From NCBI GenBank assembly GCA_014874455.1, contig JADBJL010000014.1, positions 1-54,982 on the forward strand: a DNA stretch of 54,982 bases, read 5' to 3'. Numbering within the stretch: position 1 is the stretch's first letter; every line of letters starts with the position of its first letter. The notes beneath the pieces are model-generated. The model had not been told where the DNA came from. It made no database searches and was given only the letters and a program-made list of their open reading frames with translations. The DNA comes from Thermomicrobiaceae bacterium (GTDB lineage Bacteria; Chloroflexota; Chloroflexia; Thermomicrobiales; Thermomicrobiaceae). Below are positions 1 through 54,982 of this stretch, one piece after another. Both the position numbers and the translations under genes were made by a program.

Positions 1-123
1 GGAACTACCCCACACTCCCGCGAAGGGGATGGGGCGCATGTCGAGCCGGCGCCGGCCGTAGCCCAGTTCCTCGAGCACATCATTGATGAGTGCGGCTGCG
101 TGTTGCTCTTCTCGCTTGAACAT
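1..123 (-). CDS. ArgS-like protein, N-terminal fragment at window edge
   Basis: From the ATG at 121-123 the minus strand reads 41 codons with no stop up to the edge of the window. The stretch RRLDMRPIPFAGVWG resembles, from memory, the N-terminal region of a variant arginyl-tRNA synthetase seen in Chloroflexi (IPFxGxWG motif); this is recall, not a search. The start lies inside the 3' end of the upstream nucleotidyltransferase gene, overlapping it by 44 bases in another frame, which suggests co-transcription. Too short for a firm assignment. Confidence 0.4.
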   Translation of the reverse strand, partial: MFKREEQHAAALINDVLEELGYGRRRLDMRPIPFAGVWGSS

Positions 124-949
124 TCGTCGACTCCAGCGTCTCGGTCTCCCCTGTCACGCTCGAGTTGTCTTCTCGGCGTTGGTCGTGAGCCGGTTCGCTC
201 CCCTCGATCCGCACCGGTGCCGGGTCGTGCCAGCCGCGCTTCTCAGCCCAGTACCGGTTGGCCCGGTGCAAGCTTTCGAAGGTGCCAGCGTCGCTCCAGA
301 ACCCCCGTAGCTCGACCCAGCGTAGCTCGCCGGCCGCGAGGTACCGGTTATTGACATCGGTGATCTCGAGTTCTCCGCGCTCCGACGGGCGCAGCTCACG
401 GATGTAGTCGAACACACGCGCGTCGTAGAGGTAGAGGCCGGTCACCGCGTAGCGGCTCTGGGGAGATTTCGGCTTCTCTTCGATGCGGATGATCCGGGTC
501 GGATCGTCGGGATCGAAGACCGGGCAACCGAACCGCTCGGGATCGGGGACCCGGGCCAGGAAGATGAGCGCCCCGCCGGTGAAGCTCTCGACCTCAGGGC
601 GGATATCGGCGTCGGTCGTATTGTCGCCCAGGATCACGCAGACATCGTCGCCATCGGCAAACTCCTCGCAGAGTCCTAGCGCTTCGGCGATGCCACCCTC
701 GGACGGCTGGTACGTGTACTCCAGGTGGCGCACACCTAAGTGTTTGCCGTCGCGCAGAACCGGGAGGAAGTGGCCGGCATGCGGCCCGCCGGTGACGACG
801 ATGATCTCGTCGATGCCGGCACGCACCAAGGTGCGGATCGGGTAGTAGATCATCGGCTGGTCGTACACGGGCAGCAGATGCTTGTTGGTGGCGTAGGTCA
901 GCGGGTAGAGCCGCGTACCGAGCCCACCGGCGAGCACAACCCCTTTCAT
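80..949 (-). CDS. rmlA: Glucose-1-phosphate thymidylyltransferase (RmlA-like)
   Basis: 289 residues, the usual size of the short RmlA family. The N-terminus carries the nucleotide-binding signature GGLGTRLYPLT followed by the lysine-containing LLPVYDQPMIYYP. Further on are ILGDNTTD (metal and nucleotide binding) and EEKPKSPQSRYAVTGLYLYD, all in the order expected for sugar-nucleotide transferases that join dTTP to glucose-1-phosphate for dTDP-sugar (rhamnose-type) synthesis. The last 40 or so residues are polar and low in complexity, unlike the core, and overlap the next gene. No other dTDP-sugar genes are in the window, so the end product (cell-surface glycan) is inferred. Confidence 0.85.
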   Translation of the reverse strand: MKGVVLAGGLGTRLYPLTYATNKHLLPVYDQPMIYYPIRTLVRAGIDEIIVVTGGPHAGHFLPVLRDGKHLGVRHLEYTYQPSEGGIAEALGLCEEFADGDDVCVILGDNTTDADIRPEVESFTGGALIFLARVPDPERFGCPVFDPDDPTRIIRIEEKPKSPQSRYAVTGLYLYDARVFDYIRELRPSERGELEITDVNNRYLAAGELRWVELRGFWSDAGTFESLHRANRYWAEKRGWHDPAPVRIEGSEPAHDQRREDNSSVTGETETLESTNVQARRATRSRTHQ

Positions 950-1405
950 CGTCCCCCCGTCCCTGTCACCCGAATCCGTGGGACGCGCCCGTCGGGGTGG
1001 GCATTACCGTGCCAGCCACCACACGACCACCGGCGCCGAACCGGCGCACCATCCAAGTATAGCATCACCCTGCTTGCCGCCAGCGAACGCCCCTGGTGGG
1101 CCTCAGGGATACGCTCGATCCACGCTCGGCAGTCTCAGTCCTGTGTGCGTCCATCTCTCCGAGCAAGACGAGCCTGGACAGTCTTCACAGGGTAGAGCGT
1201 GTTCGTCCCATCCAGGCCGGGCGGAGAACAGGGGGAGAGCAGCGCGCTGCTCTCCCCTCGTTGTGGTCGCCCCTGACATGAGCAGCGGTGCGTAGCGTGA
1301 CGGGACCTCGGTGTTCGACGCCTTGATCCTCGCCACCCGCGCTCCTTGGGGCACCTGCACCCAATGCAGCAAGGCGGGTGGTGCCGCAAGTCTTCTCTTC
1401 CCTGC
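950..1405. other. Intergenic region, no gene seen
   Basis: Between the nucleotidyltransferase start and the 3' end of the split permease. The short open frames here have no ribosome site or coherent composition. The only clear structure is the perfect palindrome at 1232-1257. A TATACT on the minus strand at 1056-1061 could be a -10 box for the nucleotidyltransferase, but no matching -35 box was found. Confidence 0.5.
1232..1257. terminator. Perfect 26-bp palindrome, probable terminator
   Basis: Two 13-base arms (GGGGAGAGCAGCG and its exact complement) meet without a spacer, giving a very stable hairpin 150 bases downstream of the permease stop codon on the minus strand. There is no run of T after it on either strand, so if it ends transcription it does so by stem strength or with Rho. 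Confidence 0.5.
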
Positions 1406-2707
1406 TCACTCCACCGGGATCTCACGATAGGCGAGCGTGAGATCGATTCCTTGTCGGCGCCGCCACCAGCGGGCGAGGGCGTAGATCAGGAGGCCGGATA
1501 AGAAGATGGAGATGTTGAGCAGAAACATTCCGAACCCGAGGATCCCTTGCTGCAGCGTGCTCGGATCGAGGCTGATCCCCGAGTACGGGTCGTTGAGGTA
1601 GGCCCACTGCATGATCAGGCAGGCAACGATCGAAAGCGCGCCGACCAGGCTCATCACTGGCAGGCTGCCCAGCCGCCAGGCCACCGGTGATCCCCGGAAG
1701 AGCTCCGGGCGCCGGTAGGGAAGCAGCACCGCACTGAGCGAGACCACGATGAAGGTGAGCAGGAAACCGAAGATGCCCACCAACGTGGCGAAGTAGGGCG
1801 TGAACACGTAGATCGCCAGTGAGACGATCGAGAGGCTACCCATCACCACCAGGCTCACGACCGGCGTGTGGAAGCGCGGGCTCACGTAGGCGAGCCAGGA
1901 CGGCATCAGACCGTCGACCGCGTAGGCCATCAGGTTCCGCGAGGCGTTGAGGATCTGTCCAGGTAACCAGGCGTAACTCCAGAAGATGAAGCCGAAGCCG
2001 ATCAGGAAGGCAAGCAGGAGGTTACCGCTCCCGATCGCGACCAGTTCGTGAAATCTGGGCGCGCCGCTGAGCCCCAGCTCGGCCGCGCCGGCATCGCCGA
2101 GGACGCTGATCGCTCCGATGAGCTGGTCGCCGGCTGCGCGCGTGACGGCCCACACCAGCAGCAGCCCCCAGACGAGCGCGTAGACCACGGTGCCGGGGAT
2201 AGCCCAGACCTGGATCCTGCTGGCCTGTTTGACCTCGCCCCCGATGTAGGCGCTGGAGAAGCTGAAGCCCATCGTCAGGTAGATCCAGGTCATGGCGATG
2301 AGCGTCGTGCGCAGGTCGAACGCTTGCGCAGTGTACCCGCTCGCTTCAATCACCCTGCCGATGGTGTCGTCGAGTCCGGTGAGGCTGGCCAGATGGCGGT
2401 TCAGCTCGCTCGCCAGCCGGTCCGGTGTCTGCGCGAGCGCCGCGACCACAATGAGCACGACGGCGAGCATCGCCAGGGCGAAGAGCAGGTTCTGCACGCG
2501 GAAGAAGACGCCGAGCCCGAGGATAAAGATGCCGGTGAGGGCGACGATGAGCAGTGCGCCGATGGTAAAGGTGCCCCAGGGGCTAGCGGCCCAGTCGGCG
2601 AACCGCAATAGGCCAGGGTTCCCGGTCATGGCCGCGAGGATCCGCATGAGCGGAGCGATGCCGAAGCTGGCCAGGAACGCCGATGGCACGCCGCCGTACA
2701 ACACCCA

Positions 2708-2710
2708 CTA
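2708..2710 (-). other. In-frame TAG in the permease remnant
   Basis: Read on from the rejoined N-terminal half, the codons at the junction are ACG ACT GTC TAG TGG GTG TTG TAC. TAG is one base from TGG (Trp) and TAC (Tyr), residues that fit a membrane helix here. It is either decay after the insertion or proof that the target gene was already dead. Confidence 0.7.
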
Positions 2711-2713
2711 GAC

Positions 2714-2723
2714 AGTCGTGTTC
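2714..2723 (+). repeat. Left attachment-site core
   Basis: AGTCGTGTTC, identical to 19503-19512 and differing on both sides immediately beyond the ten bases. It marks the left chromosome-element junction. A short non-palindromic core shared by both ends is what large serine integrases leave behind. Confidence 0.8.
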
Positions 2724-2781
2724 TGAGAAATACCGACATCACATCTACCTCGCACTCCGACGCCAGCTCGCCGTCGGCTAG
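2722..2781 (+). other. Displaced native 3' end of the integrase gene
   Basis: If the element is circularised by joining the two cores, the integrase frame enters this stretch in phase and reads SEKYRHHIYLALRRQLAVG, then stops at TAG 2779-2781. In the integrated state these codons lie 16.8 kb from the rest of the gene and have no start. The beyond-core reading is direct from sequence; that the circular form exists is inferred. Confidence 0.65.
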
Positions 2782-2997
2782 ACGTATGCGCTGTGCACCG
2801 AGCGCTCGCGGTCGAGGGCGTCCTCGGCCCGCCAGCGTCGATTCCACTACTCCAGCCACCAGTGAAGCAACGGCACCTACCGGCTGGGCGTCGCGCGGCG
2901 GCTGGCCGCGGCGCGGTGACCGGAGCCCGGCGTAAAATTGGGCGCGAGCGAGCCCCGGCGGTGCGGCAACACTGCCGGAGCAGGATGTATTGTGCCG

Positions 2998-3219
2998 TCA
3001 TCCATCGCCGAACAGGCTGTCCCACCGCATCTCAGGCGCCCCGAGCAAGCGGCGGAGCGCAGCCCTGACGTCACGGCCGAAGTTGGTGACCTGGCTGTAG
3101 CGCCAGCGCGGGTGCTGCTGGTTCCAGAGCTTCATCCGCTCGCGAAGCGTGCCGTCCGGGTGCTCGGCCGCTCGGCAACTGTTGCAGCTGTTACCCAGGT
3201 CCCCCCGCCTGGCCAACAT
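2998..3219 (-). CDS. Small hypothetical protein near left end of element
   Basis: 73 residues from ATG 3219. The sequence is polar and coherent, with a CxxC pair near residue 10 and a basic, aromatic middle (MKLWNQQHPRWRYSQVTNF) followed by an amphipathic arginine-rich helix. No family was recognised. It is the first open frame inside the left end of the element on the minus strand. The upstream 115 bases separate it from the next minus-strand gene and no clear ribosome site is visible, so it could also be a remnant. The 2782-2997 stretch beside it holds nothing recognisable. Confidence 0.45.
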   Translation of the reverse strand: MLARRGDLGNSCNSCRAAEHPDGTLRERMKLWNQQHPRWRYSQVTNFGRDVRAALRRLLGAPEMRWDSLFGDG

Positions 3220-3334
3220 TATGCGGCACGGGATGTGAACTAATGCAGGCGGAAATCTCTCCAGGCGGCTCGCCGGAGACCCGTGCGCCAGCTCAGGATT
3301 CTTTCGTTCGGAATTCCGGTTTTTTCCTGGCGTG

Positions 3335-4093
3335 TCACGGCTCGATGTTATCCACGGGAGCCTCCTTGACGGGCCCCCAGGGGCTCGTCCACAGCTCGAT
3401 GTTACCCACGGGAACCCCCTCGACAGCCCCCCAGTGGCTCGTCCACAGGAGGACGGTGTAGCGGGCCGTCCCGTCGGGGCCGATCAGGACGGCGTCGCTG
3501 CGGTGTCGCTCGTACCAGTACCGGTAGGCGAGCTGCTGGTCTTCCCCCCGCCAGGGGGCGAAGCCCAGGAAGTCACGGACAACGGCCAGCCGTGCCTGGC
3601 GCTGGTCGGCCGGCAGGTCGTACCACCTGACCACCTGCTGTGCCAGGGTAGCGGCCATCAGTGGGGGCAGGTCAGGGGCGGCGGTGAAGAGCTGATCCAT
3701 CGCTCTGGCTTCCGCTGGTGTCACCGGCCACGGCTCCCCGGCCAGGCGTTGCCAGGCGGCGATCGCAGCCAGCACCAGGGGCTGGTGGGGGACGGGGTCG
3801 GCGAGGAAGTCCCAGAGCGTGGGGAGAGCGCCGGCTTGCGCAGCTTCCCGGTTCCAGGCGGCCCAGGCGGCCTTCACGGTGTCGAGGGAGTGCCGCTCCT
3901 TCTTCGACTGGTGAGGCGATAGGCCGTCTGGGAAGCCTGCAGCCTTGGCCAGCTCGGTGCTGGGGTTGCGGCGGAGACGTTGGAACGTCTCGTAGGCCTG
4001 CTCGGCGGTGTATCGCTGTGACCAGAACCAGCGGTAGACCTCTCGAAGCCACGGCTCCTTGTTGCGGAACGGCTGCTGCGCTCGGCGGGCCAT
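3335..4093 (-). CDS. Hypothetical element protein with duplicated C-terminus
   Basis: 252 residues from ATG 4093, chosen because the longer frame upstream to 4222 runs through the ATTTCCCC repeats. Mostly helical, tryptophan-rich and charged (for example EPWLREVYRWFWSQRYTAEQ), without membrane segments. The last 38 residues are two imperfect copies of an 18-residue unit (LLWTSHWGAVEGVPVGNI and LWTSPWGPVKEAPVDNI) made by a 54-bp tandem duplication. The gene is divergent from the excisionase-like gene at 4198. I do not recognise the family; its position suggests an element maintenance or regulatory role, which is inference only. Confidence 0.6.
   Translation of the reverse strand: MARRAQQPFRNKEPWLREVYRWFWSQRYTAEQAYETFQRLRRNPSTELAKAAGFPDGLSPHQSKKERHSLDTVKAAWAAWNREAAQAGALPTLWDFLADPVPHQPLVLAAIAAWQRLAGEPWPVTPAEARAMDQLFTAAPDLPPLMAATLAQQVVRWYDLPADQRQARLAVVRDFLGFAPWRGEDQQLAYRYWYERHRSDAVLIGPDGTARYTVLLWTSHWGAVEGVPVGNIELWTSPWGPVKEAPVDNIEP
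3341..3448. repeat. 54-bp tandem duplication
   Basis: Two adjacent copies, 3341-3394 and 3395-3448, each starting CTCGATGTTA and ending CTCGTCCACAG. They are clearly similar but have diverged at several positions. Since 54 is a multiple of three the reading frame is kept and the minus-strand protein ends in two copies of the same unit. Confidence 0.9.
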
Positions 4094-4142
4094 TTCCCCG
4101 TTTTCCCTCGATTTCCCCAGGAGTATCCCGCTGTATTTCCCC
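4092..4142. promoter_or_regulatory. ATTTCCCC repeats, candidate operator
   Basis: Exact ATTTCCCC octamers at 4092-4099, 4111-4118 and 4135-4142, plus the degenerate GTTTTCCC at 4100-4107, all in the same direction. They sit in the gap between divergent genes, and the first copy covers the start codon of the minus-strand gene. This is a plausible binding array for an element repressor or the excisionase-like protein. Confidence 0.45.
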
Positions 4143-4197
4143 AGTCGGGAGCCAGTATACCGCATCCCAGCTATCGAATGGGGCGGGAGGTGCAGCG

Positions 4198-4386
4198 ATG
4201 AACCTAGACGGATACCTAACAACCAGTCAGACGGCTCGGCGGCTCGGAGTGAGCCAGGAGCTAGTGCGGATCTGGGCGAAGCGGGGGCGGCTGCCGGCCC
4301 TAGTCACACCTTATGGCAAGTTATATCCAACCGAGGCCGTCGAGCGGCTGGCCGCTGAGCGGCGCGAGCGCGCGGCACGGGGATAG
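4198..4386 (+). CDS. MerR/excisionase-type helix-turn-helix protein
   Basis: 62 residues from ATG 4198 with GGGAGG eight bases upstream. YLTTSQTARRLGVSQELVRIWAKRGRLPA is a winged helix-turn-helix of the excisionase type, followed by the expected wing (VTPYGKLYPTEAVERL) and a basic tail. Such small proteins act as recombination directionality factors or as transcription regulators in integrative elements. Here it opens the plus-strand replication gene row, so it could be the partner that lets the serine integrase excise the element or the switch that starts replication. Confidence 0.75.
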   Translation: MNLDGYLTTSQTARRLGVSQELVRIWAKRGRLPALVTPYGKLYPTEAVERLAAERRERAARG

Positions 4387-4397
4387 GAGGCAGCGCT

Positions 4398-4613
4398 ATG
4401 ACGGTACAGCGCCGGACGACGGCGCCCGCCCCGGATCGCTTGGGGGGCCACGGGGGCGGGCGTGACGGCCGGACAGCAGACTGCCGGCGCCCAGCTAGTG
4501 TACCGCCGGAGATCATCCGGCGGTATGGCAGTGACGACACGGCCGCCGGCGCGGTGCTGGCTGACCTCGTGCTCGTAGCGCCGACCAGATCGGAGAGCAG
4601 CGATGATGCGTAG
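4398..4613 (+). CDS. Small hypothetical protein of the replication operon
   Basis: 71 residues from ATG 4398 with a strong AGGAGG just upstream, the reason it is accepted although the sequence is uninformative. The first half is glycine, arginine and proline rich and probably disordered; the second half (PPEIIRRYGSDDTAAGAVLADLVLVA) could form a helix. It overlaps the start of the primase-like gene by 11 bases, indicating coupled translation. No family recognised. Confidence 0.5.
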   Translation: MTVQRRTTAPAPDRLGGHGGGRDGRTADCRRPASVPPEIIRRYGSDDTAAGAVLADLVLVAPTRSESSDDA

Positions 4614-5253
4614 ACACGCCGCGCCCCCGGCTGAGGATGCAGGGGCGACGGGCGGCGGGACTGGGGATCCGCTCGACATCAAGCATATCCCCAACCGTTG
4701 GACGACTACCGCCACGCAGATGTCCGACGAGGATTTGGCTTGGTGGTTGGCCGATGCGAGGATCGTGCTCGCCGACGCCGCTGGCGATGACCCTGCCAGT
4801 GTCTCGACTCGCGAGATCGCGACATTGATGCACCAGGCCATCACGCGCGAGCTCATGCTGCGCCGTCGCGCCGGCGCCCGCAAGTCCGCGTCGACCAGCG
4901 GCCTGTCGCGCGAGCAAGCCCGGCGGCTCCGCGAGCAGATCCGCCAGCGGCTCGATCTGGTGGGGCTGATCGCCGAGGACGTGCCGGATCTTCGTCGCTG
5001 CGGCTCGAGCTGGCGCGGGCGATGCCCACTGCACGGTGGTGACAACCCCGCGTCGCTGACGGTCTGGCCCGAGCGCGGCGCCTGGCGTTGCTGGTCGTGT
5101 GCCGCCGGCGGCGACGGCCTGAGCTGGCTGCTGGCTACTCGCCCCCAACTGGACTTTAGGGCTGCGCTGGCCTACGCCGCGATGCGCGCTGGCCTGCCGG
5201 CTGCGGCCGCCGTCGCCTGGCCGTCCCGGCGCCGGGACGGAGACCGCAGATGA
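4603..5253 (+). CDS. CHC2 zinc-finger primase-like protein
   Basis: 216 residues. The C-terminal third contains CPLHGGDNPASLTVWPE and then WRCWSCAAGGDGLSWL, the CxxH...CxxC zinc finger of DnaG-type primases that binds single-stranded template. The catalytic TOPRIM domain is absent, so alone it cannot be a complete primase. Preceded by a helical region around residues 95-125 and a low-complexity N-terminus. It ends in a 4-bp ATGA overlap with the helicase-like gene, so the two proteins probably work as one primase-helicase for element replication. Confidence 0.75.
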   Translation: MMRRHAAPPAEDAGATGGGTGDPLDIKHIPNRWTTTATQMSDEDLAWWLADARIVLADAAGDDPASVSTREIATLMHQAITRELMLRRRAGARKSASTSGLSREQARRLREQIRQRLDLVGLIAEDVPDLRRCGSSWRGRCPLHGGDNPASLTVWPERGAWRCWSCAAGGDGLSWLLATRPQLDFRAALAYAAMRAGLPAAAAVAWPSRRRDGDRR

Positions 5254-7364
5254 TCGCGCGCTGCCCGCTCTGCATGTCAGAGCTCGTCGAGCTCGGCCCG
5301 GACGCGGTGTGCACCTCTGGGCACTGGCTCAGACGCGATCCCGACACCGGCGAGCTCAGGCCATCCGAGCAGTCGACCGACCAGGGCGCGCCGGAGCCGG
5401 AAGAGGATCGCACACGGGAGACGCAGGCGTCCAGGCTCGTCAGGCTCGCGCTAGCGAGTGGTGTCGAGCTCTGGCACACGCCAGACGGAGAGGCCTGGGC
5501 GACACTCCCTGCTGGTGACCATCGAGAGCACTGGCCACTTACGTCCCGTGCCGTCCGCGACTGGCTGCAACACCAGTACTATCGGCACTACGAGCGACTA
5601 GCGCATACCCAGGCCATGCAAGACGCGCTCTCAGCGCTCGCTGGTCGGGCCCGCTTCGAGGGTGCGGAGCATCCGGTCTATGTCCGCGTCGCCGAGCACG
5701 ACGGCGCGATCTACCTCGACCTCGCCGATCCCCAGTGGCGCGCCGTCGAGATCACCGCCGATGGATGGCGCGTGGTGACCGACCCACCAGTGCGGTTCAG
5801 GCGGGCGCGGGGGATGCAGCCGCTGCCGGAGCCGCAGCGTGGCGGCAGCCTCGATCTGCTGTGGCGCTACGTCAACGTCACTGAGGCCGACCGGCCGCTG
5901 GTCAAGGGCTGGGCGGCGATGACGCTCGCACCGCACGGGCCGTACCCGGTGCTTGCGCTCGGCGGCGAGCAGGGCTCGGGCAAGAGCACGACCGCGCGCG
6001 TCCTACGACGACTGGTCGACCCCAACGAGGCCGACCTGCGCTCAGAGCCGCGCGAGGTGCGCGACCTCGCCATCGCGGCCCGCAACGGCTGGGTGGTGGC
6101 GATCGACAACGCCAGTCGCCTGCCTCAGTGGCTCAGCGACGCACTCTGCCGGCTGAGCACCGGCGCCGGGTTTGCGACGCGTGAGCTCTACAGTGACCAC
6201 GACGAGATCATCATGCAGGCGCAGCGGCCCGTGATCATCACCTCGATCACCGACGTGGTGACCTCGCCCGACTTGCTCGACCGCGCGCTGGTGGTGACCT
6301 GTCCGACGCTGCCGGATGACCAGCGCGAGCCCGAGGAGGCCTTCTGGCGGCGGTTTGAGGCTGACCGGCCGCTGATCCTGGGAGCGCTGTGTGACCTGGC
6401 CAGCCGGGCGCTCCGCGAGCTGCCGCAGGTGCGGCTCGAGCGCTATCCGCGCATGGCCGACTTCGCGCGCTGGGCAGTCGCTGCGCTGGGCATGGAGAGC
6501 GGCGTGCTCGAGCGCTACCAGGACAACCGGCGTACCGCGATCAGCACCGCGATCGAGGCCTCGCCGGTCGCTGAGGCCGTCTTGGCATACATGGTGGGAC
6601 GCGAGACGTGGGAGGGGACGGCGAGCGAGCTGTTGGCCGAGCTGGACGCCGCGGCTGATGACGAGACCCGGCGCCGACGCGAGCGGCTCAAGAGCTGGCC
6701 CAAGACGGCCCGCGGGCTCGCGGGTGAGTTCCGGCGGCTAGCACCAGCGCTCCGGGCTCAGGGCTTGGTGGTGACCTTCAGCCGGCGGGGGCACGGCGGT
6801 ACCCGCCGCATTTCAATGTGGCTAACCGACAGGAGCGGCGATGACGGTGGCGGCGGAGCTGGCACGACTGCAGGAGACCACCGCCGCATCCCATCGGAAC
6901 AGAGAGAGACACCGCCGCCACCAGAACAGAGGAGGGCGCAACCGTCACCATCGTCACCATCGCCACCGCCGCCTCAAGATGCCGATACAGACGCGGATCT
7001 TTCGGGTGACGGTCGGGTGACAGTGGGTGACGGTGGTGACGCAGACCGTCACCGCGACCGTCACCGCGATTTTCCGCATGCGGACGGCGAAAACCAGCAG
7101 CGGGTGACAGTGGGTGACGGTGGTGACGGTCGATTGCACCTCTATTCTAATGGCGTTGACCAACGGCTGCTGGAGACACTGTGCCAGCGCGGGCGGGCGC
7201 CGGTGTGGGAGCTGGCATGGGGCGTTGGGCTCTCGGACACCGAGGCCGTGGCGGCTGCCCAGCGGCTGCTGGATGCCGGGCTGATCCAGCGCGTTGGAGA
7301 CGACCTGCGGGCACCGCTCGGCGTGTGGTCCGAGGTCGCGCTGGCGAGGGAGGTGCGGCGATGA
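5250..7364 (+). CDS. Phage/plasmid-type replicative helicase-like ATPase
   Basis: 704 residues. N-terminal zinc ribbon (CPLCMSEL at 5-12, C21, H24), a central P-loop LGGEQGSGKSTTAR with a following acidic Walker B-like VVAIDNASRLPQW and sensor-like VIITSITDVV, in the layout of virus and plasmid SF3/AAA+ replicative helicases. A proline- and aspartate-rich linker (about 530-640) precedes a C-terminal winged-helix-like segment. It overlaps the primase-like gene upstream and a small ORF downstream by 4 bases each. The linker DNA is packed with GTGACGGT octamers. Predicted to unwind element DNA. Confidence 0.75.
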   Translation: MIARCPLCMSELVELGPDAVCTSGHWLRRDPDTGELRPSEQSTDQGAPEPEEDRTRETQASRLVRLALASGVELWHTPDGEAWATLPAGDHREHWPLTSRAVRDWLQHQYYRHYERLAHTQAMQDALSALAGRARFEGAEHPVYVRVAEHDGAIYLDLADPQWRAVEITADGWRVVTDPPVRFRRARGMQPLPEPQRGGSLDLLWRYVNVTEADRPLVKGWAAMTLAPHGPYPVLALGGEQGSGKSTTARVLRRLVDPNEADLRSEPREVRDLAIAARNGWVVAIDNASRLPQWLSDALCRLSTGAGFATRELYSDHDEIIMQAQRPVIITSITDVVTSPDLLDRALVVTCPTLPDDQREPEEAFWRRFEADRPLILGALCDLASRALRELPQVRLERYPRMADFARWAVAALGMESGVLERYQDNRRTAISTAIEASPVAEAVLAYMVGRETWEGTASELLAELDAAADDETRRRRERLKSWPKTARGLAGEFRRLAPALRAQGLVVTFSRRGHGGTRRISMWLTDRSGDDGGGGAGTTAGDHRRIPSEQRETPPPPEQRRAQPSPSSPSPPPPQDADTDADLSGDGRVTVGDGGDADRHRDRHRDFPHADGENQQRVTVGDGGDGRLHLYSNGVDQRLLETLCQRGRAPVWELAWGVGLSDTEAVAAAQRLLDAGLIQRVGDDLRAPLGVWSEVALAREVRR
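6941..7130. repeat. GTGACGGT octamer cluster and 28-bp direct repeat (origin candidate)
   Basis: Octamer GTGACGGT at 7006, 7027, 7114 and 7123 and its complement ACCGTCAC at 6941, 7045 and 7057: seven copies in 190 bases. A 28-bp sequence is also exactly repeated at 7014-7041 and 7101-7128, giving the protein a repeated RVTVGDGGD. All lie in the low-complexity linker of the helicase gene. Clustered iterons inside or beside a rep gene are typical of replication origins; simple codon repeats are the alternative. Confidence 0.5.
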
Positions 7365-7501
7365 CTGCGCGGCGCACTCGGCTCACCCGGGCTGAACGCG
7401 AGCAGTTCTGCGCGGCGCTGCAGCGTGGGACTGGCTGGGAGTCGTGGTGCGCCGAGCTTGTGAGGGAGGCCCCTGTGGTTGGAGCGGGTGACCTGGAATG
7501 A
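7361..7501 (+). CDS. Small hypothetical protein (46 aa)
   Basis: Starts with an ATGA overlap at the helicase stop and itself ends in an ATGA-type overlap with the next gene, so translation coupling on both sides supports it. The sequence (TRLTRAEREQFCAALQRGTG then WESWCAELVREAP) is helical and charged, with no recognised family. Longer in-frame versions starting at 7181 would run inside the helicase gene and are not needed. Confidence 0.55.
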   Translation: MTARRTRLTRAEREQFCAALQRGTGWESWCAELVREAPVVGAGDLE

Positions 7502-7890
7502 GCCAGAATGAGCTGACCCCACGCCAGAAGCGCTTTGCGGCCGAGCTGGTGGCGGCCAAGTCGCTCAGGGACGCCTGCGAGCAGGCCGGGGTGAGCGAGG
7601 CCACGGCCAAGCGCTGGCTGAAGCAGTCGGCCATGCGGGCGCTGGTGCGGGAGCTGTCCCACCAGATGCTGGAAGAGCTGACCCGGCGGCTCCGCCAGCT
7701 CGGTGGGCAGGCGGCCGAGACACTGGAGCAGGCCATGCGGTCTGGCGATGCCTCCTGGTCGGCCAGGATCAGGGCGGCGGACAGCGTGCTCGGCCACCTC
7801 CTGAAGGTCAGCGAGCTCCTGGAGCTGGAAGAGCGGGTGAGCTGGCTTGAGGAGGCGTTGAAGGGAAGGAGCGGCAGGCATGAGCCTTGA
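7498..7890 (+). CDS. Helix-turn-helix protein, terminase small subunit-like
   Basis: 130 residues. LTPRQKRFAAELVAAKSLRDACEQAGVSEATAKRWLK matches the N-terminal HTH of phage small terminases and the related phBC6A51-type proteins, followed by a long helix with SARIRAADSVLGHLLKV and a charged coiled C-terminus. In phages this protein picks the packaging site; no large terminase is visible here, so in this element it may redirect a helper phage or serve another DNA-binding role. It couples to the small ORF upstream and overlaps the zinc-ribbon gene by 11 bases. Confidence 0.7.
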   Translation: MSQNELTPRQKRFAAELVAAKSLRDACEQAGVSEATAKRWLKQSAMRALVRELSHQMLEELTRRLRQLGGQAAETLEQAMRSGDASWSARIRAADSVLGHLLKVSELLELEERVSWLEEALKGRSGRHEP

Positions 7891-8152
7891 ACGTCGCTTG
7901 ACGCGGCTCGAAGAGCGGTTGGGGGAAGTACCCTGCCCGTCCTGTCACGGTGTCCGGGGACCGCTCGTGCTCCGCTTTGCGGACAGGGGGGAACCCATCG
8001 AGCCGAGGTACTGTCCGCAGTGCGGCCGACCATTAGAGCTCGTCATCGTGATCGACGTGGTCGATACCCGTTGCCGTGGGTGCGGGGAGATCTATGCCTC
8101 AGGCGGCACCGAGCCGTGCCCCCGGTGCGGGATGCTCCCGAATACCGGCTGA
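7880..8152 (+). CDS. Double zinc-ribbon small protein
   Basis: 90 residues with four CxxC pairs at 19/22, 45/48, 65/68 and 80/83, which would fold as two zinc ribbons. A short helix (ERRLTRLEERLG) precedes them. Follows the terminase-like gene with an 11-base overlap and closes the coupled run of genes. Proteins like this often bind nucleic acid or act as adaptors; the actual role cannot be read from the sequence. Confidence 0.65.
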   Translation: MSLERRLTRLEERLGEVPCPSCHGVRGPLVLRFADRGEPIEPRYCPQCGRPLELVIVIDVVDTRCRGCGEIYASGGTEPCPRCGMLPNTG

Positions 8153-8281
8153 AGGAGCGCCACCCATGAGCCTGGTCGGTCATCGCTCCCATTGTACGGT
8201 CTCGCCTCGAGGACGAAGGTACTCCTAGACAACACGCCCGCCGTGTGCCATAGTGGATATATGGAGGGAAAGGAGGAAGCG

Positions 8282-8491
8282 GTGGCTAAGGAGACACGGC
8301 GTAATGCAACGCCAAAAGGAGTTCGAAGAAAGAAGGGTTCGGTTCTTGGGCGCCTCGAGGTCAGCGACCCAAAGCTCCGAGCGCTAGTCGAACTCTCCTC
8401 AAGAGTACAAGAGATGAACCGCTTGACTGGCCAAGCCGCTGTGATTGAGCAGACGATGTATTTTGGCGGCATCCCTACCTCGCAAGTTTAG
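8282..8491 (+). CDS. Small basic hypothetical protein
   Basis: 69 residues from GTG 8282, chosen because AAAGGAGG stands at ideal distance; an in-frame ATG at 8261 is the alternative. Basic N-terminus (KETRRNATPKGVRRKKGS) followed by a helical part ending EMNRLTGQAAVIEQTMYFGG. Codon use is less GC-rich than its upstream neighbours, like the convergent protease gene. The two stops overlap by 4 bases tail to tail. No family recognised; it might be a small DNA-binding or toxin/antitoxin-type protein, but nothing shows that. Confidence 0.5.
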   Translation: MAKETRRNATPKGVRRKKGSVLGRLEVSDPKLRALVELSSRVQEMNRLTGQAAVIEQTMYFGGIPTSQV

Positions 8492-9417
8492 CCGCCGCTT
8501 TGTCTTATAGCAATGGATACCGTGAGACTTTCAAAAAGCTTGAATTGTTGCGTTGTTCTAAGAAAGAGTTCTGCACGACAGTAATACTCCCAAATGAGCT
8601 TCCAGAGCGGATCATCGGGCTCGAGGTAATCAACCGAGAGCCCGATATCCTTTGCTTCATTGGCGTCAATAATCTGGCCATGTGAGAGATAGCGGCTAAC
8701 GTCAAGTAACCGGTTGACAATACGGTTTGCCTTTTGTTGATCATTCCCGCACATGTAGCGTGGCAACCAGGACTCGCCGAAGGCCCTGACTCGATCAATC
8801 GCCTTCTTGCACACGTCCAGAAGTGTCGGATTCAAGGTTGCCAGTAGTGGAACGTATGCTTGGTTAATGTTGCCGGTTTTCTGGACTTCCTCGTAAATTG
8901 CATCAAAGCCATCAAGTACCGATTGCGCAGGGAAGAACTGGTATTGTCCACCCGGAGCGGGAAAGGTTACCTGCGGGTCGATGGGCCCAAGCTCGGAGCA
9001 ATATCCCATAAGGATTCGGTCAGCACCAAAGGCGAGCATAGTGGCTGCACTTTTCGCGGCGTTGGCAACAATGAGCCGAAATTGCAGTGGTGGAGCAACG
9101 AACTGGCGAACCATGTAGATGATCTTCTCCGCAATGTCTGTATTACCACCAGGACTATTGATGAGCAAGTCTAGACCCATATAACCATCGAGCGAACCGA
9201 GCAACGCTGAGAAGGGCTGGATATCGTCATAATTGATACCAGCATTTGGGTGCTGCAGCAATGCGATGTAAGCGATAAACTTGTGTCTTGTGCGCTCTTC
9301 AATCTGCTGAATCAATGGAACTCTTGTCTGATGAGACGCGGACATTTCATTTAAAATACGCTGGAATGGCGCGTCATTTAGTGCTGGTTGCTTGCTTTGG
9401 TTGACCCGATCCTGCAT
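8488..9417 (-). CDS. SDH-family Clp-fold serine protease
   Basis: 309 residues. LLINSPGGNTDIAEKIIYMVRQF, then ANAAKSAATMLAFGADRILMGYCSELGPIDPQ, are the two signatures of the serine dehydrogenase proteinase family (ClpP/SppA fold): the SPGG oxyanion loop and the nucleophile serine in AKSAATM. No signal peptide or membrane helix, so cytoplasmic. GC content is clearly lower than in the chromosome, indicating separate origin. Bacterial members have no well-fixed role; several occur in defence-gene neighbourhoods, which fits the restriction genes just downstream in this element, but a defence function is inference. Confidence 0.8.
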   Translation of the reverse strand: MQDRVNQSKQPALNDAPFQRILNEMSASHQTRVPLIQQIEERTRHKFIAYIALLQHPNAGINYDDIQPFSALLGSLDGYMGLDLLINSPGGNTDIAEKIIYMVRQFVAPPLQFRLIVANAAKSAATMLAFGADRILMGYCSELGPIDPQVTFPAPGGQYQFFPAQSVLDGFDAIYEEVQKTGNINQAYVPLLATLNPTLLDVCKKAIDRVRAFGESWLPRYMCGNDQQKANRIVNRLLDVSRYLSHGQIIDANEAKDIGLSVDYLEPDDPLWKLIWEYYCRAELFLRTTQQFKLFESLTVSIAIRQSGG

Positions 9418-9447
9418 CGATCACCGTACTCCCATCTTTCCTTGATC

Positions 9448-9735
9448 CTATACTTCTAACCGCTCCTGGCGAACGCGGCGTATGGTCTGGCGCTCCGCCC
9501 GCTTGAACGTCGCCACCGGCGCGAGCTGCGGGTACTGCACCCGGGTCCCGGCGAGCAGCTCCGCGATCGTCAGGAGCTGCAGCCGGGGGTAGCGGCGCCC
9601 GGGGAAGCGCGACGGCTCGTAGAACCCGGCGGCCAGCGCCTCCCGGCGCATCGGCTCGGTCGGCGACTCCAGCGTGACCAGCACGCCGAGCGCTGCCCCC
9701 TCACGCTCGACCGCACTACTCTTGACCCGAACCAT
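9448..9735 (-). pseudogene. Remnant of a DNA methyltransferase C-terminus
   Basis: 95 codons reading GVLVTLESPTEPMRREALAA then AGFYEPSRFPGRRYPRLQLLT and ATFKRAERQTIRR. This is, from memory, the end region of type III-like DNA methyltransferases, which continues from a catalytic core with DPPY that is missing here. High GC unlike the protease gene beside it. It appears to be a decayed copy left by replacement of one modification system by another; a short stand-alone protein cannot be excluded. Confidence 0.6.
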
Positions 9736-9820
9736 GACCTTCTTCGTCTACCCCATCGCTGTCTTGGCGAAATGGCACGGGCCTGTTGGCGGTACCGAAC
9801 CAGACGCTGCGGCGTCCGGG

Positions 9821-10705
9821 CTAGACCGCTAGGTCAAAGGGCAGATCAGAGATATCTCGCAGCCGGTTACCGCGGATTAACTGTTCCAGCATCTCACTCT
9901 GATCCTCTGCGCTGGTCTCCTTCACAGCTCGGCACAACTCGGGCAACGCGAAGTGATAAACGCAGTCAATATCACCCGTGCCGAGCGCCAGAGAGGCAAT
10001 CCTCGTGGGCATGGGCTCGCCTGTGACTACCACGATGTGCGGTGCACGCCCTTTTCTCGTTCGCAAGAGGTTAAGTGCCTCTGTGCGGGCATTCTGAGCG
10101 CGGTCGCTGCGGATCGTCCACTTACATGAGATACTTGCGTGCAGGATACCTGCCTGGCTTGCGCTCCTCTTTCGAAATGGCGTGTACCCGGCGACCTCAG
10201 GATCATCTCCAACAAGAGACTCCTGCCTGTTAATATCCGCGTCGGCCCAGGGATAGCGGAAAATGACGATATCTGGCATGACGAAATAGTCAGCCTCAAA
10301 AGACACAGCAGCAGCAGGATCATCCTTGCGTAACCTCTCAATGAATTCCTGCACCCTTGCAAGGTGCGTGTAGGGCTCATACCGGGCGATACCAGGGCTC
10401 GCCTGGCTCACGCTGAATCCCCAGGGGCCAGGACGCGCGTGCTCGAGCTTCAGGAAAGACCCCTTAAGGAACTTGCAGGTGGCATCGGCGAACCTGCTCC
10501 CGAGCTCCTGGCCGGTTGCCGCGATTTCTCGAAGTTCGAGCTGCAGGTTCTGCTTGATGATCTGGGCCAGCTGGCACGCAATTGCGCTGCTTGTCTTGCT
10601 GGAAGAATCCGCATTCGTCATCGATCCATTTGGCCTGTAACCCAGCACACGGCTGGCGAGATCCCGGTGATACTCATCACGCTGCTGTTTCAGGATGCTA
10701 TTCAC
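9821..10705 (-). CDS. Type II restriction endonuclease, NgoMIV-like
   Basis: 294 residues. Key residues fit the NgoMIV/Cfr10I group: E67, the PD pair at 144-145 (FVMPDIVIF), S193-C-K195 in SISCKWTIRSDRAQ, and E209 fourteen residues after K195, the same Lys-to-Glu spacing as in NgoMIV. This family cuts GCCGGC-type sites and binds as a tetramer; the exact site here is inferred. Last gene of the minus-strand operon, after the methyltransferase and mismatch glycosylase, with 15 bases between it and the glycosylase stop. Confidence 0.85.
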   Translation of the reverse strand: MNSILKQQRDEYHRDLASRVLGYRPNGSMTNADSSSKTSSAIACQLAQIIKQNLQLELREIAATGQELGSRFADATCKFLKGSFLKLEHARPGPWGFSVSQASPGIARYEPYTHLARVQEFIERLRKDDPAAAVSFEADYFVMPDIVIFRYPWADADINRQESLVGDDPEVAGYTPFRKRSASQAGILHASISCKWTIRSDRAQNARTEALNLLRTRKGRAPHIVVVTGEPMPTRIASLALGTGDIDCVYHFALPELCRAVKETSAEDQSEMLEQLIRGNRLRDISDLPFDLAV

Positions 10706-10720
10706 CTGGTGGCTCCTCCC

Positions 10721-11413
10721 CTAGCTTTCAGCCCCTCGCACGCGGCAACTGGCATAGCAGCATTGCCCTGCGAGGGGGCACTCGGCGCAGCGAGGTTTCA
10801 CCGGTTTGCAAATCTCTGCAGCGAAATCGAGCAGACCGTAGTTATGCTCGCGTGCAGCCCTAGCTGGCACCAGCCTGGACGCAGCATCCCACGCGCAGCG
10901 CGCGCTACTGCGGCGTATATCACGCGAGAGCCGCCACCCCGCAAGCCGGGACAGCACGCGGAGAACATTACTATCAACAACCGCAAGGGGCTGGCCGAAT
11001 GCGAAACAGCACACAGCCCTTGCTGTGTATGGTCCCACGTGTGGCAGGCTCTCAAGGTCCTCAACCCGATTGGGGACCACGCCGCCGAACCGCTCGACGA
11101 CTACTCTTGCCATGCTCTGGAGGGCAGCAACGCGCTGCTGGCCAAAACCGAGCGGCCGGATGAGCTGGTACAGGGCTTCCGGGTCTGCTGAAGCGAGTGC
11201 CTGGGGCTCAGGGTACTGCTGCACCAGCTTGATCCACACGGGAGCCACCATGCTCGCGCGCGTCTGGCGGAGCAGCATCTCTGCGACGAGCACGCCATAC
11301 GGGCTGGTGCCTGGATGCCGCCAAGGGAAAGCTCTCCCATGCTGCTGGAACCAGCGCACGAAAAAACCGGGTGGGAGATCAGGAAAACACGTGCCTGGAG
11401 TCATGACGATCAC
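10721..11413 (-). CDS. T:G mismatch-specific DNA glycosylase (Mig/TDG-type, HhH-GPD)
   Basis: 230 residues. Helix-hairpin-helix LPHVGPYTARAV then AVVDSNVLRVL, and the cluster CKPVKPRCAECPLAGQC (C-x6-C-x2-C-x5-C) for a 4Fe-4S centre. The position that is Lys in endonuclease III and Ser in MutY is Tyr129, with Asp147 eighteen residues on, as in thermophile thymine-DNA glycosylase Mig.MthI. This enzyme removes T from T:G arising when 5-methylcytosine deaminates, the job of Vsr in mesophiles. It lies between the C5 methyltransferase (4-bp overlap) and the endonuclease, which fits exactly. Plain MutY is less likely: no C-terminal NUDIX-like domain and the wrong residue. Confidence 0.85.
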   Translation of the reverse strand: MIVMTPGTCFPDLPPGFFVRWFQQHGRAFPWRHPGTSPYGVLVAEMLLRQTRASMVAPVWIKLVQQYPEPQALASADPEALYQLIRPLGFGQQRVAALQSMARVVVERFGGVVPNRVEDLESLPHVGPYTARAVCCFAFGQPLAVVDSNVLRVLSRLAGWRLSRDIRRSSARCAWDAASRLVPARAAREHNYGLLDFAAEICKPVKPRCAECPLAGQCCYASCRVRGAES

Positions 11414-12573
11414 CGGGCAGGCTCAAGCATGACCTCCTCCGCTGCAGGCTCCTGGCGATGCGCGATCCGGGGCACCAGCGAGGAGGCCAGTTCCTTGGCG
11501 ATCGCCTCGCCAACCGGAGGGGGGACAGCATCCGAGACCAGGGTAATCTGCTGGCTAAGAGTACCCTCTAGCACATAGCTCGCAGGGAAGCCCTGGAGAA
11601 GCATTGCCTCAAAGACGGACAGGCGCCTGTGACCTCCAGGGTGTACATGCACCTCACGGTGCCCGTATGCTACCGTCCAGGATGGGGTGTCCCAGCATAG
11701 CACCCGGAAGCTGCGGCCAGGCATGGCCCCAGGCACGAGTGCACTCGTGCCGAATTTCCTGGAGAGAGGGCGCTGGGTCCAGTGGTTCGGGTGAACAGGG
11801 TTCTGCAAGGGGTCAAGGCCAGGCGCGTAGTACCATGGCTCGGGAAGATGCCCGATTGCCTCGCGTACCGTCGGCGGTGATTGGTCGCCTTCCGGGATGT
11901 CAAATGAGGCAATGCCAGCCCTCTCATGTAACCCTAGCACGAACAAGCGCTTCCGGTACTGTGGCACCCCGAACCGCGCAGCATCGATCACCTTGACCAC
12001 CAGACGGAAACCAGCTTCCTCGCATGCCCTGCAGAACGCCTCGAAGCGAGCCCGGTGCCGACCGCGGAGAAGGCCTGGCACATTCTCAAACAAGAAGAAG
12101 AGGGTGCCCCTCTCCCTAGCAAATACTTCAATAATCTCCGCGTACCTTGTGACTAGGAGCCCCCGGGGATCATTATCGCGCTGGCGCACGTTGGACACCG
12201 AGAATGCCTGGCATGGTGGACCGCCAACAATACCCACTGGCGGTTCCTTGCTGCACTCGTCCCACAAGGCAAGCAGGTCTCGCGGGGTAACCTGCAAGAG
12301 GTCAAGCTGCTCAACCCGGGCCCACGGGTGATTACGCCGGTATGTCTTGACCGCTGCAGGGGAGATATCAATCGCAAGGCGGGCCTTGAACCCAGCCTGG
12401 GCGAACCCCAGGTCCAGCCCCCCTGCGCCAGAGAACAGGCTCAAGATGGGTAGGCCACATTGTCTGCCCGGGAGCCTGCCATCCCCTGTAGGACCAGCAC
12501 CATCTAGCACTGCATCCCCCTTCCTGGCCAGGAAACCAGCATAGCCACTCGGCACTCGCACCACGCCGCGCAA
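11410..12573 (-). CDS. dcm: DNA (cytosine-5-)-methyltransferase
   Basis: 387 residues from TTG 12573. Motif I LFSGAGGLDLGFAQAG, motif IV GIVGGPPCQAFSVSN with the catalytic Cys121, motif VI ENVPGLLRG, motif VIII FGVPQYRKRLFVLG, and motif X near the end are all present. It methylates C5 of cytosine at the site cut by the neighbouring endonuclease. The real start may be GTG 12510, which has AGGAAGGGGG five bases before it, whereas TTG has none; that would give 366 residues with all motifs kept. First gene of the methylase-glycosylase-endonuclease operon. Confidence 0.9.
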   Translation of the reverse strand: MRGVVRVPSGYAGFLARKGDAVLDGAGPTGDGRLPGRQCGLPILSLFSGAGGLDLGFAQAGFKARLAIDISPAAVKTYRRNHPWARVEQLDLLQVTPRDLLALWDECSKEPPVGIVGGPPCQAFSVSNVRQRDNDPRGLLVTRYAEIIEVFARERGTLFFLFENVPGLLRGRHRARFEAFCRACEEAGFRLVVKVIDAARFGVPQYRKRLFVLGLHERAGIASFDIPEGDQSPPTVREAIGHLPEPWYYAPGLDPLQNPVHPNHWTQRPLSRKFGTSALVPGAMPGRSFRVLCWDTPSWTVAYGHREVHVHPGGHRRLSVFEAMLLQGFPASYVLEGTLSQQITLVSDAVPPPVGEAIAKELASSLVPRIAHRQEPAAEEVMLEPAR

Positions 12574-12592
12574 CTAACCGCTCGCCGCCTTT

Positions 12593-12620
12593 ACTATACG
12601 CCTGGCTCGCTACCGCCCAA
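12593..12620 (-). promoter_or_regulatory. Promoter of the restriction-modification operon
   Basis: On the minus strand TTGGGC (12615-12620) and TATAGT (12593-12598) with 16 bases between, just upstream of the methyltransferase. It also overlaps the stop of the previous gene (12610-12612). Confidence 0.5.
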
Positions 12621-13047
12621 CAACCCCGGAGACATCGCAGATAGCGTACTCGCCGCGTGAGGTCGCCTGTTTCCAGGTCTCACCGTTCAACTGGATGATG
12701 CACGAGATCTCCCCGGAACCCTCCTGCTGAGCCAGCAGCACGGCGACGAAACCCGCCGGGACACCGTCATAGACCTTGTCCCAGTCGCCATAGTAGCCGT
12801 TGACCTGCTCAGTGCCCCCATCCGGCGTGGCATACGTGATATCGGCATGGCCCCTGACACGAACCAGGTAGCGGAGACGGTATGTGGTCGGCTGGGCTGG
12901 GGAGGGTGCTACTCTGCTGCGAGCACGCGCTGGGGTGGGCTCGGCATTCTCACCAGCAGAGTCCAGCAGCGACAAGGCCAGCGCGGCCAGCACTATGAGG
13001 GCGAGCACGGTGCCGCAGCCTATCCCGCAGCCTGCCTGGCGGGACAT
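12610..13047 (-). CDS. MmpS-like secreted/membrane-anchored protein
   Basis: 145 residues, ATG 13047 with AAAGGAG upstream. A hydrophobic anchor (about 8-28) is followed by a proline-rich spacer and a beta-rich domain with YRLRYLVRVRGHADITYATP, WDKVYDGVPAGFVAVLLAQQ and GEISCIIQLNGETWKQA. The pattern (ADITY, the central Trp, one cysteine paired with a late cysteine) is that of the MmpS family of exported accessory proteins. Its start overlaps the end of a small membrane-protein gene. Its presence among restriction genes of a mobile element is unexplained. Confidence 0.6.
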   Translation of the reverse strand: MSRQAGCGIGCGTVLALIVLAALALSLLDSAGENAEPTPARARSRVAPSPAQPTTYRLRYLVRVRGHADITYATPDGGTEQVNGYYGDWDKVYDGVPAGFVAVLLAQQEGSGEISCIIQLNGETWKQATSRGEYAICDVSGVVGR

Positions 13048-13190
13048 CGTCCGCTCCTTTCCCCTTCCAGGTTAGCCACTAGGATGGCGAGGAAGGCGCA
13101 CCCGATGAACGTGAGGCTGACAGCAGCGCAGCCGAGTGCGAGCCAGCGGCCACGGGTGCGCTGAGATGGTAAGCCTCCCTCTGCTGCCAT
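13020..13190 (-). CDS. Small single-pass membrane protein
   Basis: 56 residues from ATG 13190, preceded by AGGAG at seven bases. A charged N-terminus (LPSQRTRGRW) leads into a membrane helix LALGCAAVSLTFIGCAFLAI. The stop lies 28 bases inside the following gene, so the two are translationally linked. Too short for a family call; it may be a partner of the exported protein or a leader-like microprotein. Confidence 0.5.
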   Translation of the reverse strand: MAAEGGLPSQRTRGRWLALGCAAVSLTFIGCAFLAILVANLEGERSGRCPARQAAG

Positions 13191-14186
13191 CGTTCGCTCC
13201 TGCCTGCCAGAGCCTTGCTACGATCACCTGGGCGTGCTCCAGTTCTCGAGGCACTCCGCTCCCGTCTACGCGACGAGACGGAGGTTACTTCCTGAGTGGG
13301 AACACAGGGGTTCCCAACCCTTACCTCACCAGTGACGCCTCGACCCGCACCGCCTGGTCTCGCACGCGGCTCCCCTCGTCTACTGCTCCCACCGATATCA
13401 CGCAGGGTGCCGCCACCCCGATGGCCACGCGCGCCCCCAGCGCGAACTCCCCTGGAAGCCATGCGGCAGGTAGCGTTCCCTGGCTAAGCCCGGGTCTATC
13501 TTCTCGGGGCGAATCGGAACTGTCAAGAGGTCAACCGGCGGAAGCCCATGTGGCCTCGCGCCCTGCCGTGTGGCCAGCGCGGTGGGCAGCGCCGCAAGCC
13601 GGGCGAGGCGCAAGCGGGCGGCCTGGCACGCCAGCGCCCCGGTGCGGTCGGCCGGCGATGGCGGCCTTGACGACACTGAAGAAACCTTTCTGCGGCGTTC
13701 CGCCCCACCACCCCAGGGCTCGAGAGGGCGAACGGCGCAGCAAGGTGACCTGCCGGGCCCGAGGTGACCAGGACGCAGGCGGGCGCGGGGTGGACGCTGA
13801 CCGCGCCGCGTACAGGCGTGACAGGCGCCGCCGCGGCGACGCCACGGCTGGGCCGGGGGCGGTTCGCAGCGACCGCACACTGGAGCGTGCGCGCAGCGTG
13901 GGGCCCGTCCCCCGGCGCAGTGCCCCCTCGCGCCACCGTCACGCGACGCTGGTCCGGACGGCGCGGTCACGGGGGCGAGCTGTCAAATGAACTGCACGGA
14001 GCGGGAGGCGTCCACGGTGGAATGCAGGAATGAATGAAGTATTGCTAGTTCACTGGTTCGGCCCGGAATGCGGATGATCCGCCTGGGGCAGCGGGGGGCG
14101 GTCGCCCGAGAACCTTTCCCCGGCCTTCTTCACGGACGGCACGCGCTGAGCGGCTGACCCCCGGAGTCGGTGGCTCCTTTCCTCGC
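13191..14186. other. About 1 kb without a confident gene
   Basis: Very GC-rich, with several overlapping open frames but none with ribosome site and coherent composition together. One minus-strand frame, 13531-13878 continuing through a TGA into roughly 13310-13530, reads FALGARVAIGVAAP and VRDQAVRVEASLVR and may be a decayed gene. No repeats or RNA structures stood out. Confidence 0.4.
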
Positions 14187-14357
14187 TCAGGCCTCGAGCC
14201 AGGCGAGCAGCTCGTCGGCGTAGGCGGCGAGCTCGCTCGCCGGGACGGCGCTTCCGTGCAGCACCTCGGCCACAGCTCGCAGTGCCGAGGTGGGGTGGTG
14301 AAGGGGGAGCATGGTGGCTGGCTCAGGCGAGCCATGAACTGCCTCGAGGCTAATCAC
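14187..14357 (-). CDS. Small hypothetical protein (56 aa)
   Basis: Starts at GTG 14357 just after the stop of the nuclease-helicase gene (or at ATG 14312, giving 41 residues). The C-terminal half, TSALRAVAEVLHGSAVPASE and LAAYADELLAWLEA, forms two clean amphipathic helices with low-cost GC-rich codons. No strong ribosome site before GTG, so expression would rely on coupling to the upstream gene. Family unknown. Confidence 0.4.
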   Translation of the reverse strand: MISLEAVHGSPEPATMLPLHHPTSALRAVAEVLHGSAVPASELAAYADELLAWLEA

Positions 14358-14364
14358 CTGCCGG

Positions 14365-16260
14365 TCACGGGGTCGCTACTGCTTTGAGATGCTGAGTCGT
14401 CGCATCGTCCTCGCAGAAGATGAACGTGCCCCTGATGCCTCGAGTCAGAAAGATCCGATAACGATTCGTGAGTAGCTTGAGAGCAAGGGTATGCGATCTT
14501 TCATCCCCGCTGCTTGCCCGGTTCATGAGTTTCTTGAGACTGGGCACGCCGACGGTATCCTCACTTTGGGTACCTATCGCCCAAGCGCCATCGCGCCAGA
14601 CGAAGTCGCGTCCCCAAATTACCCCAACGTAATCAGCTTCGAATCCCTGACACCCATAGATCGAAGCACAATGGCTGAGCGCGTTTGACTCGCCGAGGTA
14701 CCAGAAGCTTGGATACTGAATTCGCTCATCCATCAGCCAGTAGATGTCCAGGTGAGAGCCGCGATATAGCTCAAATCCACTTGCCAGTGGATAGCCGACA
14801 CGCCGATTTGCCAGGCTCTTGCTCCTAGGAGAATGACGATCACCAGGTGACTCGGTGAAGGCTGCCACCAGCGCAACCCGTACGTTCTCTCGAGCCGCTT
14901 TCTCGCGCAAAACATCAATCATATCACTAACGTTGTCAAAAACAGCGCACGCATAATTCGCAAAGTTGTGTTCACCAGCAGCCTGTGAGCCGCTGAGGAG
15001 ATTCTCTATGAAGGTATGGTATGACTTGCCTCCCTGGACACGGTATATTCCTTCGAGTACACGCGGCCGCACCTCAAACCCAAGATCCTGAGCTTCTCTG
15101 ATAAATGTGTCTGTCCACCCTTCTTCTTCGGCGTTAAGAATCTGATGGTCATCATAAAAGAACACAACGGCCGGAGCCCGATGCAGGATGGTACGAATGT
15201 TGGATCGGGTGAGGCGCTGAGCCTCATCACAGAGGACTAAGCGGAAGCGAGTGAAGCCCGGCTCGCGCGGGTCACCCTTAGCAAGCCCGGGCCCCTGTCG
15301 GGGGGCATAAAACCAGATCGTCGCGTCCAAGCCAGGCGCGGATTCGCGGAAGATTCGACGAACCGTGTGCAGTAGGCGATTGTTTCGATAGCCAAGGACA
15401 GCGATGTTTGAGCCATTTCCGTTGAGCTGGTTGAACGCCATCAAGAGTGACAGAATCGCTATGTAGGACTTCCCTGATCCCGGTTCGCCGCGGACCAGGA
15501 GGCAGACCCTCTGGCCCGATTCCGCTACCTTCAGGATCTCCGCCAGCAGCCGCTGCTGCTCGTCCGAGGGCCCAAATCCCTGCGCACACAACGCTGACAG
15601 TGTCCCGGTCCTCAGGGCTTCAAAATTGGTTCGGATCGCTTCCAGCAGGCGTGGGGTTTGTGCATATCCTCCCGCAAGAAACGCGCTTGCCTGATCAGGG
15701 CTGCCAGAAACGATATACTTCTGGAGAAATCTTGGCACTAGATCTGTCTGCCCAGACCAGAAAGCCGGTAAATAGCTAAACGGCAAACTGCCACTGGGGA
15801 GATGATAGAGCCATACACAGGCTCCCAAGACGAAGGACCTACACGCTGAGTGGCAATATACGAGCTTCCCCTGGTAGTTGAGCGCTTGTAGCTCGGGATG
15901 CTGATGGAGCTCGCCATCAGCTTCTACAAGTCCGTGCTCGATGGCTCTGGCTTGGCGCCACCCCTTTAACTCCAGGATGACAGCGGCTCCATTACCGGCT
16001 GCTGATCGTCCAACGTACACCAGGTCGATGCGCTCATTGCTCATTGGCAATCGATATTCCCACGCTAGCACAACCCCAGACGGAAGCCTGCAAGACACGG
16101 CCTGGATCAGCGGGAAGCCAGAGCGCCATGCTGCGAGTTGCTTGTGTCCGGGCCGCTCACCAGTGAGCGCGATATATCCTGAAGTGAGGCGCTGCAGAAA
16201 CTGCGTTGCGTCAAGACCGAGAAACTCCTCAACCCGTAATGCCAACGCTGCACTGGCCAT
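14365..16260 (-). CDS. Nuclease-helicase fusion protein (DUF2075-like)
   Basis: 631 residues. The N-terminal 110 residues carry a PD-(D/E)xK-type site: E68, D79 in NERIDLVYVG and E97-L-K99 in AAVILELKGW. The rest is a DUF2075-type P-loop ATPase with Walker A GEPGSGKS (258-265), Walker B LVLCDEAQRL, and motifs resembling superfamily 1 helicases down to the C-terminus. Such proteins are known as likely defence or schlafen-like helicases; here nuclease and motor are in one chain. Lower GC than its neighbours, so it was acquired separately. It could cut and unwind invading DNA. Confidence 0.75.
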   Translation of the reverse strand: MASAALALRVEEFLGLDATQFLQRLTSGYIALTGERPGHKQLAAWRSGFPLIQAVSCRLPSGVVLAWEYRLPMSNERIDLVYVGRSAAGNGAAVILELKGWRQARAIEHGLVEADGELHQHPELQALNYQGKLVYCHSACRSFVLGACVWLYHLPSGSLPFSYLPAFWSGQTDLVPRFLQKYIVSGSPDQASAFLAGGYAQTPRLLEAIRTNFEALRTGTLSALCAQGFGPSDEQQRLLAEILKVAESGQRVCLLVRGEPGSGKSYIAILSLLMAFNQLNGNGSNIAVLGYRNNRLLHTVRRIFRESAPGLDATIWFYAPRQGPGLAKGDPREPGFTRFRLVLCDEAQRLTRSNIRTILHRAPAVVFFYDDHQILNAEEEGWTDTFIREAQDLGFEVRPRVLEGIYRVQGGKSYHTFIENLLSGSQAAGEHNFANYACAVFDNVSDMIDVLREKAARENVRVALVAAFTESPGDRHSPRSKSLANRRVGYPLASGFELYRGSHLDIYWLMDERIQYPSFWYLGESNALSHCASIYGCQGFEADYVGVIWGRDFVWRDGAWAIGTQSEDTVGVPSLKKLMNRASSGDERSHTLALKLLTNRYRIFLTRGIRGTFIFCEDDATTQHLKAVATP

Positions 16261-17004
16261 TTGCTCTCCTCCCGATGTTACAAGATATAGCCCCGCGGCT
16301 ATCCCAGCCTAGTCGAACGTCTGGCTGGGAGTCAGGGTCTCCGCCATGCCCTCACCGCTCGCACGATCGTTGAAAACACAGCATCGGTCATTCTGGGTGT
16401 CCTTCGGACGAACTCGACTCCCTGTCTTGGTGGCATGTCGATCGCGACACGAGCTGAGCGATGGTGCGGCAGTCTGATCGAACCGTGCGCTCAACGGTCT
16501 GCGCCTAGAATACCGTGTCTTCTGCCCTTCGAACAGCGAACCTCGTGAAATCCTGACACGGTTCGCTGTCTGAGGTGGTGGAGGCATGTGTCCTTCTTGT
16601 TGGCGTACCGATCGCCTCCATGAGGCGCTGACGAGTAGATCTGCGGTGAGGACGCAACGTGGCATATCTTGCTCTACACGCACGTGACGCGCTTGCTCTC
16701 GAACACCATGCCACCGCATGTCGTGCAGCAATGGCTGGATCGCGCCAGCGCCAGGCCCTTGGCTGCAGGCCGTCGGTTGCTCGTCAGGAGCGGCGCATTT
16801 GCACAGGCATGTCAGCAGGACTGCCATAGCGATCGCAAGTCTATAGACGCACCTTGAAGGAATCCGAGGGCTGTCCCTGCGCCTGCTGGCTGTCTGTCGC
16901 AAGGACCTTTCCCCCTATCGTCCGGAAGTCCCACTCGCTGTGAAGTAGGCGATAGCCCGGCAGGCAAACCTACCGGAGCGGCTCCGGTAGACTGCTGGGG
17001 CCAG
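16261..17004. other. 744-bp stretch without a confident gene
   Basis: Open frames exist on both strands but lack ribosome sites and have poor composition. An 8-bp inverted repeat, CAGCGAAC at 16534-16541 and GTTCGCTG at 16561-16568, brackets a 19-base loop. Nothing else recognisable. Confidence 0.4.
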
Positions 17005-17469
17005 CTAGAGCAGGTGGTCCAGGAGTTCCCGGGCCTTCGCCAGCGCTTCGGCGTCGGACCGCACCCGGTTGATCTCCCGCCAGGTGTGTCCGGGGCAGAG
17101 CTGGCCGTGCTCCGTGGCCTGGCCGCACTCCTGGCGCCAGGCGGCTGGGAAGCCGTCCTTACCGTGCGGCTCAGCCGGGGGCTGGGATGCGCCCCCAGCC
17201 CCCTTCTGCGCCCGCTCGTGGACAATGAGCGCCACCAGCGCGTGCTTGCAGAGGATGTCGAGGCGGCTGCAGCGGTACCGCGAGTCGGGGCAGGTGCACT
17301 CGCCGGAAATCACGTTCACCAAGTACGCCTGGCCGTTGCCGTTCACCACGATGTAGTCGCCCTCGTGGCCGCCGTAGAGCCGGTAGGCCCGGCCATCGTT
17401 CACCAGCTCGACCGCCTTCTGGTACCGCTCCGCGATCGCCTTCGCCTGTGCCGCCGTCATCGCCGCCAT
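17005..17469 (-). CDS. SWIM zinc-finger protein
   Basis: 154 residues from ATG 17469. The middle reads VISGECTCPDSRYRCSR, then ILCKHALVALIVHERA: the CxC ... CxH ligands of the SWIM zinc finger, a domain that binds DNA or proteins. The flanking parts are a short helical N-terminus with a YRLYGGHEGDYIV beta stretch and a C-terminal helix rich in Glu and Arg. Faces the XRE regulator gene across a perfect palindrome. Function in the element is unknown; control of recombination or restriction are both possible. Confidence 0.75.
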   Translation of the reverse strand: MAAMTAAQAKAIAERYQKAVELVNDGRAYRLYGGHEGDYIVVNGNGQAYLVNVISGECTCPDSRYRCSRLDILCKHALVALIVHERAQKGAGGASQPPAEPHGKDGFPAAWRQECGQATEHGQLCPGHTWREINRVRSDAEALAKARELLDHLL

Positions 17470-17515
17470 CGTCCGTCCCCCTCCTAACCTATCTCATCCC
17501 GACTTCACCTGTAGT

Positions 17516-17529
17516 GTACCATATGGTAC
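17516..17529. promoter_or_regulatory. Perfect palindrome, candidate operator
   Basis: GTACCATATGGTAC, a 14-bp perfect inverted repeat between the divergent SWIM and XRE genes and just upstream of the XRE promoter. A symmetric dimer target such as this suits an XRE-type regulator controlling both directions. Confidence 0.5.
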
Positions 17530-17534
17530 CCTCT

Positions 17535-17562
17535 GTGTCAAGAGGGGATGAGCGGGTATAAT
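17535..17562 (+). promoter_or_regulatory. Promoter of the XRE regulator and integrase
   Basis: Consensus -10 TATAAT at 17557-17562 with GTGTCA at 17535-17540, 16 bases apart, 36 bases before the XRE start codon and six bases after the palindrome. Confidence 0.6.
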
Positions 17563-17597
17563 GGCGGCTAAGATCGGAGCGGCTCAGATGGGAGGCG

Positions 17598-17840
17598 ATG
17601 GTGAGCGACGAGATCAAGCCGTTGCGATACTGGAGAGCGGAGCGGGCGCTTGGCCTGAAGGAGCTGGCTGCACAGGCAGGTGTGAGCCATGCGACGATCC
17701 TGCGGATCGAGCGCGGCGAGACGCTGAGCCAGGCGCGCGTATACCGCAAGCTCGCCCAGGCCCTCGGCATCGAGCCACTCCAGATCGCCGAGTACCGTCG
17801 GCTCATGGGGTTGGATGAGGACGCGCGAGAGACGCAGTAG
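17598..17840 (+). CDS. XRE-family transcription regulator
   Basis: 80 residues. LKELAAQAGVSHATILRIERGETLS is a classic XRE helix-turn-helix; the rest is a short helical dimer part ending in acidic residues. GGGAGG upstream lets either ATG 17598 or GTG 17601 start it. Transcribed towards the integrase, 59 bases later, from a strong-looking promoter beside a perfect palindrome. Most likely the element repressor that keeps it integrated, by analogy with phage switches (inference). Confidence 0.8.
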   Translation: MVSDEIKPLRYWRAERALGLKELAAQAGVSHATILRIERGETLSQARVYRKLAQALGIEPLQIAEYRRLMGLDEDARETQ

Positions 17841-17899
17841 CGCCCCGCGCTCATGGGCTCGCCGGCCAACGCGGGGCGCCAGAGGATGGAGATCATCGC

Positions 17900-19555
17900 A
17901 TGAACAGTCTACCAGACCGGCCCGTCGCCCTCTACTGCCGCGTCTCAACGGAAGACCAGGCGCAAGCTGGCACGATCGAGACCCAACTCGCGTTCCTGCG
18001 CCGCTTCTGCGACCTCTACAACTTGCACGTGGTGGCTGAGTACCTGGACGAAGGCGTCAGCGGGGCAACTCCGTTCCACGAGCGGCCAGAAGGGCGCCAG
18101 CTCCTGGAAGATGCACGCGACGGGCGTTTCCAAGCGGTACTGACCTACCGCATCGACCGGCTCGCGCGGTCGCTCCGCGTCCTGCTCTCCGTCTTCGAGG
18201 AGCTTGAGCGGGTTGGCGTCGCGATCGAGTCGGCGACGGAACCGATCGACACCTCGACCGCGATCGGCCGCTTCGTCTTCCAGTTGCTCGGCTCGCTCAG
18301 CGAGCTCGACCGCGCCACCATCACCGAGCGGCTCACCCTCGGGCGCGACCGCGTGCTGCGGAGCAACAAGTGGGCCACGGGCGTCATCCCCTACGGCTAC
18401 GCCGTCGACAGCGAGCGCCGGCTCATCCCCAGCCAGGAGCCGACGCCGCTCGGGACTGAGGCCGAGGTCGTCCAGCGCGTCTTCGAGGCGATCGCCCACG
18501 GCTCGACCGCTGTCAGGGAAGTCGCGCGCCTCAACGCGGCTGGTGTCCCCGCCGTGACCCGCTACGTCAACGGCCGGGTGCGCGAGAACCCGCGCGGCTG
18601 GCAACACTCCCGGCTCTGGGCGATCCTCAAGGAACCGGGCTACGCCACCGGTACCTTTACCTACCGCTCCCGCGACGAGGTGGTCGAGATCAGCGCGCCG
18701 CCGCTCATCGACCGGCAGACGTGGGAGCAGGCCCAGGAGCAGCTCACCCGCAACCGCCGCCTGTCGGCGAAGAACGCGCGCCGGCCCTACCTGCTCCGCG
18801 GGCTTATCACCTGCGGAGTCTGTGGCCGAGGCTACCACGGGCGACCTGGCCCACGGCCTGGGCTCCCGTACTTCTACTACTCCTGTTCCGGCGCGAGCCC
18901 GACAACGGAGATCCGATCCGAGCGCCGGTGCCGGGCTCCCTTGGTCCGCGGCGACCTCCTGGAAGAGATCGTCTGGCAGGACATCCGGAGCTTCATCCTC
19001 GACCCAGGCCCAGCGCTCGCGCGGGCGCAGGAGCAGGTTCGCCAGCGGCTGAGCCAGACGGCCGCGCTCGAGGCCGAGCGCCAGCGGCTGCTCAGACGCC
19101 TCTCCGACCTCGACCGGGGCCGGGAGTCGCTGCTGGAGCTTGTCCGGCGCGGCCGCGTCACGCTGGCTGAGGCAGACGCGCAGCTAGAAGCTGTCGCCAA
19201 CGAGCGCGCGCAGGTGCAAGCCGAACTGGACATGCTCCGCGCACAGGCCGAGCTGGCGGCCGCCATCGAGGCGCACGTCGCGGAGGCGGCAGCGCTCCTA
19301 GCCAAGCTCCGCGAGCGGCTGCACGAGATCGAGGCCGGCGGCCCGGAGGCCAAGCGCCCCTGGGTCGAGCGGCTGGTGAACCGCATCACCGTCCAGTGGG
19401 ACCCCGACACGCCGGCACGGCGACGCAAGCCGACCGTCGAGATCGTGTACGTGTTCACCGAGCCGACCCGACTGGCGCTTGATGAAGATGAATCTGGTAC
19501 AGAGTCGTGTTCCAGTTGCTCATCATGCCGAAGGCCGGGCCCAGCACGCGGCTGA
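17900..19555 (+). CDS. Large serine recombinase (integrase)
   Basis: 551 residues as it stands. The catalytic domain has ALYCRVSTEDQ with Ser16 as nucleophile, then the expected TYRIDRLARS and the arginine-rich ELDRATITERL. A recombinase domain, a zinc ribbon (GLITCGVCGRGYHGRPG ... CRAPLV) and a long coiled coil (about 375-480) follow in normal order. It makes four-strand breaks at attP and attB. The C-terminus is unusual: the attachment core at 19503-19512 lies inside the gene, so the last 14 codons are chromosomal (antisense to the permease) and the tail encoded before integration was different. Confidence 0.95.
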   Translation: MNSLPDRPVALYCRVSTEDQAQAGTIETQLAFLRRFCDLYNLHVVAEYLDEGVSGATPFHERPEGRQLLEDARDGRFQAVLTYRIDRLARSLRVLLSVFEELERVGVAIESATEPIDTSTAIGRFVFQLLGSLSELDRATITERLTLGRDRVLRSNKWATGVIPYGYAVDSERRLIPSQEPTPLGTEAEVVQRVFEAIAHGSTAVREVARLNAAGVPAVTRYVNGRVRENPRGWQHSRLWAILKEPGYATGTFTYRSRDEVVEISAPPLIDRQTWEQAQEQLTRNRRLSAKNARRPYLLRGLITCGVCGRGYHGRPGPRPGLPYFYYSCSGASPTTEIRSERRCRAPLVRGDLLEEIVWQDIRSFILDPGPALARAQEQVRQRLSQTAALEAERQRLLRRLSDLDRGRESLLELVRRGRVTLAEADAQLEAVANERAQVQAELDMLRAQAELAAAIEAHVAEAAALLAKLRERLHEIEAGGPEAKRPWVERLVNRITVQWDPDTPARRRKPTVEIVYVFTEPTRLALDEDESGTESCSSCSSCRRPGPARG

Positions 19556-19844
19556 CGTACACGTAGTCGCCACCGCTTCGCGGCATGGTGGCCGCCAGCA
19601 TGCCATAGGTCACTGCGGTCGGCAGCGCGAGCAGCGCGCAGATCACCAGCGAGAGCGGGATGTTCACCCCGCCGTAGGAGGGCATGTAGAGCAGCATTAG
19701 GGCGACCATCAGCCCGATGCTGATGAAGTTGACGTTGTAGACGAGCGCGTCGAGTAGCCCCGCCTCGCGTACGAGGCCGGTGGCGGCCCGGGTGAACACC
19801 CGAGGGGCGCCCGCTGGAACTCCACCCTGGTGCGCCTGCTCCAT
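19455..19844 (-). pseudogene. APC-family amino-acid permease, N-terminal part (split by element)
   Basis: Starts at ATG 19844 with GAGGAGGGG upstream. 114 chromosomal codons give the cytoplasmic start (about residues 1-30), first helix FISIGLMVALMLLYMPSYGG, the second helix and the conserved MPRSGGDYVYVSRVLGP loop with GPAFGMMSNW, all typical of the APC superfamily. After the core at 19512-19503 the frame runs into element DNA and stops at 19455. The missing remainder is at 1406-2713. A 129-residue fragment cannot transport. Confidence 0.85.
19503..19512 (+). repeat. Right attachment-site core
   Basis: AGTCGTGTTC, the second copy of the 10-bp core found at 2714-2723. Lies within the integrase codons TCG TGT TC and at the last codons (AAC ACG ACT) of the permease N-terminal piece. 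Confidence 0.8.
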
Positions 19845-19916
19845 CGATTCCCCTCCTCGCTCGAGCGGCGAGCGTTCCTGCCAGCGACTCGCCTACCTAA
19901 TACCCTCTCATCTCAC

Positions 19917-20567
19917 TCAGTCGAACCGCGTGTCGCGCTCCCAGGCCACGGCCCGCACCGGCGAGCCGTCGCCCCCGCGCACCGGGAGCGGCAGGAAGCT
20001 GAAGACGTAGCGCCGGCCCGGAACGAGCTGATCCAGCCCGCGCAGGTTCTCGACGATCAGCACGTCCGCCGCGAGCAGCCGCTCATGGACGGCGGACGTT
20101 CCCTGCGCCGTCGAATCGACGTTCAGCGCGTCGATCCCGACGATGGCGACGCCGGTCTCAGCCAGGAGCACGGCGACGGCTTCGCTCAGATAGGGGTGAC
20201 GGAAGTAGCGGGGCTCACCCCAGTACTGCTCCCAGCCGGTCGCGAAGACCACCACGTCGCCGGCACGGATGGCCGCACGCAGCGGCTCCAGTCGTTCCAG
20301 CTCGATCGGCTCGTCATCGCCCAGGCCGGCCACCGGGACGACCAGGCCGGAGCGGACGAAGTGCTCCGGCGGAAAGTCGGAGATCGCCTTGCGCTCTGGA
20401 AAGCGGTGGCTGGGCGCGTCGATATGGGTGCCGGTGTGCGTGCCCAGCTCCAGCGCGCTCACCTGCCACGGCGGCGCTCCGCGCCCGGGGAGCACGCGCG
20501 GCTCCGGATCGCCGGGGAAGAAGGGCATGCCGGTCTCGATCGGGTGCGAGAGGTCGTAGAGCCCCAT
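19917..20567 (-). CDS. Cyclase-family metal-dependent hydrolase (kynurenine formamidase-like)
   Basis: 216 residues. The diagnostic HTGTHIDAPSH motif (metal ligands and catalytic residues) is at about residues 43-53, with DLSHPIETGMPFFPGDPEP at the start and VDVLIVENLRGLDQL-type late segment. The family cleaves amide bonds such as N-formylkynurenine or related; the present substrate is not clear. Cytoplasmic, no signal. It is 11 bases upstream of no other gene on its strand but lies in a minus-strand run with the phosphoesterase at 20578, suggesting co-transcription. Confidence 0.85.
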   Translation of the reverse strand: MGLYDLSHPIETGMPFFPGDPEPRVLPGRGAPPWQVSALELGTHTGTHIDAPSHRFPERKAISDFPPEHFVRSGLVVPVAGLGDDEPIELERLEPLRAAIRAGDVVVFATGWEQYWGEPRYFRHPYLSEAVAVLLAETGVAIVGIDALNVDSTAQGTSAVHERLLAADVLIVENLRGLDQLVPGRRYVFSFLPLPVRGGDGSPVRAVAWERDTRFD

Positions 20568-20577
20568 CTGGACGTCC

Positions 20578-21564
20578 TCAACCGCTCACGAGCTGGTAGC
20601 TGGCTACCCGGTCTCCCTCCAGCACGACGAGCGCGCCGTGCAACACGCCTTCGCCGTACGCGCTCCCTGGGTTGATGCAGAGCGTGCGCCCGATCCGCAC
20701 CGCGCCGCGTGATTCGTGGATGTGCCCGTGCAGGCTGAGCACTGGCTGGTAGCGCTCGATGGCCGCTCGCACGGCGCGGCTGCCCACCGGCACCATGTTC
20801 GGCTGCCCGCCGACCATCACCACGGAGAGGTCGTCACGGAGCTGGGGAGCGCTGTCGAGGGTCGAGTTGTACGGTGGACAGTGGAGGTTGAAGATGGTCG
20901 GCGTGCCGGGATCGAGCTCGCGGGCGAGATGCTCGATTCGGGCGGCCAGCTCCTCCTCTGGTAGCTCACGCGGGCTGTGCCACGGCGTCGGGTTGGCCCA
21001 GCTCAGGCTGAGGAGCTGGTAGCCATCGAGCTGGAGGACTCGCCCATCAGGGTTGACGACGACATCGCTGTGCGCCAAGGCCTCGTCGATGTCGAACTCA
21101 TCGTCGTTGCCGGGCATGACGAGGCAGCGCACGCCGGTACCGCGCAGGCGTTCCTCGGCCAACCGCACCCAGCGCTCGACCGACTCCCGCATGGTGCGGC
21201 GGAAGACGCTGGCCGCGTAGCCGGGATCGGCTTCCATGCGCGCAAGTTCCCGCTGGTCGCAGCGGTACGGGTAGAAGCCGTTGAAGCGGATCCGCTTCTC
21301 CGCCTCGGCTACATCGGCCAGAGTGGTCAATACCTCGTGGCGCCCGAGGAAGGTCATCTCCCAGTGGCCGTCGACCTCGACGATCGGCACGAGCATCTTG
21401 CCGGTAAGGTCACCACCGAGGATGAGCGTGTCGACGGCGTAAAACTTCGCCGCGTTGACGAACTTGAGGAAACAGCGCTCAGAACCGTGGACGTCGCTGG
21501 TGTAGTAGAGTGCGAGCCGCCTGGGTGTGCTCCCCGGATCGCTCCTGCGGAAAAGTCGCACCAC
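20578..21564 (-). CDS. Calcineurin-like metallophosphoesterase
   Basis: 328 residues. The ligand blocks of the metallophosphoesterase fold are all present in order: YTSDVHGSE, LGGDLTGK, MPGNDDEFD, NLHCPPYN and LHGHIHESRG. The substrate is not deducible; relatives act on cyclic nucleotides, phosphodiesters or proteins. Ends ten bases before the cyclase-family gene, so probably one transcript. Cytoplasmic, with no signal peptide. Confidence 0.85.
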   Translation of the reverse strand: MVRLFRRSDPGSTPRRLALYYTSDVHGSERCFLKFVNAAKFYAVDTLILGGDLTGKMLVPIVEVDGHWEMTFLGRHEVLTTLADVAEAEKRIRFNGFYPYRCDQRELARMEADPGYAASVFRRTMRESVERWVRLAEERLRGTGVRCLVMPGNDDEFDIDEALAHSDVVVNPDGRVLQLDGYQLLSLSWANPTPWHSPRELPEEELAARIEHLARELDPGTPTIFNLHCPPYNSTLDSAPQLRDDLSVVMVGGQPNMVPVGSRAVRAAIERYQPVLSLHGHIHESRGAVRIGRTLCINPGSAYGEGVLHGALVVLEGDRVASYQLVSG

Positions 21565-21616
21565 GCCTCACAGTCCCCTTCTCGTCCTCACCTGCCACTC
21601 GACGCGCCAGACGCGG

Positions 21617-22408
21617 TCAGTCGCGTCGCACCTCTTCAGGCAGCTCGTACCAGCGCTTGCGCTCGCCGATCATCGCACGCATCTTCCAGGCCCGGCTCTT
21701 GGGCGCGGCTTCTACCTGATGCCAGAACTCGTCGAGGCGGCGGAGCGCGTCGAACTCCCTGGTGAGGTCGCGGTGAGCGAGTAGCGCTTTCGTCCGCTCG
21801 ATATTCTCTTTGGCCGTCCGGTACCAGCCCCAATCGGTCGTCAGCACCTCGAGGAGGCGGTCGAGGTTGATGGTCTCGTCGTCTCCAGGGCCGAACGGGT
21901 GATCGTGGACGATGGCGACGATATCGGTCAGATCCTTCTCGTTGATCTCCCAGATCTGCAGCTTCGACAGGAGCAGGTCGGCGAGCGGGACAGTGAGGCG
22001 CTCGACCGTCAGTCGCTGGCGGAGGTCGAGCGTATGGCTCATCCGCAACATATCGAGGAACACGTCGATCTGCCGCTGGTTAACGGGATCCCAGAAGTAG
22101 AGGCGCTGGTGGCCGTGAAGCGCGTTGAACTCGCGGTCAGCCAGGTAGCCGAGGTCGGCGAAGAGGGCCTCGATGGCTCGCTTTTGGGACGAGAGGCCAG
22201 CGAGGTCGGCATCGCGGTAGGCCCGCTGAAGCGTCCGGTGCTGGGCGCTTGGGCAGTGCAGGTAGACGGCGACCCCGCCGAGGAGCCGCACGACCACCCC
22301 TCGCTCATCGGCCGCGGCAAGGATACGGTGAACCTCATCGCGCACGTCGTCGAGCGGCTGCGTCGACGTGCTCCGGCGGAGTGCTTGCTCCACGCTGTTT
22401 CCCTCCAA
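21617..22408 (-). CDS. Nucleotidyltransferase-fold protein
   Basis: 263 residues. VVVRLLGGVAVYLHCPS followed by RAYRDADLAGLSSQK and later QRQIDVFLDMLRM matches the GG...DxD...D core of minimal nucleotidyltransferases (AbiEii-related or aminoglycoside-type), then a helical C-terminal half with WEINEKDLTDIVAIVHDHP. Such proteins can be toxins or enzymes that tag proteins or drugs with nucleotides; no antitoxin partner is seen next to it, so housekeeping use is possible. Start ATG 22408. Confidence 0.6.
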   Translation of the reverse strand: MEGNSVEQALRRSTSTQPLDDVRDEVHRILAAADERGVVVRLLGGVAVYLHCPSAQHRTLQRAYRDADLAGLSSQKRAIEALFADLGYLADREFNALHGHQRLYFWDPVNQRQIDVFLDMLRMSHTLDLRQRLTVERLTVPLADLLLSKLQIWEINEKDLTDIVAIVHDHPFGPGDDETINLDRLLEVLTTDWGWYRTAKENIERTKALLAHRDLTREFDALRRLDEFWHQVEAAPKSRAWKMRAMIGERKRWYELPEEVRRD

Positions 22409-22648
22409 TGGGACGCCCAGACCTTTGCCACCTCATCCCGGATGAGGGGCGCACGTTGCCGATTGCGCATGAACGCACCGGCTCAGCAGGCCGGGTGGGC
22501 CGCGGAAGGGCCCCATCGAGGCCGGCATGCACACGCTTTGAGTATAAGTGCGAGGCTGGTGACGAGGCAATCGTCACGACGACGCTGAGTCGTGCCACAA
22601 TCGCGTCGGTGGTAGGACGTTGCGTGTCGGTGAGAGGGGGAACCGCCG

Positions 22649-23170
22649 GTGAGCGAGGATCTGGGCACGAGGCTACACGTGACCGTCCGCCAGGGACGGC
22701 TCGACGACGCTGCTGCGGAAGCCGCGCTCCATCGCTCGGTCGACTGGTGCTACGATGACCCGTCGGTCATCGCCGAGTACCACGACGATGCGTATGAGCC
22801 TTCCAGCGTACTGGTGGCGGAGCTCGACGGCCAGGTCGTCGGCAAGCTGGAACTCTTCCGCGCCTACAAGGCACGGCACGGCTTCTTCGCCCTCGTCCGT
22901 CGCTTCGTCGTGCATCCAGACTACCGCGGTCGCGGCGTCGGCCGCGTGCTGCTGGAGAACGCCGTGGAGCGGGCGCGGGAAGAGGGCTGTGCCTTCATCG
23001 AGCTCACGGTGGATGTAACGAACCCCCAGGCGTACGCCTTCTACCATCGAGAAGGCTTTCGGCCCGATCGCGTGGAAGTCGTCCTCCGCAAGCCGCTGGA
23101 CGGACTCGAGCACCGGTCGGCGCACGAAGCGCAGCGCATCGAATGGGATGCCGACCGGTGCGAGCGGTGA
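22649..23170 (+). CDS. GNAT-family N-acetyltransferase
   Basis: 173 residues from GTG 22649 (GAGAGGGGG upstream). FFALVRRFVVHPDYRGRGVGRVLLENAVERAREEG is the acetyl-CoA binding motif A of the GNAT fold, with the closing ELTVDVTNPQAYAFYHREGF. Transfers an acetyl group from acetyl-CoA to an unknown amine. The N-terminal basic stretch and an acidic ending are ordinary for the family. Stands alone on the plus strand among minus-strand genes. Confidence 0.85.
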   Translation: MSEDLGTRLHVTVRQGRLDDAAAEAALHRSVDWCYDDPSVIAEYHDDAYEPSSVLVAELDGQVVGKLELFRAYKARHGFFALVRRFVVHPDYRGRGVGRVLLENAVERAREEGCAFIELTVDVTNPQAYAFYHREGFRPDRVEVVLRKPLDGLEHRSAHEAQRIEWDADRCER

Positions 23171-23248
23171 GCGCGTCCTCGTGTCGCGGTAGACCGGTGG
23201 TGCTTGCGCGTCTGGGACGTAGCGGCGTTCGTCGCCTGCGTCCCAGCG

Positions 23249-23626
23249 CTACGTGCGCCGGCTGACCGTCCTGACCAGCGCGTGCAGCGCAGCCACCCGC
23301 CCATAGGCGCGGATGATCGGCCGGGCTACCGTCTCGCCGACGAACTCGACAGTGCCCCGCGCGCGCACGGCGGTCTCGGTCGCTGCTTCCAAGAGCGGGA
23401 TGAGGCGGTCTTTGATCAACAACCCGAGCCAGATCCCGACGCCGACCAGCACGCCGAGCAAGACCACCACGAGCACGGTCGCCAGCGCGAGGAAGATCAC
23501 CGCGATATCGCGGACGCGCTCGAGCGCGGATTGCTCGGGGCCGCCGAGCATGTAGAGCAGGACGGAGAGCCCGATGAAGAGGACGAGCAGCCCGACGACG
23601 ATGAGCACCACCCAACCCCGACGCAT
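23249..23626 (-). CDS. Two-helix membrane protein
   Basis: 125 residues with hydrophobic segments at about 5-27 and 45-71, then a hydrophilic basic tail of 50 residues. No motif or family recognised beyond membrane anchoring. Lies 40 bases downstream of another small membrane protein (23667-23996), so the pair may be co-transcribed. Confidence 0.65.
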   Translation of the reverse strand: MRRGWVVLIVVGLLVLFIGLSVLLYMLGGPEQSALERVRDIAVIFLALATVLVVVLLGVLVGVGIWLGLLIKDRLIPLLEAATETAVRARGTVEFVGETVARPIIRAYGRVAALHALVRTVSRRT

Positions 23627-23666
23627 GCCCCCTTCCTTCCCCCTTGACCCGTGCCCGTGGTGGCGG

Positions 23667-23996
23667 CTAGCCGACGCGTCCCCGGCGCTGCCGCAGCGTC
23701 GCGACCCGGCGTGTCTCTGCGATGCGTCGGCGGCTCCGTGGCGGCGCCGGAGTGGTCAGCAGCCACCCGATGCCGAGCGCCAGCAGTGCCCCGGTGAGCC
23801 CCTCGATCACCGGCACCGTGCCGATCCTCAACAGGTCTGCTCCCACGAGGCCGCTGACGAGTTCGCCGCCGAGAAACCCGATAACCGCAATGGCCCAGTA
23901 CGCGGGTAACTGCCAGAGCCGCTGTCCGAAGAGGCTGTGAAAGAGCAGCCCAACAATGCTAGCGAGCGTGAGGGCGAGTAAGAACCCGGGTGACAC
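23667..23996 (-). CDS. Small membrane protein, three helices
   Basis: 109 residues using GTG 23996; the longer frame to 24110 would read through the transcription-terminator hairpin and adds a non-membrane arginine-rich stretch, so the shorter start is preferred. Hydrophobic segments near SPGFLLALTLASIVGLLF, PAYWAIAVIGFLGGELV and VIEGLTGALLALGIGWLL, then a basic tail. Function unknown. Confidence 0.55.
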   Translation of the reverse strand: MSPGFLLALTLASIVGLLFHSLFGQRLWQLPAYWAIAVIGFLGGELVSGLVGADLLRIGTVPVIEGLTGALLALGIGWLLTTPAPPRSRRRIAETRRVATLRQRRGRVG

Positions 23997-24109
23997 GCGG
24001 TAGCCCCTCCTTCTGGCGACCCGCCCTGCAGGTGCCTCGACGAGCGTGCCGGCGGCTCGGTGCGACCTGCTAAGCCAGTTTGACTCTATCACAGCCGTGA
24101 AATCAGGCA

Positions 24110-24143
24110 CGAACCGGGCAGGCCCGGAGGCCTGCCCGGTTCG
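24110..24143 (-). terminator. Terminator of the dipeptide-transport operon
   Basis: 15-bp perfect stem (CGAACCGGGCAGGCC) with a four-base CGGA loop, directly after the DppC stop codon at 24145-24147. T-poor after the stem. Confidence 0.7.
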
Positions 24144-24144
24144 T

Positions 24145-25035
24145 CTAGGCCATCCGCCGACGCACCCGCGGGTCGATCAAGTCACGGATGGTGTCACCGA
24201 TCAGGTTGAGGCTGAGCACGGTCAGAGTGAGCGCCAGGCCGGGGAGCAGCATCATCCATGGCGCCTCGCGGATGTACAGCCGGGCCTCGCCGAGGATGTT
24301 GCCCCAGCTCGGAAACTCGGGCGGTGGCCCGACGCCGAGGAAGCTCAGCGTCGCTTCGCCGAGCACGCCCTCGGCGAAGATGAAGGTGCCCTGGATGACG
24401 ATCGGTGACCAGGCGTTGGGGAGCACATGGTGCACAAGGACGCGGAAGTCGGTGGCGCCGATCGAGCGGGCGGCCTCGACGAACTGGCGCTCGCGCACGC
24501 TGAGCACGATGCTGCGCACCACCCGGGCGACACGCGGGATGAAGATGACGCCGAGCGCGATGATCACGTTGGTCAGGCTGGGGCCCCGAGCCGCAACGAT
24601 GCCGATCGCCAGGATGATGCCGGGGAAGGCCATCAGCGCGTCCATGACCCGCATCAGCACGCCGTCGAGGCGGCGGTAGTAGCCGGCCAGCAGCCCGAAG
24701 CCGATGCCCCCGGCCAGCGCCAGCATGGCGACCCCGAAGCCGGCAGTCAGCGAGATCCTCGCCCCGTACAGGGTGCGCGCGTAGAGGTCTCGCCCGAAGT
24801 TGTCGGTGCCGAAGGGATGGCCGGCCATCGGCGGGCTGAGCCGGTTGACCGGATCGACCGAGGTCGGGCTCTTGTCGGTCAGTGCGCCAGCGAAGAGGGC
24901 GATGAGGAGTACCCCGATGAGCACCGCTCCCCCAGCGATTCCGCCCGGGTAGCGGCGGATGCCATGCACGATCACTCGGCCGAGCGGGCGTTTCCGTTGG
25001 ACTGCCGGGGCGAGTAAGACCTGTCGCGCCGTCAC
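24145..25035 (-). CDS. dppC: ABC dipeptide/oligopeptide transporter permease DppC
   Basis: 296 residues from GTG 25035 with GAGAGG upstream; the longer frame to 25503 would lie inside the upstream gene. Six hydrophobic segments; the DNFGRDLYARTLYGARIS loop and the ATPase-contact region FVEAARSIGATDFRVLVHHVLPNAW (EAA motif) identify a DppC-type inner-membrane permease. Together with DppB and the binding protein it forms the import channel; the ATPase subunits are not in this window. Last gene of the operon before the terminator. Confidence 0.85.
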   Translation of the reverse strand: MTARQVLLAPAVQRKRPLGRVIVHGIRRYPGGIAGGAVLIGVLLIALFAGALTDKSPTSVDPVNRLSPPMAGHPFGTDNFGRDLYARTLYGARISLTAGFGVAMLALAGGIGFGLLAGYYRRLDGVLMRVMDALMAFPGIILAIGIVAARGPSLTNVIIALGVIFIPRVARVVRSIVLSVRERQFVEAARSIGATDFRVLVHHVLPNAWSPIVIQGTFIFAEGVLGEATLSFLGVGPPPEFPSWGNILGEARLYIREAPWMMLLPGLALTLTVLSLNLIGDTIRDLIDPRVRRRMA

Positions 25036-25079
25036 CTCTCGCCTCTCACCTTTGTCACGTCTTCTCCAGCACGGTCCCG

Positions 25080-26024
25080 CTAGGCGTAGCGGATTCGCGG
25101 ATCCAGGAAGGCGTAGAGAACGTCGATTCCCAGGTTGATCAGGACGTAGACGAGCGCGATCAGCAGGACGATCCCCTGGACGAGCGGGAAATCGCGCCGC
25201 AGTACCGCCTGGATCAGCAGACGCCCGACTCCTGGGATGTTGAAGACCTGCTCCGTCACCACGGCCCCGCCCATCAGGATCGCGAAGGTGAGACCGACGA
25301 CCGTCACGACCGGGATCAGCCCGTTGCGCAGGACGTGGCCCAGCAAGACTCGCGGCTCCGAGAGCCCCTTGGCCCGCGCGGTACGCACGAAGTCCTCGGA
25401 GAGGACATCGAGCATGACCGAGCGGGTCATCCGGGCGAGGAACGCCCCCTGCCCGGCGCCGAGCGTGATCGCCGGCAGGATCATCCGGCTGAGGTTCGCC
25501 CACAGCCCGTCCTCGAAAGGCTGGTAGCCCTGTGGTGGCAGCCAGCGGAGGCTCACTGCGAAGATGAAGATGAGGTTGAGCCCCAGCCAGAAGGTGGGCA
25601 TCGAGATGCCCACCATGGCCACCAGCATCGAACCGAAGTCGAGCAGTCGCCCTTGCCGGATGGCTGCCAGCATGCCGATCGGCACTCCAATGAGGATGGC
25701 GACCAGCGAGGCCAGAATGCTCAGCTCCAGCGTCGGTGCCAGGCGCTCGAGGATGGCTCGCGTCACCGGCTTGTTGAGGAAGATGCTCTGCCCCAGGTCG
25801 CCGCGCAGCAGCCCAGCGAACCAGCGCACGAGCTGGACGTGTACCGGGTCGTTCAGCCCGAGCTGGTCGCGGAGCTGCTCGATCTGCTCGGTCGTCGCAT
25901 CGGGGCCGAGCAGCACCGCGACCGGGTCGCCCGGGGTCATGTGCAAGAGCAGGAAGGTCGTGACCGCGACGATGAGCATCACTGGGACGGCCATGACCAG
26001 CCGGCGCAGAATGTAGGCGGTCAT
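25080..26024 (-). CDS. dppB: ABC dipeptide/oligopeptide transporter permease DppB
   Basis: 314 residues, start ATG 26024. N-terminal helix VMAVPVMLIVAVTTFLLLHM with the following TPGDPVAVLLGPDAT loop typical of DppB, further helices and the EAA loop FVRTARAKGLSEPRVLLGHVLRNG that docks the ATPase. 44 bases separate it from the DppC start. Works with the lipoprotein binding protein encoded immediately upstream. Confidence 0.9.
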   Translation of the reverse strand: MTAYILRRLVMAVPVMLIVAVTTFLLLHMTPGDPVAVLLGPDATTEQIEQLRDQLGLNDPVHVQLVRWFAGLLRGDLGQSIFLNKPVTRAILERLAPTLELSILASLVAILIGVPIGMLAAIRQGRLLDFGSMLVAMVGISMPTFWLGLNLIFIFAVSLRWLPPQGYQPFEDGLWANLSRMILPAITLGAGQGAFLARMTRSVMLDVLSEDFVRTARAKGLSEPRVLLGHVLRNGLIPVVTVVGLTFAILMGGAVVTEQVFNIPGVGRLLIQAVLRRDFPLVQGIVLLIALVYVLINLGIDVLYAFLDPRIRYA

Positions 26025-26069
26025 CGCGCTCGCCTCACCCTTGCCCGGTGCATTTCGCCTCCCAGCCGC

Positions 26070-27794
26070 TCACTCTTCGAACCAGCAGTTCCAGAAGAAC
26101 CAGTCCGGTCGGCTGGCGTACCCCTGGAGGCGCTTGCGGTAGCCCCGGAGCGTCGCGCCCTCGCAGATCTTGATCATGGCGGCGTCTTCCCACCAGACCT
26201 TGTCGAGCTCGGTGACGTACTCCTTGATCTTGGCCTCGTCGGTCTCGCCCATCAGTTGTTGCACGAGCTGGTCACGGCGCTCGTTGGCCCAGAAGCCTGG
26301 CCAGCTCGCGTTCATGTACGGCTGGAGCACGGGGTGCTGGTACGACTCGTGCCCGGTGATGAAGATGTCCCAGGCATCGCGCTGGCTGCGCGTCTTGACC
26401 AGCGTGGCCCAGTCCATGACCTGCAGGTCGATCACCGCGCCGATCGCCTCGAGCTGCTGCTTGAGGACCAGCGCCATGTTGTAGTTGTACGAGTACTCCT
26501 TCGTTGACAGCCAGCGGATCGGCCGCCCGTCGTAGCCGGCCTCCTGCAGGAGCTGCTTCGCCTTCTCCGGGTTCTTCTGATTGTAGTACTCCGCGCCGCC
26601 CTCGGTCTGCCAGGGCGTCTCCGGAGCGGACATGCTGGAGTACAGCCGGTAGAACTCGCTGCGCGAGAACCCGGCCTTGGCCACCGGCTCGACGTCGACG
26701 GCCGCCAGCAGGGCATGCCGCAGCTTGGGGTTGCTCATGATGCTCTCTTGCGACTTGTTGAAGTGCGCGCCGTAGAAGTAGTACGGCAGCGTCACCTGCA
26801 AGCTGAGGTCTGGCTCGGCGGTGAACGCGTCGTAGTTGTCGAGACTGAGTTGCTCGGCGAAGTCGAACTCGTCGGTCACCAGCCCATCGCCGCGCACGGC
26901 CTGCTCCGGCACCGGGATGAAGCGGATCTCGTCGAAGTACGGCACGCGGGCCCCGCCGTAGCCGTCGGCGGCGCCTTCCAGCGGAATGTAGTCGTCGTTG
27001 CGCACCAGGCTGATGTGCCGGTCGGGCAAGCGCTCCTTGAACTTGAACGGGCCGGTGCCGATGTATTCGCCCAGCTCCTTGTCGGGATAGGCTTCAGCCA
27101 GGTCTTTGGGGATGATCATCGCGTCGACCTGGGCCAGGAAGACCGGGGCAATGCCGGTCGGCTCCTTGAACTCGAAGCGCACTGTGGTCTCGTCGACCTT
27201 GTCCAGGTTGGCGACCCGGGTGAAGAAGTTCTTGCCACGCCCCGAGAGCTTCGAATACCGCGTCAACGACGCGATCACGTCGTCAGCGGTGAGCGGACGC
27301 CCGTCGTGGAACTTGACGTCCGGGCGCAGCGTGATGACCAGAACCTTGTTGTCGTCCTGGAACTCGTAGGACTCGGCCAGCATCGGCTTGGGGCTGAAGG
27401 TCGCGTCGCGGGCGAAGAGCGACTCGAACATGTGCCAGGTAATGTTGGCCGTGATGGTTGCGGTGGTGAACTGTGGGTCGAGGGCAGGCGGCTCACCGAT
27501 GATCGCCACCCGGAGCACGCCGCCCTTCTTTCCGCCAGCGGCGGGGCTGGGCTGAGCTGCCGCCGTCGGGGTCACCCCGCCGGCTGCTGGCGATGGGCCC
27601 GCTGCCGCGGTCGCCGCTGAAGTCGGGGTCGGTGCTCCGCCTTGCTCGGTTGTGCCACCGCCACAGGCAGCGAGCAGGCTGGCCAGGGCGCCTCCGCCCA
27701 GCAGGGCCGCCGAACCGCGCAGAAGCCCACGGCGGCCGAGCCGTCGCTGCAGCACCAGTGCCAGGTGGCGCTCGACCTCGTATCGCGAGTGCAC
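26070..27794 (-). CDS. ABC peptide-transport substrate-binding lipoprotein (SBP family 5)
   Basis: 574 residues from GTG 27794, chosen because GAGGAGAGGAG stands before it; an ATG at 27860 has none. The N-terminus has a twin-arginine-like RRLGRRGLLRG, a hydrophobic stretch and a lipobox LLAAC, so a Tat-exported lipoprotein is likely. Then a Thr/Pro/Ala linker and the family 5 fold (VLRVAIIGEPPALDPQ near residue 90 and FHDGRPLTADDVIASLTRYS). Binds peptides or related nutrients outside the membrane for the DppB/DppC permeases. Confidence 0.9.
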   Translation of the reverse strand: MHSRYEVERHLALVLQRRLGRRGLLRGSAALLGGGALASLLAACGGGTTEQGGAPTPTSAATAAAGPSPAAGGVTPTAAAQPSPAAGGKKGGVLRVAIIGEPPALDPQFTTATITANITWHMFESLFARDATFSPKPMLAESYEFQDDNKVLVITLRPDVKFHDGRPLTADDVIASLTRYSKLSGRGKNFFTRVANLDKVDETTVRFEFKEPTGIAPVFLAQVDAMIIPKDLAEAYPDKELGEYIGTGPFKFKERLPDRHISLVRNDDYIPLEGAADGYGGARVPYFDEIRFIPVPEQAVRGDGLVTDEFDFAEQLSLDNYDAFTAEPDLSLQVTLPYYFYGAHFNKSQESIMSNPKLRHALLAAVDVEPVAKAGFSRSEFYRLYSSMSAPETPWQTEGGAEYYNQKNPEKAKQLLQEAGYDGRPIRWLSTKEYSYNYNMALVLKQQLEAIGAVIDLQVMDWATLVKTRSQRDAWDIFITGHESYQHPVLQPYMNASWPGFWANERRDQLVQQLMGETDEAKIKEYVTELDKVWWEDAAMIKICEGATLRGYRKRLQGYASRPDWFFWNCWFEE

Positions 27795-27910
27795 GGGCGA
27801 ACTCCTCTCCTCGCATGCGACGTGCAGGCTGACCTCGTCAACCTGCACCGCTTCAGCCATGAGACCGATTTCAGCCCGGCCGTCTGACCTGCCGGGCGTG
27901 CCAGTGTGGC

Positions 27911-27939
27911 ACTATAGCGGGTAAGGGAGTGGCTGTCAA
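27911..27939 (-). promoter_or_regulatory. Promoter of the dipeptide-transport operon
   Basis: On the minus strand TTGACA (27934-27939) and TATAGT (27911-27916) are exactly 17 bases apart, near-ideal sigma-70-like consensus, 50-115 bases before the two possible starts of the binding-protein gene. Confidence 0.8.
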
Positions 27940-28156
27940 CGCTGCAAGGCGCAGACCTCCACCGCCGGGCCGCTCCGGATCGAAACCGCGGTGAGGCGGG
28001 CGATGTCGAGGATCGGCCAGCCAGGGGCTACCGGGCGAAAGCGCTCGTCGAGCTGGTACTCAGACGAGCGCCATCTGCCCGGAGTCCGACCTCCCGATCC
28101 GAGCGCTGGCTCCGTAGCCGCGCTCGAGGGTAACCGCCGTGTAGCCCGCTGGCTGG

Positions 28157-29335
28157 TCAAGCACGCTCAGTGGAAGTCAACGGGAGAGGCGGCGCCACGA
28201 TCCGGCCCGGATCGACCGGCAGCGAGGCGAGGACAGCGGCATTGGCGCGCTCGAATTCCTCGACATAACTCTGAAGGTTCCGGAGCTGCACCGGTGAGGG
28301 GTCGCCGTCGAACCAGGCCACCAGCCGGATGCGCTCGCCGCGCACGACGGAGACGACCGCCCCTTCGGCGAGCGCTGTCTTCTGGACGGGCGCTCCGAAC
28401 ATCTCTTCGGCCAGCGAGTCCAGCGCCGACATCATCCCGGCAGTGAGCGCCTCGTCCATCGGGAAGTGGCCCCAGGTGAAGACGGGCGTGCCCGAGAGGT
28501 CGATCACCGTCAACATCACCAGCTCAGCCAGTGGAAGCGTCGTCATCACGGCGGGGGGAGGGGGCGCCGGCTGGGTGATGGGGTGGCGCTGCGTCCAGGC
28601 CGCCAGCTCACGCTGCAGTGCCGTGAGATACTGCTGCAGCGCGTGCTCGGCCTCACCGAACTGGCCCAAGCTCAGCTCACCGAGCCCGAGGAGCTGGCGC
28701 AGGTGGGCCAGCCGAGCGTGGACGGCTTGGATCTGCGCTTCGAGCTCGGTCATGCGCAGGCGTCGTTGTCGCTCGGCCATCGCCACTCTCGCGGCTTCCC
28801 ACATGCGGGCCAGCCGCTGCTCCCAGAGCGTGCGCGCGTCGAGCCCCCGCGTGGGCTCGCTAGCTGGCTTGGGGGCGGGAGCCAGTGTGTGTTCAGGCCA
28901 ATCGGCGTTGAGGAACCCGCGGATATCTGCTGTGTGACCGGAGAGCGCAATCGCCAGGCCGGCGAGGCTGAGGAGCCAGATCACGGCCGCGGCCAGCAGC
29001 GGAATGAGCAGGAGCGAGCGGTCGAGACCCGGTGCCCAGGGCACGCCAGCGAGCAAGTTGAATGCCACCGCGATAGCCACTCGCATGGCCACCGTCAGCT
29101 CGAAGGTTGCCCGCGCGGCGGCCAGGCCCAAGAGGAGGGCGGTGGTGATCGCCGCGCGGGCGAGGTGGAGAGTAAGAGCCACCCGCGCGTGCCGGAGAAC
29201 GAACGGCCGTTCGAGCGGCAAGATCGCGATCACCAGCCCGCCAGCACCGAGATAGGCCGCCGCGGCCAGGAGCCGGCTCGGCCACGACGGCCGGGATACG
29301 GGCACCTGTCCCCCAGGAGTGCGCAATTCGACCAA
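28157..29335 (-). CDS. Membrane protein with coiled coil and roadblock-like domain
   Basis: 392 residues. Three or four hydrophobic segments in the first 140 residues, then a charged coiled coil (about 175-270: LWEQRLARMWEAARVAMAER ... LRQLLGLGEL), then a globular C-terminal domain with LAELVMLTVIDLSGTPVF, AGMMSALDSLAEEMFGA and VVSVVRGERIRLVAWFDG. The order beta-beta-helix-beta with a central helix is like roadblock/LC7 proteins, which support small GTPases or polarity switches. Family call rests on pattern only. Faces the SufR-like regulator. Confidence 0.5.
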   Translation of the reverse strand: MVELRTPGGQVPVSRPSWPSRLLAAAAYLGAGGLVIAILPLERPFVLRHARVALTLHLARAAITTALLLGLAAARATFELTVAMRVAIAVAFNLLAGVPWAPGLDRSLLLIPLLAAAVIWLLSLAGLAIALSGHTADIRGFLNADWPEHTLAPAPKPASEPTRGLDARTLWEQRLARMWEAARVAMAERQRRLRMTELEAQIQAVHARLAHLRQLLGLGELSLGQFGEAEHALQQYLTALQRELAAWTQRHPITQPAPPPPAVMTTLPLAELVMLTVIDLSGTPVFTWGHFPMDEALTAGMMSALDSLAEEMFGAPVQKTALAEGAVVSVVRGERIRLVAWFDGDPSPVQLRNLQSYVEEFERANAAVLASLPVDPGRIVAPPLPLTSTERA

Positions 29336-29425
29336 CTCGCTCCCCCGTCACTGCATGGCGGTGCGCACGCCATCGTTCTCCGATCCGCAAGCGGCTTTAT
29401 GGTATGATAGCGCCAGGAGGCGACT

Positions 29426-30091
29426 ATGGGAACACGCCTCGCGGCTCCGTTGCCGCGCAACGGCACGCGGCAGACTATCCTGAACCTCCTCAAGAAGAGT
29501 GACGGGCTGACCGCTGACCAGCTCGCCGATCAGCTCGGTGTCACCACGATGGCCGTCCGCAAGCATCTTGCGGCCCTGGAACGCGAGGGGCTGGTGGAGG
29601 CGACCCCGAACCGTCGGCCGGTCGGCCGACCGGCCCCGGTCTACCGGCTCTCGCGGCGTGCCGACGCGCTTTTCCCCAAGCAGTACGACCTGCTGCTCAC
29701 CGATCTCCTCGCAGACCTGCTCGAGCTGGACGGCGCTGAGAAGGTCGAGTTGCTCCTCGCCCGCCGCGCCGCGCGCACACGCGCCGAACTGGAGCACCGG
29801 CTGGCTCCCGCAGCGTGTCTCGAGGAGCGCGTCCAGCGCCTGGCACAAGCGATGGACGAGCTCGGCTACCTGGTGGCCTGGGAAAAGCTGGACGATTTGA
29901 CTTACCTCGTCAGCCAGTACCACTGCCCCATCCGGGAGGTCGCGGCTGTGTTCCCGGCCGCGTGCCGGTTGGAGGTGGACATGTATCGCGACCTGCTGGG
30001 GGCTGAGATCGAGCGCTGCCACTACCTGCTAGCTGGCGACCACCGCTGCTGCTACGTCATCCGAGCTGGAGACGCCGCCACCTGCGCGTGA
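29426..30091 (+). CDS. SufR-like winged-helix regulator with metal-cluster cysteines
   Basis: 221 residues, AGGAGG before ATG 29426. The N-terminal winged helix (ILNLLKKSDGLTADQLADQL then VTTMAVRKHLAALEREGLV) is followed by the conserved half YHCPIREVAAVFPAACRLEV and ERCHYLLAGDHRCCYVI. Cysteines in YHCP, AAC, ERC and RCC are the ligands used by the SufR/DeoR-type iron-sulfur regulators to sense Fe-S status. It probably controls cluster assembly or the peroxide-response genes beside it (peroxiredoxin lies 20 bases beyond on the other strand). Confidence 0.75.
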   Translation: MGTRLAAPLPRNGTRQTILNLLKKSDGLTADQLADQLGVTTMAVRKHLAALEREGLVEATPNRRPVGRPAPVYRLSRRADALFPKQYDLLLTDLLADLLELDGAEKVELLLARRAARTRAELEHRLAPAACLEERVQRLAQAMDELGYLVAWEKLDDLTYLVSQYHCPIREVAAVFPAACRLEVDMYRDLLGAEIERCHYLLAGDHRCCYVIRAGDAATCA

Positions 30092-30110
30092 GCCGGCCAG
30101 CGGCACAGTC

Positions 30111-30683
30111 TCATCGCTTGCCGCGTTCCGCTAGCCAGGCGATGACCTGCTCGGCGTTCCGCTGCGGCGGAAAGACCGGGTAGAACACCTTCACGATCTG
30201 CCCATCTTCGATGACCAGCGTCAGGCGGTTGATCAGCGTCATGCCCTCTACCACGAAGGTCGGCAGGCGCAGCGCCCGGGCGAAGCGCAGCTCGGCATCG
30301 CTCAAGAGGGCAAACGGGAGCCGCAGACGCTCCGCAGCCTCCCGCTGGTACCCGGTATCCTGTGTGCTGAGGCCGTAGACCTGCGCGCCGAGCGCCAGCA
30401 GTTCCTGGTAGTGGTCGCGGAAGGCGCAGGACTGCGCCGTGCAGCCACGGGCACCGGGGATCTCGTCCCAGCCCGCCGGAAGCGGCTCACCTGGCCGCCC
30501 GGTGCGGGGATAGCAGTAGACGACCGTCGTCCCGAGCAGCCCTGACAGATCGACGGTTCCCCCCGCCGTCGACGGCAGGGGAACGGATGGAACCCGTAGC
30601 CCCGGCAGGTGATCGCACGCGCCGTCGTCCTCCGGAACCGGGAGATTCGCTGGAAGTTCGTACAGGCTGCCCGCCTCCGCCAC
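30111..30683 (-). CDS. Peroxiredoxin (AhpC/TSA family)
   Basis: 190 residues. The segment ARGCTAQSCAFRDHYQELLAL is the N-terminal cysteine loop of a thioredoxin-fold peroxiredoxin with an unusual Cys-x4-Cys pair, followed by LGAQVYGLSTQDTGYQREAAER and the final FYPVFPPQRNAEQVIAWL. Reduces hydroperoxides using electrons from a thioredoxin-like donor. Converges with the SufR-like gene (20 bases between stops) and is directly downstream of the peptidase gene. Confidence 0.8.
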   Translation of the reverse strand: MAEAGSLYELPANLPVPEDDGACDHLPGLRVPSVPLPSTAGGTVDLSGLLGTTVVYCYPRTGRPGEPLPAGWDEIPGARGCTAQSCAFRDHYQELLALGAQVYGLSTQDTGYQREAAERLRLPFALLSDAELRFARALRLPTFVVEGMTLINRLTLVIEDGQIVKVFYPVFPPQRNAEQVIAWLAERGKR

Positions 30684-30705
30684 CGAGCACCTCCTGCCTC
30701 GCCGC

Positions 30706-31860
30706 TCAGCCGACGATGACGAGATCGTGCCGAGCGCGGTTGAGCGCGCGCCCGCCCTGCTTCGTCACCAGGACGACGTCCTCGACCCGGTTGCCGTAGC
30801 GACCGGGCAGGATCACGCTCGGCTCCACCGTGAACGTCATGTTCGCCTGGAGAACCGTCTGGTCGACGACGTCGAGGTACGGCGGCTCGTGGACAGTCAC
30901 GCCGATCCCGTGCCCCAGCCGGTGGGTGAAGCCCTCGCCGTAGCCGGCCTCCTCGATCACGCGGCGGGCGACGGCGTTCACCTCTGCCGCGGTGACCTGG
31001 CCGGCGCGCATCGCCTGCATTGCCACAGCCTGCGCTTCGAGCACCAGTTCGTGGATCCGGCGGTACTCCTCCGGCGGCTCGCCGACGAAGGCGGAGCGGC
31101 CGAAGTCGGAGCAGTAGCCATCGAGCACGCACCCGAAGTCGAACATCACCGAGTCGCCCGGCCGCAGCCGGCGTCCGGTGCTGGAGCGCGTCGTCCCCGT
31201 GTGGCTGGTGGCGCCCTCACCGATGAAGAACACCCCGGTCTCGAACGAGGTGTACTCGGCACCGAGGAGAGCGAACTGCCGCTCGATCTCCAGCGCGACC
31301 TCGAACTCGGTGACGCCGGGCACAAGCTGCCGAACCACGGCCTCGAAGACCTGGTCGGCCAGCTCGGCTGCCCGGCGCATGGCCTCGATCTCCTCGTCGT
31401 CCTTGATCATCCGCATCGGCGCGATGAGGTCGGCAGCGGACGAGAACGCGGCCTCCGGCAGGAGCCGGCGCAGCTCCAGGGCAGTACGGGCCCAAAGCCG
31501 TTCATCGAGCGCGAGCCGTCGCGGCGAGCCAGCGACCGCCTGCACGGCGCTTCGCAGCACCTCGGCCGGGTCTTCGGACTCGCGGATGAGCCGCACCTCG
31601 CTCACCCAGGGCTTGCCCTGCGCCTCCTCGCGGTAGAAGTTCCCGCCCATCCGGGGAGCCAGGACGGTGACGCCGCCGCGCTGGCCGATCAGCGCGATGC
31701 TGGCCCAATCCCCGTAGGCGTTGTGGTCAGTGCCGTGCTCGAGTGGTCGGCGGATGCCGGTGAGGTAGAAGAGGTTGGCGCCACGGGAGAGGCAGAGCAG
31801 ATCCACGCCGGCCTGCTCCATCCGCGCCTGGAGCGCGTCGATCCGTCGCCGGAAGTCCAT
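30706..31860 (-). CDS. Xaa-Pro peptidase (creatinase/prolidase family, M24)
   Basis: 384 residues from ATG 31860; a much longer frame to 33240 is antisense to the hydrolase gene and rejected. A creatinase-type N-terminal half is followed by the metal-binding pita-bread domain: VMFDFGCVLDGYCSDFGRS, HRLGHGIGVTVHEPPY and TVEPSVILPGRYGNRVEDV, giving the five D/D/H/E/E metal ligands. Cleaves N-terminal residues before proline, likely in peptide recycling. Divergent from the CocE-type hydrolase across about 200 bases. Confidence 0.9.
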   Translation of the reverse strand: MDFRRRIDALQARMEQAGVDLLCLSRGANLFYLTGIRRPLEHGTDHNAYGDWASIALIGQRGGVTVLAPRMGGNFYREEAQGKPWVSEVRLIRESEDPAEVLRSAVQAVAGSPRRLALDERLWARTALELRRLLPEAAFSSAADLIAPMRMIKDDEEIEAMRRAAELADQVFEAVVRQLVPGVTEFEVALEIERQFALLGAEYTSFETGVFFIGEGATSHTGTTRSSTGRRLRPGDSVMFDFGCVLDGYCSDFGRSAFVGEPPEEYRRIHELVLEAQAVAMQAMRAGQVTAAEVNAVARRVIEEAGYGEGFTHRLGHGIGVTVHEPPYLDVVDQTVLQANMTFTVEPSVILPGRYGNRVEDVVLVTKQGGRALNRARHDLVIVG

Positions 31861-32064
31861 GGCCGCCTCCCTCTCGGACGCCTCGTCTCGTCGCAGGTTC
31901 CGCTGCTGCCTTGAGCAGTATAACGGCAAGTGTGGTGCAGTGGCTGCCCAATGTGACGGTATGGTCACGGTGGTGCGCGCCTTTCTCGACCACACCGTGC
32001 CCGCTGGCCGCGGCCATGCGAGAATGCGGCCGAGGGTGGACGGGCCGGTGGAGGGAGGAGACGA

Positions 32065-33966
32065 ATGGGACGTGGAGTTCGCTCGCGACCGGAGCACGGC
32101 GTGGTCGTCGCGCTCGACCTGATGGTTCCGATGCGCGACGGCGTGCGGCTGGCGACCGATGTCTATCTCCCGGCCCAGGGCGGGGCCGCCCTGCCGGGGC
32201 CCTTCCCGACGCTCCTGATCCGCACGCCCTACGACAAGCGCGGCCAGGAGACTGCGGTGAAGATGGGCGAGTACTTCGCCCGGCGCGGCTACGCGGTGGC
32301 AATCCAGGACTGCCGCGGCCGCTACCGCTCCGAGGGCAGCTTTACGTTTCTGGTGCAGGAGCCAGAGGACGGCTACGACACCGTCGTCTGGCTCACCCAG
32401 CAACCCTGGTGCAACGGCAAGGTCGGCACGCTCGGTACCTCGTACCTGGCCTGGGTGCAGAACGCGCTCGCCTGCCTGAACCCGCCGGGGCTGGCAGCCA
32501 TGTACGTCAACCAGGGCGGTGCCAGCGCCTACCATAGCTCGGTGCGGCACAACGGCGCCTTCGAGCTGCGCTTCATGGCCTGGGCCTTCATGGGCGCCGC
32601 GACCAGCCCTGAGGCGCTGGCCGACCCGACGATCCAGGCGGCGCTGACCGCGACGCGCTTCCGCGAGTGGCTGGCACGGCTGCCGCTGCGGCCCGGCCTC
32701 AGCCCGCTCAGTCTGGTGCCCGCCTACGAGCGCTGGATGTTCGACATCTGGACTCGCGGCGACTACGACGAGTACTGGGAGCAGCCCGGCTTCAACTTCC
32801 TCGCTCACGTCGACCGCCACGCCGACGTGCCGATGCTCTTCAGCGGCGGCTGGTACGACTCCTATACCCGCTCGACGCTCGAGAACTTCGTCGCTTTCTC
32901 GTCCCGCAAGCGCGGGCCGGTGCGGGCTATCGTTGGCCCCTGGACGCACGGCACTGAGACGCCCGACTTGACCTATGCGGGCGACGTCGAGTTCGGCCCG
33001 GCTGCCTCTATCGCTGGCAACCTGGCCGACGATGTCTACGACCACCACCTCCGGTTCTTCGACTGCTGGCTCAAAGGGCTCGACACCGGGATGGCCGAGG
33101 AGCCACCGATCCGGATTTTCGTGATGGGCGGTGGGGATGGCCACCGCACGCCGCAGGGCCGCCTCTTCCACGGCGGAACCTGGCGCGAGGAGCGCACGTG
33201 GCCGCTCGCCCGTGCGGTCGACACCCCCTTCTACCTGCAACCCGGCGGCGGGCTATCGACCCGCCAGCCGGAGGCCGACCAGGCGTCGACCAGCTTCCGC
33301 TTCGATCCAGCCGATCCGGTGCCGACGGTCGGCGGCAACATCTCCTCCCTGGCCGACTTCTACCCGGTGCCCCCGGAGATCGTGGCCCGGGTGCGGTTAG
33401 AGGATCGATGGGCCAGCATCGTGGCCGTCGGTGGGCAGGATCAGCGCACGAGCCCAGCGATCTTCGGTGCCCGGCCACCGTACCTGCCGCTGGCCAGCCG
33501 GCCCGACGTGCTGGTTTTCCAGACGGAGCCGCTGGCCGAGCCGGTCGAAGTGACCGGGCCGATCACGGCGGTGCTCTGGGTCTCCTCCTCGGCGCCGGAC
33601 ACCGATATCACGGTCAAGTTGATCGACGTCTACCCGCCCAACCCGGACTACCCGGAGGGCTACGCGCTCAACCTCTCGGACAGCATCTTCCGCCTGCGCT
33701 ACCACGCAGGCTGGGATCGGCCGCAGGCGCTGGAGCCGGGGCGGGTCTACCGGATCGAGATCCCGCTCTATCCCACCAGCAACCTCTTCGGCGCCGGGCA
33801 TCGTATCCGGGTGGACATCTCCAGCAGCAACTTCCCGCGCTTCGACGTCAACCCGAATACCGGGGAGCCGCTGGGCCGGCACACGCGCACGCAGGTGGCC
33901 ATCAACACCATCCACCACGACCGCGCCCACCCCTCACACCTGCTGCTCCCGCTCGTGCCGCGCTGA
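32065..33966 (+). CDS. CocE/NonD-family alpha/beta hydrolase
   Basis: 633 residues, strong GGAGGGAGGAG before ATG 32065. N-terminal catalytic core with MVPMRDGVRLATDVYLP, GTSYLAWVQ (Ser nucleophile), LFSGGWYDSYTRSTLENF and VGPWTHG (His), and the C-terminal jelly-roll ending PVEVTGPITAVLWVSSSAPDTDI and RIRVDISSSNFPRFD. The family contains X-Pro dipeptidyl peptidases, cocaine esterase and cephalosporin acylases; the substrate here is unknown. No signal peptide. Confidence 0.85.
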   Translation: MGRGVRSRPEHGVVVALDLMVPMRDGVRLATDVYLPAQGGAALPGPFPTLLIRTPYDKRGQETAVKMGEYFARRGYAVAIQDCRGRYRSEGSFTFLVQEPEDGYDTVVWLTQQPWCNGKVGTLGTSYLAWVQNALACLNPPGLAAMYVNQGGASAYHSSVRHNGAFELRFMAWAFMGAATSPEALADPTIQAALTATRFREWLARLPLRPGLSPLSLVPAYERWMFDIWTRGDYDEYWEQPGFNFLAHVDRHADVPMLFSGGWYDSYTRSTLENFVAFSSRKRGPVRAIVGPWTHGTETPDLTYAGDVEFGPAASIAGNLADDVYDHHLRFFDCWLKGLDTGMAEEPPIRIFVMGGGDGHRTPQGRLFHGGTWREERTWPLARAVDTPFYLQPGGGLSTRQPEADQASTSFRFDPADPVPTVGGNISSLADFYPVPPEIVARVRLEDRWASIVAVGGQDQRTSPAIFGARPPYLPLASRPDVLVFQTEPLAEPVEVTGPITAVLWVSSSAPDTDITVKLIDVYPPNPDYPEGYALNLSDSIFRLRYHAGWDRPQALEPGRVYRIEIPLYPTSNLFGAGHRIRVDISSSNFPRFDVNPNTGEPLGRHTRTQVAINTIHHDRAHPSHLLLPLVPR

Positions 33967-34045
33967 CGGAAGAGCGTGTCCTTTCGGCAGTAGGACGGCC
34001 CTTTGGTAGAATCGTTACCAGCTTCGGCGAAATGGATCGCGAGCG

Positions 34046-35239
34046 ATGGTCGAACCCAGCAACCAGCGCTTACCGCGCGATCACGGGACCGGCATACCCT
34101 TGCCCGAGCTCGATTCTGAGGCAAGCGCACTCCGCTGGCGCGTCATCGCGTCGCTCGAGCGACAGGGGTTCGTCGTCGATAGCGGTGGAAGGCTAACCAT
34201 CACGGCTGAAACCACGAAGCAGGCAATTAGGCATCTTCACCGGGAAGCGAGGGAAGCCGCTATAGCCCGTGCGCGGCCGGCGCTGGCCCGTCATGAGTCC
34301 CGGTTGCTCCGCTACTTCGCGGCCGGCTCAGAGGTCGAGCCGGCGAGCGTGCGGCCGGTCTTGAGGGAAGTATTCGCTGGTACCGAAGAGGAGCTGCTGT
34401 TCCGTTACGCGAAGCTGCATTGGAGCATCCCGGTCTCCGCTGGCTACGGGCGGAGGCTGCGCTTTTTAGTCTTCGATGAGTTCACCGGCAAACTGATGGG
34501 ACTGTTCGGTCTCGGCGATCCCGTCTTCGCGCTCAACCCGCGCGACGCTTGGATCGGTTGGGATAAGGCAGCCCGTAGGGAACGACTCCGCCACGTGATG
34601 GACGCCTTCGTGGTCGGTGCGGTGCCACCCTATGCCGATCTTCTCTGCGGCAAGTTGGTGGCGCTCCTGATGACCAGCACCGAAGTGCGGGAAGCCTTCG
34701 CTCGCAGGTACGCTGCCCGTACGTCATGGATCAGTACCCGCCCCTTCGACGGGCAACTCGCCTTGATCACGACGACGTCCGCTCTGGGCCGATCGTCGCT
34801 CTACAACCGGCTGACCTTCGGCGGGCGCCGAGTCTTTCAGTCGGTCGGGTACACGTCCGGCTCAGGGGAATTCCACTTCGCGAATGGTCTGTACCATGAC
34901 TTGCTGCGCTTCGCCCGCGCGCGCTGCATACCACGCGCAAAACATGCACGATGGGGAAAGGGATGGCGCAGCCGGCGCGAGCTGGTACGGGCCGTGCTGC
35001 CGCTGCTCGGCCTCTCGCGGGAGCTCGTCTATCACGGCGTTCGTCGCGAGGTGTTCGTGGCTCCGCTGGCCGAGAATGCCCGCGCCTTCCTGCGGGGCGA
35101 GGAAGGGCGCCTCGTCCCGTACGAGATCTCCGTAAACGAGCTCTTCGCCTGGTTCAGGACTCGCTGGCTTCTACCGCGCGCTGGGCGAGACCAGCGCTAC
35201 CGTGCCTTCGATCCGGAGAGCTTGCGCCTATGGCACTGA
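34046..35239 (+). CDS. DUF4338 protein, Druantia DruA-like
   Basis: 397 residues, start ATG 34046. The stretch GYGRRLRFLVFDEFTGKLMG, then GLGDPVFALNPRDAWIGWDK and YADLLCGKLVALLM, is the recognisable core of DUF4338, the family of the DruA subunit of Druantia anti-phage systems. DUF4338 biochemistry is not established. First of three plus-strand genes; its stop overlaps the NurA start by ten bases, so they are translated together. None of the other Druantia subunits (DruB-DruE, the DUF1998 helicase) is present, so this is a different association. Confidence 0.8.
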   Translation: MVEPSNQRLPRDHGTGIPLPELDSEASALRWRVIASLERQGFVVDSGGRLTITAETTKQAIRHLHREAREAAIARARPALARHESRLLRYFAAGSEVEPASVRPVLREVFAGTEEELLFRYAKLHWSIPVSAGYGRRLRFLVFDEFTGKLMGLFGLGDPVFALNPRDAWIGWDKAARRERLRHVMDAFVVGAVPPYADLLCGKLVALLMTSTEVREAFARRYAARTSWISTRPFDGQLALITTTSALGRSSLYNRLTFGGRRVFQSVGYTSGSGEFHFANGLYHDLLRFARARCIPRAKHARWGKGWRSRRELVRAVLPLLGLSRELVYHGVRREVFVAPLAENARAFLRGEEGRLVPYEISVNELFAWFRTRWLLPRAGRDQRYRAFDPESLRLWH

Positions 35240-36393
35240 ACGAGGAAACCCCCCAACCGACGCCATTCATCGATCTCCCTGCTGCGCTGGTTGAGGAGAT
35301 GCTGGCCGAGGCCGGACAGGTTGCGGAGACGTTGTTCGCGACATTCCGCTCGCTCAGAGCGGAGCGAGAGCGGTTGCGTGAAGCGCTGGAGCAGCACGAC
35401 TTGCTCCTCCACGAGTCGGCACTCGGCTACCCTCCCCTGCCCACGACCTGTGGTGTCGATGGATCCTATGCCATCGAGCGGCTGCTGTCGGTCGATCTCG
35501 CGGCCTGTGCCGCGGTCGCCGTCGAGGGGCTGACCCCACCATCAGAGAAGAGGCACTGGGAGCAACCTCATCACCGACTCTTCGTTCGCTCGGAGATGCA
35601 CGATGTCGACACCGCCACGGTTCTGCGAGCAGTGATGGTGGGATATGAGCTTCTGCTCGCCGTCAGAGCACCGCACGACGTCGTGATGCTCGACGGAACC
35701 CTGACCTTACCGGTCATCTACTTCAATCAAGCGCTCAGCAAGTCCAGCGAGTCTCCCGAGTTGCAATCCTCGCGAGAATTTCGTTCCAGAGCGATCGAGT
35801 TCCTGGAAGCTTATAGAGAAATCCTTCAACCGGGTCGTCACGATAAGTGTTACGTGGGGCTACCGAAGTACACCACACGGCGAGAGATCGGCCGCCAGCT
35901 TGGATGGCCGGAGAACCAGGATGATCGCGGGCTGCTCACGTTTCTGCTCGAGGCGGGTGAATTGACCAAACCGCTAGCGCTCGAGCAGCCACGGCAGCCG
36001 TGGCATCTTGCTACCGGGACGCTCGCACTGGAGCTGCGGGAACCAGTCGAGGAGCTCGCACGACAGATCCAAAGCGCGTTGCAGCGGATCCGCGTGCTCT
36101 ACTATAAGCCGCACCAGTGGCTCCCCGCCGTTCGGCTCGAGCTCCCAGCCGCCGTCGCGAACAACCACTCTAGTCTCGGGCTGGTCGTCCAGGCAATCAA
36201 ATACCAGTGTGCGACGCCGGGGATGCTCGAGCCCTATCCCCTCTATCTCGCCGATCGGACGGTGAAGGCCCTCGCGCGAGCGTTGCCGGCCTTCCGCCAG
36301 GTGGCAACGCAGCACGTCTCCGAGCGCTATGAGGGTGAGATCACCGAGATCTTCTTCGGGATGCACGGATACCGCTCCGAGTCAGGAGTATGA
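35230..36393 (+). CDS. nurA: NurA-domain 5'-3' nuclease
   Basis: 387 residues from ATG 35230, inside the end of the DUF4338 gene. A helical N-terminus leads to CGVDGSYAIERLLSVDLAAC with Asp77 and then MLDGTLTLPVIYFNQ with Asp155, the acidic residues of the NurA RNase H-like nuclease; late residues YPLYLADRTVKALA supply a further conserved acid. NurA with HerA degrades DNA ends in archaeal recombination repair and, in bacteria, occurs in mobile and defence settings. Next gene begins one base after its stop. Confidence 0.85.
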   Translation: MALNEETPQPTPFIDLPAALVEEMLAEAGQVAETLFATFRSLRAERERLREALEQHDLLLHESALGYPPLPTTCGVDGSYAIERLLSVDLAACAAVAVEGLTPPSEKRHWEQPHHRLFVRSEMHDVDTATVLRAVMVGYELLLAVRAPHDVVMLDGTLTLPVIYFNQALSKSSESPELQSSREFRSRAIEFLEAYREILQPGRHDKCYVGLPKYTTRREIGRQLGWPENQDDRGLLTFLLEAGELTKPLALEQPRQPWHLATGTLALELREPVEELARQIQSALQRIRVLYYKPHQWLPAVRLELPAAVANNHSSLGLVVQAIKYQCATPGMLEPYPLYLADRTVKALARALPAFRQVATQHVSERYEGEITEIFFGMHGYRSESGV

Positions 36394-36394
36394 C

Positions 36395-38662
36395 ATGGAC
36401 GAACGCAACCTCGACCACCTGATCGATAAGACCGAACGGCTCGGGGTCATCGGCTCTCCCTCGTCGACGTCCGAACTCAGCCTGGACGTCCTCGGAACCG
36501 CCGTCGACCGAAAGCTCGTCGGCGAACTGGCGCTCTTCCGCTTTATGCAGGATGGGACACCCCACTACGCCCTTGGGCAGATCACCGAGGTCAAGCTGCG
36601 GAACATCTGGCACGAGGATCCCACCATGCGCAGCCTCATCCGCCAGCGCGGCCGTGTGGAGGCAGTGAGCGAACGGCAGGATACCCACCTCGCCCAAATG
36701 GTCGTCAGCGCCGTCTTCAAGGACGAAGGGGGGAACGGGTTCACGCCCAGCATCCTCGGCACGGTACCTGCCACCGGCACACCGATTCACCTCGTGACCG
36801 ATGAGACCCTCGACCTACTCCTGGCACGCTACCAGGATCAAGTGTTCTATCTCGGTCATGTCTACGGATCGAAGCCGAAGCTGCCGCTCTGGTTCAAGCA
36901 CTTCGACCGGGGATCGGACGGAGCTGGAGAAGCATACCACCTGGGGATCTTCGGCAAGACCGGTTCGGGCAAGTCCGTGCTGGCCAAAATGATCCTGCTC
37001 GCCTATGCGCGTTATCCGGGAATGGCTCTGCTGGTCATCGACCCGCAAGGCGAGTTCGCGCGTGACATGGACTTTACGCCCCCTCCCGGAGAGTTCCCGC
37101 TCCCACTGGGCCAGCTCCTTCGGGAGACGCTCCGAAAAGATGTCCGCGTCCTGACAGTTCGCAACCTGGTGCTTGACCGCTGGGAGCTGTTCGAACAAAT
37201 TCTCTTCGAGTCGAACTTTTTCGAATACCTGACCGTCCCGAAAGGGGAGAACCGGGCCAGCGCATGTAGTGTTCTCGTTGACAAGCTGCGGAAGGCAAAG
37301 GTGAAGCTGGCCTCGCTAGCCACGAGAGAGTCGTTCGACCGAGCATGGGCATTTCTGCAAGACGACAATGTCCAGCAAATCTTCTACCGGAGCAGCGACT
37401 CCCGGCGACGGTTCAACGCAGCGATTCAGCAGGCTGACCCAGACGAGTTCTACCGCGACCACTGGCGGCCGGTGGCTGAACTCTTCCGAAGCGAGCGCGA
37501 AGGGGCGATGACCGTTGAGAGTGCGCTGGGGTGGCTATTGAAGGCGGAGGACAGCCCAGCGGCGCAGCGGCCGGTGCTGGTCGTCGACCTCTCGCGCGAG
37601 CAGGCCGAAGGCCTCTTCTGGAACGATTCCATCCAGTCACTAGTGATCAAGCGCTTGCTCGACGGGCTTACGCTGACGGCTGAGCGCTCCTTCAAGGAGC
37701 AGCGCAGCCTGAACACCCTGGTTGTCATCGACGAGGCGCACCGGCTGGCGCCGCGCGAGCGGGCGCTGGATAACGAAGCCGCCGAGCAGGTGCGAAGAGC
37801 GCTCGTCGATGCGGCGCGCACCACGCGCAAGTACGGGCTTGGGTGGTTGTTCGTCAGCCAGACGCTGTCCAGTCTCCACCCGGAGATCCTGCAGCAGATC
37901 CGCATCTTCTTCTTCGGGTTCGGGCTCGGGCTCGGCCAGGAATTCCTCGCGCTCCAGCAGCTCGTCGGCTCCTCCGGCACGGCATTGGATCTCTACCGGC
38001 TCTTCCGCGATCCACATTCGGCTTTCGACGTCGCGAGCCGCGAGTACTCCTTCATGACGATCGGCCCGGTGAGCCCGCTCTCGTTCTCCGGCACCCCGCT
38101 GTTCTTCAACGCTTTCAACAACGTGGAGGAATTCCTCCAAGCCAACCGGCTTCGACTGGGTGGCACCAGGAACGTACCGTCACCCCGCGCCGCCACGTCG
38201 CAGCCAGTAGCCGTTGGACGGGCAGCATCGTCCGCAAGGCCACGTGTGGCTCCGGTAACGACGAGCGAGACCTCCGACGCCCCTGGAAGCGCGGCCGGCA
38301 TCAACGCTCTGCTGGAGCAGCTCGCGAAGGAGTGGGTAGCCGTTCGGAGTGCCGTCAAAGCGAAGAGTCCCCAGGCAGCCGCACTGCTCAGCTCGGCGAG
38401 GCCTGAGCATATTGCCGGCGATGTGCTCTATCTCGTGTCACCCCACGAGTTTCACCGCCAGCGACTGAACGACGATGCCATCCGCAAGGTGATCGAGGCG
38501 GTCATCGGCGAGCGGATCGGTCGCCGCTTTCGCGTGCGCTGCGTCGCTCCCAGCGAAATGCCGGTGCCCGCAGCGACGTCACCCGCCACACTGGATACCA
38601 GCGGGATGCCGTCGTCCGTGCACGGTTCTACCCTGCTCTCCCTGGAACAGGAAGGGGCCTGA
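36395..38662 (+). CDS. herA: HerA-like ATPase with C-terminal DnaX-like domain
   Basis: 755 residues from ATG 36395 (GGAG upstream). An N-terminal HAS-like barrel, then YHLGIFGKTGSGKSVLAKM (Walker A 187-194), LLVIDPQGEF, Walker B NTLVVIDEAHRLAPRE and the arginine-finger region near GLGWLFVSQTLSSL: a hexameric HerA DNA translocase. A serine-rich linker (about 590-630) is followed by an additional domain, about 634-718, WVAVRSAVKAKSPQAAALL ... HEFHRQRLNDDAIRKVIEAV ... RRFRVRCVA, which resembles the C-terminal domain of the clamp-loader subunit DnaX. That fusion is unusual. Forms the third gene of the operon with NurA. Confidence 0.85.
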   Translation: MDERNLDHLIDKTERLGVIGSPSSTSELSLDVLGTAVDRKLVGELALFRFMQDGTPHYALGQITEVKLRNIWHEDPTMRSLIRQRGRVEAVSERQDTHLAQMVVSAVFKDEGGNGFTPSILGTVPATGTPIHLVTDETLDLLLARYQDQVFYLGHVYGSKPKLPLWFKHFDRGSDGAGEAYHLGIFGKTGSGKSVLAKMILLAYARYPGMALLVIDPQGEFARDMDFTPPPGEFPLPLGQLLRETLRKDVRVLTVRNLVLDRWELFEQILFESNFFEYLTVPKGENRASACSVLVDKLRKAKVKLASLATRESFDRAWAFLQDDNVQQIFYRSSDSRRRFNAAIQQADPDEFYRDHWRPVAELFRSEREGAMTVESALGWLLKAEDSPAAQRPVLVVDLSREQAEGLFWNDSIQSLVIKRLLDGLTLTAERSFKEQRSLNTLVVIDEAHRLAPRERALDNEAAEQVRRALVDAARTTRKYGLGWLFVSQTLSSLHPEILQQIRIFFFGFGLGLGQEFLALQQLVGSSGTALDLYRLFRDPHSAFDVASREYSFMTIGPVSPLSFSGTPLFFNAFNNVEEFLQANRLRLGGTRNVPSPRAATSQPVAVGRAASSARPRVAPVTTSETSDAPGSAAGINALLEQLAKEWVAVRSAVKAKSPQAAALLSSARPEHIAGDVLYLVSPHEFHRQRLNDDAIRKVIEAVIGERIGRRFRVRCVAPSEMPVPAATSPATLDTSGMPSSVHGSTLLSLEQEGA

Positions 38663-38849
38663 AACCGGAACAGTCTACTCCGTAGGCCGGTATCCTTCAG
38701 ACACGGATGCGATGGCCCACCCCACCGCCCTAGCCGTATGCCCGGCTGCTCTCGGCAAGTGATGCCGAGCCCTGCTAGTGCCGCCACACCATGAGCAAGC
38801 CCAAAGACGCAACGAGTGGCGACCAATCTGTCTCGTCCGTACGTGGGTC

Positions 38850-38878
38850 TTGCCAGGATCGCGCCGCTCCGCTACACT
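38850..38878 (+). promoter_or_regulatory. Promoter of nrdJ
   Basis: TTGCCA (38850-38855) and TACACT (38873-38878) with exactly 17 bases between; the strongest promoter candidate between herA and nrdJ. Confidence 0.55.
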
Positions 38879-39001
38879 GTGCCTAGGGCTGTACGTATAG
38901 CTCAGGTGTTCCAACGAAGGGCGGGTGGGTTGCGCGTCTCCATGGGGGTTCTGTGCCTTTGCGACACATCTAGACAGGCTGATGGCGGGCGACTACACTA
39001 G

Positions 39002-39034
39002 ATCTTGGGCCTGGACGGCGCCGGGGCCCAAGAT
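39002..39034 (+). promoter_or_regulatory. Leader hairpin 1
   Basis: ATCTTGGGCC (39002-39011) pairs perfectly with GGCCCAAGAT (39025-39034) over a 13-base loop. Not followed by T-run; attenuator or structural element possible. Confidence 0.5.
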
Positions 39035-39136
39035 ATCGTGGTCATGAGGGTATACCCCCGCGGAGCCCGCCGGTGGGGCCGCATCCGACCCAGTGTGACC
39101 TTTCCCCGGAGACGGCGTCGATCGGCTTCAGCATTC

Positions 39137-39232
39137 GAGACGTGGGGGCAGAGTCTCCGGTTTTGGGGATATCACGGTGGCCTACTCGGTGGCTTTGGTA
39201 ACCGAGACGAGACGTGGGGGCAGGGTCTCCGC
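39137..39232 (+). repeat. Two copies of a GAGAC-hyphen-GTCTC element in the leader
   Basis: 39137-39160 and 39209-39232 differ by one base (A or G) and lie 72 bases apart. Each begins GAGACGTGGGGGCAG and ends GTCTCCG, so each can also fold on itself (GAGAC with GTCTC). GAGATGTGGGGG at 39291-39302, overlapping the ribosome site, is a partial third copy. Confidence 0.7.
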
Positions 39233-39256
39233 TTCAGCGAGGCCGTGACATCAGCG

Positions 39257-39287
39257 ACGCATGACTGGCACGTAGCACGTCATGCGT
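39257..39287 (+). promoter_or_regulatory. Leader hairpin 2 next to ribosome site
   Basis: ACGCATGAC (39257-39265) pairs perfectly with GTCATGCGT (39279-39287) over a 13-base loop, ending 24 bases before the nrdJ start codon. Confidence 0.5.
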
Positions 39288-39311
39288 GGTGAGATGTGGG
39301 GGACATGAGCG

Positions 39312-42300
39312 ATGGCACAGCGAGCGAAGGCGACCAAGAGCGAGGCAGCCGGCACCGCGCGACGCTCTGGAGGGCTGCGCATAGTCCGCGTCTTTACCCG
39401 GCCAGGGCAGAACCCCTACGAGACGATCGCCTGGGCTCGCCGCACCTCCCGGATCACGAACCCGGACGGCTCGGTCGTCTTCCAGATGACCGACGCCGAG
39501 GTGCCCGAGCCCTGGTCGCAGGTCGCGACCGATATCGTGGTCTCGAAGTACTTCCGCAAGGCCGGCGTCCCGCAGTACGACGAGCAGGGCAACCCGATCC
39601 TCGACGAGCACGGTCAGCCGGTGCTCGGCCCCGAGCGCAGCGTGCGCCAGGTCGTCCGGCGGCTGGTGGGCTGCTGGCGCGACTGGGGCGAGCGCTACGG
39701 CTACTTCGCCACGCCGGAGGACGCTCAGGCGTTCGAGGACGAGCTCACCTACATGCTCCTCCACCAGATGGCCGCGCCCAACTCGCCCCAGTGGTTCAAT
39801 ACCGGGCTGTACTGGGCCTATGGCATCACCGGCCCCGCCCAGGGCCACGCCTACGTCGACCCCGACACCGGCGAGCTGAAGAAGTCCACCGACGCTTACT
39901 CTCGTCCCACTCCGCACGCCTGCTTCATCCAGTCGGTCGAAGACGACCTGGTCAACCCCGGTGGCATCTTCGACCTGGTCATGCGCGAGGCGCGCGTCTT
40001 CAAGTACGGCTCCGGCTCGGGCACCAACTTCTCCAAGATCCGGGCCGAGGGCGAGCCGCTCTCCGGCGGCGGCACCTCCTCCGGCTTGATGAGTTTCCTC
40101 AAGGTCTTCGACCGCGCCGCTGGGGCGATCAAGAGCGGCGGCACCACGCGCCGGGCGGCCAAGATGGTCGTCGTCGACGTCGACCACCCGGACATCGAGA
40201 AGTTCATCCGCTGGAAGGCCGAGGAGGAGAAGAAGGTCGCCGCGCTGATCGCCGCCGGCTACCCGGCCGACTTCAACGGCGAGGCCTACGCCACGGTCTC
40301 CGGCCAGAACTCCAACAACTCGGTGCGGGTGACCGACGAGTTCATCCAGGCCGTGCTCAACGACGGCGACTGGCACCTGCGCTGGCGGACCGATGGCCGC
40401 GTCTCCAAGACGGTCAAGGCCCGTTACCTGTGGGACCTGATCGCCGAGGCGGCCTGGCAGTGCGCCGACCCGGGCATCCAGTTCGACACCACCATCAACG
40501 ACTGGCACACCTGCCCGGCCTCCGGGCGCATCAATGCCTCCAACCCGTGCTTCACGGGCGATACGCGCATTCTGACCGAGCACGGGTTGATGCGCATCGA
40601 CGAGCTTGTCGGGGAGGGGATCGAGGGACGTTTCATCCGCGTCTTGCGGCGTGATGGTAGCCCGTCACGCCCCAGTCAGCTTATGCTGACCGGCATTAAT
40701 CCGGTTCTCCAGATTACCCTGTCAGACGGGCGAAAGCTTCGTACAACGCCGAATCACACCTGGATCCTTCGCGATGGAACCCGTAAGCCCGCTGCGGAGC
40801 TAGTCGACGGCGACGAGGTGCTCATTCATGACTTTCCTGTTGAGTACGAGGGCATCTGGGAGCTCCCGATCCGCATTGACCGCCAGTTGGGCGAGCGAAG
40901 CCTTCCGGCCATGCCCACGCGATGGTCGCCCGAGTTGGCTGAGATTCTCGGCCACCTAATCGGCGATGGTTGCATCGACTCGACCGGCGTCACCGTACTG
41001 GTCTACGGCACACATGAAGATGAGCGGGAGGAGACGGCCGAACGACATAAGCGATGGCTTGAGGCGCTCTTCGGCATTGCGGTGAGTGATGCGCGTGTTG
41101 GGAACGGCTGCCGGCAACTCCGTATCTCCCGACGAGCAGTTGGCCGTTTCTTCGCTGCCCTCGGAGTCAAGACAGCGCGCGCGCACGACAAGCGGGTGCC
41201 GAACGCCCTCTTCACGGCACCGAAGGAGATCGTTGCCGCGTTTCTGCGTGGCTACTTCGGTGCTGACGGTACATGCTATGGTCGCGGCGAGATGGGAGAG
41301 TGCGAGGTTTCCGCAGCGAGTGCGGCCAGAGGGTTGCTCGAAGACATCCAGCTCCTCCTCCAGCTCTTCGGCATTCGTTCCTCCATTGGTGAGATGCGCG
41401 GTGCCGAGAAGGAAGGGTTTGGGGGATATACCTCTCGAGCCTGCTATCGTCTCCGGGTACATCCCCAGGATCTCGAGCGCTTCAGCGCTGATATTGGGTT
41501 TTCTGTCCGCTACAAGCAGGAGCGGCTTCGGAGCCTTCTGGGCAGCCGGCGAATGAGCAAGGCGGCCGATCGGCCGGTGCACGTCGTACGGGTCGAAGAG
41601 GACGGCGAGGAGCTGACCTACAATCTGACCGAACCACATGATCATGCAGTCTGGGCCAAAGGGGTTTATATTGCGCAGTGTTCCGAGTATATGTTCCTCG
41701 ATGACACTGCCTGCAATTTGGCTTCCCTGAACCTGATGAAGTTCTATGACCCGGAGACCGGCGTCTTCGACGTCGAGACCTTCCGCCACGCCGTCCGGCT
41801 CTGGACGGTCGTGCTCGAGATCAGCGTGCTGATGGCCCAGTACCCCAGCGATGCCATCGCCTGGAAGAGCTACGAGTTCCGCACGCTCGGGCTCGGCTAT
41901 GCCAATTTGGGCTCGCTCTTGATGACCATGGGCCTGCCCTACGACTCCGACGAGGCCCGCGCCATCGCTGCCGCCATCACCGCCATCATGACCGGCGAGG
42001 CCTATGCCACCTCGGCCGAGATGGCCGAGGCGCTCGGCCCCTTCCCCGGCTTCGCGCCCAACCGCGAGCACATGCTGCGGGTGATCCGCAACCATCGGCG
42101 GGCCGCCTACAACGCCCACCCGGCCGAGTACGAGGGGCTGCACACCCCGCCGGTCGGCCTGAACCCGGCGCACTGCCCGCCGTACCTGGTGCAGGCCGCT
42201 CGCCAGGCCTGGGATCGCGCGCTGGAGCTGGGCGAGCGCCACGGCTACCGCAACGCCCAGGTCACGCTGCTGGCGCCGACCGGGACGATCGGCCTGCTGA

Positions 42301-43817
42301 TGGACTGCGACACCACTGGCGTCGAGCCGGACTTCGCGCTGGTCAAGTTCAAGAAGCTGGCCGGCGGCGGCTACTTCAAGATCGCCAACCGCTCGATCGC
42401 CCCGGCGCTGCGCCGCCTCGGCTACTCGCCGGAGCAGATCGAGGACATCCTGCGCTACGTGCTCGGCACGCTCTCGCTGGAGGGCGCGCCGCACATCAAC
42501 CGCGAGTCGCTGCGCGCGCGCGGGTTCACCGACGCCGATCTCGCCCGGATCGAGCAGGCGCTGCCCTCGGTCTTCGAGCTCTCCTTCGCCTTCAGCCCCT
42601 GGACGCTGGGCGAGGAGACGCTGCGGCGGCTCGGGTTCACCCCGGAGCAGTGGACGCGGCCCGACTTCGACCTGCTGCGCGAGCTGGGCTTCACCCGGCA
42701 GCAGATCGACGAGGCGAACGACGTGATCTGCGGCCGGCAGACCGTCGAGGGAGCGCCGCACCTCAAGCCCGAACACCTGCCGGTGTTCGACTGCGCCAAC
42801 AAGTGCGGCAAGCACGGCACGCGCTTCATCCATCACCTGGGCCACATCCGGATGATGGCGGCCGTGCAGCCGTTCCTCTCCGGCGCCATCTCCAAGACGA
42901 TCAATATGCCGAACGAGGTGACCGTGCAGGACGTGGCCGACGCCTACCTGGAGTCCTGGCGGCTGGGCCTGAAGGCGCTGGCGATCTACCGCGACGGCTC
43001 CAAGCTCTCGCAGCCGCTCTCGACCCGGGCGGAGAAGAAGGCCGAGGAGAAGGAGCCGGAGGCTCAGGCTGAGAAGCAGGTGGTCATCGTCGAGCGGCCG
43101 CGGCGGCGCCCGCTGCCGCCGAAGCGGCGCGGCATCACCTACGAGGGCCGGGTGGCCGGTCACAAGATCTACCTGCGCACCGGCGAGTACGAGGACGGCA
43201 CGCTGGGCGAGATCTTCGTCGATATGCACAAGGAGGGCGCGGCCTTCCGCAGCCTGATGAACTGCTTCGCGATCGCCATCTCCAAGGGCTTGCAGTACGG
43301 CGTGCCGCTGGAGGAGTTCGTCGATACCTTCACCTTCCAGCGCTTCGAGCCGCAGGGGCTGGTCGAAGGGCACCCGTACATCAAGATGGCGACCTCCATC
43401 GTCGACTACATCTTCCGCGTGCTGGGCTACGAGTACCTGGGCCGCACCGACTTCGTGCAGGTGCAGCCGCCGATCCACGGCGGCGATACCGACGAGGCGC
43501 CACCTCGGAGCGAGAACGCGGCTCCCGCACCGGAGCAGCGCGCCGGTGAAGCGGCACCGCCGAACGGCTCGCCGCCGAGTAGCAGCGCGCACTACCAGAA
43601 CGGGCAGCGCCAGGAGGCTGAAGAGCTGGTGACCGTGGTCCAGGGGCCGACCCAGGCCGCCGCCCAGCGCGGGCCGCGCCCGGCCGACGCCTTGAGCGAG
43701 CAGCTCTCGCAGCTCATGGGCGATGCGCCGTTCTGCGACGTCTGCGGCCACATCACCGTGCGCAACGGCTCCTGCTACAAGTGCCTCAACTGCGGCAACA
43801 GCCTCGGCTGCTCGTAG
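39312..43817 (+). CDS. nrdJ: Adenosylcobalamin-dependent ribonucleotide reductase with intein
   Basis: 1501 codons: 1124 residues of class II reductase plus a 377-residue intein. Extein features: an N-terminal domain, [19 protein letters not shown], the interrupted [21 protein letters not shown] (active-site loop), [20 protein letters not shown], and the C-terminal zinc site [10 protein letters not shown] ... CYKCLNCG. Length with intein removed fits NrdJ. Reduces ribonucleotides to deoxyribonucleotides using adenosylcobalamin. The intein must splice for activity because it sits directly before the presumed radical cysteine. A terminator follows the stop. Confidence 0.95.
40548..41678 (+). 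other. Intein with LAGLIDADG homing endonuclease in nrdJ
   Basis: 377 residues from Cys413 of the precursor to Gln789. Splicing blocks: [36 protein letters not shown] with the TxxH histidine, [26 protein letters not shown] helices at [15 protein letters not shown] and [15 protein letters not shown]. The C-terminus is Ala-Gln rather than His-Asn, so the last step would cyclise Gln. The next residue, Cys790, is both the +1 nucleophile and presumably the radical cysteine. GC-poorer codons than the extein indicate horizontal origin. Confidence 0.9.
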
Positions 43818-43837
43818 GCAGGACACCGAGGAACCGG

Positions 43838-43869
43838 CCGGCCCGGCGAGCATATCCCCGCCGGGCCGG
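43838..43869 (+). terminator. Terminator after nrdJ
   Basis: 11-bp perfect stem CCGGCCCGGCG / CGCCGGGCCGG with a 10-base loop, 20 bases past the nrdJ stop, followed by a T-rich TTGCGTCTTCT. Confidence 0.65.
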
Positions 43870-43962
43870 TTGCGTCTTCTCTCCAGACCATCCTGTGTGG
43901 CATGCTCGGGCCAGCGGTGCAGCTTGCCGCGGCTCTCGCGCTGAAGCAACGGAGGGCATAGC

Positions 43963-44442
43963 GTGAACGATGCGAGCCGTGACATCCCCGGCGTGATCGC
44001 TCCCCCGCCGCTCATCTACCTGGCCGGGCTGGCGCTCGGGCTCGTCGCGGGCCGTCTCTGGCCGCTCCGGCTCGTGCCGAACCCCCTCCGGCCACGACGC
44101 TGGTGGCTTGGGGGTGGGCTGGCTCTGGGCGGGTTAGGGCTGGCCGGCTGGGCCGTGCGCACCATGTACCAGGCGGGCACACACCCTGAGCCGTACCGGC
44201 CAGCCACCGAGCTGGTCACCACCGGACCGTTCCGGCTGTGCCGGAACCCGATCTACCTCGGCTTCACTCTGACTTATCTGGGTCTGGCGCTGCTCCTCGA
44301 CGCGCTCTGGTGCTTGCTCCTGCTCCCGGCGGTGCTCGTCGTCATGGTGCACGGGGTGATCGCGCGCGAGGAGGCGTACCTCGAGCGACGCTTCGGCCAG
44401 CGCTACCGCGCCTACCGGGCGCGCGTCCGCCGCTGGCTCTGA
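43963..44442 (+). CDS. ICMT/PEMT-type membrane methyltransferase
   Basis: 159 residues from GTG 43963. Three or four hydrophobic segments; the conserved RPATELVTTGPFRLCRNPIY then RNPIYLGFTLTYLGLAL and AREEAYLERRFGQRYRAYRARVRRWL (Glu-Glu and the Tyr-Arg end) are the AdoMet-binding C-terminal half of isoprenylcysteine carboxyl methyltransferases and related phospholipid methyltransferases. Product unknown; such bacterial enzymes methylate lipids or small thiol-containing compounds. Confidence 0.75.
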   Translation: MNDASRDIPGVIAPPPLIYLAGLALGLVAGRLWPLRLVPNPLRPRRWWLGGGLALGGLGLAGWAVRTMYQAGTHPEPYRPATELVTTGPFRLCRNPIYLGFTLTYLGLALLLDALWCLLLLPAVLVVMVHGVIAREEAYLERRFGQRYRAYRARVRRWL

Positions 44443-44450
44443 CCGCCGGT

Positions 44451-44843
44451 CTACCGTGGGCCTTCCCACTCGAAGAGCGGCGCGAACTCCTCGCCGAGCT
44501 GTGCCTTGACATCCTCCAATTCCCCGGCGCTGACCGCCTCCTGAACCACGCTCATCACTGCCCGGGCCCAGAACGCTGCCTCCGGCATCGGCACGTGCAG
44601 CCGCTCACCGACCCGCTCGTAGAACTCCCGGAGCTTCATGTCCCGACCGGCGCCGGCCTGCGGGTACTCCAGAATATAGTCCTTGACGATCATCGGGAGC
44701 TGGGCAGCGAGATCCTTCGCCTCCCCGCCTGCCAGCCGCTCGGCGAGCGTCTCCAGGACGACGCGGGTGACCCGCTCCGCCTCACCCCGAGACGCCAGCC
44801 TGGCCCGGTGCTGCACCTGGCCGATGAACTCGTCGAACTGCAT
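44451..44843 (-). CDS. DUF2267 family protein
   Basis: 130 residues from ATG 44843. Consists of helices with VTRVVLETLAERLAGGEAKDLAAQLP, then FYERVGERLHVP and EEFAPLFEW; this alternation is that of DUF2267, a small helical family of unknown role often near stress genes. Cytoplasmic, no signal. Confidence 0.7.
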   Translation of the reverse strand: MQFDEFIGQVQHRARLASRGEAERVTRVVLETLAERLAGGEAKDLAAQLPMIVKDYILEYPQAGAGRDMKLREFYERVGERLHVPMPEAAFWARAVMSVVQEAVSAGELEDVKAQLGEEFAPLFEWEGPR

Positions 44844-44940
44844 TGCTCCACCTCCCGAAGTTCTTTTTCTCCGCTGACACTACAGTTCACCATACCACGG
44901 CATGCATTCGCTCGACAGCCGGCTCGGGGATGCCCCCGGT

Positions 44941-45089
44941 TCCCGGTGCCGCACGCGGCTATCGTGGCGCGCGAGTTCGGCATCCCGGCGGTGATGGCGA
45001 CCGTCGACGGCACTCGCTGGGGCGCCGATGACCAGCGCGTGCGCGTCGACGCCAGCCGTAGCCTCGCTTTCCGCGTGGCTTGCGGGTAG
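44941..45089 (+). pseudogene. PEP-utilising enzyme mobile-domain remnant
   Basis: The frame ending at TAG 45089 reads HAAIVAREFGIPAVMATVDG ... RWGADDQRVRVDASRSLAFRV. In PEP synthase-type enzymes the catalytic loop GGxLSHAAIVAREFGIPAVVG starts with the phosphate-accepting His and is followed by a short beta end domain; only that end is left. No start or upstream domain is visible, so this is a decayed fragment. Confidence 0.6.
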
Positions 45090-45154
45090 ATGCCGGCCGC
45101 GCCCGCGGGTTCGCGAGCCGGTGCCCACGGTTGAGCTTCAGGGAAGCGGAACCT

Positions 45155-46048
45155 TCACGGTGCTGGGTGCGGGCCACCGGGCGAGTCGCCGGCGGGCAGG
45201 CCGTAGACGCGCAGCGCGTTGCCGCCGAACAGCGCCGCGCGGTCGGCCTCCGCGAGCGAGCCGAGCGCCTCGAGCAGCGTACGGAAGGTCGCGACGTAGT
45301 CGGCCGCCAGGGTGCTGACCGGCCAGTCGCTCCCCCACAGCAGCCGGGAGACCCCGAACTGCTCCAGGGCGAACGCGACGACCGGGCGGATCGCCTCGGC
45401 GGTCGGACTCGGGCCGGCTTCGGTCAGCAAGCCCGAGACCTTGCACCAGATGTTCGGGTAGGGTACCAGGGCCGCCATCCGCTCGCGCCAGAGGGACAGC
45501 TCGCCGCTGGCGATCGGCGGCTTGGCCAGGTGGTCGATCACCAGGCGCAGATCCGGGTTCTCCTCGGCCAGGCGGGGGACGTGCGGCAGGTGCTCGGTTC
45601 GCACCAGGAGATCCAGTGTGAGGCCGCGCTCGGCCACCGCGCGGATGCCGCGCCGCACGCTCGGGTGCGCCAGCCAGTCCGGGTCGGGTTCGTTCTCGGC
45701 CGTGGCGCGGACGCCACGGAAGCTGGGATGCTGCCGGTAACGGTCGAGCTGCTGGCCGACCTCCGGCGCTTCCAGGTCGACCCAGCCGACGACGCCGGTG
45801 ATCCAGGGATACGTCTCGGCGAGCTGGAACCACCAGGCGTGATCCCAGGCCGAGCGGGCCGCCTGGACGATCACGACCTGGTCGACGCCGACGGCCTGCC
45901 GGAGGGGATCGAGGTCGTCGGGCGTGAACGTGCGCCGCAGCGGCCGGAGGAGATGCTCCAGCTCCGGCGTCATCCAGTACAGGTCGGAGCGCTCGATGTC
46001 CCAGACATGGACGTGGGTATCGACGACCGGTGTGGTGTCGATCGGCAT
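45155..46048 (-). CDS. L-fuconolactonase-like amidohydrolase
   Basis: 297 residues. TIM-barrel amidohydrolase: VVDTHVHVWD near the N-terminus, LVIDHLAKPP and LLWGSDWPVST supply the metal and catalytic ligands seen in the COG3618 lactonases. Opens a sugar lactone to the sugar acid, L-fuconolactone or a related one, in the pathway shared with its neighbours. Last gene of the operon by position. Confidence 0.8.
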   Translation of the reverse strand: MPIDTTPVVDTHVHVWDIERSDLYWMTPELEHLLRPLRRTFTPDDLDPLRQAVGVDQVVIVQAARSAWDHAWWFQLAETYPWITGVVGWVDLEAPEVGQQLDRYRQHPSFRGVRATAENEPDPDWLAHPSVRRGIRAVAERGLTLDLLVRTEHLPHVPRLAEENPDLRLVIDHLAKPPIASGELSLWRERMAALVPYPNIWCKVSGLLTEAGPSPTAEAIRPVVAFALEQFGVSRLLWGSDWPVSTLAADYVATFRTLLEALGSLAEADRAALFGGNALRVYGLPAGDSPGGPHPAP

Positions 46049-46081
46049 CGCGCTTCCCTCCTGCCCCCTGTGCCGGCCCGG

Positions 46082-47065
46082 CTACCGCTTCAGCCGCACC
46101 GGTTGGCCCGTCTGCGGGTCTTCCTCCAGCGGCGGCACGGTTGCGAGCTCCTCCCAGAGCGCCTCGGGGATCGGCAGCGTCGCCAGCCGCACCGTCTCCT
46201 CGACCCGTTCCGGCCGGCTCATGCCGACGATCGTGGCGCTGATGCGGGGATCGCGCAGCGAGAACTGCAGCGCAGCCGCCGCCAGCGGCACGCCGTGGCG
46301 GAAACAGATCGCCTCGAGCTGCCGGGCGCGCTCGACCAGCGCCGGGGGCGCCTCGCGGTAGGCGTAGCGCGGGTAGGCGCCCGGCCCTTTGGCCAGGATC
46401 CCGCTGCCGTAGGGCGCGGCGTTGACGACGGCCACGCCCAGCTCGGCCGCGCGGGCGATCAGCGGCTCGGCGGTGCGGTTGAGCAGGGTATAGCGGTTGT
46501 GGGTGATGACCGCCTCGAAAACTCCGGTCTCGACGTAGTCGATCAGCATATCGACCGGCCCGGCGGCGACGCCGACGTGGGCGACGACGCCTTCATCGCG
46601 CAGCCGGAGGAGCGCCTCGACCGGGCCGCCGGGCGCCATGGCCTCGGCGACTGAGAGCCCGGCGTGCTCAGGGTCGTGGAAGTAGACGAGCTGTAGCCGG
46701 TCGAGCCCGAGGAGCCGCAGGCTGCGCTCCACCGAGCGCCGCACCTGGTCGGCGTCGAAGCGGCGGGTGGCGAGGTCGCGGTCGGCCTTGGTCGCGAGGA
46801 CGTACCCGTGCGGCAGGCCCCCGAGCTCGCGGAGCACGATCCCGATGCGACGCTCGCTCTCGCCGTCGCCGTAGGCCGCGGCGGTGTCGATGAAGGTGAT
46901 CGGGCTGCGAAAGACGGCGCGGAGGGTGGCCAGCGCCTGCTCCTCGGGCACCGCGTAGCCGAATGTCTCCGGCATGCTGGCGAGGGGGGCACAGCCGGCA
47001 CAGATGGCGCTGACCTCGAGGCCGGTATGTCCGAGCGCGCGACGGGGCAGGGCCGAAGTGCTCAT
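46082..47065 (-). CDS. Aldo/keto reductase, likely aldose 1-dehydrogenase
   Basis: 327 residues from ATG 47065 (the longer frame to 47212 overlaps the mutarotase gene). FIDTAAAYGDGESERRIG and VLATKADRD with LVYFHDPEHAG show the D-Y-K-H tetrad of the aldo/keto reductases, close to D-threo-aldose (L-fucose) 1-dehydrogenases that make the lactone. It overlaps the mutarotase gene by an ATGA, so the two are made together. Oxidises the sugar with NAD(P). Confidence 0.8.
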   Translation of the reverse strand: MSTSALPRRALGHTGLEVSAICAGCAPLASMPETFGYAVPEEQALATLRAVFRSPITFIDTAAAYGDGESERRIGIVLRELGGLPHGYVLATKADRDLATRRFDADQVRRSVERSLRLLGLDRLQLVYFHDPEHAGLSVAEAMAPGGPVEALLRLRDEGVVAHVGVAAGPVDMLIDYVETGVFEAVITHNRYTLLNRTAEPLIARAAELGVAVVNAAPYGSGILAKGPGAYPRYAYREAPPALVERARQLEAICFRHGVPLAAAALQFSLRDPRISATIVGMSRPERVEETVRLATLPIPEALWEELATVPPLEEDPQTGQPVRLKR

Positions 47066-47448
47066 GGCGCCTCCTCCGCTCTGACGCTCGCGCCCGGCCC
47101 GTGCCGGTGCTGGGGCCAGTCGAGGTCGAAGACCAGCTCCATCGGCGCCCACCACTCGTCCGGGTTCGCCTCCGGCGCCCGCTCCTGGAGCGTCGCCATC
47201 AGCCGGTTCCACTCGGCCGACACTGGATCCTCGTTGACGCGCGTGAAGTCGCGCGCTAGATCGAAGTCGTCGGCGGTCTCGATGTACATGAAGAGGCGCC
47301 GGCCGCGCAGGAAGATGCGCATCGTCTGGATACCGACCTCGCGGATGCGGGCGCAGACCTGTGGCCAGACCGCCTGGTGGTGGCGGACGTAGGCGGCGAT
47401 CGCCTCAGGGTCGTCGCGGAGGCAGAGCGTGAGGCCGTAGCACTTCAC
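47062..47448 (-). CDS. L-rhamnose/fucose-type mutarotase
   Basis: 128 residues. KCYGLTLCLRDDPEAIAAYV, then HHQAVWPQVCARIREVGIQT and RRLFMYIETADDFDL is the rhamnose mutarotase (dimeric ferredoxin-like) family, which interconverts anomers of 6-deoxyhexoses. Supplies the anomer used by the aldo/keto reductase that follows in a 4-bp overlap. Confidence 0.8.
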   Translation of the reverse strand: MKCYGLTLCLRDDPEAIAAYVRHHQAVWPQVCARIREVGIQTMRIFLRGRRLFMYIETADDFDLARDFTRVNEDPVSAEWNRLMATLQERAPEANPDEWWAPMELVFDLDWPQHRHGPGASVRAEEAP

Positions 47449-47469
47449 GGCGCGAGCTCCTTCCTCACC

Positions 47470-48237
47470 TTACTGGGCCATCCAGCCGCCATCGACGACC
47501 AGGATCGAGCCGGTGACAGCGGCGGCCTCGTCGGAGGCCAGGTAGAGCGCGGCGGCCGCCACCTCGTCGGGTTGGACGAGCCGGCCCATCGGCTGGCGCG
47601 CTTCGAGGGCGCGCCGGGCGGCCTCCGGGTCGGGCGTCTGGGCGACGAGCCGCTCCACCCAGGGCGTGTCCACCGTCCCCGGGCAGATGCAGTTGCAGCG
47701 GATCCCCTGCTTGACGTAGGCCACGGCGATCTGTTTGGTCAGGGTGACCACGGCGCCCTTGCTGGCGCAGTAGGCGGCCCGCTGCGGGATGCCGATGAGT
47801 CCGGCCACCGAGCCCATGTTGATGATGACACCGTACCGGCGCGCGAGCATGCTGGGGAGCGCGTGCTTGCAGCAGAGGAAGACCCCGCGCACGTTGACGG
47901 CGAAGACGCGTTCCCACTCCTCCAGGTCGGTCTCGACGATGTCCTTCGTCGTGCCGATCCCCGCGTTGTTGACGAGGATATCGATCTGTCCGAAGCGCTC
48001 CAGCGTGGCCTGCACGAGCCGCTGGACGCTGGGCTCGTCGGTGACGTCGACCTGGTACGGCACGATCTGCTCCGGGGAGGCCGTCGCAGTCTCTTCGGCC
48101 GCGGCCAGGTTCAGGTCAGCGGCGACGACGGCCGCGCCCGCCGCGGCGAAGCGGTGGGCGATGGCCCGCCCGATCCCCGACCCTGCGCCGGTCACGATCG
48201 CGATCCGCCCCTGTAGTGCTGCCATCGCTTTCGACAC
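47470..48237 (-). CDS. Short-chain dehydrogenase, likely KDF or sugar dehydrogenase
   Basis: 255 residues. TGAGSGIGRAIAHRFA cofactor motif, NNAGIGTTKD, and the active site SVAGLIGIPQRAAYCASKGA (Ser, Tyr, Lys). In non-phosphorylative L-fucose pathways an SDR oxidises 2-keto-3-deoxy-L-fuconate, and another SDR can be the sugar dehydrogenase; with an aldo/keto reductase present the former fits better. The enzyme is classical, cytoplasmic and NAD(P)-dependent. Confidence 0.75.
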   Translation of the reverse strand: MSKAMAALQGRIAIVTGAGSGIGRAIAHRFAAAGAAVVAADLNLAAAEETATASPEQIVPYQVDVTDEPSVQRLVQATLERFGQIDILVNNAGIGTTKDIVETDLEEWERVFAVNVRGVFLCCKHALPSMLARRYGVIINMGSVAGLIGIPQRAAYCASKGAVVTLTKQIAVAYVKQGIRCNCICPGTVDTPWVERLVAQTPDPEAARRALEARQPMGRLVQPDEVAAAALYLASDEAAAVTGSILVVDGGWMAQ

Positions 48238-48246
48238 CCCTCTTGC

Positions 48247-49323
48247 TCAGAGACGTGCTACCGCCTGCGAAGCGAGCCGATGCGGATCGATGAGCGTTTC
48301 GAAGCCGATTCCCGGGAGAGAAGGGGCGTGAACCATCCCATTGGTGACCAACGGATCGTTCTCGACGGGCAGACCAGTGATCAGGGCTTCGTAGAACGTC
48401 GTGTTGGGAATCGCCATGCACAGGTGCACATGCAAGAGGCCTCCACCGTGGACTTCGGCCCGCATCTGGAAGCTATCGGCCAAGTGTGCGATACGCAGGG
48501 CACCGGTCACTCCGCCTTTATAGTGTGTGCTGGTACGGATCATGTCGGCAGCACCGAAGGCGATGAAATCAGCTGCATTGTAATGACAGCCGTCCGACGT
48601 CTCGGCGGCGAGGATCGGGATGTCCAGCGTCTGACATAGCTGGCGGTACTGCTGGATACTGAATTCGCGCAGCGGCTCCTCATACCAGTAAAAACCGGCG
48701 TCCTCCAGTGCCCTGCCGAGATAGAGCGCGTCGTACGGGTCGAACCCGGCTGACCCGTCGTACATGAGCACGATGTCGTCGCCGACGAAGCGGCGTAGCT
48801 CGCGACAGAGCTGAGCATCTCGCCGTGCATCGCCCCAAGCGTGGAGCTTGATAGCGCGGTAGCCAAGGTCGAGGCACTGCTTGGCACACCGAAGGTACTC
48901 ATCAAGGGTCTCAAAGGTGACTGCGCTCGCATAGGCGGCGATCTCTTCCCGCGCGCCGCCCAGGAGGAGATAAAGCGGCAGGTTCGCCGCTTTGGCCGTA
49001 ATGTCCCAGAGCGCGACGTCGAGCGCCCCCAATATGTAGATCGGGAACTCCTCGATCCGATCGATCTCCCACACCTCGTGCCAGAGGGCTTCTTTCAGCA
49101 GCGGGTTCTTGCCGAGTATGAGCGGCTTTAGCCGTCGCTCGATAATGTCGAGCGCGATGGCACCGCGCCCGATCGGTGCCCAGCCATCAATCCCCGCATC
49201 GGTAACCAGGCGAAGCCAGGTCACCTCCTGCGTTGTCCCACTCCCTGGCAACCCCCGGCGCCAACGGAATGGAACCGTGATCGGTTCTCGGAGCGTGTAG
49301 GCTTCGACTCGTTCGACCCGCAC
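48247..49323 (-). CDS. Enolase-superfamily sugar-acid dehydratase
   Basis: 358 residues. Mandelate racemase/muconate lactonizing type: RAIKLHAWGDARRD with the KxH base, then MYDGSAGFDP, YEEPLREFSI and AAETSDG for the three acidic metal ligands and EVHGGGLLHVHLC near the end. Likely dehydrates L-fuconate or a related acid to a 2-keto-3-deoxy acid. Its position between the SDR and transporter genes supports that. Confidence 0.8.
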   Translation of the reverse strand: MRVERVEAYTLREPITVPFRWRRGLPGSGTTQEVTWLRLVTDAGIDGWAPIGRGAIALDIIERRLKPLILGKNPLLKEALWHEVWEIDRIEEFPIYILGALDVALWDITAKAANLPLYLLLGGAREEIAAYASAVTFETLDEYLRCAKQCLDLGYRAIKLHAWGDARRDAQLCRELRRFVGDDIVLMYDGSAGFDPYDALYLGRALEDAGFYWYEEPLREFSIQQYRQLCQTLDIPILAAETSDGCHYNAADFIAFGAADMIRTSTHYKGGVTGALRIAHLADSFQMRAEVHGGGLLHVHLCMAIPNTTFYEALITGLPVENDPLVTNGMVHAPSLPGIGFETLIDPHRLASQAVARL

Positions 49324-49339
49324 CGTCTCTCGCCTTCCA

Positions 49340-50224
49340 CTACCGGATCGCTCCTCGGGTGAGTCCGCTGATGATCTGTCGCTGGAAGACCAGGAAAATG
49401 GTGATGATGGGGAGGCTAGCGAGGATGCTCGCTGCGGTCATCATCCCGTACTCCGGAACCGCGATGCGCGAGCCCTGGAAGCTGTACAGGTAGAGCGTGC
49501 TCGGGTAGAGGCGTACATTGGAAAAGACCAGATTCGAGTAGATATAGTCGTTCCAAGCGTTGACGAAGTTCAGGACACCAACGACAACGAGCCCGGGAAC
49601 GATCAGAGGGAGTACAACCGACCAGTATTGCCGAAGTAGTCCGGCGCCGTCAATCAGCCCGGAGTCGATGAGATCGTCCGGGATGGCTGCTCTAATGTAC
49701 TGTCGCAAGAAGAAGATCGCGAAGCCGGGAACCCACCACGGGATCCAGAGTGGAAGGAACGTATCCAGCCAGCCGAGGCGGGAGACGAGAAGGTAGAAGG
49801 CGACAAGTGTCGCCTGGTACGGGATGAACATCGTTGCCAAGCTGAGGCCAAAGAGTATGCTCCGCCCTGGAAAGTCCCACTTCGCGAACAGAAAGGCTAG
49901 GAGCGAGCAGAGCAGCAGCATGGGAATCGTCTGACCAGTTGCCAAGACGAAACTGTTGAAGACGGCGCGGAAGATCGAGACGCTCAGCACCCACTCGCCG
50001 AAAAAGATCCGGCGGTAGTTCTCCCAGATCCATGGAGCGGGCCAGAGATGAAGGACAGGCTGCATGATCGCCGAGCGTGGCATGAACGATAGGACGAGCA
50101 TGCTGTAATACGGGAAAGCAAAGGGCAGAGCAATCGCAACGGCTATGAGGAGGAGGCCAGCACTTGTGAGATGTACCGGCGATCGGCGGATAGAATGTGT
50201 GGTGCGCGAGCGCGGCAGAGTCAT
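49340..50224 (-). CDS. Sugar ABC transporter permease (MalG-type)
   Basis: 294 residues from ATG 50224, chosen because it makes an ATGA overlap with the other permease; ATG 50251 is the alternative. Six membrane helices and the EAA loop DSGLIDGAGLLRQYWSVVLP of carbohydrate permeases. Pairs with the upstream MalF-type protein and the lipoprotein below; no ATPase is in the window, so a shared one (MsmX-like) is assumed. Confidence 0.9.
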   Translation of the reverse strand: MTLPRSRTTHSIRRSPVHLTSAGLLLIAVAIALPFAFPYYSMLVLSFMPRSAIMQPVLHLWPAPWIWENYRRIFFGEWVLSVSIFRAVFNSFVLATGQTIPMLLLCSLLAFLFAKWDFPGRSILFGLSLATMFIPYQATLVAFYLLVSRLGWLDTFLPLWIPWWVPGFAIFFLRQYIRAAIPDDLIDSGLIDGAGLLRQYWSVVLPLIVPGLVVVGVLNFVNAWNDYIYSNLVFSNVRLYPSTLYLYSFQGSRIAVPEYGMMTAASILASLPIITIFLVFQRQIISGLTRGAIR

Positions 50225-51168
50225 ATCGACCATCCTCGGCTCAAGCGCCACACCCTGATCTGCAGCAAGGCAATCAGGAAACCGACGATGCCGACGAGGC
50301 AGCCAACTGCGGCTGCCTCGCCATACCGGCGGTTGGTGAAGGCGTAGACATACTGTACGACCGAAACGGTCACCGTGCCTCGTTCCGGGCCATACCCATT
50401 AGTCGCGGGAAACAGAAAATAGGGCAAGAACAGGTTCAACACGAAGAGCAGAGCAATGACCGAGACGACGGCGAGTGTCGGCGAAAGGAGCGGGAGGGTG
50501 ATCGCCCAGAACCGCTGCCACGCGTCGGCCCCGTCAATCGTGGCAGCCTCGTATAGCTCGTGCGGAAGCGTCTGTAGGCCGCCTAGCGTGATTAACGTCG
50601 TATACCCGAGAACCTGCCAGATACCGGTCAACGCGACAACGATCCGGGCACCGGTCTGGGTTTTCAACCAGGCCACCGGAGAAAGGCCGACGAGTTGGAG
50701 CATCGCGTTCATGTGACCGAAGCGCTCATTGAATACGATCGAGAAGATGATGGCCGCGACGATTGCCGGGGTAATGTAGGGGAGAAAGACCAGGACACGC
50801 AGGATGCCCCGCAACGGAAGGAGAGCGTGGTTCAACAGGAGCGCGAGTGCTAAGGAAAGCGCAGTCAATGTTGGAACCATGATGAGGATGAAGAGCACGG
50901 TGTTGGCAAAGGCGGCCTGGATAGTTGCATCCTGGACGATCCGCGTGAAGTTTCCGAGTCCGACCCAACGTGGTGTGCCGACGCCCGCCCAGCGGTGAAC
51001 ACTGAGGTAGAGGCTCCAGAGGAATGGCACTAACTGGAAGAGCGTCACGATCGCGACGAAGGGGAGCAGTACTGCCAGGAGCGCGCCACGCTGGACGGCG
51101 AGCCGGCTGCTGCGAGCCGGTTCGCGGGCTGTAATCCGTCGGAGCCGAAGCGCAGACCGTGCGGTCAT
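50221..51168 (-). CDS. Sugar ABC transporter permease (MalF-type)
   Basis: 315 residues. N-terminal helix VLLPFVAIVTLFQLVPFLWS, several further helices and the EAA loop YEAATIDGADAWQRFWAITLPLLSPTL. Forms the transmembrane pore with the downstream permease. 21 bases separate it from the binding-protein stop. Confidence 0.9.
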   Translation of the reverse strand: MTARSALRLRRITAREPARSSRLAVQRGALLAVLLPFVAIVTLFQLVPFLWSLYLSVHRWAGVGTPRWVGLGNFTRIVQDATIQAAFANTVLFILIMVPTLTALSLALALLLNHALLPLRGILRVLVFLPYITPAIVAAIIFSIVFNERFGHMNAMLQLVGLSPVAWLKTQTGARIVVALTGIWQVLGYTTLITLGGLQTLPHELYEAATIDGADAWQRFWAITLPLLSPTLAVVSVIALLFVLNLFLPYFLFPATNGYGPERGTVTVSVVQYVYAFTNRRYGEAAAVGCLVGIVGFLIALLQIRVWRLSRGWSI

Positions 51169-51189
51169 GCTAGCACCTCGTCCCGATGG

Positions 51190-52551
51190 TCACTGGTAGT
51201 CAGGCGCGATGTCCCGCAACTTGTCGCCGATCGCCTTCATACCCTCTTCAGGAGTCACGCGACCCTGCACTATCGGATCGAGGTCCGTGCCCAAAATGTC
51301 CAGCGCAGGCGTGTAAATAGCCGGACGACAGTAGGTAGTGCTCAGCTCACGGCCCAGTTCCAGCCAGAGCTTTGCCGCCGGCTGATCGCCGAACAACTTG
51401 AACTTCAGTTGCTGGAAGAAACCTTCGAGATAGGGGATCCATGACGGGATGATCCCCCAGTCAGCGGCGGCCTGGCAGCCGGGCTCCGAGGCGAAGGCGA
51501 ACTTCATGAACTGTTTTGCCAGTTCCGGGTTCTGCGTCTTAGCAGTCGCTACCAGCGTCGCACCTCCCCAGACACCCGTGCGTGGGCCACCGGGGACGGC
51601 ACGTGGCAACGGAGCGACGCGCCACTTGCCGAGCTGGCTCGCATCCAGATTGGACTCCCAGAAGCCACGCGCCCAGGCAGCGGCGAAGTCGAGAACCAGA
51701 AGCTCTGAGTTGAGCGCGTCCCAGTATTCGGGAGTCCAGAAGTCCGCGTTCAACGTGGCACCCGTCGCGACGATGTCGCGCAGAAGACGCGCAGCTGCGA
51801 TACCAGCCTCGTCGTCGACCGTGATCTCGCTGCCGTCACAGGTCGCGACTCCGCTGCCACCGTACTGCGCGACGAACCATGACCAGTACGCAGCGGCCAC
51901 ACCACCGCCGCCGGCCGGATAGAGTACCGCCTTCTTGCCTGCTGCCGCGATCTCCCGCAGCGCTGCCAAGAACTCCTCATACATCATATCGTCTTTGATC
52001 GTCACACCGAGTGGCTCGAGGAGATCGGGGCGGTAGTAGATCCCGGACACGGAGAGATCGCCAGGGATCCCGTAGTATCGGCTGGCCTTTGGGACGTAGG
52101 CTTCTGCGAGTTTGGCGGGTATAAACTGATCTTTGATCGGCTCGATCAGATCCGTCACGTCGAGCAGCAGACCGCGCCCACCGTAGAGCTGAACATCCGA
52201 GGCTTCGAGCCAGAACAGATCCGGTGCTCCCTCACCGCCTGCCGCCATTGCAGTCTGAAATTTGGTATAGTAGTCGTTCGTGAGTACCCAGTTGAGCGTC
52301 ACGTTGGGATACTCTTGGAGAAATGCGTCGCGAATCCGTTCAAGCGGGTGGTCGGGGTGTCCCCAGAACGTGAGCGTGCCGGTCAAGGGAACCTGTACCG
52401 CTGGCGTGCCTACGGCTGGAACAGTCGGCGTTGCCTGTTGCGGCGGTGTGGCCGCCTCGCGCCTGCAGCTAGCCAGGAGCAACGAGACGAGACTACCGGC
52501 GAGGAAGGCGCGTCGCGTGATGCGGAGCCCCTCTCGATCTTGACCACTCAT
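51190..52551 (-). CDS. Sugar ABC transporter substrate-binding lipoprotein
   Basis: 453 residues. Signal region RRAFLAGSLVSLLLASC with a Tat-like RRA start and a lipobox ending in Cys, then a family 1 binding fold with LTFWGHPDHPLERIRDAFLQEYP and GGEGAPDLFWLEASDVQLYG. Captures the sugar substrate outside the membrane. The gene follows the IclR gene with 24 bases between. Confidence 0.9.
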   Translation of the reverse strand: MSGQDREGLRITRRAFLAGSLVSLLLASCRREAATPPQQATPTVPAVGTPAVQVPLTGTLTFWGHPDHPLERIRDAFLQEYPNVTLNWVLTNDYYTKFQTAMAAGGEGAPDLFWLEASDVQLYGGRGLLLDVTDLIEPIKDQFIPAKLAEAYVPKASRYYGIPGDLSVSGIYYRPDLLEPLGVTIKDDMMYEEFLAALREIAAAGKKAVLYPAGGGGVAAAYWSWFVAQYGGSGVATCDGSEITVDDEAGIAAARLLRDIVATGATLNADFWTPEYWDALNSELLVLDFAAAWARGFWESNLDASQLGKWRVAPLPRAVPGGPRTGVWGGATLVATAKTQNPELAKQFMKFAFASEPGCQAAADWGIIPSWIPYLEGFFQQLKFKLFGDQPAAKLWLELGRELSTTYCRPAIYTPALDILGTDLDPIVQGRVTPEEGMKAIGDKLRDIAPDYQ

Positions 52552-52575
52552 CGTTTGCTCCTCCTCTCTCCTTTC

Positions 52576-53364
52576 TCAGGTTGCCGTGGTCCAACCTAAT
52601 CTGCGCGAAAGCACATTTGCCGCCCGCCTGGCTGCCGCGACCAGCTCGCCAGCCCGCTCCGGCGTCACCCGGGTCACCGGTACCGAGATGCTTATCGCGG
52701 CGACGACTGCCCCGGTCACGTCGCGCACCGGCGCGCCGAAGCAAGTGACGTCAGGGAGCGTCTCGCCGCGGTCGATCGCGTAGCCGCGGGCGCGCACCTC
52801 CGCCAGCTCCGCCTTGAGGGCATCGAGCGTCGCGATCGTCCGCTCGGTGAGCTGCTCCAGCTCGACGCCAGCGAAGAGGCTGTCGAGTTCCCCATCGCTC
52901 AGCCCGGCGAGCAGGCACTTGCCCAGCGCGGTGGCGTGGGCCGGGAGCACGGTGCCGACCTCCGACGCGAGCCGGACCCACTGGGTCCCTTCCTGCTTCG
53001 CCACATAGAGGACATGGCGGCCTTGCAGCACGGCCATCTGCACCGTCTCCCCGAGCTCGCGCGCCAGCGGGCCGGCGATCTCGTAGAACGAGCGGAGCAA
53101 GTCGCTCTGCCGGGCGTAGGCGGCGCTGAGGGCGAGGATCTGCGGGCCGAGCGTATAGCGCTTGGACACCGTGTCCCGGACGACGAAACCGGCGTCCTCC
53201 AGTGTGGTCAGCACGACGTGGAGGCTGCTTTTCGCCTGCCCGAGCGCCCGGCCTAGCTCGCTCAGCGTCAGGCCGGAGCCGTTGCGCGCCAGGAGATCGA
53301 GCACGGCCAGTGCCCGCTCGACAGCCGGAGAGGTGGGTTTGGTTCGGGAACGTCTGTTCAGCAT
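52576..53364 (-). CDS. IclR-family regulator of the sugar operon
   Basis: 262 residues from ATG 53364. VERALAVLDLLARNGSGLTL then LSELGRALGQAKSSLHVVLT is the winged helix and the rest a GAF-like effector domain (VLYVAKQEGTQWVRLASEVG, ALGKCLLAGLSDGELDSLF and AISISVPVTRVTPE). The promoter 53398-53426 precedes it, so it leads its own operon and probably responds to the sugar or its acid. A GTTCA-N6-TGAAC repeat covers its start codon (53356-53371), a candidate self-operator. Confidence 0.85.
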   Translation of the reverse strand: MLNRRSRTKPTSPAVERALAVLDLLARNGSGLTLSELGRALGQAKSSLHVVLTTLEDAGFVVRDTVSKRYTLGPQILALSAAYARQSDLLRSFYEIAGPLARELGETVQMAVLQGRHVLYVAKQEGTQWVRLASEVGTVLPAHATALGKCLLAGLSDGELDSLFAGVELEQLTERTIATLDALKAELAEVRARGYAIDRGETLPDVTCFGAPVRDVTGAVVAAISISVPVTRVTPERAGELVAAARRAANVLSRRLGWTTAT

Positions 53365-53397
53365 TTTGAACGGTCTTCCATTTCGTGAATCATCCTC

Positions 53398-53426
53398 ATC
53401 GTAGCGAGGCTGGTTGCCCCTGTCAA
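53398..53426 (-). promoter_or_regulatory. Promoter of the sugar catabolism operon
   Basis: On the minus strand TTGACA (53421-53426) and TACGAT (53398-53403) with 17 bases between, upstream of the IclR gene and consequently of the whole minus-strand operon down to 45155. Confidence 0.75.
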
Positions 53427-53602
53427 GCCCCTCGACGACCGAGGGCTCATCGCTGTGACCGGTGTCGTCGCATGCAGACGCCGCGATGCCGCCTCGTGCG
53501 CGGCTCGGCACGCCTAACCGCGGCATCCGATTCCTGTGGCGAGGCAAGCGGGTGGCGCAGATAGGACGAGCGATATCCTGTAGATGCCGAACTCTCGAGC
53601 GA

Positions 53603-54517
53603 TTAACCGCTGGATTTGCAGGCGGATGCCAGCGCATCGAGGAAGCGGGGCAGCTCGTCGAGGTCGCTCGCAGCCCAAGCGCCTGCCTCGCGCAGCGCCG
53701 CCAGCTTGGCGCTCGGCCGGCCGGAGCCGCCGCGGATGATGGCTGCCGCATGGCCGAAAGCAGTGCCCTCCGGCAGCGACTCGGTGAAGCGCCCGGCCAC
53801 CAGCGCGAAGAGCGGCTTGCTGAAGCGGCCGTCGGCCAGCGCCGCGGCCACGTCCTCCTCGAAGCGCGTCCCCGGCTCGCCGAAGAGCACGACCGCGTCC
53901 GTCTCCGGGTCAGCCTGGAAGAGCGGCAGGAGGTCGGCCAGCGGCGTGCCGATCAGGGCGTCGCCCCCGACGCTCACCGCCGTGCTCACGCCGAACCCGT
54001 GCCGGCGCAGCATCAACCCCAGCTCGGCCGTCATGCCGCCGCTCCGCGAGATGACGCCGATCCGGCCCGGCACGAAGGCCCGCTCCGGCCGATCGCCGCC
54101 GATCGCTCCCAGCTTGACGCGCTGGCTCGGGTTGATCAGCCCGACCGAGTTGGGGCCGATCACCCGCACTCCGGCTGCGTGAGCCGCGTACAGCAGACGG
54201 AGTGCGTCGTGCTTCGGCACCCGCTCGGTCGCGATCAGGAGCAGCCGCAGGCCGGCGTCGATCGCCTCCAGTGCGGCGTCGAGCGTGGCGGCCGGTGGCA
54301 CCGAGACGAGCGCGGCCGTCGGCTGGTGGACGGCGACCGCCTCGGCCACGGTATCGTAGACCGCCACGCCCGCGACCTCCTCGCCGCCGCGCCCGGGCGT
54401 CACCCCGCAGACCACGGCGGTGCCGTAGGCCAGCATATGCGCAGTGACCATGCGCGCCTCGCGCCCGGTAATGCCCTGCACCAGGACGCGGGTGTTACGG
54501 TCGAGCAGGATCGCCAT
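53603..54517 (-). CDS. CoA ligase alpha subunit (SucD-like)
   Basis: 304 residues. NTRVLVQGITGREARMVTAH (CoA-binding), NSVGLINPSQRVKLGAIGGD, and EGTAFGHAAAIIRGGSG with the phosphorylated His. The family joins CoA to succinate or another dicarboxylic acid; the low homology of the first region and separation from the TCA genes permit malate- or other acid-CoA ligase. It overlaps the beta gene by 23 bases and ends a two-gene unit. Confidence 0.8.
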   Translation of the reverse strand: MAILLDRNTRVLVQGITGREARMVTAHMLAYGTAVVCGVTPGRGGEEVAGVAVYDTVAEAVAVHQPTAALVSVPPAATLDAALEAIDAGLRLLLIATERVPKHDALRLLYAAHAAGVRVIGPNSVGLINPSQRVKLGAIGGDRPERAFVPGRIGVISRSGGMTAELGLMLRRHGFGVSTAVSVGGDALIGTPLADLLPLFQADPETDAVVLFGEPGTRFEEDVAAALADGRFSKPLFALVAGRFTESLPEGTAFGHAAAIIRGGSGRPSAKLAALREAGAWAASDLDELPRFLDALASACKSSG

Positions 54518-54982
54518 CGCTCTCCTCGTACCGCTCGCGCATTGCCTGTACCATGACGCGGGCCGCCTCGCTCAGCGTGACCTCCTCCCCGAGCAAGCGC
54601 ACACCAGCCGCCTCGAAGATCGCCCGGCCCTCGGCCTCGTTCACGCCGGTCTCGCGCGCCACCACGGGGAAGTCCGGGGGCAGGCGGCCGGCCTCGCGCA
54701 GGGCCTGCACCACGCCGCGGGCCAGCACGTCGACCTGGGTGTTGTTGGTCAGGTTGTGGGCGACGAACAGGCCCCGCACTCCAGGCTTGGACAAGACGAC
54801 GCGCGCCAGCGTGGCGACTTTGGTCTCGGTCGGGTTGCCGCCGATCTCGGCGTAGTTCGCCGGCCGCCCCCCGGCACGAAGCAGGGCGTCGAAGAGCAGC
54901 AGGCTGGCACCACCGCCCCCGCAGAGAAACCCGATGTCGCCGCCCTCCAGCTCCAGGTAGCGCGCCGAGCCACGGTACGGCT
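54495..54982 (-). CDS. CoA ligase beta subunit (SucC-like), C-terminal part
   Basis: 162 codons open to the window edge. GGDIGFLCGGGGASLLLFDA then PANYAEIGGNPTETKVATLA and LFVAHNLTNNTQVDVLARGV match the C-terminal (ligase-CoA) domain of SucC-type beta subunits. The N-terminal ATP-grasp domain is outside the window. Its 23-base overlap with the alpha gene makes one operon. Confidence 0.75.
   Translation of the reverse strand, partial: PYRGSARYLELEGGDIGFLCGGGGASLLLFDALLRAGGRPANYAEIGGNPTETKVATLARVVLSKPGVRGLFVAHNLTNNTQVDVLARGVVQALREAGRLPPDFPVVARETGVNEAEGRAIFEAAGVRLLGEEVTLSEAARVMVQAMRERYEESDGDPARP

What the first reader, a model, noticed from the sequence alone, without database searches (positions are those of the whole stretch)
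34046..38662. Three-gene DUF4338-NurA-HerA operon, a candidate undescribed defence or DNA-processing system
Seen: three coupled plus-strand genes (10-bp overlap, then a 1-base gap) encoding a DruA-type DUF4338 protein, a NurA nuclease with its acidic residues, and a HerA translocase. Known: HerA-NurA pairs resect DNA ends in archaea, other HerA pairings (with Sir2 or DUF4297) are anti-phage, and DUF4338 is the DruA part of Druantia. Inferred: DUF4338 could mark or recognise foreign DNA while HerA-NurA degrades it. The usual Druantia partners are missing, so this is not standard Druantia. I do not know of a described system with exactly this set.
Basis: partly seen in the sequence, partly recalled or inferred. 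Interest (0 to 1): 0.85.

Follow-up and report, generated by a model that had tools for sequence, protein, structure and literature searches.

The report
Mobile DruA-NurA-HerA three-gene DNA-processing cassette
Three tightly linked genes, a DruA protein (acetyltransferase-like fold), a NurA nuclease and a HerA DNA pump, travel together between more than twenty phyla of bacteria and archaea, and most likely form an undescribed defence system in which one protein marks DNA and the other two destroy unmarked DNA.

Summary
DruA (PF14236, 355 bits), NurA and HerA lie at 34046-38662 with a 10-bp overlap and a 1-base gap.

The set is not a local accident. Of 80 genome loci picked by NurA alone, 74 hold a DruA gene in the cassette, in about 22 phyla; about 0.004 would be expected by chance. 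Two sister genomes lack exactly this ~4.9-kb unit between the same neighbours. Protein distances of the three genes are correlated, and the window's DruA nests among other phyla's, so the unit moves horizontally. A second DruA subfamily and more divergent HerA/NurA-like genes form similar clusters.

Predicted DruA is a GNAT fold; its top solved match, tied with other GNATs, is phage Mu's DNA-modifying enzyme Mom. A DruA from another such cluster also matches Pfam Mom weakly. NurA matches archaeal NurA and then TdpB of TdpAB, a HerA-NurA-like pair that I recall as a phosphorothioate-dependent restriction system.

Best model: restriction-modification-like defence, in which DruA marks self DNA and HerA-NurA degrades unmarked DNA (0.4). 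Function is untested. Some relatives keep NurA-HerA without DruA, and defence-island enrichment was not shown. It is not Druantia (no DruE here). I found no description of the set.

The parts
34046..35239 (+). DruA-family (DUF4338) protein, 397 aa, predicted GNAT-like acyltransferase fold; putative DNA-modifying component
   Evidence: PF14236 355 bits; PADLOC DruA1 390 bits; AlphaFold2 model pLDDT 91.4; GNAT-fold matches with Mom first but tied
35230..36393 (+). NurA-family nuclease, 387 aa; ATG overlaps the DruA stop by 10 bases
   Evidence: PF09376 24.5 bits; model pLDDT 92.9 matches NurA 9x1m/2ygk Z 22, TdpAB chain 8wfd_G Z 14, D. radiodurans 7f6d Z 12.6; invariant D77, E140, D155, D342
36395..38662 (+). 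HerA-type hexameric DNA translocase, 755 aa
   Evidence: PF01935 49 bits; profile matches HerA/TdpA chains in the PDB; Walker motifs intact
38297..38539 (+). C-terminal DnaX (tau) domain fused to this HerA, found only in the window's genus
   Evidence: PF20964 37 bits; 51% identical to the genome's own DnaX; absent from the other HerAs aligned
33969..38833 (.). Approximate extent of the unit that is present in G000/G003 and absent in G001/G002
   Evidence: blastn of window against sister genomes: left homology ends at 33968/33969, right homology resumes at 38834

Best explanation
The three genes form a horizontally mobile accessory system against foreign DNA that works like restriction-modification. 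DruA, a GNAT-fold enzyme related to the Mom family, puts an acyl-type (or similar) mark on the cell's own DNA. HerA, a hexameric ring translocase, feeds DNA that lacks the mark into the NurA dimer, which cuts both strands, so incoming phage or plasmid DNA is shredded while marked DNA stalls or escapes the pump. Shown here by computation: the gene set, its linkage across phyla, its gain or loss as a unit, the GNAT fold of DruA, the NurA fold with conserved acidic residues, and the HerA motifs. Inferred: complex formation, DNA modification by DruA, the self/non-self logic, and anti-phage action.
For: Linkage: of 80 genome loci chosen by NurA alone, 74 have a DruA in the cassette, 72 before NurA and 2 after HerA; about 0.004 expected. 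In an independent sample of 151 genomes of the window's phylum, 14 have PF14236 and 9 of these lie in this cassette. Co-inheritance: Mantel r 0.71 DruA-NurA, 0.77 NurA-HerA, 0.49 DruA-HerA, above every shuffle. Clean presence/absence in sister genomes. Slot replacement: in G095/G160 and their relatives another DruA subfamily sits before the same NurA-HerA. In G104 and G403 more divergent NurA/HerA genes sit with DruA. DruA fold: GNAT, Mom top (Z 10.1, 180 residues) but tied; tRNA cytidine acetyltransferase TmcA first in Foldseek at a weak E of 0.03. The short DruA subfamily aligns with the Mom family by profile (prob 92%, E 6.5e-7), and a member matches Pfam Mom at E 1.6e-4, 21.9 bits, below cut-off 27.1. 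Precedent for a modifier plus HerA-NurA: the NurA model matches TdpAB and the HerA profile matches TdpA. Lone DruA genes occur in phage contigs, as an anti-restriction modifier would (L163, L165). The genome has a separate HerA-Mre11 locus and a PDDEXK_1 protein, so this pair is accessory.
Against: Relatives G008, G011, G014 and G018 carry an intact NurA (HerA seen directly next to it in G008) and no DruA, so NurA-HerA is not lethal without DruA there. The window-type DruA has no direct profile similarity to Mom; by my own hand alignment it lacks Mom's invariant H58 and D149. Mom's structural match is tied with ordinary GNATs. Flanking genes were not clearly richer in PADLOC families than a control (152 vs 126), though DNA methylases were commoner. 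Flanks of the window are metabolic genes. No modification or phage data exist.
Confidence: 0.4

Rival explanations
1. Anti-phage system without DNA marking: DruA is a sensor, adaptor or protein acyltransferase that licenses HerA-NurA when foreign DNA or a phage product appears, as partner-specific subunits are thought to do in Druantia.
For: Relatives keep NurA-HerA without DruA, which fits an inactive default better than a self-marking scheme. Different DruA subfamilies can fill the slot, as for a fast-evolving sensor. Effector-like genes are inserted in some cassettes: a GmrSD protein between NurA and HerA (L115), a sacsin/NO VEIN protein (L107, similar protein in L108) and a pentapeptide-repeat protein (L104) between DruA and NurA. 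In Druantia III a partner protein (DruH) is the proposed sensor (PMC13192584).
Against: The GNAT fold with a P-loop-like invariant G202-K203 suggests an enzyme. Lone DruA in phage contigs (L163, L165) fits a modifier better than a host sensor.
Confidence: 0.28
2. DNA repair or recombination module: HerA-NurA resects ends and DruA assists.
For: Known role proposed for HerA-NurA in Deinococcus and archaea (PMC9960219). The trio occurs in a phage contig next to RusA (L164). The window's HerA carries a DnaX tau domain, which could tie it to the replisome.
Against: Patchy, horizontally spread and absent from sister genomes. The genome has a separate HerA-Mre11 locus. T. kodakarensis HerA-NurA does not make the 3' overhangs needed for recombination, and its authors lean to antiviral use (PMC12977600).
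Confidence: 0.15
3. A selfish or transposon-like cassette whose genes serve its own maintenance or transfer.
For: Moves as a compact unit between distant phyla. One DUF4338 hit on a plasmid is annotated as an ISAs1 transposase.
Against: No integrase, terminal repeats or target duplication seen at the empty-site junction. Found in varied chromosomal sites.
Confidence: 0.05

Closest known systems
TdpABC (TdpAB structures 8wfd, 8wet; role of TdpC from my own knowledge, not found in the held library)
   Same: A modification enzyme plus a HerA-like hexamer (TdpA) and a NurA-like dimer (TdpB); the NurA model matches TdpAB chain G (Z 14.3) and the HerA profile matches TdpA (E 1.2e-6).
   Different: No TdpC-like protein was identified; the modifier slot holds a GNAT-fold DruA. 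This NurA is closer to archaeal NurA (Z 22) than to TdpB.
HerA-NurA of archaea and Deinococcus
   Same: Same two folds and the same motifs.
   Different: Those lack DruA and are proposed for end resection; the window's genome has another HerA, next to Mre11.
Druantia type I
   Same: Shares the DruA family (PF14236; PADLOC DruA1 390 bits).
   Different: No DruE helicase or DruB-D here; in the tree the Druantia-type DruAs form their own clade outside the window's trio clade.
Phage Mu Mom DNA modification enzyme
   Same: GNAT-related fold, Z 10.1 over 180 residues (tied with other GNATs); the short DruA subfamily aligns with Mom by profile.
   Different: Window DruA shows no direct sequence similarity to Mom, and Mom has no HerA-NurA partner.
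Sir2-HerA and HerA-DUF4297 anti-phage systems
   Same: HerA paired with a nuclease or NADase effector (PMC11291478, listed).
   Different: Other effectors, two genes, no DruA.

Membership tests
PF14236 / DUF4338 (DruA family) | Pfam gathering score of 27 bits | tested here: met
   355.4 bits over profile positions 2-297
Druantia type I | DruE YprA-type helicase with DruB-D beside DruA | tested here: not met
   Genes on both sides of the cassette are a CocE-type hydrolase and ribonucleotide reductase; only NurA and HerA accompany DruA
HerA-NurA pair | NurA RNase H-like fold with conserved acidic residues | tested here: met
   Pfam 24.5 vs 21; Z 22 to NurA; D77, E140, D155, D342 invariant in 40 sequences
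HerA-NurA pair | HerA central domain with Walker A and B | tested here: met
   PF01935 49 bits; GKTGSGKS and DEAHR present
HerA-NurA pair | Physical 6:2 complex | not testable with these tools
   No complex prediction was available
TdpABC | Phosphorothioation enzyme TdpC beside TdpA and TdpB | tested here: not met
   The third gene is a PF14236/GNAT-fold protein; no TdpC-like gene adjacent
Mom DNA modification family (PF25680) | Pfam Mom match or the SFAD..G..YQA.N signature with H58 and D149 | tested here: not met
   Window DruA has no Mom match; only short DruA relatives approach it: L251 21.9 bits vs cut-off 27.1, profile E 6.5e-7
GNAT-fold superfamily | GNAT fold in the model | tested here: met
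   pLDDT 91.4 model; GNAT chains fill the VIA-align list, Z 8.7-10.1; Foldseek alone is weak, best E 0.03
Anti-phage defence system | Lowers phage plating | not testable with these tools
   Needs experiment
Anti-phage defence system | Enriched next to other defence genes | tested here: inconclusive
   PADLOC families 152 vs 126 in the control; MTase_II in 4 vs 0 members of the top lists

The most novel reading that the evidence does not exclude
A widespread, undescribed restriction-modification class in which a GNAT-fold enzyme (DruA) acylates DNA bases and a HerA-NurA pump-nuclease destroys unmarked DNA. HerA-NurA would be the older partner of DruA, from which Druantia type I borrowed its DruA.
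Probability: 0.3. Interest if true: 0.92.

Novelty: new variant of a known kind. Interest (0 to 1): 0.75.

Why it matters
DruA proteins are annotated as Druantia parts and their biochemical role is unknown. Here DruA has a simple, recurrent partnership with two enzymes of known mechanism, in cultured thermophiles among others. That makes the function of DruA directly testable: does it mark DNA, and does the mark stop HerA-NurA? If it does, this would be a GNAT-based counterpart of the phosphorothioate Tdp system and a new DNA modification. It also warns that a lone DruA hit should not be annotated as Druantia.

Tried and rejected
Chance neighbourhood: rejected. Standard Druantia: rejected, no DruE or DruB-D; real Druantia-type loci were seen in G300, G156 and prophage contigs L167/L168. 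Housekeeping HerA-NurA of this lineage: unlikely, as two sister genomes lack it and a separate HerA-Mre11 locus exists. Direct DruA-Mom profile match: failed for window-type DruA. DruA or NurA sequence match in the PDB: none useful. Defence-island test with PADLOC: no clear enrichment against a 131-protein control. Search for the TdpABC paper: not in the library. Two alignment calls failed on wrong frames and were redone. A long-branch warning applies to the divergent DruAs in the tree, so the order of origin of Druantia and trio DruA is not settled.

Full report
OBSERVATION. Pfam gives PF14236 DruA 355 bits, PF09376 NurA 24.5 (cut-off 21) and PF01935 HerA 49. PADLOC calls the first gene DruA1 at 390 bits. 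The predicted NurA structure (pLDDT 92.9) matches archaeal NurA at Z 22, so the modest Pfam score is not a problem. The window is a whole contig of a 3.4-Mb genome. The closest named relative is an uncultured Thermomicrobiaceae bacterium, 93% identical in NurA.

CONSERVATION. A scan of one genome per species with the NurA alignment alone returned 80 loci. Profile annotation finds a DruA-family gene in the cassette in 74: 72 before NurA and 2 after HerA (L136, L156), mostly with overlaps or gaps of a few bases. Of the six without DruA, L115 and L132 are cut by contig ends. L161 is an archaeal NurA-HerA-Mre11-Rad50 cluster and L158 and L159 are archaeal. L137 is a second NurA-HerA copy, with a transposase upstream, in Pyrinomonas, whose genome has an intact trio elsewhere. 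With DruA in 14 of 151 genomes of the phylum, about 0.004 adjacent pairs would be expected in 80. Searching the other way, by PF14236, 9 of those 14 genomes have DruA in this cassette. The organisms span about 22 phyla; most are metagenome bins, so single placements may be wrong, but cultured Thermanaerothrix, Caldanaerobacter and Pyrinomonas are included.

MOBILITY. Two genomes of the same genus (G001, G002) have the same left and right neighbours at 95-98% protein identity but no cassette. Homology stops at 33968/33969 and resumes at 38834, so a ~4.9-kb unit holding only the three genes was gained or lost. No integrase, terminal repeat or target duplication is visible. The window's DruA nests among those of Pseudomonadota, Gemmatimonadota, Binatota and Acidobacteriota. 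Pairwise distances of the three proteins are correlated over 61 loci (r 0.71, 0.77, 0.49; every shuffle lower), so the genes move mainly together. Between G000 and G003 all three show dN/dS of 0.16-0.26.

VARIANTS. In G095 and G160 the DruA slot is filled by a shorter, divergent PF14236 protein ('DruAv'; 112.6 bits in G095) in front of the same NurA-HerA. Chloroflexota DruA genes outside the main cassette also sit with more divergent partners: NurA and HerA in G104 and, with a sub-threshold NurA score, in G403; a HerA in G366 and G335; and in G189 a protein with no Pfam match followed by a weakly HerA-like one. True Druantia-type neighbours were seen only in G300, G156 and two prophage contigs, by length and N-terminal resemblance rather than by profile. 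Some cassettes carry an extra gene inside: GmrSD restriction protein (L115), sacsin/NO VEIN protein (L107, similar protein in L108), pentapeptide-repeat protein (L104). In L092 a DEAD/MZB helicase of DruE type lies directly upstream.

MECHANISM. The DruA model (pLDDT 91.4) is a GNAT fold. Foldseek's top hits are weak (TmcA, E 0.03). VIA-align ranks phage Mu Mom first (Z 10.1, 180 residues), but GNATs at Z 9-9.9 are tied. Mom modifies DNA bases (my knowledge; Mu record annotation). The short DruA subfamily aligns with a Mom family alignment (prob 92%, E 6.5e-7), and the G189 member hits Pfam Mom at 21.9 bits, under the 27.1 cut-off. Shared by my hand alignment: HY, then S, then F-x-D, then G-x-x-Y-x-A-x-N-F/W. 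Window-type DruA has no direct profile match and appears to lack the H and D, so its chemistry may differ; it has invariant G152, P194, K203, S251, Y253 and R378. Lone DruA genes occur in phage contigs, one next to a dATP/dGTP diphosphohydrolase (L163) and one near PAPS-reductase and ParB genes (L165), a setting that fits an anti-restriction modifier but does not prove it.

HerA-NurA of Thermococcus pumps duplex DNA into NurA and cuts both strands, and its authors favour antiviral use (PMC12977600). TdpAB, to which NurA and HerA here match, is to my knowledge the HerA-NurA part of a phosphorothioate-based restriction system; that paper is not in the library. By analogy, DruA would supply the mark and HerA-NurA the cutting.

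WHAT SPEAKS AGAINST. G008, G011, G014 and G018, in the window's family, keep NurA but have no DruA (HerA seen directly in G008; conserved acidic residues in G008 and G011). NurA-HerA is therefore tolerable alone there, which favours a licensing role for DruA or another protection. Flanking genes show no clear excess of PADLOC families over random regions of similar genomes (152 vs 126); only DNA methylases stand out.

KNOWN OR NEW. I found no paper describing DruA with NurA and HerA. One paper calls DUF4338 a GNAT domain fused to some DndF proteins (PMC10853773), which agrees with the model. Doron 2018 and the Tdp paper are outside the library, so absence there was not checked.

VERDICT. A real, conserved, mobile three-gene system; most likely defence; modification-type logic is the leading but unproven model.

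Noticed in passing
window 38297-38539 (end of HerA): HerA carries a C-terminal DnaX (tau) domain 51% identical to the genome's own DnaX; only the window's genus has it. It may tether HerA to the replisome.
   Followed up: partly
window about 40550-41678, inside the ribonucleotide reductase gene 39312-43817: An intein-like insertion absent in G002 and G003 and apparently present in G001.
   Followed up: no
window 36395-38662 against G003: HerA synonymous divergence (dS 0.47) is far above DruA (0.13) and NurA (0.20) in the same cassette pair; recombination is possible.
   Followed up: no
L092:934-6042: A DruE-type helicase (DEAD, MZB) lies directly upstream of DruA-NurA-HerA: a possible hybrid with Druantia.
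   Followed up: no
L164: A complete DruA-NurA-HerA set in a viral contig beside RusA.
   Followed up: partly
L163, L165: Lone DruA genes in phage contigs near nucleotide-pool or PAPS-reductase/ParB genes.
   Followed up: partly
L254 (G189): DruAv followed by a 353-aa protein without a Pfam match and a weakly HerA-like protein: perhaps a further NurA-like lineage.
   Followed up: partly
L137: Second NurA-HerA copy in Pyrinomonas with a transposase just upstream of a shortened NurA.
   Followed up: partly
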